Shown here one piece after another: positions 1-64,000 of a DNA stretch of 64,000 bases. The position numbers were made by a program, and so were the translations under genes. The notes below the pieces were generated by a model. It had not been told where the DNA came from. It did no database searches and saw nothing but the letters and a program-made list of their open reading frames with translations. Within the stretch, counting starts at the first letter, position 1; the number at the start of each line of letters is the position of its first letter. Origin of the DNA: Cavenderia fasciculata (taxonomy: Eukaryota > Evosea > Eumycetozoa > Acytosteliales > Cavenderiaceae); NCBI RefSeq assembly GCF_000203815.1, contig NW_004457735.1, positions 310,001 through 374,000 of the forward strand, in the 5' to 3' direction.

Positions 1-130
1 TAGGTAGATGAATCTGAGGCCGAGTGACAATGAGAAAAGTTATTCTTGCTTTGTGTGGTAATTATGAGATTTTGTCTATTTATATTTATCTTTTTTCTTT
101 TTAATTATTATTAATTATTATTATTGATTA

Positions 131-3100
131 TTATTCTTTTTTTGATTTAAATTTGTTAGAGGTTTGTGTGTTTGCTTCCAAACCCATTTTAAGAGCCTTT
201 CTAACATGTGAATCATATGCTGCCTTTTTATGTTTCTTTATACCTCGTTTGGTTGCAAAGTAGGCCAATACTACCAATGGAGCAAGTAGGACGAGTAATG
301 CCAACCATTGTAATCTTTTCTTTTTTGCTTTTTCATCAGCTTCTCTTTTTTCCTTTTCAAAATCATATGTTAAAAACCATGAATCTATTTGATTAGTTGG
401 AATATAATATTTTCCAGATACCTAAAAAAATTTTAAATTAAAAATTTTATTAATCATTCCAAAAGGGGTACGGTGACTATATTTTTAGACTACTTACAAA
501 TGAATAGATTTTATAATTTGAAGATGATAATATAATTGGTGTTTGGAATTGTGTAAATGATGAAATTGAAATGATTCCACTACCATTATTATTATTATTA
601 TTATTATTACTATTAAATGATATTTTTGAATTATTTGTATCAGTATCACCCAACGAAAGTGTTGGTACTAGATAATAATAAATAAAACTATAATCCAAAT
701 CATAATCTAGAATTGATTTCATTAATATTATTTCTGCATTTGGATAATACATTGATTCCAAATATAAACTTGGAATTAATTCAACTCTTGGTGTAAATGT
801 ATAAACATCAACTAAAAATATAAAAAAGATAAGATAATGTTAATAATACTTTTCTACTTTTAATTTTTGTGTGTTTTTGTTTTACCAATAAAAGAAGCTT
901 CAGAAGAATAGGTGAAATCATAAAGTTGAGTAGTTTGAATGACCGAGATTGCTTTGATGATAATTTTACCAACTACTTGTGGGGTGGAGGGATGGAATGC
1001 TGATTGATACTGATGGGCATATCCTTGTTGTCCGGCGGTTGATGGGATAGGTTCGATGGGGATGGGAGCAGAGTCGAGTGTTTGACCGGTTGGTTCATAG
1101 TATCTAAAGATGCTAAAATGGATGGAGCAAGTCTCACCGGTATATTGAATCGAGCATGTGAGTGTGACGGTTTGGTTGGGGAGCAGAGTGTTGGCGTTGA
1201 CGAGGTGAATGATTGGTGGGGTGGGACGACGGTATCGGTCGATGGTGTAACGGGCGCCACGGGGTACACTCGCACCAAGGGTTGTGTGGAAACAAGCAGT
1301 TGAGAATTGGTAGGCCGATTGGTAGAGATCGACCGATTTCATCGACAATAGAATACCACTCGATGGGAAGAGTGTCGAGTTGATTGATGGCAACGATCCT
1401 TTAGACTCGTATCTCGGTACACATCCATCGGTACACACAGTACCAACTGAGACGTTGTAGATATAGTTACCGGCCATTGGAATGTAGGTTGGTGGTTGAC
1501 ACGTTTTAATCAGTGTAAACGAGACGGTTGTTGCATCACTACACATGAATCGGTCGAGTGGACAATCAATGACAGACAATACAAATTGTTGTACCATTGC
1601 CTGAGGTGACATGGTTACATTAAGTATTGTTTGTCCGACAGGTGTCATTGCAAATGAATTGTCGGGTGTTGCTATTCCATTGTTGAGTTGGAATTTGAAT
1701 GATGGGATGTGTTCAAACTTGCTATTGTTTGGTTTGATTTCCAAGAGCAAGTAACCATTATTAACATAGTTTATAGGTTCAACATCAATGATTGGTGGGT
1801 CGATTGGCACAGTATACACAACCAACTTGCACGTCTGGTTACTACCAACTGCAAAGTTTGCACTACCAGATACCTTAAAGTTTCTTGCATAAATGTAATA
1901 GAATCCTTTTAATGTTAAATTAAATGAACCTGAATAAAGTGTACTGTCACTTTGTTCAACCATCGATACTGAACAATCAATATCACCATCCAAAACTTGA
2001 TTATAAACCATTACATATCTAGTCTCAACTCCTTGAGTATCAGTATTTTTATCCATCTTGATTTCCATTACATCTTGTACTTTGTAATAATTATTTTCAA
2101 TGATTGGTTTTAAATATCCAATATCAAATGTTATTTTAACTAAAATCAAATAAATAAAATTAATTTAATAAATATTATTATTATTTCTTTTCTTTTTGTT
2201 TTCTTTTTCTATTTTTTGACTTACAATATTTTTCAACAATATCAGAAATTAAATCATTCTTTTTACCAATTGAACGAATACGAATAAAACAAGAGGATGT
2301 TGGGATTGGACATGTTAGGTATTTTAGGGATGAGGGAGTATAGATGATTCCAGTTGTATCTGTTAACGCGGGTGGTTGAACGACTCCATTGGCAACGAGT
2401 TGATAGTAAATAGAATAGTTGGAATAGTATGTTGGGACAGTGGCAGTTTCATCAAGATAGGGTGGTGTAATGGTGATGGGTACTTGGTTGTAGAAATCAT
2501 TTGATCCAAATGGTTGGAATTGTGGGGGAGGGAGTTTGGGAGTGAGTGTGTATTGGAATTGTTGGTATTGTTCAAAGAATCCACTAACATTGGCCAATAC
2601 TCTGATATTGACTTGATTGATACCAACAATAGGATCGGGTACCAATGTAATACCATAGTTGTTATTGTATCGTAAACTGTATCCGGTAGGTTGACTATTA
2701 TCAACCGTATAAAATATCCAATAGGCTGGTGAAGAGTCCATCGAAGGTAGAGTGACACATTGAATGAATACAGTGACTGATGCATTGTAGGATGTTGCAT
2801 TGAGAGGTTGTGAAGTGCAAGTTATGGTACCGAGGAAATAAAACATTTGGTTGCTGACTGCACTCTCTATACGATTGACACCTTGGTAGGCACGAATCTT
2901 GATGTTTACCGTTTGAATTTGCGATGATGTGTAGGTATTGGTCGAGGGAAAGATAGACGATAACAAGGTGGGATCATCTCCATTGACAGTGTATCGAATT
3001 GTGATGGGTTCTTCAATGACTGGTAATGGTTGGTTTTGGATGTTGGAAACGAGTGAAAGTGGTTGGTTGATACCTAGACGATTACTACCAGATGAAGCAA

Positions 3101-6100
3101 TCAGAGTTGGTGTGGGGAGTGGAGGTGCACATCCAAATCGTGGTGGGTAGAATGTCCATAAAGGATTATTCAGCGTGTTACTTGTTCTACTGTCAACATT
3201 CCCATTACACATGCACTGAGTGATAGATGTACGTGGCAAGTTGGATGATGGAGAGTAGAGGTATTGTGGTTGTCCGACATAATCGTAGAATGTCATGATA
3301 GTTGGACACGACTGACAAAAGGTAAGTGGTGATTGACTTGCACTCGCGATTGACTGGAAATCTGTGATTGGAATAGGGACGGATATCGAGTTGGACTGAA
3401 GTGGAATTGAGATTCTCGTGACAACTGCACCAAAGTAGGGAGAGGTTGGTGATGTACCGTTGACATAGACAACTACATCTTTCATGGTTTGGGAAGTAGT
3501 AAGAGGGTAGATGGAGATGGTTGAGATTTTGTTGCTCGAGGGTGGAAGGGTAAAGGTCACCCATGCATAGCCTGCACCCTGCGCACTCGTCCAATAGGTA
3601 GATGATTGCGCATCATAGAGAACGGCGCAGCTGGTGGTATCCTGACTACTCGATGTACACGATACTGGTGTGACAGCTACACCCTTTGCATCGTAAAACG
3701 CCACACCTTGCACACCGACAGTACGCAGGTTGTTGGATGGATAGTAGTTGGTTGGGTCGGACCCTCCAATCACCGCAGATGCAATAGTGACATAGGACGC
3801 ACCGACCACCAAAAACTGACCGTCTCCACACCCGCACGCGAGTGATCCCGCACGTCTAATCATTCCAGTTGGACATGGATCAACACATCTGCCTCCCACA
3901 TTGACCTTGCCAATTGGACATACACACTTGCAAGCTGATTTGTCCGAAACAAACCCTTTACCAGTGTCACATGTCATACACTTACCACTGTCACACTTGA
4001 CATCCATCTTGGATACTAGACAGGAGCGTTTGTTGAGATCGTCCACCTGTTTGTATCCTAGCGACGACCAGTCTAGTGCACGGGTATGCACACGTACCTC
4101 ATCAATGAGGATATTGGCGCGTTCTTCTTGTTTTCCACCAAGATAAAAGTAATTGGCAGTTGCAAAGGTTGATGGTTGGTAGATGCTTCTCCCAACAACC
4201 ACTCCATTTAGGTAGATTCGTGCAAACGAGTTTTCAAGCACAAATGCAATATGATTCATCATTCCAATTTGTGTAGTTGTAAGGGTAAGGTTACTGTCGA
4301 CGAGTATCCCACCTAATGCATCGGTTACTGCTAATCGACTAGTATTGGTGACTGGGTTGATTAAAAGGGATAGTTGCCAGACCGAGTGTACACCAACCAG
4401 TCCGATACGGTTGGTTGTTGAGGTTGTGGTTGGGATTGCTCCAACCGACACGTACAATTCGACCGTGCTAGTAGTTGACAATGAAACTAGTCTAGGTGTC
4501 TGGATCGAGCTGCTACCTGGGGTAACCACGATAGCTTGGTACCGCGCACCAACCATACAGTTGTCTGACGATGCCGATGACACGAACCCATAGTATGACT
4601 GTGGCGAATACGACGATGGCAGAGTACACGCGTACATGCTGTTGTTGAGTGCAGGCGACCAGTATCCAATAGGCACGGGCGCGCACACGTCTTGTGTTGG
4701 TTCTGGCGCAGCGATACGGTACCATCCACCCAACACACACACATACTTGCAGCCACTACGAAGGTCGCCGTAGGTCGGTCCGTCATAATAGGAATACTTT
4801 GGTTTCCAGTTGCAACGAAGACACCTCTCGTCAGGCTGAATATAAAGGCTTGGCACAAACTTGAGACACCCTTCAATAGGATTGCAACACGAATTGATGC
4901 ACTCTGGAGCAGCTGCGCATTCAACACCCGTCGACTCGTTTGTTTGGGGTGTCCAGCCGGCATAGGGCAGTTCTTGGTAGTTGGCAGGTGGCAATACAAC
5001 CTGTTGGTATAGATTCAATCCAAGTGTCCATGTGTTGGCCATAGACAGTCCCGCCACAGCACTAGTATTTGACTGTGCTAACATACTCGATGTCAATAAC
5101 CAAGTATTGCTCGATACGTCCACCGTCCCAATATTGGCATTCGAGTATCCCGTCGACGAAGTAAACTGACGGTTACTATTAACAACCAACTCTACAGCCA
5201 CCGATTGTTGACGTTGATACATGTCACGACATGTAGACAAATCACCAAACATGCTCAGTGTATTGGATATCACTGCAGCTGCAGGTTGTTGAGATATCAC
5301 ACCAACATAATCATTCAATGTACCAGTCAACGATGACACCTGAAGATATTGACAAATCAATGGATTCTGATTTACAAATGTCGAAGATGGATCATTTGGT
5401 TGATTCATATCAATTCCACTCTTTTGTATAAATAATTCGTTTATATCTTTTAATTGTATTTGAATCTAACAAAAAATATAAAAAGATAAGTGTTAATATA
5501 ATATTTAATTAATTAAATATTATTATTATATTATTATAATATTATACCTTTGAAAAAACATCAATTAAATGATTGTTAAAAGATTGTTGATAAAAAGTAG
5601 TAGAGATTGATTGATTCAAAACATTATTCATTAGAATAAATTCATTTGAAATGGACATTAAAAGTAATGTACTAGTTGCATGTTCAATATAATTTTCTAA
5701 TATCCTAAAGAAAGTTTTAAAAAAAATATTAATATTTATAATATTTAAAATATATGTATGTATGTATGTTTAGGGGAGGAATAATATTATCTTACAATTG
5801 AGAAGGATTGGATAAAGAATTAAAAGTATTACTATTAAAATTGGATAAAGTAATAAATTGAGAGACAATATTAAATTGATTGTCTAATTGATTATTTAAT
5901 CTACTCATTTGATTTAAAATACTTGAAATCTAAAAAATAAAAAGAAAAAAGAATTAAATTAAATAATTTGATGGTTTGTTGTTTGCTTTACTTTACTTTA
6001 CTTACCAAGGAAGAAGTTTGAGAGGAAAGAGCAGGATCATAAATATTGGATAATGAATTAACCAATAATTGAATTTGGAGAAGGATGTCATCACGAGTGG

Positions 6101-7087
6101 TGAGAGTGTCGATGGATTGAGTGATAATCGATTGTTGGGTGGTCGATGAGATGGCAGTGGATGGAACCGATGTAAAGGCAGCACGGATATCAGATCCACC
6201 ATCGGAATAGGGTTGAAGCAATGGTGCAACGTTGGACAATAGGGATTTCAAGGCGTCAACAGATTGTTTCCAATAGCCATTCATTTGGTAGCCAATCATA
6301 GGATACGATTGCATAAAATCACGTCCCTTTAACATTTCTTGTTTCTGTGATTGATATGAAAACATTGATTTTTTAAAATTACTAAAATAAATAATACTTT
6401 GTTCAATATCAATTAAATCACTAAATATAAATAACAATCATTATTAGTACCTAAATCCAAATCTAAATATATATATACAATAAAATAATATTGGGGTTAT
6501 ATACTGACGGTGAACTATTTGGAGAATCGTTGTCTTGACATCTACCGATTCGTTTCATTGAGGTTGTCCAATCACCAAATGATGTTGGGAGACAATTAGA
6601 CGGGAGAATGGGTGACGTAGATGAGGATTGAGATTCTACAAAACATCCTAATTGGTCTTCATAGTTGTACAATGACTCTGATTGAGTGTTATGTATCTTA
6701 TAACTAAATTTCTATACAACAATACAAAGTAAAGAATAGTAATGATTAGTATTGATATGATATATGTCTGATTTAGATACAAACCATTAGAGTATTGTAA
6801 GAAGGTCTATTGAAAGACGTTGAGAATGATTCACATGGTATGTGATTACTAACATTGGTCATTACAAAGTATGGTGATCTAATACCACTACGAGGTACAC
6901 GAAATGTAGATGATACAAGATCGACTTGTGCAGACATGATGTTGGTATCAAACTGTATCTGTGAATCTGTTAACCATGGGTCACTAGGTTGCTGTTGTTG
7001 TATTGTTAATCTACTATATAATAGTAATAGTATCACAATCTGACCGATCATCACTAATAATCTATGTTGTGACGATGATATTATCAT
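131..7087 (-). CDS. Giant type I membrane protein with LamG-like, discoidin-like and HEX-C-like domains
   Basis: I assemble nine exons on the minus strand: about 7087-6785, 6711-6509, 6420-6006, 5929-5796, 5704-5548, 5465-2225, 2139-887, 811-498 and 421-131, giving a protein of about 2,100 residues. The start at 7087 is chosen because an A/G-rich leader lies just upstream and a hydrophobic signal peptide (MIGQIVILLLLYSRL) follows. The long exon encodes a Cys-rich segment, a concanavalin/LamG-like jelly roll (near AFVLENSFARIYLNG), an EGF-like Cys cluster, a discoidin (F5/8C)-like beta domain (near AWVTFTLPPSSNKIS) and then modules resembling chitobiase/hexosaminidase C-terminal repeats (RYTVNGDDPTLLSS, FYTVDNSQPTGYS). 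The last exon carries one transmembrane helix (LQWLALLVLLAPLVVLAYF) and a short basic cytoplasmic tail. It is probably a surface adhesion or carbohydrate-binding protein. That role is inferred, and the domain calls are by eye. Confidence 0.75.
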
Positions 7088-7158
7088 TCTTTTTCTTTTT
7101 CTTTTTCTTTTTAAAAGAGATATACTAACACTATACACTCTTTACAAACAACTAACTA

Positions 7159-7239
7159 ATGAATAGAAGAATCATGGTTGCTGTGATGGCTATAGCGTTG
7201 ATCATAACGGTTGTAATTGTTTTAGAAAGTGAACTGTAA
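7159..7239 (+). CDS. Possible 26-aa membrane micropeptide or upstream ORF
   Basis: A short open frame starts MNRRIMVAVMAIALIIT and ends LESEL. It has two Arg residues followed by a hydrophobic helix, which is the layout of a single-pass micropeptide or a signal peptide. It lies in the 266-bp gap between the divergent starts of the giant membrane protein gene (7087) and the ankyrin gene (7353), and could be an upstream ORF of the latter. There is no support beyond its composition, and chance is quite possible. Confidence 0.2.
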   Translation: MNRRIMVAVMAIALIITVVIVLESEL

Positions 7240-7352
7240 ACTCAGCTATACACTTCATAGCAACTTCATATGCGCTATGAAAAAAAAAAATTTCTCTAAC
7301 ACACGACACCAACCTCAAACTTGGTATTTATTTTTTTTTTTGAAGAAGAGAC

Positions 7353-9702
7353 ATGAATAAAGCTACTACAAATACAAATGTTATAACATTACATAGTATT
7401 ATTAGAGTACCTTTTATTAGATATGTGATATTTAATCAAGTGTATCTTTTATCTAGAGAGATAGAGAAAATAGGGACTAATACAACAACAACAACAACAA
7501 TCAACAAGGTGACTACTACTACTACTACTTGTACTTCAATGCGAGGAGAGGATATTAGACAACTACGTGGACTTGGTATGATATCAAAGTATGCAATGCC
7601 ATGGGATTATATCAAACATTATCTATCATCACCTGAAATGGATAAAGGAGGAATATTGTTTGAAAGAAGAATGCATACGATTACATCGTACTGTGGACAC
7701 CCAAATGCAACGTTGGAGACACTAAAACATTTATTGGAGTGGTCACCAGACTACTATCCTTTTAAAGCTGGTCAAACTAAAGAAGATACACCATTATACT
7801 ATCAAAACTTATTATCAAGTATTGCACGTGCCAAACATTCAGATATACTAGATTTGATGATCACTCGGTACCCAAACCAATACAATACCAAAGAAGCAAT
7901 GGTTTATGCTACTAAAAATGGTTTATTATCAACCGTTCAACTTTTATTAAATCATACTACGATGGTAAAAGATGGTAATCTACCAGAAAAGGTCATTGAT
8001 ATTGCTGCCCTCTCTGGTCACCTTGGTATCGTTACATTATTACATAATTATTCTATAAAACATCAACAAGATCTTGTTAAAAAGATGGCTTCTAAAAATG
8101 CAATGAATTTTGCTTCAACTCATGGTTATTTGGATGTACTACAAGTATGTATCATCAATCAAATCCATAAATATATATATATACATATATATTTTAACTT
8201 ATTAAAATATTCTAATCATTTATTAATTAATTAATTATTTATTAGTTTCTACATGAAAATAGAACAGAAGGTTGTTTAACATTAGCTATGGATGAAGCTG
8301 CAAAGAATGGTCATTTTGAAGTTGTCAAGGTATGTATGATATATCAAATATTATTATAAAATAGTACCAACTATTAATACTTGTTGTTATACTTAGTTTT
8401 TACATTATAATCGAACAGAAGGTTGTACAAGTTATGCTATTGATTTGGCAAAAACTTTGGAAATTGTTACATTCCTACATCAAAATCGTACAGAAGGTGC
8501 GACTGCTCGGGCAATGGATAATGCTGCGATGAATGGTGCATTGGATATATTGACATTTTTACATAATCATCGAACTGAAGGTGCAACAACCAGTGCTATC
8601 GATTTGGCATCTGAAAATGGTCATTTACATTGTATTAAAGTAAATATATAAATATAGATTGATTGATTTGATTGGTTGCGATACTGGTATTAACTAAATA
8701 GATTTATTTATTAGTTTTTAAAAGAAAATCGTAGTGAAGGATGTACACTGGATGCAATGGAAGTTTCAATTAGGAATAATCATAGTTTGGATATTACCAA
8801 ATACATCTATGATAACCTAAACAAAGAAGTTACAGTAAGATCTTCAATATATGCAATAGAGCATGGTCGATTAGATGTCATCCAATTTCTTCACCAACGT
8901 TATGAACCAAATGAAATTTATAGACTCTATACAATGGATACATCATCTCATTATGGTAGATTTGATATCCTCAAAGTATGTAAAAATTAATATATATATA
9001 TATTTAATTAATTAAATATTTAAAGACTATTTAATAACTTTAATAATTAATTAATTCTTTCTTTCTATTTAGTTCTTTCACGAAAATACAAAAGAGAGAT
9101 GTACAACTAGATCGATGAATAATGCAGCTAGACTTGGCAGTTTAGATACAGTAAAATATTTACATTATAATAGAACTGAAGGGTGTACTTTTAATGCTTT
9201 GGATTATGCCTGCGAGGGGGGATTCATTGATATTGTTAAATTCTTACACGAGAATAGAACTGAAGGATGTAGTACCGATGCAATGAGTTTAGCATATAAC
9301 CTGGAAATAATCAAGGTATGAACATATTTATATAGGATAAAAAAAAAAAAAAGAAAAGAATCTTTTTTGAAACTAATAGTTGTAATATTGGAATCAAAGT
9401 TTTTACATTATAATAGAACAGAAGGATGTACAACAGAAGCAATTGGATATGCATCGATATATGGTAGAATTGATATTGTTCAATTCTTACATGAGAATAG
9501 AACAGAGGGAACTACTTTTAGAGCTCTATTAGTAACTGATGATACCCCCAACCACTACCAATGTGTCGATTATTTATTAAAGAATAATATAGTCTCTAAA
9601 CAAATGGTCATGGACAATGAAACGGAAATCACTCAATACCTCTCATTAAAAGGTTATTATGAAATGCTTGATTTAATTAATCGGTTCATCAAATCAACGT
9701 AA
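7353..9702 (+). CDS. Ankyrin-repeat protein with NRTEG-type repeats, six exons
   Basis: Exons are 7353-8144, 8246-8329, 8397-8639, 8715-8975, 9073-9315 and 9400-9702, giving about 641 residues. The first exon has a Thr-rich N-terminus and divergent ankyrin units (GHLGIVTLLHNYS). The later exons carry repeats of about 28-33 residues with the core FLHxNRTEGCT...A(I/M)D.A..NG..(I/E)(V/I).., a dictyostelid ankyrin variant. Every intron is phase 0 and lies directly before the F(L/F)(H/K) residues, so each internal exon holds whole repeats (28, 81, 87 and 81 codons). The last acceptor is taken at 9399 because the AG at 9378-9379 would give an immediate stop. Ankyrin repeats serve protein-protein interaction. 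No catalytic domain is visible and the partner is unknown. The start could be a downstream Met. Confidence 0.85.
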
Positions 9703-10545
9703 TCATAAAATTTATAACCATCCTCCCCATTTCCAATTGTTGATAAATCTCAGCCTATAATAATAATAATAATAATAATAAGAATATTATTATCCCTACA
9801 CTATTATTATTATTATTTATTCTTCAGAAGTGGTGGGATTCAAAAAAAATATCGTGATTTTTCCATATAGATCTATGGAAACGACCGACCGACTTACAGA
9901 ACATTTATTATTATTATTATTATTCTTTAGGAGGGTTACAATCCATTCCATCTTCTTCTTCTTCGATATATATATATTTATACAAAATTAAGTGTAGAGA
10001 AATATTCGAGTATAGAAATCAAATCATTTTTAAATAAATTTAATTAATGTTTAATATTCGAGACATCATAATCTTGTTTATTGAAGATCGATAGATAGAT
10101 GCATGGAAGAAAAAAATTGAATAATTAATTAAAAAAACAGAGAGGGTGGTAGTGATGAGGTGTCAGCGGGGATTACAAAATTTTGGGTTTGTTGTTTGTT
10201 TCAATGAGATATGTGATAGAAGATCTCACCCCCTTATATATAATTAAATTAGCATCGTTACATCCGACTAAAACAGAAAGATCAATACTAGTAGCTAGCA
10301 TATGCAACGCACGCCGTCACAACAAGCAGCATTCACTCAATCGTTCAAAGAGGCATTCTTGTACTTTTCTCGGTATTTTCAGTCAGTTGACCAATAACCC
10401 TTATACCTCTCAGTCGTTTCATAGACATAGCCTGTACAGCTAGAATAAAAGGGGTGGTTCAAAAGACGACATTGCCGATGGTTTAATTAATTAACTATAA
10501 CATTTCACATAACATACACATAATTCATTCAAATGATAAATAAGA
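9703..10545. other. Intergenic region between the ankyrin and ABC transporter genes
   Basis: This stretch holds ATA/TTA trinucleotide runs (about 9758-9820 and 9905-9925). Complementary AAT and ATT runs could fold into a weak hairpin just after the ankyrin stop, a likely 3'-end region. About 10190-10445 is less AT-rich and contains a chance 86-codon frame with no recognisable protein. It may be promoter or 5' untranslated sequence of the transporter gene. I see no gene here. Confidence 0.5.
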
Positions 10546-13500
10546 ATGGGAAAAGAAGATAATAATAGTAACAAAAGGAATACTGCTGCAGCAGCTGCTG
10601 CTGCATCAATCAATAATAGTGATAATCATAATTATGATCAAGATGAACCTCACCAATATCAACAAAAGGTTGGTAATATATATAAATATATATTATAATC
10701 AGATATGATATATATGATATATTACATTACTTTATATATATGTTTATTAAAACATGTACTTTTTGTATATTTGTATCTATATCTATCTTATTAAATAGGA
10801 TAAAGTAGAAGAGGTACAAGTAGAAGATGAAAAGAAAAAAGATACCAATACCTATGCAACAATAGGTAATCCAGAGGAAACGAGTAATATATTTTCGATT
10901 ATGACGATTGGTTTTATGACACGGTTGATGCGAGTTGGTCTAACGAAAACACTGACCTATGATGACGTCTATCCAATCAATAAACGTGATCGATCTGATA
11001 TACTCTACAAACAATTCATCAAACATTGGGACAAGCAAGTAGAAAAGGATACTAAAAAGTTTCAACAAAAAGTGGAACAACAAAGAAAAAAAGGAAAAGA
11101 TGTCCAACAAGGAGTAGACCTTGGAGACCTCACTGCAAAAAAGGCATCACTCATCAGTGTACTAAATTCAGTCTATGGAAGGTATTACCTAAGTTCATTA
11201 ATTTATAAGTTTCTAGGTGATGCAAGTCAAATGGTTTATCCATTAATGATTTATTATTTGGTATGTATTAATATTTAATAATAATATTATTTAATAATAA
11301 TATTATTTAATAATAATATTTAATACATATTAATTGTATTTATTTATATTTTGGGTTTAGACAAATTTTGTTCAAGATGAAAGTGAACCATATTATAATG
11401 GATTAATATATTCGGCTATTTTACTTGCATGTTATGTAGCAAATTCTTTTTTCATTTCTTATTGGGAGTATCGATGTAAAATTGTTGGTTTTCAAGTTAG
11501 ATCAGCAATCATTACTGCTATTTATAAAAAATCGGTATGTCCAAAAAAAAAAACTCAATCAAATTTAAATTAAATATTAATTAATTAATTTATATTTCCT
11601 TCTTTTAGTTAAATATATCAAATTCAGTTAGAGAAAGTGAAAACAAAGGTAAAGGGAATACAATGAATTTAGTTTCAGTAGATGCTGATATGTTGATGGA
11701 GCTATTTGTTTATTTCCAATATATTATTGCTTCACCGATCCAATTGATCGTTTCCATATTTCTATTATTCAAATTGTTAAAATGGGCCGCTCTTATTGGT
11801 CTCGGATCACTCCTTGTATTTTTACCACTCAACTTTATTGCATCAATGAAAGAATCTAAAATCAATGAAGAAGTTATGAAACGTAAAGATATTCGTATTA
11901 CTCAAATTACTGAATCAATTAATGTAAGAAAATCAAATTTAAATAATTATAAAATGAATATTAATTTAATTTATATTATTTATTTAGAATATTAGAGTAT
12001 TAAAATTCTATGGATGGATTGATTTATTTTATAGAAAAATCATGAAATTACGTGATGATGAAGTTCGTGAGATTAAAAAGTTAAATGTAGTAATTGCTAT
12101 CAATTATTTACTTTGGTTCCTTGTAAGTTCAATAGTTTTAAACAATCAATCAAACAAATCCAACCATTTTTAAAAAAAATATTAATATTAATTATTTTAA
12201 TTTTAATTTTAATTTTAATTTTAATTTTAATTTAAATTTAGTTACCAGATACATTAACAGTAGCAACATTTTCATCATATGCATTATTGGGTAATAGTTT
12301 AGATGTTAGTACTATTATTACAGCACTATCTATTCTATTTATTGTTAAATTCCCAATTAGTTTACTACCTCATATTGTATCGGGTCTCTCATTGTCCTAT
12401 GTCTCAATTAAAAGAATTGAAAAATTCCTTTTAAATGAAGAATTGGTTGAACCAGATGTCAATCTTGCCGGTACTGTAACCTATGGTAGCCTCGACCACC
12501 AAAGTGAATTTGATTCAAGTAATTTAGCAATTTCATTTTCAAATGCTTCATTTAAATGGTCTTGTATTAATATTGATGATGACGATCAAGAAAAAGAAGA
12601 AAAAGAAGAAAAAGAAGAAGAAGAAAAAGATGGATCAAAAAAAAAAGAAGAAGAATTTGTAATTGAAAAGAAAAATCCACCATCAAAAGAAAAAGAACAA
12701 CAATCATCATCATCATCGGAAGAGATAATATTAAATGATATTAATTTAACATTTCCAATTGGAACGTTGAGTGTTATTATTGGTAATATTGGTAGTGGTA
12801 AATCAAGTATACTATCATCAATGCTTGGTGATATGAAATTGGTAAAGGGAAGTGTATCACATCGTGGATCAATTGCCTATGTTAGTCAGATATCTTGGAT
12901 TATGAATGGATCGTTACGTGCCAATGTTACGTTTGGTCATCCATTTGACCAAGATCGATACGATGCTGTCATCAAGGTTTGTTGTCTGCTGCCAGACTTG
13001 GAGATTCTACCATCAAGAGATTTGACAGAGATTGGTGAAAAGGGTATTAATCTAAGTGGTGGACAAAAGCAACGTGTTGCATTGGCAAGAGCTCTTTATT
13101 CCAACGCCGATATTTACCTATTTGACGACCCACTCGCTGCATTGGATGCTGGCATTGCAACCGATATCTTTCAAAATGCTATTAGAAAACTCGTTCCCTC
13201 CAAGACTGTCGTACTCGTCACTCATCAAATGCATCCTTTGGAATTCTCTGATCAAATTATCGCAATGTCTCATGGTCATGTTGATTACATTACAACTTAT
13301 GATCAGTTTGATAAGAGTCAAATTAGTGTTTATGAATTTGGTCATAAAGCAAAGGAAAATCAAGAACAAGATGAAGAGGAGGAAGAAGAAAAGAAATCTT
13401 CATCAGATGAACAATTAGATGAAGGGGATCAAGATGAAGAAGGAGCACTTGTAGGAGAGGAAGAAAGAAATGTTGGTCAAGTTAGTTTGGATAATTATAT

Positions 13501-15328
13501 TCGATACTTTAAATCGATTGGTCCCATTTACATTATCATGTCAAACTTGTTTAGTTTGATTCCACCTGCGTCGAGTGTGTTTGGAAACTATTGGTTGAGT
13601 CGGTGGTCAGAGGAATGGCAGAACCAGAATCATCCCTCCCTTCCATACTATCTGGGTATTTACTTTGGTTCGGCTGTCGTCATGGCAATCAGTATCTTTT
13701 TAATGACTTTGATCAACTCGCTCGGTGGATTGTACTCGAGTCAACGCTACCACAAAATTGCACTCGACCGTGTATTGAATTCTCCCGTTCAATTTTACGA
13801 TCAGAATTTGTCTGGTCGTATTATTAATCGATTCAGCAAGGATGTGTCGACTCTAGATACTACCTTGCCCTACTGCTTTGCAGAGTCGAGAGATGCTTTC
13901 CTCAATATTCTCGCAGTATTTGTTATGATTGCATGGGCTGCTCCCTATGTACTCGTCGTCTTTATCCCCGTTATTGCTGGTATGTGGGTCATCAAAAACT
14001 GGTATTTAAACAGTGCAAGAGAGATGCAACGTCTGCTCAGTGTCTCCTTGTCTCCCGTGCTAACACACTTTTCCGAGACCCTCTCTGGACAAGTCATCAT
14101 CCGTGCCTTTAGCGCAAGAGATAGATTCGCCAATGACATGATGGACAGAGTCAACACCAACACTCGTATAGGTCTCTACGAATCATTTATTGGGTTATGG
14201 GCATTCCTTCGAATTGAAATGCTTTGTGCCATCTTTGTCGTTGCAACGTGTATCGCCGCTACATTCCTTCGTAGTCGTCTATCACCTGCTCTCATCGGTC
14301 TCGCCATCACCTACACCACTTCAATGTGTGGTGAACTCAACTGGGCATTTAGTATCATGACTCAAGTTGAAACATTAATGAACAGTGTCGAAAGATTAGA
14401 GTTCTATCGTGGACTCAAAGTTGAAAAGTCAACTGGTCTCTATCCTCCCAAAAAGATAATCAACAAGAAGAAATCAAACAAAGACAACAAAGACATTGAA
14501 CAACAATCATTATTATTAGATCAAAAGGAAGAAGAACCAATTGAATTGATTGTACCACCAAAATCATGGCCATCACAAGGAAAGATTGTTTATAAAAACT
14601 ATTCGATGAGATATCGTGAAGGATTGGAACCATCTCTAGTAGACATTAACCTTGTCATTGAACCAGCCACCAAAATTGGTATTTGTGGAAGAAGTGGTGC
14701 TGGAAAGTCAAGTTTCCTCCTTGCTCTGTTCCGTTTGGTCGAAGGATTCGAGGGATCCATTGAAATTGATGGTTATAATATTTCAAAGGTACCACTCAAC
14801 CTATTACGTCAAAAGATTACATCGATCCCTCAAGAACCAAGTTTGTTCAAGAGTACTCTTAGATACAATCTGGATCCATTCGAGTCTTGCACCGATGCAG
14901 AAATCTACGAAGTATTGGATCGTGTTCATGTACGTGACAAGTTGATGCGTGGTAAAAAGAAAAAGGATCAAGGAGACCAACCAGGCGCCAAGTGTATTTT
15001 GGATATGGAAGTATCTGAAGACGGTGGTAACTTTAGTGTTGGGCAAAGACAATTGATTTGCATGGCAAGGGCATTGCTAAGAAAATCAAGAATCATTGTC
15101 ATGGATGAAGCTACTGCCTCTGTTGATTTGGAAACCGATGAAATCATTCAAAAAACAATCAGAGAAGAATTTAAAGATAGTACAGTCATCACTATTGCTC
15201 ATCGTCTCAATACGATTGCAGATTATGACGAGTTAGTTGTTATGGCTGCCGGTCAAATCAAACAAATTGGTAAGCCCTCTGAAATCATTCAACTTGTTGA
15301 TGTTGATGAAAAAGAAAAGGTTCAATAA
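10546..15328 (+). CDS. ABC transporter, subfamily C (MRP-like), full transporter
   Basis: Six exons (about 10546-10668, 10799-11260, 11361-11534, 11609-11923, 11988-12122 and 12242-15328) encode about 1,431 residues. The order is TMD1-NBD1-TMD2-NBD2 with no extra N-terminal TMD0, the 'short MRP' layout. NBD1 has Walker A GNIGSGKSS (about residue 584), signature LSGGQKQR (about 672) and Walker B YLFDDPLAALDA, with Asp where the catalytic Glu would be. NBD2 has Walker A GRSGAGKSS (about 1219), the variant signature FSVGQRQL and Walker B IIVMDEATASVD with the catalytic Glu. This asymmetry is typical of ABCC proteins, which export organic anions or glutathione conjugates using ATP. Acidic Lys/Glu-rich inserts lie before NBD1 and in the linker before TMD2. 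The substrate cannot be read from sequence. Confidence 0.95.
12187..12240. repeat. TTTTAA-type hexamer array inside an ABC transporter intron
   Basis: About six tandem copies of an AATTTT unit form the 3' half of the last intron, directly before the AG acceptor at 12240-12241. It is a simple repeat that supplies the pyrimidine/AT-rich tract. Confidence 0.7.
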
Positions 15329-15576
15329 AACAAATTATCGGGCAACCATTTTCGCCAAACACATTTGAACAATATTTGGGTATATATTATTATTTTTTAT
15401 CCTATATAACTTTTTACATTAACAGAGTTTATTAATTCCATCTTCTTTAGAGATTTAGGCATTTATATTATTACTCACAGTTTATATCATTCTTTATATT
15501 TTATTGCTATATTATTTTCGCATCTTCCCAACTTCTTTAATAGGTCAATATGCGGATCATCATAGATCCATTGACG

Positions 15577-15651
15577 ATTAAATAGGATAAGAGTTTTATT
15601 CAAAAAGTTGAATTTAAATTACTTGCTGCATAAACTCTTATCCTATTTAAT
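15577..15651. repeat. Inverted repeat (20-bp perfect stem), copy 1
   Basis: The left arm ATTAAATAGGATAAGAGTTT (15577-15596) is exactly complementary to the right arm at 15632-15651, separated by about 35 nt. It lies between the convergent ABC transporter and proline-rich genes. Possible roles are a folded 3'-UTR element, a small-RNA precursor or a mobile-element footprint. Confidence 0.85.
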
Positions 15652-15764
15652 TTTGTCATCGATCAACTCTTTTCTTCAACTGGCCTCAAAAAAGCAATCA
15701 ATGACCAGGAAATCAAATCAATCGTTGGACAAGACAATAAATATTTAATAAATAAACTTTCTAT

Positions 15765-15826
15765 TATCTTTCATCGAGGTGAAATACAATTAATATGTTT
15801 TGGAGGAAGAAGAGAATGACAACTTA
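15765..15826 (-). pseudogene. Remnant of the 3' end of the proline-rich protein gene
   Basis: Read on the minus strand this segment gives KHINCISPR followed by a stop, against KHINGITPRG at the end of the intact gene (16566-17381). The sequence just downstream on that strand also matches. It is a truncated tail carried along by the tandem duplication, with nothing of the rest of the gene upstream. Confidence 0.7.
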
Positions 15827-16328
15827 TAAATATCGGGCAATCATTATTTCAACACATGAAAACAATATTATTATTTTTTATTTTTTTTTTGAGGCTTGTG
15901 TTGATCCAATCTTTTCAACCATCCTCTTTTTTGTTTTGATATCAAAACACATCATTTCTATTATTTTATAATATCCAATAGTTCTCATTCCTTTTCAACA
16001 GTTTTTTAACATATATTTCTGTGGAAACAAATGGCTCACCTCAATCTCTTTCTCAACTATCATTTTATCCTATATAGTATTTTAGAGTAATAGAGTTTAT
16101 TATTTCTACATTCTTTAGTCTTAAGCCACATGCTGGATGGAGCCATCTTAAAAAGGTATTGATTAGATCCCCAGAGCTGGGTATTAAATTGTAGATTTTC
16201 ATGTATGAAGGCATCCATATTACTAATCACAGTTTATATCATTATTTTTCTTTTATCGTGAACCTAATTTCGGGTCAACCCACTTTCTTGATATGCTCTT
16301 TTAGTTTACTATCATTGATCCATTGACG

Positions 16329-16403
16329 ATTAAATAGGATAAGAGTTTTATTCAAATAGTTGAATTTAAATTACTTGCTGCATAAACTCTTATCCTATTT
16401 AAT
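16329..16403. repeat. Inverted repeat (20-bp perfect stem), copy 2
   Basis: This is the same 20-bp arms as the copy at 15577-15651, here at 16329-16348 and 16384-16403, with a loop that differs by one visible substitution. Both arms are unchanged between copies although the surrounding duplicated DNA has diverged, which hints at selection on the stem or at recent homogenisation. Confidence 0.85.
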
Positions 16404-16565
16404 TTTTGTCATCGATACCAATCTACTCTTTTGTTCGGCTGGCCTCATAATTAATCAATCAATATCAAGGATCAAGAAATCAAATCAATTGACAAGACAA
16501 TAAATATTTAATAAATAAATAAATAATACCAAATAAATATTACTAAATAAATAACTTTTTATTAT

Positions 16566-17381
16566 CTATCCTCGAGGAGTAATACCATTAATATGTTTTG
16601 GTGGAAGCGGTGGAAGAGGAGGAGGAGGAGAATAATGTTTTTGGGAAGGTACTATTGGTAGAGGTGTGCATTGTGGTTGAGCTGTAGTTTTAGGAGGAGG
16701 AATGGATGGGAGGGGAACACCCTTCATTGGGTGTGGTCGGCTTGATCGAACATATGTTGGAGAGTGAGGTGTTGGAGTTTCTCGATCACTAGCACCATTT
16801 AAACTTGGTTGAATATTAAACTTTTGGCTCAATGATGCTGGTTTGACTGGTAATGGTGGATTTAGTTGGACTGACCCAGCTGGTGGAGCTGTTGGAATAC
16901 TAGAGGATGGGTCATGTATAGCATGAGGTGCCCATGTTCTCCTATTCTCTCTGCTGGGTAGTGGAGGTGGTGTTGGTTTGTTGCTATTTGATGTATCGTT
17001 GATATTATTATTATTATCAATTTGAGGAAGAGGACGAGGTGGAGGAGGAGGAGGAAGAGAGTTGGTTGGAATTGGTAGATTTAATCTTTGAGATTGGTAA
17101 AATATATTTGCAATACATTGTAATAGATGATCGAATGATAGTTGAATGTTGGTCAGTGGTATATCAAATAGATGAATCTTTTCATTCACTAGTTGTTGGT
17201 TGGCAGTCACAATGATATCATTGTCAATCGTTGATGATTTTAATAATCGGTCTACATATTGTTTGGCAGTGTCAAAGTTTGCTTGTAATAATCTATTATA
17301 TTCATCCGTAGCAATATACAATTTACTAATATTATCTTGAAATGTATCCAAAGTAAATTCATCACGAATAATCGGTGTCAT
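16566..17381 (-). CDS. Proline-rich protein with a helical N-terminal domain
   Basis: A 271-residue protein. Residues 1-105 are predicted helical and soluble, with no signal peptide or membrane segment. The remainder is rich in proline with many PPPLP/PxxP-like runs (PPPPPPRPLPQ, PPLPVKP, PPPPLPPLPPKH), which are typical ligands for SH3, WW or EVH1 modules and suggest an actin- or membrane-scaffold role (inference). Translation is taken to start at 17381. A spliced upstream ATG near 17513 joins out of frame by my reading, so the intron at about 17396-17467 probably lies in the 5' UTR. A duplicated fragment of its 3' end lies at 15765-15826. I do not recognise the N-terminal domain. Confidence 0.7.
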   Translation of the reverse strand: MTPIIRDEFTLDTFQDNISKLYIATDEYNRLLQANFDTAKQYVDRLLKSSTIDNDIIVTANQQLVNEKIHLFDIPLTNIQLSFDHLLQCIANIFYQSQRLNLPIPTNSLPPPPPPRPLPQIDNNNNINDTSNSNKPTPPPLPSRENRRTWAPHAIHDPSSSIPTAPPAGSVQLNPPLPVKPASLSQKFNIQPSLNGASDRETPTPHSPTYVRSSRPHPMKGVPLPSIPPPKTTAQPQCTPLPIVPSQKHYSPPPPLPPLPPKHINGITPRG

Positions 17382-17850
17382 GATCCAAACAACTTTAAAA
17401 AAATAAAAATAAATTTAATTAATTAATATTAAATATTATTATTTGTAATATATTATTTGTACATTACCGTTGATTTAATAATACTAGTATTCTTCTCTAC
17501 TGCTACTGTCATTATATTATAATATAATATTATAATATAATTTTCGATTTGTTTTTAAATATATTTATAAATGTGTGTGGGTGGGTCAACCACTCTCGGT
17601 GTCATTCACCTTCAGCGAGAGAGAGAGAGTCAGAATAATAGCTAACCCACATCCACCGACTGAGATGGTTAATTAATTAATTAGTTTAAAAGGTCTCTCT
17701 CTCCAATTCTTGATAGATCAATCCATTTTAATAGGATTCCTTTCCTTTATATTTAAAAAGAGAAATTTATAAATACAATTTGATCAATGATTATAATGGT
17801 ACATACCTTTGAACTGTGAGCATGGTAAGGAATCATCGTCATTGTTCAAA

Positions 17851-17935
17851 CAACAGCAACAACAGCAACAACACCAATATCAGCTAGCAGAGTAAAAGGG
17901 GCTGATATTGATAGTGATGTTGCTGTTGTTGCCAT
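17851..17935. repeat. Imperfect inverted repeat with CAACAG-type arms
   Basis: A CAACAGCAACAACACCAATATCAGC-like arm faces a near-complementary arm (GCTGATATTGATAGTGATGTTGCTG type) across about 18 nt. Mismatches cluster at the TGATAGTGA segment. It could form a hairpin of about 25 bp in the transcript. Confidence 0.55.
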
Positions 17936-18023
17936 GTTGATGAACGCGATATACTTTTGGTGTATTGGCATAGATAGAACTGTTTGATGTTGATAGTGAT
18001 AGTTGATCTACTGCAAATGACAT
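17880..18023 (-). CDS. Possible 47-aa Ser/Asn-rich small protein
   Basis: An uninterrupted frame begins MSFAVDQLSLSTSNSS and ends INISPFYSAS, then TGA. Composition (Ser, Asn, Thr) and length fit the many small dictyostelid proteins, but I cannot place it in a family. Its 3' part overlaps an imperfect inverted repeat (about 17851-17935). There is no clear intron. It lies alone in a 1.3-kb gap. Confidence 0.35.
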   Translation of the reverse strand: MSFAVDQLSLSTSNSSIYANTPKVYRVHQHGNNSNITINISPFYSAS

Positions 18024-18138
18024 TGTAACTAGTGTTGATGATGGTACCTATAAAACTATCCTATAAAATATCAAAAGAAAGTAATATAAACAAGTATGTA
18101 GTGGTGGTCGGTTCGGTCAAGTTCATGAAATAAAAATC

Positions 18139-18174
18139 TATTTTTGGATTGAATCTCAGTTCAATCCAAAAATA
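18139..18174. repeat. Perfect 15-bp hairpin with 6-nt loop
   Basis: TATTTTTGGATTGAA (18139-18153), loop TCTCAG, then the exact complement (18160-18174). It lies in the non-coding stretch upstream of the small ORF at 17880-18023 and downstream of the GTPase-ankyrin gene. No gene is visible around it (18024-18783), apart from a poly-T run near 18290-18306. Confidence 0.8.
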
Positions 18175-18783
18175 ATATCAATCTTTAAACCAATTAATAA
18201 AAATACCATTATCTATTTATAATTATAAATCCTCTTTTTGTCTTTTTGTTCTTTTGTCTTTTGTTTTTTATAAAGTCTTTGTCTTTTTATCCTTTTTTTT
18301 TTTTTTGATATTTACTCGAGTGTTACATCAGAAGATGAAGATGGTAATTTTTGAATTGAATCCTAAGATTCGATCAACTTTACTGAGATGCCAAGATACG
18401 GGACAGACCTCCAGTATGTACTTACTCGATTTCCTTTTTGTTAGCCAAGGCTAATTACTTTATAGGTATCAATCATTTACCTTTAAAGCTATCATGTAGA
18501 TACTAAATAATAATATGTCGATAGAAGTTAGTTATCGGTTTCATCATAGCTTTTGAACTTTCTTTCATAATCGATAGTTATGTATTATTAATTTTCCATT
18601 ATTCGTATTTGTATCTTGGTTTTTTTTAATCTAGTTGTACATATAATATAAAAGAAATATGTTAATGAAAAAACTTTTCCAGTAAGCAGTTCAAGAGGTT
18701 TTTAAAAAAATTACAATTTAAAATTAATCAAAATTTTATTTATACATGTTTTCTCTCATTTATATAATATTATATTATTACAA

Positions 18784-20428
18784 CTAAATAAAAGTATGTT
18801 CCTTTTTAAAGAATAGACTGATTTGTTCAAAGAATGATCGTTTAAAAGGAGGTGGTTCATACTCTGGCATGATGGTTTGTTCGGGTGGTGCTGGAGCAAT
18901 ATGTATCGACTCGAGGTAAGATACCAAGTTATCATGTTGATAGTGTCTAGCAATGATGAGTGCATCTTTGATGACACCTTTTGGATTACTGTATTCTAAT
19001 ATTCTACAGTTATCAATCATATAGGTGACTAGATTGAAATGACCAAATGCAACGGCCAACATAAACTCTCGCTCGGTGACATCATAATCTTGTTCGATTA
19101 GAAAGTCTACAATCTCTACACTACCACCAATACATGCGTCGATAAGTATCGAGTTGTGATTCTTGATGGATGAGTTGGCGGAGAATGACATGTTGGTGAA
19201 TCTCTGTATATCCTCTTGATAACATTGCTTAAACAAGTCAAAGTCATTGTTGGTATGTAGGAACGATTGAAACTCGAATGAGTTTTCTTTAATTGCAATA
19301 CGAGGATACCCATGTTTAATCCTATACTTTATCATTGGTGCCAATTGTGGACTTGAAAACCATACTTGTGGATCTGGTATCCTCAACCTAGCCGATCGCA
19401 AACCCAAACATCTATGTATCTTTCTAACCATCCTAAAGATATGTTTGGCAATTATCTTGTATCCAAATACTCTTTTAAATAATGGTAAAAGAGAGATATC
19501 TTGAAGAGGTACATCTCCTCCGATTGTTGTAATTTCTCTACTTGACGACGTCGTAGTTGAAAAGAGTTCTGAGGAATCCTCTGTTGTTGTTGTCTCTATT
19601 CCTTCAAATAACGATGATGATGTTGTTGATGACAGTTCACCACCAAATAATGTTGTTGATGTTGTTATTGATGATGATGCACCACCAAATAATGATGTTG
19701 ATAAATAGGATGGTGGTGGATTTGTTGATAAAGAATGACGTTTTATACAATTGATATTGAGTTTGTTGTAGTTGTGGATAGTGTGAAGACGATCTTTGTT
19801 GAATAGTTTAATGATGAGGTGAAAGATGGCATCTCGAGTGGCTGGTGGACATGTGCGATCAGAGATATCAAATTGTGAGTGATATCCAATAGTCGATGTC
19901 GTCAATGCCCTTCCTTCAAGTCTTGATACAACCCTTTTATCTTTAAGGTCACATTTCATACCAATAGCAATCAATGCAATTGGTTCATGTTCTTTAAATC
20001 CACTAGGTGCACCACTTAAATTAGTTTGACCAATCAACTTTGCACCTTCATATGATTCTCTATTAGTTACATCATACACAATAATATGTACTTTTGATTC
20101 TTTTGAGAATTCATTAATCTTTGTATTATCTATTCCTTCTCTTTTTATATACTATTGATTTAATTAACAGATGGATGAGTAAAGTTTGATTGATTATTAA
20201 TTAATTATATGATTTACTTACAAAATTCAAATGTAAAGTATCGATGTGTTGATTTGAAATGTACAACTTTGAAGTAGCAAGTGGATGGTGCACAATTTGA
20301 TCAAATGATGATATATTGTCTCTGTTGAGCAATGAGTTTAGAAATACTGTCTTGCCTGTACTAGCTGCTGTTGTTCCTTTGACTGTTATATGTGCAATGT
20401 TTTGACTGAGTATGTTGTTGTTGGACAT
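18784..20428 (-). CDS. Degenerate Ras/Rab-like GTPase-ankyrin fusion protein, paralogue 1
   Basis: Two exons (20428-20222 and 20151-18784) encode 524 residues. The N-terminus has a P-loop-like segment, TAASTGKT after ITVKG, in which the first invariant Gly of GxxxxGK[ST] is Thr. Past the intron comes a Rab-like beta strand and helix (HIIVYDVTNRESYE), then a G4-like GMKCDL, where NKxD has become MKCD. No DxxG (G3) is visible. A Ser/Thr-rich linker follows, then a segment LFKRVFGYKIIAKHIFRMVRKIH that resembles the N-terminal module of dictyostelid ankyrin proteins. About four ankyrin-like units come last (ACIGGSVEIVDFLIEQ, AVAFGHFNLVTYMIDN). The missing residues argue against normal GTP hydrolysis and perhaps against binding. 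It is about 75-80% identical by eye to the copy at 22892-24407, including the intron position. Confidence 0.85.
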
Positions 20429-20689
20429 GATCTGTTATTGATGATCAGATATATATCTGCAAATATTATATCTTTCTTTTACTTTCTATCTATTACTGTG
20501 TTCACACCCCATTGTTTCAGTGTGAAATTGGTAAAGATAAAAATAACATGTGTTTTGATTTAAGATATTTTTAAGATTGACCTTTATAAAAACATATAAA
20601 ATAAAATCTCTCTTTAAAATCAAAGATACAAAAATAAGTCACCAATTAAATAAGATATCTTTTAAATTAATTTATTTATTTGTTTTTTT

Positions 20690-21910
20690 TTATACCAAAG
20701 ATACTAAAATAAAAGAAATAAATAGGATTATAATAGACGAGGAAGAGAAGGAGAGAGAGAAAGCATTTGATTTGAAAAAGGATGGACAATAGGTCCTTTG
20801 GATCTCGTTGGAGCAATTTTGATCTTTCTGGCCTGGATAGATGTAGTTGTAGCATGATGTTAGATAGGAACACGCCTCTGTCGCGCATTTGGTTTGTTCA
20901 CACGATCCCATTTTGTAGACGCCTCTGTATACGCAGTGGTTGTCCATGTCACACTTGAAGAGCGCCTGACTGTCTTTCTTGCACTTTGTCCTGTCTTCAA
21001 GAGAGACTACTGTGAATGGATGGCAAGTGCCCTTTGTAGTGGACGACCCATTGACGCAATAACACTTTTCAAAGGGATTGCATCCTAATCCAATACAGTT
21101 TACGGATTCATTGGTCGCAGATGACGGTATCTTTTCGCATTTTTTGGTGCCATTCCCATCGCAGTACAGTCCCAACTCGATATCACACAAATCAAATATT
21201 GTGATTCCTTCGGTCCATAAACATGGGTCGCCTTCTTTGAGACTAAAATATGCCACACATTTACCGTTCAAACATCTTGATCCCAGTCGACATTCACGGA
21301 CCTGACTTTTCTGAGTACAATTGTCTCCAAGGGCCAACTCTGGAGTACACGAATGATTCTTCTCATTGCAATAATGGTCGTAGGGGCAGTCATTGCTATC
21401 CTTGCACGTGTTATTCTTGAGTGTACACTTTCCACCAGTACATTCCAAAGTGCCCAAACACTGATATGAATCTGTACATGCATCACCATTTTCTAGATAC
21501 TGTTCTATTGTACTATAAAGATTAAATCATATCAATTCAAATAATTAGTTTTGATGTCTATGGTGGGTTGTTCCAAAAAATATAGACAGTTTTAAAACTG
21601 ATTACGCTTACCATTTTTGATTTGCACATCCAAATAATGATCCACATTCTAGAGAGTTTCCTTCTTTGTCTTTTAATGTCGCGTTGCACTTTCCATTCAA
21701 CTCTGTGTTTTTGACACATGTGCCATTGAAACAGTGAGTGCCATAGATACATCCTTCGTTTTCACACGGTTGTCCAGCCAGTTGACATTTAGCACCCGCA
21801 TTGTACAGTTTGCATGGAGGGGATGGAGGTGGCTCACCATTTGACAATCTTATACTGCCAATCACCAATACTATTACTATTAATAGAATTGAATTAAATA
21901 TTGTTTTCAT
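20690..21910 (-). CDS. Cys-rich secreted protein, probably GPI-anchored (family member 1)
   Basis: Two exons (21910-21612 and 21512-20690) encode about 373 residues. There is a signal peptide (MKTIFNSILLIVIVLVIGS), then EGF/tenascin-like Cys patterns (CxxGTHCFNGTC, CLGTLECTGGKC, CRLGSRCLNGKC), a block ending CFxCVNG-like CYCVNGSS, and a C-terminal Cys-rich block. The C-terminus is a hydrophobic tail of about 20 residues with small residues upstream, as for GPI attachment. It shares order and spacing of Cys blocks with the gene at 39025-40604, so both belong to one family. The splice joins TG|T to rebuild a Cys codon. Surface or matrix role is inferred and no enzyme motif is seen. It lies between the two GTPase-ankyrin paralogues. 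Confidence 0.8.
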
Positions 21911-22891
21911 CTTTTTCTTTTCGTCTCTTATTTTTAATATTAATAAATTGTTACTATTATTTACTATATCTATCTATTATATTTTTAACTATAAAGTTTT
22001 ATAAAACATCCTATTTGAAATTATTATTAATCAAATCAATCAACAGAACTGAATGGATCCATCCATTTATCCCTTTTGACCCAACTCTAATTTAATCCCA
22101 TTTAATTATCATCATCATCATCATCATACCTTACTGTTTGTTTTTTTTGTTAGTTGGGATGATTCAACGTTCTATTACAGATATGTATATATTTATACAC
22201 TAGTGTTAAATTGATATCACGTTATCATAGTAACCCTAGTGGTTTCTATCAACAAACACTACTTTGATGTGTAATAAACAACAAAAAAAATCCCCCCACT
22301 AGTGTTGTTCAGGTTTCATTGATGGTGGTGTGATTTGATTTGATTTGATTTGATTTTTTGATGATAGGGATGAAAATGGATATACCACTAAGTATTGTTG
22401 TGTTATTATTACTATTAATACAACGGTGGTGTTGGTGTTGATGGTGATGTTGATGACACCAGATATAAAAGGAGCGCTCCTTCTATTCAAAGGAAAGATA
22501 TTCACAGATGTAATCTATTCTATTATATCACAAACACACATAAATTGTGTATTGTAACACCCCTTGTTCATAATATGAAGATATAAAGCCAAGCCATCCA
22601 AGAGTGTGATTTTGATGTTGTGACTGATCAATCAATCTATCATCTCTTTTTGGATTATAATAAAGGTAGGTGTTCAGCCAGACTGGATAGTACCTAAATT
22701 CGTAGTAGCAAGAGTAGTCAGTAGAAAGTGTCAATATTATTAATTAATATTAAATGAATTTGTCCATCGTTGTAATATTACCAAAAATAAAAATATATCA
22801 TCTTCATCTTATTATTTTTAATTATTATTATTTTTATAATTAATTATTTTAATTATTTTAATATTATTTTTAATTATTATTATTTTTAATG
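21911..22891. other. Intergenic region with simple repeats and a 14-bp palindrome
   Basis: It contains an (ATC)n run (22108-22128), a (GATTT)n pentamer array (22331-22357), a TATA-like GATATAAAAG (22461) abutting the perfect palindrome AAGGAGCGCTCCTT (22469-22482), and an AT-only stretch (22800-22890). Two minus-strand frames of 68 codons (22299-22505 and 22528-22734) show no recognisable protein. The TATA/palindrome pair could mark a promoter for an unannotated transcript. Confidence 0.5.
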
Positions 22892-24407
22892 TTAATGATA
22901 ATTATATGTAATAAAAGAATGATTTCTTTGAAATAATTGTAGGAATCTTTCTAAAAATGATCGAGGATGTTTTAAAGGTGATGGTTGGTATTTTGGTGGT
23001 GGTGGTAGTGATGGTTGATATTGGTTGGCTATATACTGCGCACTTTGTATCGACTCGAGGTAGGATACCAAGTCATCGTGTCGATAGTGTTTAGCAATGA
23101 TGAGTGCATCTTGTATGACACCTATAGGGTTGCTATCTACAATTCTACAGTTATCAACCATATAGGCGACTAGATTATGATGACCAAATGCAACGGCCAA
23201 CATAAACCCTCGCTCGGTGACATCATGTTCTTGTTCGATTAGAAAGTCTACAATCTCTACACTACCACCAATACATGCGTCGTTGATGACCAAGTTGTGA
23301 TTCTTGATGGATGAGTTTAGCGAGAACGACATACTGTTGAATCTCTGTATATCCTCTTGATAACATTGCTTAAACAAGTCAAAGTCTTTGTTGGTATGTA
23401 GGAACGATTTAAACTCGAATGAGTTTTCTTTAATTGCAACCTGAGAGTACCCATGTTTAATCCTATACCTCACCATCGGTATTAATTGTGGACTTGAAAA
23501 CCATACTTGTGGGTCTGGCATCCTCAACCTAGCTGATCGTAACCCCAAATCTCTATGTATCTTTCTAACCATCCTAAAGATATGTTTGGCAAGTACTTTG
23601 TATCCAAACACTCTTTTAAATAATGATTGAGGTATCATTCCTGATGAAGAAGAAGAAGATGAAGAAGATGGTTTTGATGATGGTGGATTTGTTGATAAAG
23701 AATGACGTTTTATACAATTGATATTGAGTTTGGTGTAGTTGTTGATAGTTTGAAGACGATCTTTGTTGAATAGTTTAATGATGAGGTGAAAGATGGCATC
23801 TCGAGTGGCTGGTGGACATGTGCGATCAGAGATATCAAATTGTGAGTGATATCCAATAGTCGATGTAGTCAATGCCCTTCCTTCAAGTCTTGATACAACC
23901 CTTTTATCTTTAAGGTCACATTTCATACCAATAGCAATCAGTGTCAATGTATTTCCTCCACCACTTAGATTAGTTTGACCAATCAACTTTGCACCTTCAT
24001 ATGATTCTCTATTAGTTACATCATACACAATAATATGTACTTTTGATTCTTTTGAGAATTCATTAATCTTTGTATTATCTATTCCTTCTCTTTTTATATA
24101 CTATTGATTTAATTTAAAAAGATTGTTTGTTTGTTAGATTAATTATTTATTTGTATTATATAAATATATATATGATTTATAATAGACTTACAAAATTCAA
24201 ATGTAAAGTATCAATATGTTGATTTGAAATATACAACTTTGAAGTAGATAATTGGTCGTGTACTATTTGATCTGATGATGTTATATTGTCTCTGTTGAGC
24301 AATGAGTTGAGAAATACTGTCTTGCCTGTACTAGCTGTTGTTGTTCCTTTGACTGTTATATGTGCAGTGTGTTGGTGGAAGAGTATTTCATTGTGGTTGG
24401 ATAACAT
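22892..24407 (-). CDS. Degenerate Ras/Rab-like GTPase-ankyrin fusion protein, paralogue 2
   Basis: Two exons (24407-24192 and 24100-22892) encode about 474 residues. The architecture matches the gene at 18784-20428: P-loop-like TASTGKT, VYDVTNRESYE, GMKCDL, an ankyrin-family N-module (LFKRVFGYKVLAKHIF) and ankyrin-like units. It differs mainly in a shorter Ser linker and in the C-terminal tail, which is richer in Pro. The intron is at the identical codon and the coding DNA around it is nearly identical in the two copies. This copy also lacks G3 and the Asn of NKxD, so the loss predates the duplication. Confidence 0.85.
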
Positions 24408-24624
24408 GATCTGTTGTTGTTATTACTATCTATTATTACTTTAACTTGTTTGAGTGATGACCCCATTGTTTCATCTGAGCATATTACTTCTTGACAGGTC
24501 AAAGAAGAACCACACTCAAATAATTAAGCCACTACAATAATTATTCATTTGCAGACTCAATTATTTGAAACTTTACTTTATTTTTTTATTTTTATTATTT
24601 TATTATCCGAAATTGGTAGATACA

Positions 24625-26674
24625 AACAAAAAGAGTGAATACTTTAAGTGTATACTAAATAGCAAGTATCTGAGAAGATATTCAAAGATGTAGAGATCAT
24701 TCATAGCAAGTTGTACAGCGACACTGTGATTGATGCAGTGAAGTTACATCAGATATTCAAAGAGGAGTGTATAGATTAAAGTCACATGAGATCATTAGTT
24801 TACACGAATGTATTGTGACTAATCAAACTGATCTATTCATCAAACACTTTGATAGTTTCTATCAATCAATTGCAGTCTCACCATTAGTAGATTTAACATT
24901 TATCGATGTATGTTTAGAAATTATCAATATTATAAGTGTTGAATATTCAATCTATAGATTTACTAATTAGTCATTATTCTTATGATTTAAAAAGGAGAAT
25001 AGTTTACACTGCTTTCATGATTTATTAACTACAAGCTTTAAATATGAAAATGAAACAGCTTTTGGTATGTTGGTAGAGATATCAAAGCAATCATTGGATC
25101 AACCCGGTTTTATCTACCAAATGTGTCTCGGTTGGAAACCAACAAGAAAGAGACTAGACATGTTGCTAAGACATATCGACTATTCACATCTTGAAAGATA
25201 TATTCAATGGATGATCAATGTCCCAATATCAACTGGTGATTTGATCATGTTTGATAAATTATGTAAAGATATATTGGGTGATCCAACACACAAACAATCA
25301 CAACACTCTATGAGTATAATGGACATACTGCTATACAAACAACTTTATCAAAAAGATCTTTCACACCTAAACAATCCATTTAAAGATTTAATCAACAAAT
25401 TAAATAATAATCAAAATAATAATCAAAATAATAATCAAAATAATATTAATCAAAATATTAATAATGAATCAAAATATGAAATAATATATTATATGGTCAA
25501 CAAATTAAAGGAGTATGGATTAGATTTAAGAAATCAACTTTTTGTTGCAGCCATGCAATGTGGAGATAATCATGAGATTTTGAAATGGTTCAAAGACAGT
25601 TTTACAGTAAAAGTGGAGTTGGATATACTCTGTCAAAGTCAATTCGATCAAATTCAACTCTTTGCATCAACTGAAACTTTAAATTTGATCAAATACCAAC
25701 AAATGTTCGCATCAGACAATGCACCAATATTGCAGTACTCAAACTATATGTTCCTTGTGACCCTAAATTTTTGTCAACCACATCAACACGGATGAACCAA
25801 GCATTTGAACAAGGAAACTTGGAATTGGTCCATTTTTTGCTAACGGTTGATAAAAGATATGGAGGGACTAGATATAGTATCGTCAAGATAAATCCATCAA
25901 TCATGTCAATGGATCTTGTCAATAGATTAAAGCAAAGTGTTTCTAAACAAGTAATGGCTCAATCAGCCATCTCTGCCAAACAAATAGATGTTTTACAATA
26001 ATTCATCTTTTAAAAGATGCTGTAATATCAAATAGAAATCTTCCATCATCATATGGGATCACTAATATTAAAATACATTTATTAAAGCAAGTAAGAATGG
26101 ATTGGTTAAAACTGTGGAATGTTTTGTATCGGATATTGACAGTTTTGTAGATTCATTTACTGAAGCTGTCAAAAACAATCAATTCAAAGTTGCCAATTAT
26201 TTGGCAAAACAATGCTTTTCACTTGTCACTAATCATCAAGGTGATCAAGACTATAAAAAAGCTAACCTTTTAAATGCACTCTATTATATTAGAGATGGCA
26301 TTCAATTTGAATCGCTTTGGAATGATTTTAAAGAAATCACAACCAACTCCAAGATGGTATCTAAATTATTAACACAGCCACCATTCTATCCAACATCTAA
26401 TCGTCGTCATGTATCAAATGTCATTGATAGAATCATCCAAAACTATTCAAGATTTTATAATGGTCCTAAAAGAGATCAATATCAAATGGAACCACTACAA
26501 TTGTCCAATCCAGACAACAACCACAATAACAACACTCCATCACATCCATTCACCTACCACATCATCTCTAAATATAGACATGATCCACAATTCAACCAAA
26601 TAATTAATTTTAATGATTTTGATATCAACCAATTTTATTTTGATAATAGAAAGTTTGGATTGACTCCTTTTTAA
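24625..26674 (+). pseudogene. Pseudogene of the 'KRSEYFN' ankyrin-like family (copy 1)
   Basis: This is homologous along its length to the intact gene at 26819-29376 but disrupted. There is no start codon at the expected place, a 4-nt loss near 24685 shifts the frame, another frame change lies near 25760, and about 0.44 kb of the middle is missing at about 26000 (the break falls after IDVLQ). Open pieces remain at 25067-25795 and 26102-26674, and the C-terminus (QFNQIINFNDFDINQFYF) is preserved. The segment around 24768-25012 is identical to copy 3, including the intron. It was probably a cytosolic helical-repeat protein. Confidence 0.85.
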
Positions 26675-26818
26675 CCAAAATACTTTTAAAATTAACTAAA
26701 TAAAAATTAAATAAATCAATAAACAAACAAAAAAAAAGAAAAGTATTTTTTAAAGATTATTATTTTCCTTTCAAGTCAACACACAAACATAATATCTCTT
26801 TCAAAAAGATATAAAAGA

Positions 26819-27615
26819 ATGATGAATAATCAAAGTAATAATAGAAGCAGCAGTACAGATTATATTAAAATGAAAAGGAGTGAATACTTTAATAGTATAC
26901 TCAATAGCAAGTATCTAAGAACAAAGATATTCAAAGATGTAGAGATCATTCATAACAAGTTGTATGGTGACACTGTGATTGGTGAAGTTACATCAGATAT
27001 TCAAAGAGGAGTATACAGATTAAAGTCACACGAGATCATTAGTTTACAAGAATGTATTGTGACTAATAGAACTGATCTATTCATTAAACATTTTGATAGT
27101 GTTTATCAATCAATCATCACTTCATCATCTGTATGTATACATACAAAGTTAAAGTTAAACTATGAATCAATGTATTAATCATATCGTCTTTTTCTCAAAA
27201 GGATAATGGTTTTAAACACTTTCATGATTTATTAACTACAATCTTTAGATTTGAAAATGAAACTGCTTTTGGAATGTTGGTTGAGAGATTTAAGCAATCA
27301 TTTGATCAATCTCGTTTTATGTACCGTGTGTGTCTTTGTCACACTTGGAAACCAACAAAAAAGAGACTAGACATGTTACTAAGACATGTAGACTATTCAC
27401 ATCATATCGGATACATTCGATGGGTGATCAACGTCCCTATATCAACTGGTGATTTGATCATGTTTGATCGAATATGTAAAGATATACTAGATCAAAAGCA
27501 CAAACAACCAGAACCTACAACTAGTAGTAATCAAAACAACATTTTACTTCAAAATAATAATCCTTTTAAAGATTTAATCAACAAATTAAATAATAATCAA
27601 AATATTATAAATCAA

Positions 27616-27666
<51 letters not shown>

Positions 27667-29376
27667 CAATCAAAATATGAAATAATATATTATATGGTTA
27701 AGAAATTAAAAGAAAATGGATTAGATTTAAGGGATCAACTATTTGTTGCAGCTATGCAATGTGGGAATAATCAAGAGATTATAAAATGGATAAAAGATAG
27801 TTTTACAGATCAAGAAGAGTTTGATAAACTTTGTCAAAGTCAATTCGATCAAATGAAGCTCTATGCATCAACTGATACTCTAAATATACTCCAATACCAA
27901 CTACATGTACTCTTTAGTCTAAGAGAATGTACCAACATTGCAATACTCAAAATGTATCTTCCTCAAAGTGGCTCTAAATTCTTATCAACCATATCAACAC
28001 AGATGAACAAAGCATTGGAACAAGGAGACTTGGAGATGGTCCATTATTTGCTCACTATTGTATCTCCAAACAATCATGGTGGTACTTACACTATCAAAAA
28101 GATAAATCCATCAATCATGTCATTGGATCTTGTCGATAGATTAAATAGGAACGCCTATCTACTCGCATCGAGCCAGGTATTGGCTCTATCAGCAATCTAT
28201 TCTAAACAATTAGATGTTTTACAACATATCATTGTAAATACATTTTCTGATCTAAATTCATTAGAAACTGATAGTTTGGTTGTCAGAGCTCTGTGTATTG
28301 ATGATACAAGTATTATCGCATTTCTTTTGGATATATTCTATCAGGCCAATAGCGAAAAAAATGATGATGAAGATAAAAGAGCATTTAGAGTGACACCAAA
28401 TGATCTATGTGATATGGTACCTCTATCACTCGAATATTTATATTCAAAGGGTCATGCACTAGAATTTTCATTTATAAATCATCCTCAATTTGGTTTTGGG
28501 TCTATCCAAATAATATCGTTGGGTAAAAAGGAATCTGACAAGTATATCGAAAGAGTACCATCACTTGAAATCATTCAAATGATTATCAATCTCCAACCAA
28601 TCAACACTCAACAACCTGTTCATCCTTGGGTCATACTATCAAGATTCGTATATTTAGAGGATGATATTCATCTTTTAAAAGATGCTGTAAGATCAATTAG
28701 AAATCTTCCATCCTATCACCTCACCAAGATTAGAGATACATTAATTAAAGCAAGTCAAAATGGATTTGTTAAGGTTGTTGAATGTTTAGTCAACGATATT
28801 GAAAGTTTTGTAGATTCATTCACTGAAGCTGTCAAATACAATCAATTCAAAGTTGCTGATTATTTGGCCAAACAGTGCTTTGCAATGGTCACTAAACAAC
28901 TAGATGATCAAGACACTAAAAAAGTTATCAATAATACAAATGTTAAACTTTTAAAATCATTTTATGTCAGTCGTGATGACAATCAATTTGAATCGCAATG
29001 GAATGATTTTAAAGAAATCACAACCAACCCCAAGATGGTATCTAAATTATTAACACAGCCACCATTCTATCCAACATCTAATCGTAGTCAAATATCAAAT
29101 ACGATTGATCGAATCATCCAAAACTATTCAAGATTTTATAATGGTCCTGAGAGAGATCAATATCAAATGCAACCTTTGCACTTGTCCAATCCAGACAACA
29201 ACCACATTTCAACACTACCCGACCACTATCTACATCCATTCAACACCTACTATATCATCTCTAAATATAGACATGATCCACAAATCAATCAAATAATCAA
29301 TTTTAATGATTTTGATATCAATCAATTTTATTTGAATAATAAGAGGTTTGGTTTGATTCCTTTTTTGGGTAACTAA
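26819..29376 (+). CDS. Ankyrin-like helical-repeat protein of the 'KRSEYFN' family (copy 2, intact)
   Basis: Two exons (26819-27130 and 27202-29376) encode 828 residues. The N-terminal module (FNSILNSKYLRTKIFKDVEIIHNKLYG) is the one found at the start of many dictyostelid ankyrin proteins. The body is a series of divergent helical units resembling ankyrin repeats (ALEQGDLEMVHYLLTI, ASQNGFVKVVECLVND, AVKYNQFKVADYLAKQ), interrupted by a poly-Asn tract encoded by an AAT run. No signal, membrane or catalytic motif is visible. It is the only member of the tandem family in the window with a complete frame. Function is unknown. Confidence 0.85.
27615..27667. repeat. AAT trinucleotide array coding poly-Asn
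   Basis: About 17 AAT codons in the second exon of the intact family gene. The pseudogene copies have much shorter tracts at the same place, so this site is length-variable. Confidence 0.9.
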
Positions 29377-29507
29377 AATTAAATAAATCAATTAATCTTA
29401 TGAATTTTCGAACTTTTTTTTTTTTTATCATAACTTAAAAATTTGAGTGTCTGAGTTAGCAACACACAGCAATATTTCCTATTATTTAATAAATAGATAT
29501 AGCAAGA

Positions 29508-31971
29508 ATGGATAATCATAGTAGTATAGATAATAATGATAGTGATGATATCAGTAAATACATTAAAAGTATACTTAACAGCAAGTTCTTAAGAACAAAG
29601 ATATTCTCATCAGTACAATCTATTCATCACATGTTGTATGGTGACATTGTGGTTGATGATAAAGGATCATATGTTAAACGAGGAGTATATAGATTAAAGT
29701 CACATGAGATCATTAGTTTACACGAATGTATTGTGACTAATCAAACTGATCTATTCATCAAACACTTTGATAGTTTCTATCAATCAATTGCAGTCTCACC
29801 ATTAGTAGATTTAACATTTATCGATGTATGTTTAGAAATTATCAATATTATAAGTGTTGAATATTCAATCTATAGATTTACTAATTAGTCATTATTCTTA
29901 TGATTTAAAAAGGAGAATGGTTTACACTGCTTTCATGATTTATTAGACACTATCTTTAGTTTTGAAAATGAAATTGCTTTTAATTTTATGGTAGAGAGAT
30001 TAAAGCAATCATTGGATCGACCTGGTTTTATGTGCCGAATGTTTCATAGATGGAAACCAACAAGAAAGAGACTTGGTATGGTTCTAGTGCTCGATATAGG
30101 TAATTCACATCATGTTAAATACATTCAATGGATGATCAATGTCCCTATATCAACTGGTGATTTGATCATGTTTGATCAAATATGTAAAGATATTATGGAT
30201 CAAAGACCACACCATTATGTAGATCTTCCACTTCTAAACAATCCTTTTAAAGATTTAATCAACAAATTAAATAATACTAATAATAATAATAATAATGAAT
30301 CAAAATATGAAATAATATATTATATGGTCAACAAATTAAAGGAATATGGATTTGGATTTAAGAGATCAACTATTTGTGGCAGCTTTGCAATGTGGAAATA
30401 ATCAAGAGATTATAAAATGGTTAAAAGATAGTTTTACAGATCTAGAGGAGTTGGATAAATTCTGTAAAAGTCATTATAATTATATTACAAAACATGCATC
30501 AACTGACACTATAAATTTGATCAAATTCAAATTAACCCACATCATTCACATCAAAGAACTTTGCAGCATGGCAATACTCAAACTATATCTTCCATTTTGT
30601 GGTCCTAGATTTTTACCAACTCTACAAAGGCATATGAACCAAGCATTGAGTGATGGAGATTTGGAATTTGTAGATTATTTGCTCACGGCTGAATCTGACA
30701 AAAAAGGTCTGCTGGCGAGTTATTATCCTATCACCGAGATAGATCCATCAATCATGTCAATGGATCTTGTCAATAGATTAAAGAAAAGTCGCAGTTTATG
30801 TGTTTCTAAACAAGCGATGACTCAATCAGCCATCTCTGCCAAACAATTGGATGTTTTACAATACATCATTGCCAACACGTCTTGGTCAACGGATCATGAA
30901 GATTCATTTAATACTGAAAGCTTGGTTGTCAGAGCTCTGTGTATTGATGATACAAGTATTATCGCATTTATTTTGGATAGATTCTATCATGTCAATGATG
31001 GTGGTGATGAACATAAAAAAGCATTTAAAGTGACACCGTATGATCTATGTAATATGGAACCTCGTACACTTGAATATTTATATTTAAAGGGTCACTTTTT
31101 AGAGTTTGAAATATCGTCTCAATCTCAAACTCAGTACACCTATCTTGGAATATTCCACAAAAATTATACCGACAGATAGCTGCCACTTGAAATCATTCAA
31201 ATGATTATCAAGTACCAACTATTCAACACCCAACAACCTATTCATCCTTTGATCATACTCTCAAGATTTGGATATTGTGAAGATGAAATTCATCTTTTAA
31301 ACGATAACTTGTTGGGATCAATTAGAAATCTTCCATCATACCCTATCACCAAGATTAAAGACACATTAATGGCAGCAAGTAAGAATGGATTGGTCAAGGT
31401 TGTGCAATGTTTGCCATCATTTGATTTTGGCGGTTTTGTAGATTCATTCACTGAAGCTGCCAAAAACAATCAATTCAAAGTGACAGATTATTTGGCAAGA
31501 GAATGCTTTTCAAAGAATACTAATATTCTTCAAGGTGCTCAAGATGACAAAAAAATTAAACTTTTAAATGCATTGTATTATGTCAGTAGTGATGAAACTC
31601 GATTTGAATCATATTGGAATGATTTTAAAGCACTCACAACCAACTCCAAGATGGTCTCTCAATTATTAACACTGCCACCATTCTACTCAACATTTAATCG
31701 TTGTCAAATATCCAATGTGATTGACTGGACCCTTAAAAACTACTCAAGATTTTATGATGGTCCTGAAAGAGATCAATATCAAATGCAACCATTACAATTG
31801 TCCAATCCAGACAACACCACCGACTACTATCTACATCCATTCAACACCTACTATATCATCTCTAAATATAAACATGATCCACAATTCAATCAAATAATCA
31901 ATTTTAATGATTTTGATATCAATCAATTTTATTTTAATAATATTAGGTTTGGTTTGATTCCTCTCCACTAA
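29508..31971 (+). pseudogene. Pseudogene of the 'KRSEYFN' ankyrin-like family (copy 3)
   Basis: Two exons (29508-29825 and from about 29912) align with the intact neighbour. The frame is interrupted by one extra T near 30351 (KEYG then LDLRDQLF in the next frame) and by an in-frame TAG at 31177-31179, where the intact copy continues into SLEIIQMII. Otherwise it is full length and ends with the family C-terminus. Two lesions suggest a young pseudogene rather than a sequencing slip. Its first exon and intron contain a tract identical to copy 1. Confidence 0.8.
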
Positions 31972-32120
31972 ACTATGAGTTAGTTTTACAAATAGATTTA
32001 TAAATTAATAAATTAAATAATTTTTGTTTTAAGAAGATATTTTTTTTTTTCAAAGAGACAAAATAATGATGAAAAAAAAACAAGTGCACTTCATTTCACT
32101 TTTATTTATTTATACAAATA

Positions 32121-32183
32121 ATGTATAGTAATAGTAATAATAGTGATAGTGATAAAAGAAGAAGTGAGTACTTTAATATGTGA
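32121..32183 (+). pseudogene. 5' stub of a fourth family copy
   Basis: An ATG opens a 20-codon frame (MYSNSNNSDSDKRRSEYFNM) that ends in TGA. KRRSEYFN matches KRSEYFN at the start of the family, and the Ser/Asn/Asp lead resembles copies 2 and 3. Nothing of the rest of the gene follows. It overlaps the 3' end of the small minus-strand gene at 32173-32388, so the family array breaks off here. Confidence 0.55.
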
Positions 32184-32388
32184 AGAGTTGTTGGTATTCC
32201 CTATTTTGCATGATTGATTGAGGTTCAGATATGGTGATTGGTAAGTGTAGAATCAAATCAGTATAAATTCTATGGTTGGAATAGTCGTTAGCCGCATGGC
32301 TATATGATACACGTACGGCAATTGATACACTTGCAAGTAGAGATTGCAACACTAGCAGCACTGTAAACACATAGAGATATATATTCAT
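32173..32388 (-). CDS. Small secreted protein, 71 aa
   Basis: A single-exon frame with a clear signal peptide (MNIYLYVFTVLLVLQSLLAS) and a mature part of about 50 residues without Cys. A TATA-like AT-rich stretch precedes the start. Its 3' end overlaps the family stub on the opposite strand. I do not recognise it. It could be a small secreted peptide or a chance frame, and the good signal sequence favours the former. Confidence 0.5.
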   Translation of the reverse strand: MNIYLYVFTVLLVLQSLLASVSIAVRVSYSHAANDYSNHRIYTDLILHLPITISEPQSIMQNREYQQLFTY

Positions 32389-32454
32389 TTTAAGTAATAG
32401 TAATAAATATAATATAATAGTGTTGTTGCTTGTATCTAAAGGAAAATTGAATAT

Positions 32455-32519
32455 AGATATTTAACATAAAATTTGATGATGGTCAGACCATCATTCCGAA
32501 ATGATTATGTTAAATATCT
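32455..32519. repeat. Nested palindrome (14-bp outer arms, 9-bp inner arms)
   Basis: Outer arms AGATATTTAACATA (32455-32468) and its exact complement (32506-32519) flank an inner near-perfect palindrome built on ATGATGGTC/GACCATCAT (about 32476-32493). It lies in the gap between the small secreted protein gene and the Iml1 gene, in DNA with no gene (32389-32828). It could be a small inverted-repeat element or a cruciform/hairpin regulatory site. Confidence 0.75.
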
Positions 32520-32828
32520 GTAGAAGGAGACCACAAATGCCCAGAGAGAATCAAAGATGATCATGGTCAATGTCAAGTAAAAAGTGTATACCTACACGAC
32601 TACTAATAATTAAGAATAATAATAAATAAATAAATAAATAAGTTAAGACTTTGAATACAAATGATTTTCAAAATTGAAGAACACGCGCAATAATAATATT
32701 ATTTTTTAATATTTGATTTGCAAAGGTGTAGAGTTCATTCATTCATTCAACAACAAAAGAGAAGATATAAAGTAAAAGAAAGAGGAATAATCATTCTCCT
32801 CCTCTTTGAAAGAATCATAGTTGGAGAG

Positions 32829-35800
32829 ATGACCAGTCATCAACAGAGTAGTAGTAGTAACAACAGCAATAATAGCAATAGTAGCAGTATTAATAGTAAT
32901 AATAATAAGAAACAAAAGATCTTTATGCTATGGGTACACGATCAACAGTTTAGTAAAGAAGAGTTAGTTGTCAACCCTGAACATTTCCCTAAACTAAAGG
33001 TTGGTGATATACTAGAGATATCACAACCCAGCAACCCATCAAAGAAACTATGTTTACGTGTAAAGACATTGGCTCCTGTTAAAGGTACATATTACATACA
33101 CGCACATATATATATATACATACATATATAACTCTTTGATTGATTACATTTATTAACTGTTTGTTTGTATTTAGGACAACTTCAAATTAGTATAGCAAAG
33201 TATATAGCAAGTGTATTTGATTTTGTGTCAAGAAAAGAGGTAGTGGTCAATGTTATACCAGACAAGAGTGCAATCGTTGATTTTGTAGAGGTGTCTTTTA
33301 AAGATCAGTATATAGGTCGTTCAGACATGTGGCGTCTCAAACTCAGTCTACAGAATGAGTGTGTCTACGTGCTAAAGAAACTATCATTTGCACAGGTGCG
33401 TGCACAAGTCGAAGAGATGGTGAGCAAAGGTCAAAAAGTATCGAGTGGATTGATCGACGAATCGACAAAGTTTGTGTTTAGATCGCGGTCTGCCAAGTTT
33501 ATCTTACTCATTCAAATGAGTAAAGAAATGTGGGACTTTGCAAGTGACGGTGACCTCTACTTTGAAAAGGCAGTCAATGGTTTCCTCAAATCTCTCTTTG
33601 CTAAATGGAAGTCTTTATCTGTCAATCATACAGTCACCATTGTATTATTCTCTAGAACTTATTATGAAAAGTAACTATATATATATACAAAGAAAGTATA
33701 ATGATACAAATATTAATATATGTTTCTTTTTTTTTGTAGTTCAGAAATATTAGATGAAATACCAAATTTACCAAAGAACAAACAAGGAGTATTGTTTCAA
33801 GATTTCTACAAGGTGATAGTGAGTGAAGAGACGAGACAGGATTGGAACTCGGTCATTGTAAATTTAAAGCGAGAGTTTAGTAACTATCATCAAATGGTCA
33901 ACTGGGACATTTATGGACGTAACAGTGCGTTGGGAAAGAACTCGACCGCTCAACAAGGCAATTTTTTAGAGGCGATCAATTTGGGTATGTCTTATTTTGA
34001 CAAGCATTACATTGATCGTGATTTCACACGTACCGGTCAGATGATTGTCGTCGTGTCACCTGGCACCGGAATATTCGAGGTTGACCCAGACGTTAATCTC
34101 GTCACCAAACAACGTATGATTGACAATGGGTATGGGTGCGACCTTATCTGTCTAAACAAGCATCCCTTGCACATTGTACCACTTTTCAAATACTCTTCTC
34201 TTCCATCTCAACAACATCAACAACATCAATCATCTCAACAACAACAACAGCAGCAGAGTAGTTCGAATCAATATCGAAATAATGGATTATTGTCACCTGC
34301 AGTGACCAATAGAACTAAAGTAGCTATTAGCCAAGTGGCGGCAGCAACACAAAAACAACAGAGTCAATACAATGTTCCATACTGGTTGGCTATTTCATTT
34401 TACGATGAGAATTCAGTTGTCGACCCCAACCCAAATAACAAAGAAAATAACAATAATAATAATATTAATAATAGTAGTAATAGTGTTAATAATCCAGCCA
34501 ATAATAATATTAATAATGTAGAAGAAAGATTTCAACCACAATTTAGGATGCCCGAACCGTCCATGTCACAGAGATACTATAACTTGACAGCTGAAAAGCC
34601 TAAAAAGTTTGATTTCTTTGTGCCAAAGGATCCAATGAAGATGGCTGCGTTAGCAAATCAGAAACCTCCCAACAAGTATACATCACATACGTTGGGTGTC
34701 AGTTCGTACGAAGACACGATATTCAATACGCTGCCAGACCGACTGAGTGGCGATTCAATGGTGTCGGCGTCAACGATGGATCAAGCCATTGTAGATGACT
34801 ATGTTCCGAGTGAGCCGGGAACAGAATCAGAGATGAGTGATGGAGAGGTTGATAGCGGCCACCCATATGGTGGTAGCACCAGTAATCTCACACCGACATC
34901 ATCGTACAACTATTTGGCACGAAAACGTAGTTCACTTGGTGCACCACTACAAATCGATCCGAGGGGATCACTCACCAAGAAAATACAGATATCCGACACC
35001 ACTTCATCCTCTTCCTATGAACGACAACATCATCACCAACCACTAGCTAGAAAGACAAGTGTTCCAACTATAATAACTACTCCATTATCATCTTTAAATA
35101 CTAGTAATAGTAATAATAATTCATCGTCATCAACGACACCTGCAGGTGCAAAGAAATCATCGGTTATTAATCCATTCACATACGATGATACGTCTTTTCA
35201 TACGTCGAGTAATAGACGACGTTGGTCGCATTTATGGTTCTCTCCCAACACTTATATTTTCGGACAGACCAATGCCAATCCCAACCCATTCCTTCCCAAT
35301 TGGAAGTCATTGTGTGAACCTGCCAGTTTGCCAATCACCACCGATTACTTTCCATCGCAAAAGGATCTAAACACAAAGTATGTGGAATACTCTACGTATT
35401 CGTTGGCACTCAACGATGAGAATGACTATCACAATGATACCGAATCATTACTCAAGGAATTGATTTCACAACGTCTTGCACAGGGTTATCAATTGATTAT
35501 GGAACAGACATTACCATCACAACAAGCTGCAATGCAATCTACTTCATCCACTTCGGCGACACCAGGTGGAGTATCTGGAAAAGAGTCGTCGTCATCGGCT
35601 CCACCAACTAACCCTACCTCATCCTCTTCAGCATCTTCTACAACGACTACACCAACCAAAGTATTTACACTTAAATCATCACAAGTTAAAGGTAACAAGA
35701 GAGTGTATCAGTTGTCTTTGGGACATGATTTCCATGTCTTGTCATATGATCCTAGTAATCCAACCATTCAAATCAAGAGATATCAAAGACACACAGTACG

Positions 35801-36076
35801 AAACAAACCATCGTCGATCAAATACACATACTATCTTTGTACAGTGTACCACGATTCATTTATTCCTCGAGTGGTGACACTGTCGCATCAACAAACAGGT
35901 CAATATGCTTGGAATAATCTAGATAATTTGATTTGCAGTTGTGGTACACTCTCGACAATCAATCGAACACTCAAGTATTGGACCGTCCAATATGCAGTTG
36001 TTCCATTGTCATTGGTTAGTAATACTGGTACCAATAGCGAGTCTGATGGAGTGAATAGTCATGGTACCAATCATCA

Positions 36077-36108
<32 letters not shown>

Positions 36109-37424
36109 CAACTGCACCATCAGTGTCGGTTGGATTGGGGATTGCCAATTCCGGGAACAATCTCCCCACCACCTCCTCAACTACCACTTCCTCCACCACC
36201 ACACCAATTCCAATCAAACAATTCAACCAATATCAGTGCACTATTGTCACCTCCACAGTCACCCAATGCATCATCAAACTCTATTCCACTGCCACCCTCA
36301 ACATCACATTCATCGATTGCAACTTCTCAACCCATCCCACCACCACCACAATCCACCGTCCATCTCTTACAACCCCAACCACCCTCAACAACACACAACA
36401 GCAACCATCCACTACAACAAATACTGACGAGTAGTGTTAGTGCTCCTACTTCACCAGTCTCTTCACACAAGGCAAAACATCAGGCACCAGGATCAATGCA
36501 ACATGGAGGTATCGTCAATACATCACAACTTAAATTGGCACAGTCTGCAACCACCTCCCCCAACACTAGTCAAGAGATTAGTAGTAGTAACAGTGAACCA
36601 CCCACCATGAACAATTCAACCAACATTTTGAATATGAATCCAGCCATCTCCACACAAGGACAATTCTCAGAACAAACAGAAGAAGAGAGAATGGCATCAT
36701 TTACTAAATTCAAAGAGTATATAAACTCGCTGATATCTAAAAACACCAATCAAAAGGAAGCTATAAAGATGGAAGTTAAAATGTTGAGTCATGGGCAATA
36801 CCAATCATTGGAAAACGAAGATCTCTACAGTTTGTCTGGGATGGGAAATGTCTCAAACATTGGCCCATCGTTTTTAATCAAAGAACGTTTGAATCCTTCC
36901 AACTTACAATCAATCTTTACAAGAATGAATATGAACCCACCAATTGGTTTGAAACTATCCGATCGTAAACACAGACTTCGTAGTCATCGACGTTGTTTTG
37001 TTGGTTCAGAAGTGGTTGATTGGATTATTCAAAATGTTGACTTGTCGACCATCTCTTTGACACCACCTCTAATGTCATCTAGTCAACAACTATCATCTAC
37101 ATCATCATCTGCAACACAACCAAATCAACCACCTCTACAAACCTCTCAACCATTACCACCCACCTCCTCATCTTCCTCTTCCTCCTCTTCTCAATCTACC
37201 ACTCAATCATCATCAGCTGCTTTTCAAACGACCAATAATAATAATGCAAATTTAAATTCCTATCAAAGGGATCAAGCAATTGCAGTTGCTCAACGTTTAT
37301 TTGATGAAAAGTATTTTAAAACAATTGATAAAACTCAATTTGCCGATGGTTTACATTATTATCGTCTAAGAGAAGATGATCAAGGTAACCTATTACAACA
37401 ACAACAACAACAACAACAACAAAT

Positions 37425-37456
<32 letters not shown>

Positions 37457-38979
37457 TTAAACGTAAAGAAAGTGGAGGTAATAGATCACTTTTGACCAAT
37501 AGTGATGGTAATGATTCACAACAACAACAAAATACATCATTATCATTTGTAATTAATCAACAACAACAAAAAACATCAAATACTGAACCAAGTTCACCAA
37601 AAATTACTTCAACTACATCACCTGTATTAAATGAATATCAACAACAACAATTAACATCAGCTTTACAATCACCAACTCAATCACCAAAGATTGTAAATAA
37701 TAATAATAATGGTGGTGGAGGCAGACAAGGTCTACAAATGTCTGCTAGTTTTTTGGAATCATCTTTTTCACCTTCTCACAATAACAATTACAATCAAAGT
37801 GAACAATCATCACTTAGAAATTCAATGGGAGTTACACCACCAATTTTGAATCATTTACACATGCTTTCACCGACCAACTTGACCAATCACTTTTTACAAC
37901 ATACAACAACTCAACCGACAACAACTTCTACCATCCTACCACAGCCAAACACAAATTCAAATGCAATAGAAACATATGAAAATCCAAATCGAAGTGATGA
38001 AGAAAAGATTGATATGGATAGTACAAAGACTGATAGATATGAATGGATTTTGGTCAAACATGATAAAACATTTACTCCATCACGTTACTTTCACTTTGAA
38101 TTCAAGTGGATGGTGTGTACAGGTTGCGTAGTCGATGACTTTATTTCTAGTTGTATTAGAAGAGCCAAACAGTTTGGATTGACACTGATCCAAATCCCAA
38201 TTGAAAAGAATTATTCACCATTTTATGCACCGATTCACATTAAGTTGGTACCCAAGCTTATGCAAACCAAAGTGATTGGTGTCATTTTGAAAAAGCTAAA
38301 CTTTATTCCAGACCATATCAGTCGTCGCCCATCAAGTCTCATGACCAAGAACGATTTGTACATCTTTACCGAAGACGACTTTTTCGATACCGAGTATATT
38401 CATCGAACGGGAATGTTGTTTGTACGTATTGTAGAAGACGGCTTTTTATGTATCATCAACAATGCACCATCCAATAGAGCCTTTCTCCCAGCTGCGCTCC
38501 TCTGTCTAAAGGGGTTCCAAGATCTAGTTGCTCAACTCAATTCTACGATGCCCAGTATCATCTATTCGGCCGATCTATCATCACAATCATTCTATGATGA
38601 CTCTGTATTTGGTGGTAGTGGTACTCAATCAGCTTCACCCCAAACCAGTTTACTTCGATCTTTGCCACCTGGTGAAGCCAACTTTTTATCACTTTTTACC
38701 AAAGGCTATACTGCATCCTCTCACAATAGTCATGATTATCTATCAGATGTAGATTTACCAAAAAGTGGTGGCAGTAGACAACCTTACAACAAAAATCAGA
38801 GAAGTGGTCTATTATCATCGAGTGAAGAAGCCATTTCATCATCAGAAGATGAATTATATTTCAATCAAAACAATAACAACTCTTCAGACACTCCATCATC
38901 GTCTTGGGAACGTCGTGATAGAATTGATAGAGATGAAATTTTATATTATAGTGTAATGTCTCGGTCACCAACTATTTAA
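32829..38979 (+). CDS. iml1: Iml1/DEPDC5 homologue, GATOR1 subunit
   Basis: Exons are about 32829-33084, 33175-33670 and 33740-38979, giving roughly 2,000 residues. GATOR1 (Iml1/DEPDC5, Npr2, Npr3) is the GTPase-activating complex that restrains Rag GTPases and TORC1 on lysosomes during starvation. Visible domains are the N-terminal Iml1 region (SIAKYIASVFDFVSRKEVVVNV through ISFYDEN), a DEP domain (GLKLSDRKHRLRSHRRCF...GSEVVDWII) interrupted by a Ser/Gln/Pro insert of about 70 residues, and the conserved C-terminal block (YEWILVKHDKTFTPSRYFHF, then FKWMVCTGCVVDDFIS). Long Asn, Gln and Ser tracts enlarge it beyond human DEPDC5 (about 1,600 residues). The frame changes within the low-complexity stretch near 36130-36170, so one base is in excess (or two are missing) there. 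The start MTSHQQ is chosen after an in-frame non-conserved leader. Confidence 0.9.
37397..37453. repeat. CAA array coding poly-Gln in Iml1
   Basis: Two adjacent CAA runs split by ATATTA code for poly-Gln after the DEP domain. Such tracts are common in dictyostelids and usually vary in length. Confidence 0.9.
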
Positions 38980-39024
38980 AAAGTATGGTAGTAATAAATA
39001 ATTAAATTTATTATTCATATTATA

Positions 39025-40604
39025 TTAGAAAAGAAGAAGGATGGTTGTTACTGTAATATAAACTGGTAAAAATGATTGGTTAGTTGATTCTGATTTTTTA
39101 GAATCAGATGATGAAGTACTAATTATAGTATTATTACTTGGATTAATATTATTATTAATATCTGGATTATTATTATTAGTTGGGTTAATTTCATTAGAAT
39201 TATTAGTTGGAACAGGAGTACTATTATTAGTTGTATTATTATTATTATTATTGTTATTATTAATATCTGTATTTAATTCATCATTAATCGATGATGACGA
39301 CGATGAGGTTGTGTATTTTGCATAGTTGGGAGTTAATGGTGATGACGATGATGAAAGTTGAGAGGATGATTGTCCAGCAGGTTGCAGACAATTTGAAGTT
39401 ATAAAATGATTATATTGGTTGTAACAATGGTTTGTGATACAATTGGTGATTGTTTTTGGTGTGCCGAGATGGATGTTTCCAGTTTCAACGCAGTGGTTGA
39501 TTTTTAAACAATCCAAGTATTCATGATACATTATTTTGCATTGTGCAAGTGTCTCGATGGTGTTTGGACCGATTGATAGACATGTACCATTTCTGTCTAA
39601 TTCTGATCCTGAGCCGTCACTGGTACCTCGCTGACAAAAACATTGTTCGTTATAATTGCAAGGTGACTCATCTGATTTGATATATTGGTCCATGCAATTG
39701 ACAGAGTCGGGAGTTGGAGTTGGTAGAGTGTCGCATTGACCCGTACGTGTATTACAGATCAACGTGTCTTGACATATGTATCGATAGTGTCCACACTGGC
39801 GACCAAGGCCAATTGAAAACATCTCGACACATTTCTTGTCCAAACAATATGACCCTGTCTCACAATCGCTATCATATTCATTCTCCAAGTTACATGACTC
39901 TCCAATACGACTGACATTTTTGCATATCCCTCCTCCAGCTCCACTTTCTTCAATATTATTATTAATATTATTTTCCTCTTTTGAACTACAATATTGACCA
40001 AATGAACAATCTTGATTTGATCTACAAACCATATCGTCATCCAATGTACATTGATTATTGATACACTTTAAATTATCGGTATAACATTCAAAAGAGTGAT
40101 TGCATTTGTCCCCATTTTGAACGTATTTTGATAATACACTAAACGAAAGAAAGAGTAAGAGTTAATATTAACAATCCAACTTTTGTTAACTTTGACGTTT
40201 AACTTTGACATACCATTGACCATTTTGACATGACAACGATAATGATGGAGAACACAATGATTCATCTGAGCAACTGTCACCTAGTGTTTTATATTCAGTA
40301 CACGTTCCAACTGAACTGTCGATACTGCTGTAATTACAATATGATATTAAAGGTAAACATGTATCGCTTTTAGAACTAAAATGTATAGAGATATGATAGG
40401 AGATATGATAGGAGATATGTTAGTAGAGTAATGTGATGTGACCTATTTAAAATATCTTTTTAAAGATGTATACCATTTTTCTCCTATCAAGATATTGTTA
40501 TTATTAGTAGTACTATGATATTGTTGACATATAGGCTTTGCAAAGGTGACCAATTGAATAAAAGCAAAGAAAAAGAACAACAATAGATAGGTTATTTGTG
40601 TCAT
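39025..40604 (-). CDS. Cys-rich secreted protein, probably GPI-anchored (family member 2)
   Basis: Three exons (40604-40474, 40375-40214 and 40138-39025) encode about 468 residues. There is a signal peptide (MTQITYLLLFFFFAFIQLV), then Cys blocks matching the gene at 20690-21910 in order: CTEYKTLGDSC, CNHSFECYTDNLKC, CSFGQYCSS, CETGSYCLDKKCVEMFSIG, CNTRTGQCDTLP, then FCQRG and a C-terminal Cys block. A Ser/Asn-rich stalk and a hydrophobic end (VYITVTTILLLF) fit a GPI-anchored surface protein on a stalk. Both introns split a Cys codon TG|T, as in the other family member. The 3' end faces that of iml1 with only about 45 bp between stops. Confidence 0.8.
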
Positions 40605-41096
40605 TTCATATTACAAGATTTAAATAAATACGAAAGTTGCAAACAAAAAAGAATGCAATGATAAAAGGCGAATGCATTCTATGGTCTCACCCCAATCGAC
40701 ACACGACAAGGTTTTAAAAATAAAATTTTAAACCACCACACACAATCACTATGATCATTCAAAATTTTATTATTAGATGTCTTCAGACCAACTATATGGC
40801 CTTTATAAATATACCAAACTTATAATTATATTCTCCAAAAAAAAATATTATTTTATTCTTTAGAAAAAAGAATAACCCTCCTTAAATGAAAGGTATCATA
40901 CATTATAATACTATTTTTAAATTTTACAAAGATCCTAATATTGTTAAAACTTTTTCAAAAAACACTATTATCAATATTATTATTATCATTATATATTTCT
41001 TTTTCTTTTTGTATTTTATCTTCATGAAATAAGTAAATAGTGTGAAATATATTTGTCAAACAATATACTTTACCAACACTTTATTTATTTAATTAT
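40605..41096. other. Intergenic region
   Basis: AT-rich spacer upstream of the Cys-rich gene and downstream of the fibronectin-III-like gene. I see only A/T runs and no gene or notable repeat. Confidence 0.5.
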
Positions 41097-44000
41097 TTAA
41101 CCAATTCTATCTAATTTGTTTCTGTGAATTGCTCTTTTGATAACCTTTTTGTACAAAAAGAAGGAAGATGCTCCGACAAGGACTGCTCCACTTACACCAA
41201 CAACTACACCAATGATGATGTTGGTAGAGTCTCTAGTGGTTGATGATCCCTTGTCATTCTCCTTCTCCTCTGAAGAAGAAGAATGTGAAGAGGAATCGAT
41301 TGGTGGCGTGGCACAATCGGTAAAATTGGCATTGATGATATGGAATGATGGTCGTACCAAGAGTGACCGAGTAAATGAAGGTGTACTAGCTACAATTGTA
41401 GTTTGAGTAGAATTGGATGAAGCACTTGAAACTTGATAGGTAATATTCGATGGGATGGAATCTACCATTGCAGAGTTGAGTAATCTTCCTTGCAACAGTA
41501 CTGAAGGTGATGGTGACGACGATGATGTTCCAATCAATAGACTAGAGGTGAGTTTGTTGGTGGTGGTGTTGAGTGTGGATTGTGTCAAAACAGAAGATAA
41601 ACACAAGATTGGATGAGAGATGGTAGTGTGTACTTCAAATACATTTTCTGGTGACTGGAACTGCCATGCAGAAACAGTGATAGTGTATTGTAAAGTTGAA
41701 TTGGGAGTGGTATAAGTTCGACCTGCAAATGATTCTTGTTGTTGAGAGTCTAGATCTTCAAACTCTACCACAACAGTCAATCCATTACTACCAGTGTAGG
41801 AAAAGGACATACCCTCGACCTCCCATGAATTAGAACCACCAGATAAAAGGCTAACCGTTTGTACAATCTCACCAGTACCAGTATTCCTCTCTACCAAACG
41901 AACTAAATGTACTTTGTATGTTACATTGTCATTGTAAACAACAGTGACAGATGGATTGGTTGTACTTGGTGTGACCATCTGTGTTGAAGCCATAGCAATC
42001 GTTTCATTCAATTTAATTTCACATGCAATACCATCCCAACCAAATGTACATTCACAACCTCCATATTTACATTCACCATTTCCACTACAATTATTTAAAC
42101 ATTTATTATCAATTTCTATTAAATAAATTAAATAAATAAATAAAAAGAATTAATAAATATATTATATAAATAAAATAAATAATTAAATTATATTATTTAC
42201 CTTGATTTGTAGTACTTGAACCTTGATCATTTGTTGGGTTAAAGAAACTATTGGTTGCAGTCACCATATAATTATATGTTAAATTTTCAAGTAGATTTTC
42301 AAATAGACAATAGGTGTTGTTGGTTTGACACTTGATGACAATTGGGGCACCACCATATCGAATAGATGCTACATATGAATTTGCATTTGCAATACCTCCT
42401 TGTGGTACCGTCCATGTTAGGTTGATAGAGTTGGTACCGACAATAGAATCTATCATCGTTCCAGAGGGAAGGCTAAAAGTGGTGTAGGTTGTCACATTTT
42501 GGAGTGAGATACCATCGTTTGAAGCCTCTATTTTGATACTAAAGCTACGTTGATTGGGATATCCACTTGGATAATCATAGATACAAAATAAAGTGGTTTG
42601 TGGAGGACAAATGACTTGATTGTCGATAGAGACTGTATACAAAGTTGATTCACTCGGTACTCCATTGGAAGAAGAGTAGCTAACATTGAAATTGGTGAAA
42701 CTGTCGATAACTTGGGTTCTAACCAAATTTGAAATAGACGGATAGGTTTGCACAGTTGAAGTAGGGAGGGAAAGAGTATTCCCATCATTTAAAAAGTTGA
42801 CAGTGACCGTATACGTAGTATTGCCTGTCAATGACGAACAAAGGTTTAGTCCCAAACCGACGTATCCACATACCACACCACCATCTACCATTACCTGTGT
42901 TGTAACTGAACTAGTTCCACCCTTATAACTAGTCTCCACCATAAACGAGGTTGATTTAATACTTCTAATATTATCAACTCCATCGTAAACACGAGGAACA
43001 GTTGTAAAACTAAAGTCTTTACTAAAATCATTTCCATTGTTGGTAGCGGTAATGGTTACAGTGTAGGTTGTATTGTCAGTCAATCCAGGGATACTACAAG
43101 TACCTGTAAATAGTGTCGATGAGCAAACAACATTCCCTCCATACTTGACAGATATAATAACCGGGAATACCGAGTCACCTCCAAGTGTAGAATAACCAAA
43201 TGTTATTACTTTAGTTGTTAAAGTTGAATTATCAATTATAATATCATTTACACCTATATTAAATATTAAATAAATAAATATTAATATGACATATTAATTA
43301 ATTATATTATTTATATTATATATTATTATTTACCATCACCAGCATAAACAATTCTTGTAAAAGTGGAAGAGTAACCTTCACTGTATGAAATGATGGTCAT
43401 GTTTACTTGAGAGTCAAAAGTGTAACCATGAGTTGTATCACAGACACATAGAGTAGAGGTGGTGTTGGTACATGATGGGTTGGCAGTTCCATTACACAAG
43501 ACTGTAAAAGTTGGTGTAATGGAGGGAGCACCACCATTGGCAGCATAGGTCATAGTCATGTTGAGTGGGGATACTACATAACTTTGTAGTGTTGCTGGAG
43601 CAATGGCAGGGTAAAGAGTGACTACGTACGGACCAAATACTTGGGTAGAAACTGATTCAGTGACAGCCTGTACAGTGATCGAACTCGATGATCCTGGTAC
43701 CAAGTTTGATATAGTACATTGGTTACCTGTTGGTGGACAAGTACTACTTGACACAACAACTCCACCAACATTGACAATAAAAGATGTCAAATTACCTTGT
43801 ACTGGATTTTCAACGGTATATTCAATTGTAAACATAGTAGCTGTCTTTAAAACTACTGTTAATGCAATAACCTTTGGTGCTAAATTAAAAATTAAATTAA
43901 ATTAATTAAATTAATAAAAAATAATTATAATTATAGTTATTATAATGTGTACATACGATTAGGTCTAGTGAGATGTACATAATAGAGATCAGGAGTAAAA

Positions 44001-45089
44001 GGGGAAATATAAAATAGATTTGGGTTAATGACTAGATCAAGTGCGTTGAGACCAGTTGGAAAGGAAAAGGTGCAACCTGTGGCAGGACAGTCTGGAACGA
44101 GTAGAATGTAGGAAGTCATGTCTGGCGAGTAGGATATCTTGTAACTGGGGATATAGACCAGCAGGCCAGTTATGGGTGATACCTGGAATAGTAACATTTT
44201 TAAAGTTGGTTGTAATGGGGGAAGAAGGACGGAGAGTCATTTTTGGAGCTTTCATTGCATAAGAGACATACCTGTCATTCCACGACGACGGTCCACAAGT
44301 AGTAGTATATGCAAAATCAGCACCCGGCAAACAAATGGGAGTAGAGTATTTCCCACTAATACCATTTCCAGTACCAGCCAAAGACATGAAATATTGGAAC
44401 CCATCTTCACTTGCAATACATGAATAATCACCACGATAAATTGATCTTCCAAAATGTGTATCATTTGTACATGTCCTAATGGAAACAAATTTAAATAAAG
44501 ATAAAATAAAATATAAAGAAAAGAGAAAGATAGGTATGTAAATAATCTTTGATTAATGGGAGTGGATGGATGGATGGATGGATGGATATAACATACGTTA
44601 AATGTCTTTCATAAAACAAAAAGTCGTAGAGTGGTGCCAATGGAAGATTGGATGTAGCTATTTTAAAGTATAGATCGGCAGGTAAATAAGGGTCTGTGCC
44701 CACATATACGCAATCATGTGGCAAACCATTTTCATCGACAGCGTGAAGTTGTGTCCCAGTACAAGTAGTTGTTGAATAAGAGTATATGGATGGTTCTCCC
44801 TGAACATTAAATGCATATTTGAAAGAGCTACTAGCTGATGTAGGGTAACATTGTCCTATCTCATATTGATACTATAATTAATTTAAATAAAAAGTGGTTA
44901 GTTTGGTTTAGACTCTGATGAAATAAAACATACAATTGCAGAAGGTCTACCAGTACATTGTAGGTTGTTGTGTAATTCAGCATGAATGTATTTGTCTTGA
45001 GCATTACACCCAATCAAAGTGGTAGTGATGATTAATAGTATCAATGCTGATTGCCAATAATAATGTTTACTACTGAGTATCATCATCAT
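41097..45089 (-). CDS. Type I membrane protein with fibronectin-III-like repeats and an EGF module
   Basis: Six exons (about 45089-44934, 44871-44597, 44475-43957, 43879-43334, 43253-42201 and 42115-41097) encode about 1,190 residues. A signal peptide ends near IGCNAQ. The middle is a series of beta-sandwich modules with the fibronectin-III-like signature NxTYTVTVxxxNDG and YNYMVTATNSF. An EGF-like module follows (CLNNCSGNGECKYGGCECTFGWDG), then a membrane-proximal beta domain, a Ser/Glu stalk, one transmembrane helix (IIIGVVVGVSGAVLVGASSFFLY) and a short basic tail. This layout is common in dictyostelid adhesion and recognition proteins. The role as a receptor or adhesin is inferred. A (GGAT)n array lies in its second intron (about 44562-44587). 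Confidence 0.8.
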
Positions 45090-45655
45090 TATTTATAAAT
45101 ATATATATATAAATAGATATATAAATAGATTTAGATATATGAATAGATAGTGATGAATAGAATAGAATAGAAAACAAAAAGGAAGGGGATGCTTGAACAA
45201 GATGAGAGCTTTGTGTAACGACGGGGAATTTTTTTCTTCCTGGTTGTAAAGAAGAACATCTTGTTTGTGTAAGGGTCAGTGTGGAAAGGGTGCACCACCC
45301 TATCGATGAGGCGATCTTCCCCGAATCTCTCTCTCTCTCTGATCGAAAATAGATCTTCGTTTTGGGAAATATCGGGCACCCAATACGCACTTGGGTATGG
45401 GTTGTTGTTGTTCATACTGATCATAGATCTGATCTACGTAGTGTATATATACATAGATATTATTTGTTTGTATACAAATAAATAAATAAACAAACAAATG
45501 TTTGATGTGAATAATAATACATTCAATGATTTTCATAAGAAAGAAAAAAATAAAATAAAGAATAAACAAGAGTGGGAAGTTCACTTTTACAAAATCTTTG
45601 TATACTTTCGTGCATAGATAAATAAGATAGACAGAGAGAGATATATATATATAGA
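45090..45655. other. Divergent promoter region
   Basis: This lies between the divergent starts at 45089 (-) and 45656 (+). It contains a CT-dinucleotide run (CTCTCTCTCTCT near 45327-45340), A/T dinucleotide runs near both starts and a less AT-rich core at 45190-45420. Several overlapping frames occur but none looks like a protein. It presumably holds the control sites of both genes. Confidence 0.45.
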
Positions 45656-47134
45656 ATGAACAACCATCATAAAAGAAAAGCAAATGATGGTGATGATGAT
45701 GGTGTTAGCGATGATGACAATGTAACATTCAATGTTGTCTCTGATACTCCTTCACAACATATAGAAAAGAAGGTTAGGTTCAGAGTTGAAGAGGAGACAT
45801 CTAATAATAATAGTGATAATAATAATAATAATAATAGTAATAATAATAAGATATTAGATGATGAATTTGAAAGGAAAATATTGGAGCAGATGAAAAAGGG
45901 AGATGAGAAACAAAAGAGGAGAGATGCAGAGGAAGCACAGAGAAAGAAGTTGTTCAGGTCGACTCAAGGTCTACGTGAAGCTGGTAAAGAGGTGGTCTCT
46001 GAAGATGGTGTCATTCGTAAAGTAGAAGGTGAAATAGATGATGATGACAATCAATATGACAATGACCAAGACCAAGACATGAATGGTAATGGTGAAAGAC
46101 ATATAAGCGATAAATTCTCCTCTGGTGTAGCAACTATACCAAGTGATTGGAATAGATCTTCATCAAAGACATCATCAAAAACATCATCATCAAAGAGAAA
46201 TGAAGATAGTGATGATGATAATGATGGAGAGGAGGATGATGAAGATGAAAACGATAAAGATAGACAAGAAGTAAATGGAGAAGTTGAAATCATGCCATTC
46301 AATCTACACGAAGAAAGAGAAAGAGGACGGTTTAAAGAAGATGGTACCTATCAACGTGAAGATCAAGATCGAGAGGAAGACGCTTGGTTACGTGAATACG
46401 ACAAGACCAACAAACTCCCAAAACTAAGTAAAAAGGAAATAGAAAAGAGTGAGATGCTTGGCATGGACGATGACGACGAAGATCAATGGGACAAGGAAGA
46501 CAATGACCGAAAGAAACAATCTAGATCGGTTGAAGCACGTATTGCTAAAAAACAAGCACTCACTACTGTTTTGGATATATTGTTGGATGGAGAAACCGTC
46601 ACTTCAGCAATCCGTAGATTAGGTTCTTCAACCAAGAAACCTATAATCAAGAAAAAGAACCAAAACCAAAAACAAACCACCAATGACACTACTAAGACAG
46701 CAATCGATGTTGAAAGAGAACAATTAAAACAAGAATCATTTTCAAAATTAACAACTGCAGTTGATTATTTATTATCAAATGGTTTTATTAGTATGTATCA
46801 TCCAATATAAATATTATTATTATTTATTAACATTATTATTATTTAAATTATTAAAACTTTAGATATTTATCAAGACAAAAAAGAAAATGTACAAAATTAT
46901 TATAATAGGGATTTTGGAGATACTACAACTACAACTAATACAACCACTTCAACTACCAATTCAACACAAAAATGGGAATACAAAGGATTAGATGGAAATA
47001 TTTATGGACCATTTGGAAATGATGAAATGAGAGAATGGAAAGCAGGTGGATTCTTTACTGGACAAAATGTTATTTGTCGTATAGTAGGTGCCCCAGAAAC
47101 TACTTTTAAATTAATAGATGATATTCAATTTTAA
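45656..47134 (+). CDS. cd2bp2: GYF-domain protein, CD2BP2/Lin1 homologue (U5 snRNP)
   Basis: Two exons (45656-46790 and 46863-47134) encode 468 residues. The N-terminus is very acidic and lysine-rich with conserved KKVRF and FNLHEERERGRF segments seen in CD2BP2/Lin1. The second exon encodes the GYF domain: WEYKGLDGNIYGPF, then M..W..GGFF, a variant of the W-GPF-xxxxM-xxW-xxxGYF signature with Phe for Tyr. In other eukaryotes the protein binds U5-15K and Prp6 in the spliceosomal U5 snRNP through this domain, leaving before activation. The poly-Asn tract near residue 55 is a dictyostelid addition. Its stop is 68 bp from that of the convergent uqcc1 gene. Confidence 0.9.
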
Positions 47135-47202
47135 TAATTGAATCAAATTCATTCCAAGATTATTATTATTTTTATAATATTATTATTTATATTATTATTT
47201 AT

Positions 47203-48284
47203 TTATTTTTGTTGTTGTTGAGGTTGTTGTTTGTCCTTTTGTAAAGTTGTAATGTCGCCAAAAGAAATTTCACCTTCACCAACCTTTGGAAGATTATCCA
47301 AATGATTTAATTCTCTACGAACGTATTGAACGATCAGATCCAATTGTGCAGCAGTTGTGTTGTCTTCCATAGCCAACAAATTTCTCCAAAGTGCATCTGC
47401 CAATACAGCGTCATCGAACAATCCTTCATCATATGAAATGACACCACCCAAATAGTTTGTATAGAATTCCTTTAAATATTTATTTGCAAATCTATGATTA
47501 ATCTAAATATAAATAGTTAGTAAATAAATAAATATAATAATAAATAAAGACTTAATACTTACACCACCTCTAACAATTCTCTTTTCCAAATCTTCCCAAA
47601 AACGATCATATAAATCTGTAGAAAGAGTATTAACATCCTTTTCCTTTCTTAAACGAACAAATACCATCCAAACGTGTAACAAAGTGGCTGCAAACCAACT
47701 TCTAACTGTCAATGGTAATCCCATTGCTAAAAAGATAATAATATTATTATATGTTAGTCATATGTTTGTTTGAGTCTATAGTTGTAGGTTGTATTTGTTT
47801 GTTGTTTGTGATTACTTTTATAAAGTGCAGGATTTGAAGTTTGAATTGCAATAGCATCATACAATGCAAAGGAAGTGTGAATTGAAAAGGCATCAGTCTT
47901 TGCATATGATACCAATGCAGCTAGCCAATTACCCTTGTCGTTGACCAACTCTCTAATTGCCTTTGGGTCACGGTTCGATGGTTCATACTTTATCAAATCC
48001 TCACTAACATTGACTCCTTTTCTATCAAGTAGTTCTTTTAATTCTTGACTTGTTGTTGAATTATCTTCATCCTTATTATTGTTATTTGATTTAGTATAAT
48101 ATCTTGATGATGAATAGGTTGACAAAGTAGATGATGAAGATGACAATGATGTCAATGTCGACGAGGATGAAGATGTAGATGTGGGGTTGACGACTCTACT
48201 AATAGCACTACCACTACGACTACTAATATTTAAACGTTGATACAACTTTACAGTTGATTGTAATAGTTGTACTCTTGATATCAT
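47203..48284 (-). CDS. uqcc1: Ubiquinol-cytochrome c reductase assembly chaperone (UQCC1/Cbp3)
   Basis: Three exons (48284-47816, 47726-47563 and 47502-47203) encode 310 residues. The N-terminus is rich in Ser, Arg and hydroxylated residues without acid (MISRVQLLQSTVKLYQRLN), a mitochondrial presequence followed by a poly-Ser stretch. The domain has the family hallmark LPLTVRSWFAATLLHVWMVF followed by VRLR, then YDRFWEDLEKRIVRGGV and a conserved helical end. Cbp3 works with Cbp6 at the mitochondrial ribosome exit to stabilise newly made cytochrome b for complex III. The C-terminal Gln run is species-specific. The start is directly preceded by a TATC microsatellite in the 5' leader. Confidence 0.92.

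Positions 48285-48332
<48 letters not shown>
48285..48332. repeat. TATC tetranucleotide microsatellite in the uqcc1 leader
   Basis: About eleven TATC units abut the uqcc1 start codon on its upstream side (GATA on the coding strand). Such a tract would sit in the 5' UTR and is likely to vary between strains. Confidence 0.9.
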
Positions 48333-48336
<4 letters not shown>

Positions 48337-48552
48337 ATCTAAATATAAGAATGAATGAATAATAATGACAAATGTGAAAGAAGTGAAATTAAAAGATAAT
48401 GAAATTCACGAATCTTTTAATTATAATTGATAATGAACAAAGTACATGTTTCAAATATAACCTATTTTGTTTATTTGTTTTATTTGTTTGTTTATTATAA
48501 ATATATATATAGTTGTGAAGTGTGGTGACACAAACTAACTATGCTAGTTAGT

Positions 48553-49547
48553 TTAGTTAAAAGTAGCAGTAAAGGTTTCATTTGAAAGACCGTAGTAAAA
48601 GAGCATGTTGGCTTGAACACTGACGAGAGCTTCAGAGTTGTCATAGAGAGCGGATAACTTGAATTGTTGTGATTGACGGAATGTCAAGACTGTGTTACTC
48701 ATACATGGAGCCATGCTTTGCAAATGACCTGATTGATCGTACAATCCTACAGACTTGCAGTATACTTGGTTGGTATTGTAGTCGGCGAGAATAAGACTTT
48801 GGATACCTGGAGAGGCAACACCTTGAATCGACATGATAGCACTGTCTGCCCATTTCCAGTTAAACATGAATGTCTTGGTATAAAATCCACCGGTACCAGT
48901 AGTACTGAATCTACTGTTCTTTGGTGCGACGGAATAGTACAACGATAATGGGAAATAGTTTGGTTCGGTTGATGGTACAATACAATTCATATAGTATACC
49001 AATGAAACTTCTGTATCTTCAAGTAAATCTAAATTAATTACTAAATTAATTGGGTCTCTAAACAAACAAAGAAATGAAGAATAAGATAATTAATATATAT
49101 CTCATCATTCTTATATTTAAATATATTTAATATTAATCTTAATCTATTATCATACCTAGCTTCAAGTAAATAACCAGATGGGAACCAATTTGGATTGACA
49201 AAGTTTGAAGTATCAAAGGTCATGATGGGGAGGACGAGATCTCCTTGTGTAAAGACTTGCAAGTTGGACATGATGACGGCATCTCTGTTGATTGGTTGTT
49301 GGCTAGTTTGGTTGATCAAGACAACATGCATAGCTTCAATCAAAAGAACTGGTGAAGATGTAGTGATTGGGTATGGAATGGCAATGTTTGCTAATTTGAT
49401 CTTGACAAGTCCACCAGCATTGATTAAACCAAGATCAATAGTATTGTTCCATACTGATGCACCATAGTTGCTGTCAGCAAGCAATGTTGAAGAAGCACAA
49501 ATACTTGCAAACAATACAACTAATAATGTTGATAATAGAATATTCAT
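48553..49547 (-). CDS. Secreted protein of unknown function, 298 aa
   Basis: Two exons (49547-49156 and 49057-48553). A signal peptide (MNILLSTLLVVLFASICASS) is followed by a beta-rich mature chain with few Cys and several NxT/NxS sequons. There is no membrane anchor at the C-terminus, which ends NETFTATFN. The splice joins AG|A in an Arg codon. I do not recognise the family. Codon use matches its neighbours, so it is a host gene for an extracellular or vesicle protein. Confidence 0.75.
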
Positions 49548-50620
49548 TGTACTTATTTATATTTAGAGATAAATATAGATAGGATATGTTTCTAAAAGAT
49601 GATGATGTATTAAATTAAATTGCATTGGGGACAACGAAAAGGTGTATTTAAACAAAGTGCAGCCCAATGGTTAGGCAAAGGGGCTCGTAAAAACACTTGA
49701 AAATCGGTCGGCCCAGGTACCACTATCGCCTTTTGTCTCGACGAAAGTTCGTGGTTTCGATTTTTTGTTTCGAGCTCATTGTCAATTAAACGATCAGATG
49801 ACAAGTACCTTTACGATCATACTAATTTCTCAGACTAGTTACTTGTATTCTGACGTTCGAATGGAATGTAGGTAGTAATCGAACGTTTAGATGGAATGTA
49901 CATTTATTAATTGATTAGATTATTAATTGTATTCCGACATTCTAATAGAATGAAATGCTCGGATAGAATGTATATACCATTGTTTAAGATTGTTACTTGA
50001 ATTCTGAACATTCGATGGAATGTAGGTAATACTTGAAAAGAGAGAATCAAAACTTAGTAACAAGATTTTTTTGTCAACCTTCAAAGATAGTAGTAGACTG
50101 TAGTGTACATGTTAGGTTTAGATGAGGTTATAAAGAGACAATCTATTGTGAACAAACACATGTAAGTATAAATGGAGTATTTTTTAATGTGGTTCTCCAA
50201 CACAATATCAAACGTCTCTTGTTAGGGAGGGACGGAGAACCCTTGGGCTCAGAAAGTCCAATAAGGCCGAACGATCAATTTAAATTAAATTAAATGAATA
50301 TTTCTATTCTCATAGTTGGTTGGCTCGTCAAGCTCCAAATATTGTAACATCAAGCAATCGAAATAATATCTGCCAAGGAAAAAATATCTTTTTGGAGTTC
50401 GACAGTATGAGGGATTTTCAATTGAATGCTCAAAAGTTGGTTCTGATCTTTGTTGGTAAGCCCTAATATAGATTAGAACTGACGTCAAGGTCACCTCCTC
50501 CTTGTCTAAAGATATTTATTTAAAGGATAATATTCATTTTAATTTGAGGTCTACCCAACATTTATAAACAGTTCCATCATCATCATCAGTATAAACTATC
50601 AAACACATATTCATACAACA
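49548..50620. other. Intergenic region with degenerate 60-bp repeats
   Basis: About 49620-49800 is less AT-rich with a chance 64-codon minus-strand frame. From about 49835 to 50035 there are three degenerate copies of a unit with cores like TTCTGACGTTCGAATGGAAT, TTCCGACATTCTAATAGAAT and TTCTGAACATTCGATGGAAT, spaced 60-80 bp. At 50220-50275 there is a G-rich block. No gene is recognised. Confidence 0.5.
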
Positions 50621-51844
50621 ATGAAATTATTATTATTATCTCTTGTCATTCTATTTTTAGTTGGTTTAGTTGTAAATATCTATTTGAAACCCATCAAAAA
50701 AAAAAAATCAAACCTCCTTAATGATGGTATCTCTAATTTTTTCTACTTTATCATTTTTTTCTATTCTTTTTGTTTATAGAAATGTCAACCAAGCACATTC
50801 CAATTCTTTAACGAGAAGGGAGGATATATTTACTATGGCGTCTATAATTTAGAAACTGGTAATGCCTCACTCAATCAGATAGACTCTGATCCCGATCTTT
50901 CAATCCTTGGCTTTTTACCAAAGAACTCATCAAGCAATGAAGTCATCGCTTTTGGTATAACTCAAACTACTCTACAAATCGATGGTTTAGATACGGATGT
51001 ATGTATTGCACATTCACTGTGTGACTACTATTTTAAATTGTACAGCCCATATTAACTCTACTCTAGCAAAATTCTATTAGTCCAATCTTTACAATCAAAC
51101 CATCCTATAAATACGATTATGCTGCACAACAATTTGTATTGAACAGATTTAATACTATATTGGTTCCAGGGTCAACTCTTTTAAATGGAAAGAACTATTT
51201 ATCATTATTACAATTCAAATTTGGTAGTAACACGAGATTGTAAGTAAACTGAATCAATCCATCAATCAATCGATAATATTTATATATTGATACTCTTTTT
51301 CTATTTATCTCTATCTTTTGTTTTTAGACCACCAATTCCATTAGGTCAAGGTATTATTCCAACAGGAGGATCACCAATTTATCCACTCGGTGCTTATGAT
51401 CCAATCCTACAAGATTATTATATTTACTATACTGTTGGTGGTCAGACTGCTATCATCAAGTACAATTTTATCATTAATTCCTATGCCATCCTACCACTCG
51501 ATTTCGTACCAACCAAATTAAATGGAATCGATCAACTCTTTTTCTTCAAGGGTGACCTCTTTTACTGTCGTATTGATAAGGGTGTTGGTGTTACCATTGC
51601 TCTGATGTCATTGGGTGGCGAAGTCAACTATCTCTACAAAGACACCAACGCTGACAAGAAGTTCAGTGTTACCATTCAACCATTTGTATTTGATCAACCA
51701 TCCGGAACAGTATCTATACTCAACCCAGTCGGTGATACTCTTTATCTAGATGTATTTGATCTCACATCTTACGAGGTTACATCATTCACAAAACCAAATA
51801 ATATTCCAACTGGTACTTTTGTTATTTCTACATTATATCAATAA
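50621..51844 (+). CDS. Secreted or type II membrane protein, 319 aa, unknown function
   Basis: Four exons (50621-50671, 50780-50998, 51067-51239 and 51328-51844). The first exon is a hydrophobic signal or anchor (MKLLLLSLVILFLVGLV). The rest is beta-rich with repeated Tyr/Gly-Asp patterns (GGYIYYGVYNLETGN, YYIYYTVGGQTAIIKYN, QPFVFDQPSGTVSIL), reminiscent of a beta-propeller. The third acceptor is taken at 51066 because it keeps the frame, while the AG at 51080 does not. No Cys-rich module or GPI tail. Family not recognised. Confidence 0.75.
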
Positions 51845-51988
51845 ATATAATATAATTAAATAAATAAACAAATAAACAAATAAATATAATAAACAAATAA
51901 ACAATATTAATTAATTAAACAAATAAGTTTAGTATAGTTTATTTATTTATTTTTTGAGGGAATGATTCTAAATTAATTAATTGTAGAA

Positions 51989-53778
51989 TTAAAATAGAAT
52001 AACAATTGCCATGAAGAAGAATGACAATGTTGAAATCATGGTCAATGAAGAACCAGTATTTGAGTCATCGTTTGGAGATGGCATATTATTATTATTTTTG
52101 AAGGTAGCAGTATTAATACTTTCATCTTCCAAGATTGTCAATTGACCACCTTCATTGGAACAAGTTAAACCACCAACACGACAAGTGACACTACCGGCAA
52201 GACATGTGATTTCATGTTGAGTTAGGCAAGCAGTGTATGAATAGTAAGAGAGACCTTGGCATTGGTATCCACCTGGGGAATAACATTCATTGATACCTTG
52301 GAAGGTACAGTTGATTGAAGAGTTGCCGGCATATTCGACGGTGAGTCTACCTTGTTTACTGAGTGTACAAGTGACTTCGGGTCCATCAGATGACGATGAG
52401 GTTTCAGATGAAGAGTTGGTCGAGTTGGAGACTGGTTCAAAATAGACGACGTAACGGTCAGAGAACAAGTAACCGATACTGGCATCTACATAGTAGTAAC
52501 CACCATTGGATGGATAGGAGCTACCTAGATAACAACTTAATTCATTTGGACTAAAGTTGTAAAGGGTACATTTAACAGAGTTGTTGTAAGAGATCAACAC
52601 TGAAATGTTGACAAGTGAATAGTCTTCGCCAAAGTATCCGTAGGCAGTCATAGTCAATGACGTAGAGTTGGGATAGAATGTGAAACCGTACGAAGTGTTT
52701 GGTTGTTGTGCTGGGAAATAGACGTAAAAGTTGTTGATATAGTAGTTCAACTCGAATGTTACATTGGTGTATCCAGCAACATAATTGGAGACGTAGCACT
52801 GGGTATTATTATTAGTGAACTTGGTAATACCACAATAATAGGTTCCATTCAATAAGATATAGGGAGCCGATGAATTAGTTACAAATTGACCATAGAAATC
52901 AATAAGTGATCCTGTCTCATTAACAACAATATTTGTAACTATAGTTGTATTATATGAAATTGCTAAAGTAAATAAATAAATTTAAATGAACAAATGGTAA
53001 GTATAATAATAATAATATATTAATTATATTAATTAAATGACATGACATAACCTACGGAAGAAATAATATTGAGACCAATTGAAACCAGGGAATGATACAC
53101 TGAGTAAAAGATAAGTATTCCATTGAGGATAGAATTCCAAATCACATGCAATCATATAATAATTGGCATAAGTTACATTGCATTGGATCGAGCCGGCACT
53201 AACATAGGTTTGGTTGACTGTTGCATTTACAAAGTTACCGTAAATGTAAATGGTTCTACTTCCAGGTTGGATGTATACACTGCTGACATTTTGAGTGTTT
53301 ACAAATGTCTGTGACAAGATGTAGTGGTCGATATCAACGTATACAGTGTTGTAACCAGCTGGTACGGTAGTTGATGCAAAACAAACGATTTGATAGGATC
53401 TAAATGAAAAGAGGTAACATGATGACCCTCCAATCCACACTGTTACATTATTTGGATTCTCTCCAAAGTATCCTGACAAGGCAAGAGTTTGACTTACTCC
53501 ATCAAATGTTATATTTGAAATGGTATAATTTTCTGTATTTACTTGTTTGTCTATTTCTAAAAAGATTTAAGATTTATATATAAATGATATAAAGAATAGT
53601 GACAAAGTGGGGTGTAAGTACTTATATAGTAATAATAGAACAAAGAAAAAACCAAACCAACTTTAATGTTGTAATCTTAAAGATACATACCAAATTGAAG
53701 TGCATTTGAAAAGCAAAAGTAATTACTACTTAGAGTAATAAATAGTAATAATAGAGATACAAATGTTATCAATTTCAT
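51989..53778 (-). CDS. IPT/TIG-domain GPI-type surface protein A (one repeat exon)
   Basis: Three exons (53778-53691, 53556-53056 and 52962-51989) encode 520 residues. After a signal peptide (MKLITFVSLLLLFITLSS), one 501-bp exon carries a pair of IPT/TIG-like Ig folds (YFGENPNNVTVWIGGSSC; YIYGNFVNATVNQTYVSA). The last exon has two further such domains, a Ser stalk, a conserved Cys-rich module (VTCTLSKQGRLTVEYAG, then GGYQCQGLS, ACLTQHEITC and CRVGGLTCSNEGGQLTI), and a hydrophobic GPI-type end. IPT/TIG domains build dictyostelid recognition proteins such as the Tgr family. An adhesion role is inferred from that. Same exon plan as the three genes that follow upstream. Confidence 0.85.
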
Positions 53779-54130
53779 TGTTTAATAATATTGATGATGA
53801 ATACAATTAATTAAAATCAAATTAAGAAGAGACTCTTTAATATCAAACGGGCCCCTTTGATTAAATTTAATTCAATTTAAATGCTACGTCGAAAACCTTT
53901 TTATTGGAACCCAGGTTGATCATGATTTTTTTCGAAGGTTCTATAAGAAATGTTATTGATGAAAATTTGACTGATTAAAAAGACTTTCTTTAAAAGTATC
54001 CTGAAGATATATTATTGTGAATGTATTGATGATCCTGTATATTGATTCCACTTTAATTTTAGTAATTGTACAATAGGATAGATTAATCGCTTTGTATCTA
54101 TCTATTTTTCATATACCAATTGTATTATTT

Positions 54131-54162
<32 letters not shown>

Positions 54163-54303
54163 TGTATATTTTAATATAATAAAGAAAATGTACTATAGTA
54201 TATATGAAACAAATAGAATAAATATAGAGTGATCGAATCTAGATTAAATTAATTAGAGATTGATAGGTATGGTATGTATGAATGATAGAGAGTTAAAATT
54301 AAA
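53779..54303. other. Intergenic region
   Basis: Spacer between TIG genes A and B. It contains a short (TTA)n run (about 54131-54156) and AT-rich sequence. No gene seen. Confidence 0.5.
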
Positions 54304-56519
54304 TTAAATTAAAATGTAAATGACGGATAATAACGAAGAGAGGATGAAAAGAGTTGAGAATGATGCAGAGGAGGTATCATTGGTTTGTGAATTGGATTCT
54401 TGAGGATTTTCATTGTGATTGAAAGTGGCAGTTGTATCGGCTGTGATGGTTAATTGACCACCTTCAATGGAACAAGACATACCACCAACACGACATACAA
54501 CAGATGATGATCCTTGACAAACAATTTCGTGTGGAGCTAAACATCTGGTCAAAGAGGAACTAGTGAGACCTTGGCATTGAAGTTGAACAACTGGTGAATT
54601 ACATTGGCTGATACCTTGAGAGGTACAATTGATTAGAGTGTCTCCTGAATACTCTACCTTGAGTTGACCTGTTCTACTCAAAGAACATGTTACATCATAA
54701 TATGACGATGATGATGACGATGATGAGTTGTTGTTGGAGCTTGACGATGATGACGATGAGTTGGTCGAGGACGAGGATGAAGACGAGGAGGAAGAGTTGG
54801 TTGGTTCAAAATAGACATTGGTACTATTATAGATTACATTGTCGATTGCACCGTTGACTTGATAGTATCCACCATTGACTGGATAGTTGTTACCAAGATT
54901 ACACAACAAATAAGTTGATGAAAAGTAATAGATTGGACAACGGTTGACTTGACCACCATAGTTGATAGTAATATTAACACTAGTAGATGTATTACCAAAA
55001 GATCCACTCACTTCAAGTCCCAATGGATAAATAGTTGAACGGAATGAACTAAAGTAATAGTTTGGGTTTGGATTGGCTGATGCTAAATTAAATTAATAAA
55101 TAAATAAATTAATGAATTAATATTAAATTGATAGATTTAAATTGATTGATTGATTGTGAGTTGTGTTTGTTTAGAATACATACGGATATAAACAGTGGAG
55201 TATAAATTTTGATTGTCAATATGGAGTAGGATATCATAAGTCTTATTGGTTTGTAAACGTTCGTTTAATTGACAATTGACAAATGAAGGACCGACAGAGG
55301 TGACGGCACAAAATGATTGTACCCATCCGTTGAAGGTGACATATACATGAGTGGCACCGACAGTGTTGTTGTCGAGGCTACCAACGATCATTAACGAGTT
55401 GTCAATGTCATTGTAAGAGACATACGAGATGAAATGATTGGTAACATTCTTGAAAAAGAGTACACCGTTTAATACAACACTACCGATTCTAATACTAACA
55501 GTCTTGGTACCAATTGGAACTGGATTGATGATACAACTGAGACTGGAGTTGGAGAAACTGACAAGTGGACATGGAGTGTATTGATCACCAACCCAAATTG
55601 AAACCAAAGATGAATCATCACCAAATGAACCAGTGGCAGTGATAGTTTGATTACCTCCAAATGTTAAACTTGAAAGTGTATAGTTTGATTGTGGTGGTTG
55701 TGGATTTGGATTGGAACCATCATCTATAAAAATTAAATAAATAAAAGGAGATAGAGAATGAGTATATTATATTATATATTAACTTGATATAAATATATAT
55801 ATATATATTATATAAATATTTATATTATTTATACATACCAATATAAACAGTAGAGTTTAAGTTGAAAAGAGGGGTTGATAAGGTAACTGGATAAGTTGTG
55901 TTGGTTGGTAACCGAAAGACTAATTGACAATCAACAAATCCAGTATCGACGGCGGTGACAACACAACCCACCAGAATCTATAGACAAAGGCAGTAGTGCT
56001 CAACACATTGATATTACTACCAAAACTACCAAGAATCTTGATTGTATTGTCGGTGTTGTTGTAGGCAACATGCGAGATGTAATAGTCAGTGGTGGCATTA
56101 CTAAAAGAGAGTGATCCTTCTAAAACAGTTTGGTTACCATTATTGATTCCGATAAACACGTTCTTGGTACCAGATGGACGTGGATTGATGGTACAACTGA
56201 TACTAGAATTGTAGAAACTAACAATTGGACATGGGGTGGTATTGTTTTGATCACCAACCCAAACTGAAACCAATGATGAATCATCACCAAATGAACCAAT
56301 TGCAGTAATCGTTTGGTTACCATCAAATGTTAAACTTGATAGACCATAGTTTGATTGTACTAGATATTAATAGAAAGAGAAAAAAAAAAAAAAGAAAAGT
56401 TAATTATAATTTAAAATTAATTTCTAATTGTACTTACATTTAGCAACAACCAAATTACTACTACAGAATAATAACAAAAAGGTAGCAACCAATAATAATA
56501 CAAATTGTGATTTGTACAT
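54304..56519 (-). CDS. IPT/TIG-domain GPI-type surface protein B (two repeat exons, one frameshift)
   Basis: Four exons (56519-56438, 56359-55839, 55723-55184 and 55082-54304) would encode about 640 residues. Signal peptide MYKSQFVLLLVATFLLLF, two repeat exons each with a TIG pair, then a last exon with one TIG domain (GLEVSGSFGNTSTSVNITI), a long Ser/Asn stalk, the conserved Cys-rich module (CRVGGMSCSIEGGQLTI) and a GPI-type tail. The first repeat exon is 521 bp, one base short of a multiple of three. Its frame breaks near 55980, after TTAFVYRFWW, and resumes as VVTAVDTGFVDCQL. All other repeat exons are exact multiples of three, so this is either a single-base assembly error or a fresh inactivating change. 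Confidence 0.8.
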
Positions 56520-57527
56520 AATATTAAATGAATGAAAAAGAAAAATAATAATTATATTTAATTAAGAGATATAAAGATGAAGATGAAGTTGTGAATATGA
56601 ATGTGAATGAAATGAAATGAAAGTGCCTCGAGGATCTAAATGCTTTTATACTGCATTCACTATCTATTTGGTGCAAGAGGTTGTTTCGTGTTTCATTTCA
56701 TATGCATATGAAACTGTTGGTGGATAGGGATGGGGATGAGTCCATGTAAGGTTGAGTTTTGTGTATGTTCCCTCCTCCATATGTCCAAAGGGTTTGGTTG
56801 AAGGTATGAACGAAATCATTCATCTGAAATTGAGAGAGAGAGAGATCCAATTTCGATTACATTTGTTGTTTGTGTATGTATGTTGAATAGAGAGACATAG
56901 ACCCTTCACCTTTTGATAATATTTTTTTGTGATGGTCGGATGATCTTCAAAGGGGAGACAAAAGATTTTTTTGATTTTTTTTAATTTTTTTATGGACTAT
57001 GCCCAAAGATGGGTACCGATTTCATTCATTTTTCGTGTCATGGTTGGTCTCTGTTTTCAAAAAACCCTCAAAAGCCACCCAGGAGGCGTTTGTGTATGCA
57101 GACGTAGTCAAAACCAACATGGACATCTGATCTTTTTTTTTTTGAAAATGACCATAGAACTGCTTGGACATCGATTTATTGGTGGCGGGGTTGAACATGA
57201 ACATCAACATGTTGTCATCACAGTCAAGAGGGTGAGTGCAAGGTTGAACCAACAAACAATCCTTTGGTGTAAGGTTTATAAGATTGATTGAAACCTACAC
57301 AAACAAACAAATAAAATATTAAAGTTCATGTTTATTTTATTTTTTGGAGATGGATGAAAGCGAAGTGCTATTCAGAGAAAGCCTTCAATTTTTGTTATTG
57401 GTGTAAATGATTTAATGGTCGGAAATGATGATGATGAATAATTATGAGAGGAGAATAATAAGAGTTGAGAATACTTGGGTGGGAGGGTGGGTAGAGGAAG
57501 AAGAAGACGAAGTAGATGATGATCGAA
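56520..57527. other. Intergenic region with remnant of a GPI tail
   Basis: About 57420-57527, just past the stop of TIG gene C, reads on the minus strand in another frame as a Ser/Thr-rich stretch then FSTLIILLS, matching the Ser stalk and GPI tail (FSTLFILS) of genes B and D. The rest (56520-57400) holds GA-dinucleotide repeats (about 56832-56846) and an unassigned 77-codon minus-strand frame (57022-57255) that I do not recognise. Confidence 0.5.
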
Positions 57528-60500
57528 TTAACTCAATCCACTGTAAGGTCGATACATATCTACATAACTATTGATGATAATGTTGTTGACTATGGTGTTG
57601 ACTAGGTAGTCTTCATAGTTAATTAGAGGGATGTTGACGGGACGAGAACATAACAAATAGTTTGGTGAAAAGTAATAGATTGGACAATCAATATAAGAAA
57701 TGCCACTTTTTCTGAAAAGAACCAATTCAACGCTGACATTGGCCGCATCAGAAGGACTCTCACCAAAATTTCCATCGATTCGAAGTCTCATTGGAGTAGC
57801 AAAGAAAGTATAATAGTAATAGCGATCGTTTGTACTCAATGCTAAAAAAAACAAAGTAAATAAATAATTAAATGACCAATTGATTGAAATTGTTTTAGGT
57901 ATAATTATAAATAATACATACTGGTAATAGACTTTAGATCATTATTAAAGGAGGAACTTGAGATGGAGACATTACAGGGATACCGGGATGGAGAATACTC
58001 ACTTAATCGGCAATCTACGAATCCAGTGTTGACAGCAGTGACTATACAACTATAAGTATAATCGGACCACGACGGACTCGGTTTGATTTGGATGGTAGTG
58101 TTTTCAACAGTCGTGTTGGCAAGATGACCAAATATCTTGAGTGTATTTTGAGTGTCATTGTATACAACCCGAGAGATATGATAGTTGGTATTGTCAATAA
58201 ATACTGTACCATTTAAAATAGTAGTAGTAGTAGTGTCATTCATGTTGTCATTAATTCTAATAGCTATGTTTAATTCACTCGATGTTGGACGTGGATTGAT
58301 GATACAATTGATATTGGTATCAGAAAAGCTGACAATTGGACATGGAGTGTATTCATCAATCCAAATTGAAACCTTTGATGAATCATTTCCAAAGAATCCA
58401 CGAGCATTGATTATTTGAGCATCATCAAATGATACCCTTGTCAATGCATATACTTTTGGTGCTTTAAAAAGAAATGAAATAGGGAAAGGTTAATATGTAT
58501 GTAAGATTAATTTTTTAATAAATTTAATACTAATCAATACATACTGATATAAATAGTAGAAGTGACATAATAGTCAATGTAAACGATATATGTTTCATTG
58601 ACAGGTAACCTTTCGTTTAATTGACAGTTGATAATATGGTTTTGGAGAAAATTGACAAAACATGGAGCCGACTGCCATACAGCGCTGTTTCGATCGACAT
58701 CAAAGTTTCTGGATTTGATATATACGGTTGAGCGTCGTCTATTTCCATCATATTCTTGGCTCAAATATCTAGAGCTACTAAAATTACCAAGAAGAGTGAT
58801 GGAATTTTGGATATTGTCAAAGACAACATAAGAGATATAAGATTCGGGAATCGATATAAACGACTCTTTTAAAACAATATCATTGACTCTGATAGTGATA
58901 TTTGTGAGACGGATACCAGTTGGACGTGGTAATAGGGTACATTTAATATTCGTGCTATTGAAATCGATGATTGAACATGGAGTGTTATCATTTCCAACTA
59001 AAACTGAAACCACTGTTGGATCAAATCCAAAGTATCCAATAGAATTAATCTCTGCTTTTACATTATCAAATTCTGAATATAAATGATAGTAATGAGGTGC
59101 TATATAATTATATAAATATATATATTATAAATAAAAGGGAGGGATGGTGAGAATGATGGATGGAGACTTTTAAAATATATTTTTTGTTGTAATCATTAAC
59201 ATACTAATATCAATAGTAGAGTTTAAAACGGTAACATAGGACCGATCGGTACCGCTGTAGAGATGGATGGATAATGGATAGGTTGCATTATAGGGTCGTA
59301 GATGTGATTTAAATTCGCAATCAACCGATTGGTTAGTGAAGGCACTAATATGGCATGGATACATAAATAGTTGGATTGGAAGTTTTTCACCATTGGTAAG
59401 GGGATAGTCGGTATAATCAACAGTCACAAAGACATATATGGCTCCACCAAAGTAGGTGTAGTAGTCAGCATAGGAATAGTAGTAGGAGTAGTTGGGAAAT
59501 TGACCAGTGATATTGATAGAGTTGGTCATGTTGTTGTACCGAGCACTGGCAATATAAAAATTGGTTGTATTCTTGATTTCAAGTGAAGCGATTAAAGTAG
59601 CGCTATTGATACTAATACTAATGGTCATTATACCAGGTTCATTTGGATGAATGATAAAATTTAGATTTGAACTATTAAACTTTGTGATTCTACATGAAGT
59701 TTTTTGATCATCATAAACTGAAATAAACCCTCCATATTCTCCAAAGTATCCAGTTGCTGAAATGGTTTGTATATCTGCATCAAATGTTAAACTTGAAATA
59801 TTGTAATCTTTGAGTTAGAAAAAAAAAGAAAAGAAAAGAGTATTAGTTAATTTAAATGAATGAATAAATATTAATTACAATGTAAAGAATATACATACTA
59901 AACAAAAGGGTAGATGTTAAATTGAATAGTTTACCCATGACAGAGATATCATAGGTCGTGTTGGGTTGCAATATTCTTTGTCGATAATTACCAAGTAATT
60001 GACAATAGATAGATGTAGTATTGATTGCAGTGACATTACATTCAACTCTGAGGTCAATGGTTTCAACAGTTACTAAGGTACTATTAACCGTATCATAATC
60101 AGTGTCGTCAAAATGACCACTTAGAATGATCGAGAGGTCACGATTATTATAAGCAACATTTGAGATATAATAATAATCAGTATTATTATTATTATTATTA
60201 TTATTGTCATTGTCGTCAAGGAAGAGTGTACCATTCAATATAGTATCACCTACTTTAATGATGACGGTGACAGTTTTGTTACCATCATCTGATTGATGAT
60301 GGTGTGGGTTGATCACATGACTAGTGGTACAGTTGAGACTGGTACTTGTAAATTGAGTTACTTGGCAACCAGCATATTGATCTACCAATATTGAAACCAA
60401 TGATGATTCATCTCCAAAATACCCAGTTGCTGTAATAGTTTGGTTATAGTCAAATGAAAGACTTGAAAGAGTGTATGATGAAGGTTGTGCTAAAAAAAAA

Positions 60501-60628
60501 AAAGGTCAGCTTTAGCCTGTTGCTGTGTGTCAACTGAACTTATAACACATACTTTGAGCAATCACACTACTACTGCTATAGAATAACAAACAAGCAGCAA
60601 CTAATAATAGAAACTGTGATTTGTACAT
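57528..60628 (-). CDS. IPT/TIG-domain surface protein C (four repeat exons, no Cys-rich module)
   Basis: Six exons (60628-60553, 60489-59899, 59807-59205, 59099-58545, 58461-57922 and 57841-57528) encode 892 residues. The signal peptide MYKSQFLLLVAACLLFYSS nearly equals that of gene B. Four repeat exons of 591, 603, 555 and 540 bp each carry a TIG pair with conserved cores such as CPIVSFSDTNINCIINPRPT and FVDCRLSEYSP. The last exon has one TIG domain (IDGNFGESPSDAANVSVE) and then stops at YSGLS, where the sister genes continue into a Ser stalk, Cys-rich module and GPI tail. As predicted the product would be secreted and unanchored. A poly-Asn insert lies in the first repeat exon. Confidence 0.85.
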
Positions 60629-60887
60629 TCTTTGTTTGTTGTAATTTAATTAAATTCTAATAGACATGATGATCATCTGACATCATATTGTTTTTTTCGA
60701 ATTAATTTTTAGATCGTCTACTTTGTCCCGATAAAGACAAACAGTTGGTCATGTCCCCCACAAACAGAGAAAAGACAAAAATAGTTTGTTTTATATCATA
60801 GAATAGATGGTGATGAATAGTTTATTTTGAAGTAAGATACATCAAAGAAGAAATTGAATGACATGAATGATCATTCTCGAGATGAAA
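60629..60887. promoter_or_regulatory. Spacer between TIG genes C and D, likely promoter of C
   Basis: A gap of about 260 bp separates the end of gene D from the start of gene C on the same strand. It contains T/A runs but no clear element that I can name. Confidence 0.4.
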
Positions 60888-63800
60888 TTATATTAAAATG
60901 GAGGCAATGATGGATAATAAGGAGAGGATAAAGAGAGTTGAGAATGAGACAGAGGATAAGGGGGAGGCATCATTGGTTTGGGAATTTGAATCAGATTGTG
61001 AATTGTCATTTGGTGGTAGAGCTGTATCTGCTTTAATACTTAATTGACCGCCTTCAATGGAACAAGACATACCACCAACACGACATACGATAGATGAAGC
61101 TTGACAAACAATTTCGTGTGGAGCTGAACATCTGGTTGATGAAGAACTAAGGAGACCGAGACATTGGAATCCACCTGGAACATTACATTCACTGATACCT
61201 TGAGAGGTACAGTTGATTGGAGCATTGCCTGGATACTCAACCTTGAGTTTACCTGATCTGCTCAATGTACATGTTACATCAGATGATGAGGATGACGATG
61301 ATGGATCAACAGATGACGATGACCATGATGATGAGGAGGAGGATGTAGAATTACGTTGTTTAAAATAGACGTTGGTAGTGTTATAGATGACACCATTGAA
61401 TCCACCGTTGACGGGGTAGAATCCTTCAATGGCTGGGTAGTTGTTGCCAAGTGAACACATCAAATAGGTTGATGAGAAGTAAGTGATGATACAATTAGAT
61501 GTACGACCATTATAGTAACTTGTAATATTGACATTGTTAGAGTTATCACCAAAAGATCCAGTTGCTTTAAGTCCCAATGGATGTAGAATCGAAGTAAATG
61601 AACTAAAGTAAAGGTTTGGATTTGGTTTAATTTCAGGTGCTAAATAATTAAATAAATAAATTAAATTAAATTAGTTTGTTAGATGATGTTTGTGAATATT
61701 ATGTATACTCTTTATAAATATATATATTATTATTATTATTATACATACTAATATAAACAGACGAGGTTAAAGAATAATGAGAACTTGTGAGGTAGACTGG
61801 ATAAGTTGTATTGACAGGTAAACGTTGGTGTAATTGACAATTGACGAATCCAGTCCCGAAAGAAGTGACAGTCACACCGACATGATGGACTCCATTTTGG
61901 ATGGCGACAGTGGTGTTGGTGTCTAGAAGATTACCAGTGATTCTGATTGTGTTTAGAGTGCTATTATAGGTCACACTATGGATTGAATAATTGGTTGGTC
62001 CATTACCAAAGTCGAGTGTACCATTCAATACAGTAGGAGTATATCCAATTTTGATAGTGATAGTCTTGGTACCTGTTGGACGTGGACTGACGGTACATTT
62101 GAGATTGGTACTGTTAAAGCTGACAAGTGGACATGCAGTGGATTGATTGCCACCAACCCAAACTGAAACCAATGATGAATTAGCTCCAAAGAACCCATTG
62201 GCGGAGATGGTTTGGTTACCATCAAATGACAGACTTGTCAAATTGTAAGGGTGATATGCTAAAAATTAAATTATAATAATAAATAATAATAATTAATAAA
62301 TAATAATAAATAATAAATAATAAATAATTATTTTTGTACATACTAATATTGACAGTTGAATATAGAGTGTTATATTCATTTCTATAGACGATAGTATACG
62401 TATCGGTTGGTAAAAGCTGAGTTGGAAGCTGACAATCGACATGTGAAGAGCTGACAAAAGTGATAGCGCACTGATAGGTGGATGTGTTGCGTGAGATGTA
62501 GACGGATGTGTAATAGGTGTTTTCAGAGTCGACGAGAACACCAATGATTCTAATTGAGTTTAGATTGCTGTTGTAGGTGACACTATGGATTGAATAGACA
62601 ATTTTGTTAAAGTAGAGTGTACCACTCAAAACAGCGTTACTGATTCTGATGCTGACAGTCTTGTTGCCCGATGTATTACCCTGCGTTCCGCCAAAAGTAC
62701 ATCTGATAACGGAACTATTGAAACTGACGAGTTTACATGGAGTGTATTGTTCAACCCAAACTGAAACCAATGATGAATCATTTCCAAAGTATCCACGAGC
62801 AATTATTTCATTGTTATTTTGTGACAGACTATGAATATCGTAATCTGGTATTGGTAAAGATGCTAATTTAAATTAAATAAATGGGAGTTGGGAATATTAG
62901 TGAATGGAACTCCATGTTTAAACCACGATATTATTATTATTATTATTATTATTAATACATACTAATATTAACAGTAGAGTATAAAATGTAATAGGGTGAT
63001 TGAAGGGAGAGATCATAGACACCAATTGGTAAACGATCGTTTAATTGACAATTGATGAATCCAGTACCTAAAGAAGTGATGTTTAATCTTATCCATTGAG
63101 TACCGTTTTGGATCGTGACAGCGGTGTTGGTGTCTCGAAGATTACCGGTGATTCTGATTGTGTTTAGAGTGCTATTATAGGTAACACTCTGGATTGAATA
63201 ATTGGTTGGACCATTATCAAAGTCGAGTGTACCATTCAATACAGTAGGAGTATATCCAATTTTGATAGTGACAGTCCTGGTACCTGTTGGACGTGGACTG
63301 ATGGTACATCTGAGTTGGGTACTGTTGAAACTGACGAGTTTGCATGGAGTGTATTGTTCAACCAAAACTGAAACCAATGATGAATTATGTCCAAAGTATC
63401 CAGTAGCAGTGATGGTTTGGTTATAGTCAAATGAAAGACTTGTCAAATTGTAAGGTTGATATGCTACATTATTAAATAATTAAATAATAATTTAATTAAT
63501 AAATAATTAATAAATAATATAATAAATATTTATAATTTATACATACTAATATTCACAGTTGAATATATAGAGGTAAATTCATTTCTATAGACGACAGTAT
63601 ACGTATCAATTGGTACACGCTCATTCAATTGACAATAGACAAGTGAAGAGCTTACAAAGGTGACAGTGCACAAAAACCAAGCGTAGTTGTCGCGTGTGAT
63701 GTGGACGGATGTGTCATAGGTAACAGCGGTGTCGTTGAAAACACCAAGGATTACGATTGAGTTTAGAGTGCTGTTGTAGGTGACTCGGGAGATTGAATAA

Positions 63801-64000
63801 ACATTGTTAAAGTAGACTGTACCTGTCAAAACAGTGGCGTTACCGATTCTGATATTGACAGTCTTGTTGCCCGATGTATTACCCATGGTATTGTTGATAG
63901 TACATCTGAGAACAGAACTATTAAAACTGACGAGGTGACATGGAGTGTCCTCATTACTACTAATCCAAACTGAAACCAATGATGAATTATCTCCAAAATA
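60888..64000 (-). CDS. IPT/TIG-domain GPI-type surface protein D (partial, at least four repeat exons)
   Basis: The 5' end lies beyond the window. Visible exons are >64000-63547, 63463-62963 (501 bp), 62862-62344 (519 bp), 62258-61749 (510 bp) and 61639-60888. Repeat exons alternate between two subtypes: the one at 63463-62963 resembles that at 62258-61749 (VSPRPTGTKTITIKIGYTPT and ISPRPTGTRTVTIKIGYTPT), while 62862-62344 resembles the partial exon at the window edge (GNTSGNKTVSIRISNA and GNTSGNKTVNIRIGNA). So the recent duplication unit was two exons. The last exon has a TIG domain, Ser stalk, the Cys-rich module and a GPI-type tail, closely matching gene B. Intact in the part seen. Confidence 0.85.

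What the first reader, a model, noticed from the sequence alone, without database searches (positions are those of the whole stretch)
51989..64000. Surface-protein array built from symmetric phase-1 exons
In four adjacent genes every internal TIG-pair exon (501, 521, 540, 591, 603, 555, 540, 501, 519, 510 bp) is flanked by phase-1 introns with GTATGT-type donors at the same point after the T-V-x-I residues. All but one are exact multiples of three. Such exons can be added or lost without breaking the frame, so copy number differs from one to at least four per gene. This is a ready mechanism for making variable recognition proteins.
Basis: partly seen in the sequence, partly recalled or inferred. 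Interest (0 to 1): 0.8.

Follow-up and report, generated by a model that had tools for sequence, protein, structure and literature searches.

The report
Amoeba surface genes of repeated exons
A social amoeba carries a row of cell-surface protein genes built from a repeated, frame-neutral exon that encodes two immunoglobulin-like domains, and one gene seems to have grown by copying a two-exon block; this is a real but fairly ordinary way of enlarging a protein family, and no recognition role has been shown.

Summary
Four same-strand genes (51989 to beyond 64000; the last starts 1.2 kb past the window end) have internal exons of 501, 521, 540, 591, 603, 555, 540, 501, 519 and 510 bp. All 23 introns of six family genes (these four, one on C2, one on C18) are phase 1. 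Nine of the ten lengths are multiples of three; the 521-bp exon holds a frame break. Full internal exons number 1, 2, 4 and 5 (plus a one-domain half exon), and 2 and 2 in the paralogs. Model and fold comparison fit two IPT/TIG-like domains per exon. The tree shows exon types B and A; gene 4 reads half-B-B-A-B-A, its last two B-A blocks being duplicates. The junction intron looks hybrid, as unequal crossover inside introns predicts; uneven divergence suggests later conversion. Against the bolder reading: the duplication is not recent (dS about 0.3), dN/dS is below 1 over whole exons, one gene is frame-broken, one lacks its anchor, and 112 of 150 scored TIG matches (449 candidates) lie in frames of 400 codons or more, so introns are not needed to change TIG number. 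Polymorphism, expression and binding could not be tested. Exon-block duplication is supported; use in variable recognition is unproven.

The parts
51989..53778 (-). Gene 1: signal-peptide exon 53778-53691, one internal TIG-pair exon of 501 bp starting at 53556, terminal exon 52962-51989 (further TIG-like domains, Ser-rich linker, Cys-rich module, hydrophobic C-terminus)
54304..56519 (-). Gene 2: signal-peptide exon 56519-56438, internal exons 56359-55839 (521 bp, frame break inside) and 55723-55184 (540 bp), terminal exon 55082-54304
57528..60628 (-). Gene 3: signal-peptide exon 60628-60553, internal exons 60489-59899 (591), 59807-59205 (603), 59099-58545 (555), 58461-57922 (540), short terminal exon 57841-57528 without the Ser/Cys/hydrophobic module
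60888..64000 (-). Gene 4, part in the window: internal exons B2 (531 bp, 63547 up to 64077 beyond the window), A1 63463-62963 (501), B3 62862-62344 (519), A2 62258-61749 (510), terminal exon 61639-60888. Outside the window: B1 64698-64195 (504), half exon 65040-64780 (261), signal-peptide exon 65232-65127
62863..64000 (-). First B-A block of gene 4 (B2, intron I1, A1, junction intron I2); B2 itself reaches to 64077
   Evidence: exon tree; DNA alignment; intron comparison
61640..62862 (-). Second B-A block of gene 4 (B3, intron I1', A2, intron I3), tandem duplicate of the first
62863..62962 (-). Junction intron I2: 5' part most like intron I3 (61748-61640), 3' part most like intron I0 (64194-64078), as intronic unequal crossover predicts

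Best explanation
This is a tandem cluster of four paralogous genes in a dictyostelid amoeba encoding secreted or surface-anchored proteins with arrays of IPT/TIG domains. The building block is a symmetric class 1-1 exon encoding two TIG-like domains, set between a signal-peptide exon and a terminal exon with one or two more TIG-like domains, a Ser-rich stalk, a Cys-rich module and a hydrophobic (GPI-like) tail. Shown from sequence: the architecture (splice sites predicted, not observed), the phases, two exon types (B, A) shared with dispersed paralogs, and duplication of a B-A block in gene 4. Supported but weaker: the duplication arose by unequal crossover inside introns, and conversion later spread tracts between exons. 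Inferred only: the proteins act in adhesion to cells or prey, possibly in recognition.
Against: No transcript data. The compared introns are AT-rich with simple repeats, so ranks and p-values are soft; gene 1's two introns were not in that comparison. The three A1/A2 segments and the 225-base window were chosen after looking, and the A1=B3 patch rests on four sites, also found by looking. B2/B3 shows no conversion tract (run p 0.28, window p 0.25). Group A is not one group in the full-unit tree (two changes), though it is on first halves at 79/75. Only 3 of 12 inner branches of the full tree are strongly supported. pTM is 0.52, so the relative placing of the two domains is unsure. Gene 2 is frame-broken (or misassembled) and gene 3 lacks its anchor, so not every copy need be functional.
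Confidence: 0.72

Rival explanations
1. An ordinary old paralog family: exon numbers differ because of ancient duplications and losses. The cluster drifts under weak constraint, and the symmetric phase is simply inherited from the first TIG exon; no diversifying role.
For: Duplication dS about 0.3 and gene 3 exon divergence (dN 0.62, dS 1.18 for g3_3/g3_4); dN/dS 0.37-0.75 over whole exons in 11 pairs; frame break in gene 2, missing terminal module in gene 3, broken signal-peptide relic upstream of gene 4.
Against: Gene 4 is open across all its exons and has its anchor; dN/dS below 1 implies some constraint; tracts of unequal synonymous divergence suggest exchange after duplication.
Confidence: 0.4
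2. A recognition repertoire: exon-block duplication and conversion supply variable ectodomains for self/non-self recognition, as tgrB1/tgrC1 do in D. discoideum.
For: TIG surface proteins, tandem cluster with a gene relic, exon exchange; the published tgrBC locus diversifies by duplication and recombination (PMC12324515, Results read).
Against: No polymorphism, expression or binding evidence; all four genes on one strand, not divergent pairs; no cytoplasmic tail visible; duplication not recent.
Confidence: 0.2
3. Diversity is made at the RNA level: 1-1 exons are skipped in different combinations to give isoforms of different length.
For: All 23 introns are phase 1, so 16 of the 17 internal exons can be skipped singly in frame.
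Against: No transcript evidence; introns are short (63-134 bp), a setting not known for regulated skipping (recalled).
Confidence: 0.06
4. The gene models are wrong: the exons are separate small genes or the splice phases are misread.
For: No RNA data; gene 2 has a frame break; gene 1's second donor is GTAGGT.
Against: One signal-peptide exon and one terminal exon per gene, open frames, mostly GTATGT donors, and the same structure in two dispersed paralogs.
Confidence: 0.05

Closest known systems
Dictyostelid Tgr (Tiger) proteins, tgrB1/tgrC1
   Same: Extracellular IPT/TIG repeats, expanded family, tandem copies and fragments, recombination between copies
   Different: Here TIG-pair exons with phase-1 introns, a hydrophobic C-terminus without visible cytoplasmic tail, a Cys-rich module, head-to-tail genes; orthology not testable here
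IPT/TIG + EGF-like + C-type lectin family expanded outside D. discoideum (OG5 153020: 50 members in D. fasciculatum, 9 in D. discoideum; PMC4334915 Table 2, section read)
   Same: Expanded TIG proteins outside group 4 dictyostelids
   Different: Whether these four genes belong to that orthogroup was not tested; no EGF module was seen in them by eye
ComC-like TIG/EGF genes of the same genome (L022-L025; likeness to ComC recalled and from one Pfam name)
   Same: A TIG+EGF exon of 378 bp in L025 is symmetric 1-1; one window exon matches Pfam 'ComC second beta-sandwich' below its cut-off
   Different: TIG plus EGF in one exon; other parts of these genes have many phase-2 introns
Single-TIG-per-exon gene on C9 (L026)
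   Same: 6 of 6 introns phase 1, all five internal exons multiples of three
   Different: Mostly one TIG per exon; different domains at the end
Class 1-1 modules of animal extracellular proteins (exon shuffling; recalled)
   Same: Domain-bearing exons with phase-1 introns on both sides, duplicable in frame
   Different: Amoebozoan, two domains per exon, block of two exons duplicated; independent origin likely (inference)
IPT domains of MET and plexins
   Same: Tandem IPT fold, best fold matches
   Different: 13-17% identity in the named rows; likeness of fold only

Membership tests
IPT/TIG domain proteins | Pfam TIG match | tested here: met
   7 of 9 exon proteins at E<=0.01, best 1.3e-07; of five exons scanned two pass Pfam's own cut-off (one internal exon of gene 2, that of gene 1), two match below it, and gene 4's terminal exon has no TIG match
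IPT/TIG domain proteins | IPT fold in the first half of the exon | tested here: met
   Model pLDDT 88.4; MET and plexin IPT rows span it; Pfam TIG best stretches fall in the first half
IPT/TIG domain proteins | IPT fold in the second half of the exon | tested here: inconclusive
Tgr (Tiger) family | Single transmembrane span with intracellular domain (as stated for tgrB1/tgrC1 in PMC11088635, passages) | tested here: not met
   Five of six genes end in a hydrophobic stretch with no tail, the sixth (gene 3) has none (by reading, no predictor run)
Tgr (Tiger) family | Divergent tgrB/tgrC pair sharing a promoter (PMC12324515) | tested here: not met
   Four genes all on the minus strand
Tgr (Tiger) family | Sequence orthology to tgrA-T | not testable with these tools
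   No Dictyostelium protein set was available
Allorecognition genes | High polymorphism matched to compatibility | not testable with these tools
   One genome only
Class 1-1 exon modules | Phase 1 at both ends | tested here: met
   23 of 23 introns of six genes
Class 1-1 exon modules | Module duplicated in place as an exon or exon block | tested here: met
   B-A block duplicated in gene 4
Class 1-1 exon modules | Module moved into another kind of protein | not tested
   1-1 TIG exons occur in other architectures but movement was not examined

The most novel reading that the evidence does not exclude
In this amoeba the IPT/TIG domain is a general class 1-1 exon module, appearing as single-TIG, TIG-pair and TIG+EGF exons, and the C3 cluster is an active generator in which intronic crossover and conversion keep reshuffling B-A blocks to supply variable adhesion or self-recognition receptors: an animal-style exon-shuffling system that arose independently in Amoebozoa.
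Probability: 0.15. Interest if true: 0.75.

Novelty: new variant of a known kind. Interest (0 to 1): 0.42.

Why it matters
Allorecognition in social amoebae is known mainly from the tgr genes of D. discoideum and its kin. A modular TIG cluster in what looks like another dictyostelid, where a block of exons has been copied, gives a concrete locus for asking whether such amoebae diversify surface proteins by exon-block change rather than by whole-gene duplication. It also gives an amoebozoan case of phase-1 domain exons, which are usually discussed for animals (recalled).

Tried and rejected
Independent chance test of 'all phase 1': rejected as a strong argument, since the introns share ancestry and tandem exon duplication requires symmetry. 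Single-exon gain as the unit: the tree favours a two-exon B-A block in gene 4; gene 2's two exons pair only moderately, on first halves (84/86). Positive selection: not found over whole exons. By parts, B2/B3 has dN 0.276 and dS 0.285 in its last 66 codons, and dN 0.507 and dS 0.43 in its first 13 codons, too few to weigh. Half exon of gene 4 as remnant of a single-TIG exon architecture: it ends at the domain boundary in phase 1, as the C9 gene's exons do, but a deletion is equally possible. Solved-structure sequence search with the exon profile: 0 matches at E<=1. Literature: searches (Cavenderia fasciculata with TIG domain, 0 papers; tgr genes, exon, IPT; Dictyostelium with exon shuffling, 35 papers, 20 listed; symmetric exons, phase 1, Amoebozoa, 10 papers; Dictyostelium with intron phase, 26 papers, 15 listed; fasciculatum, TIG, allorecognition, 150 papers, 15 listed) showed no title or abstract start describing this architecture; listings only, and most subscription papers are not held. 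Species: 31.0 Mb in 21 contigs. D. fasciculatum is my recalled guess; A. subglobosum has a similar size (30.9 Mb; PMC4334915, passages). The FNIP search (193 matches, 150 of 848 candidates scored) was meant to separate them (55 against 381 family members) and does not settle it.
Full report
What is there. The window is C3:310001-374000 of a 31.0-Mb genome in 21 contigs, which I take for a dictyostelid; the species is not settled. On the minus strand four genes lie head to tail. Each starts with a signal-peptide-like exon ending in phase 1, has a varying number of internal exons of about 0.5-0.6 kb, and ends with a terminal exon. Gene 4 continues past the window to 65232 with a 261-bp half exon and exons of 504 and 531 bp. 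Stop codons end at 51989, 54304, 57528 and 60888.

Phases. All 23 introns of the six family genes (2+3+5+7 in the cluster, 3+3 in the paralogs on C2 and C18) are phase 1, the frame-broken exon being read in its local frames; 21 of 23 donors are GTATGT. Sixteen of the 17 internal exons have lengths divisible by three; the exception, 521 bp, contains a frame break. A rough intron scan over the sequence then held gave, outside the family, 24 phase 1, 38 phase 2 and 14 phase 0 of 76 at score 1.3 or more, and 32, 45 and 24 of 101 without a score limit. The scan is crude: of its 16 calls within the family coordinates 14 were phase 1 and two were phase-2 calls that I judge false. The family pattern is not the genome's default, but its introns are not independent.

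History. Related exons occur at C2 and C18, where the order is B, A, terminal. On a tree of 15 full exon proteins (half exon and frame-broken exon left out) the five B exons form one group (97/98), g4_A1 pairs with g4_A2 (97/97), C2_A with C18_A (98/96) and g4_B2 with g4_B3 (92/84). Only 3 of 12 inner branches are starred, group A is not one group, and g1_1 and three of gene 3's exons have long branches. On first halves of all 17 units B is one group at 100/97 and A at 79/75. Gene 4 reads half, B1, B2, A1, B3, A2, so B2-A1 and B3-A2 are best explained as a tandem block duplication. Aligned codons are 81% (A) and 79% (B) identical, with NG86 dN/dS of 0.19/0.29 and 0.23/0.30.

Mechanism. A tandem copy made by crossover within the flanking introns predicts a junction intron that starts like the intron after A2 and ends like the intron before B2. 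Against 20 other family introns (gene 1's two were not included), the 5' part of the junction intron was closest to the intron after A2 at all three lengths tried, and the 3' part closest to the intron before B2 at two of three and second at the third. Shuffle p values were 0.018 and 0.001; the opposite pairings gave 0.69 and 0.07. With AT-rich introns this is supportive, not proof. Later exchange: synonymous divergence between A1 and A2 is 0.28, 0.12 and 0.72 in the first, middle and last parts, and the longest identical run of 54 bp has p 0.005; B2/B3 shows no such tract (p 0.28). Four successive sites group A1 with B3 among 76 informative sites, 67 of which group A with A and B with B (p 0.0006). 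Segments and site pattern were picked after looking.

Is it special? Elsewhere in this genome TIG exons bounded by phase-1 introns also occur: a gene on C9 with 6 of 6 introns in phase 1 and five internal exons of 279, 273, 300, 282 and 855 bp, and a 378-bp TIG+EGF exon in L025 that is symmetric 1-1. Yet 112 of the 150 scored TIG matches (of 449 candidates) lie in open frames of 400 codons or more and 33 in frames under 300; the exons of this cluster are not among the 150. TIG arrays thus seem to grow with and without introns.

Comparison with the literature. In D. discoideum tgrB1/tgrC1 are TIG surface proteins that mediate allorecognition, and their locus is a hotspot of duplication and recombination (PMC12324515: abstract, Results; 'exon' and 'intron' do not occur in its text). 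They are described as single-pass transmembrane proteins (PMC11088635, passages). TIG families are large and variable between dictyostelids (PMC4931340, passages; PMC3188802, passages). An IPT/TIG/EGF/lectin family is expanded outside D. discoideum, with 50 members in D. fasciculatum (PMC4334915, section 7). The present genes are TIG relatives of the same broad kind but fail two Tgr features that could be tested.

Verdict. Observation confirmed; exon-block duplication supported; recognition role untested. New variant of a known kind, moderate interest.

Noticed in passing
L009, window coordinates 65561 to about 65479 (outside the window): A signal-peptide-like exon with an in-frame stop and an intact-looking donor lies about 0.25 kb upstream of gene 4: probably the relic of a lost family gene.
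   Followed up: partly
56359-55839: The first internal exon of gene 2 (521 bp) changes frame inside its second half: pseudogene, polymorphism or assembly error.
   Followed up: partly
57841-57528: Gene 3's terminal exon stops after a TIG-like domain and lacks the Ser/Cys/hydrophobic module, so its product would be secreted, or the gene is decaying.
   Followed up: partly
L014 (C18:428710-429129), L018 (C21:708621-709046), also C10:338970, C21:2037533, C7:836321, C14:2199846: The terminal Ser/Cys/hydrophobic module is also found outside this family; at C18:428710 (75% identical to gene 4's) it shares one open frame with a quite different N-terminal part, which hints at module transfer at the Ser-codon repeat rather than at an intron.
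   Followed up: no
L026 (C9:296501-300500) and C9:313234-315560: TIG gene with mostly one TIG per exon and 6 of 6 introns in phase 1; one search shows a second set of matches about 16 kb away with similar spacing.
   Followed up: partly
L022, L023, L024, L025: ComC-like genes: phase-1 introns beside TIG/EGF exons, many phase-2 introns in other parts.
   Followed up: partly
C3:391307-403433 (L010, L011): Head-to-tail series of five similar-looking long minus-strand frames (670-705 codons), another tandem family near the TIG cluster.
   Followed up: no
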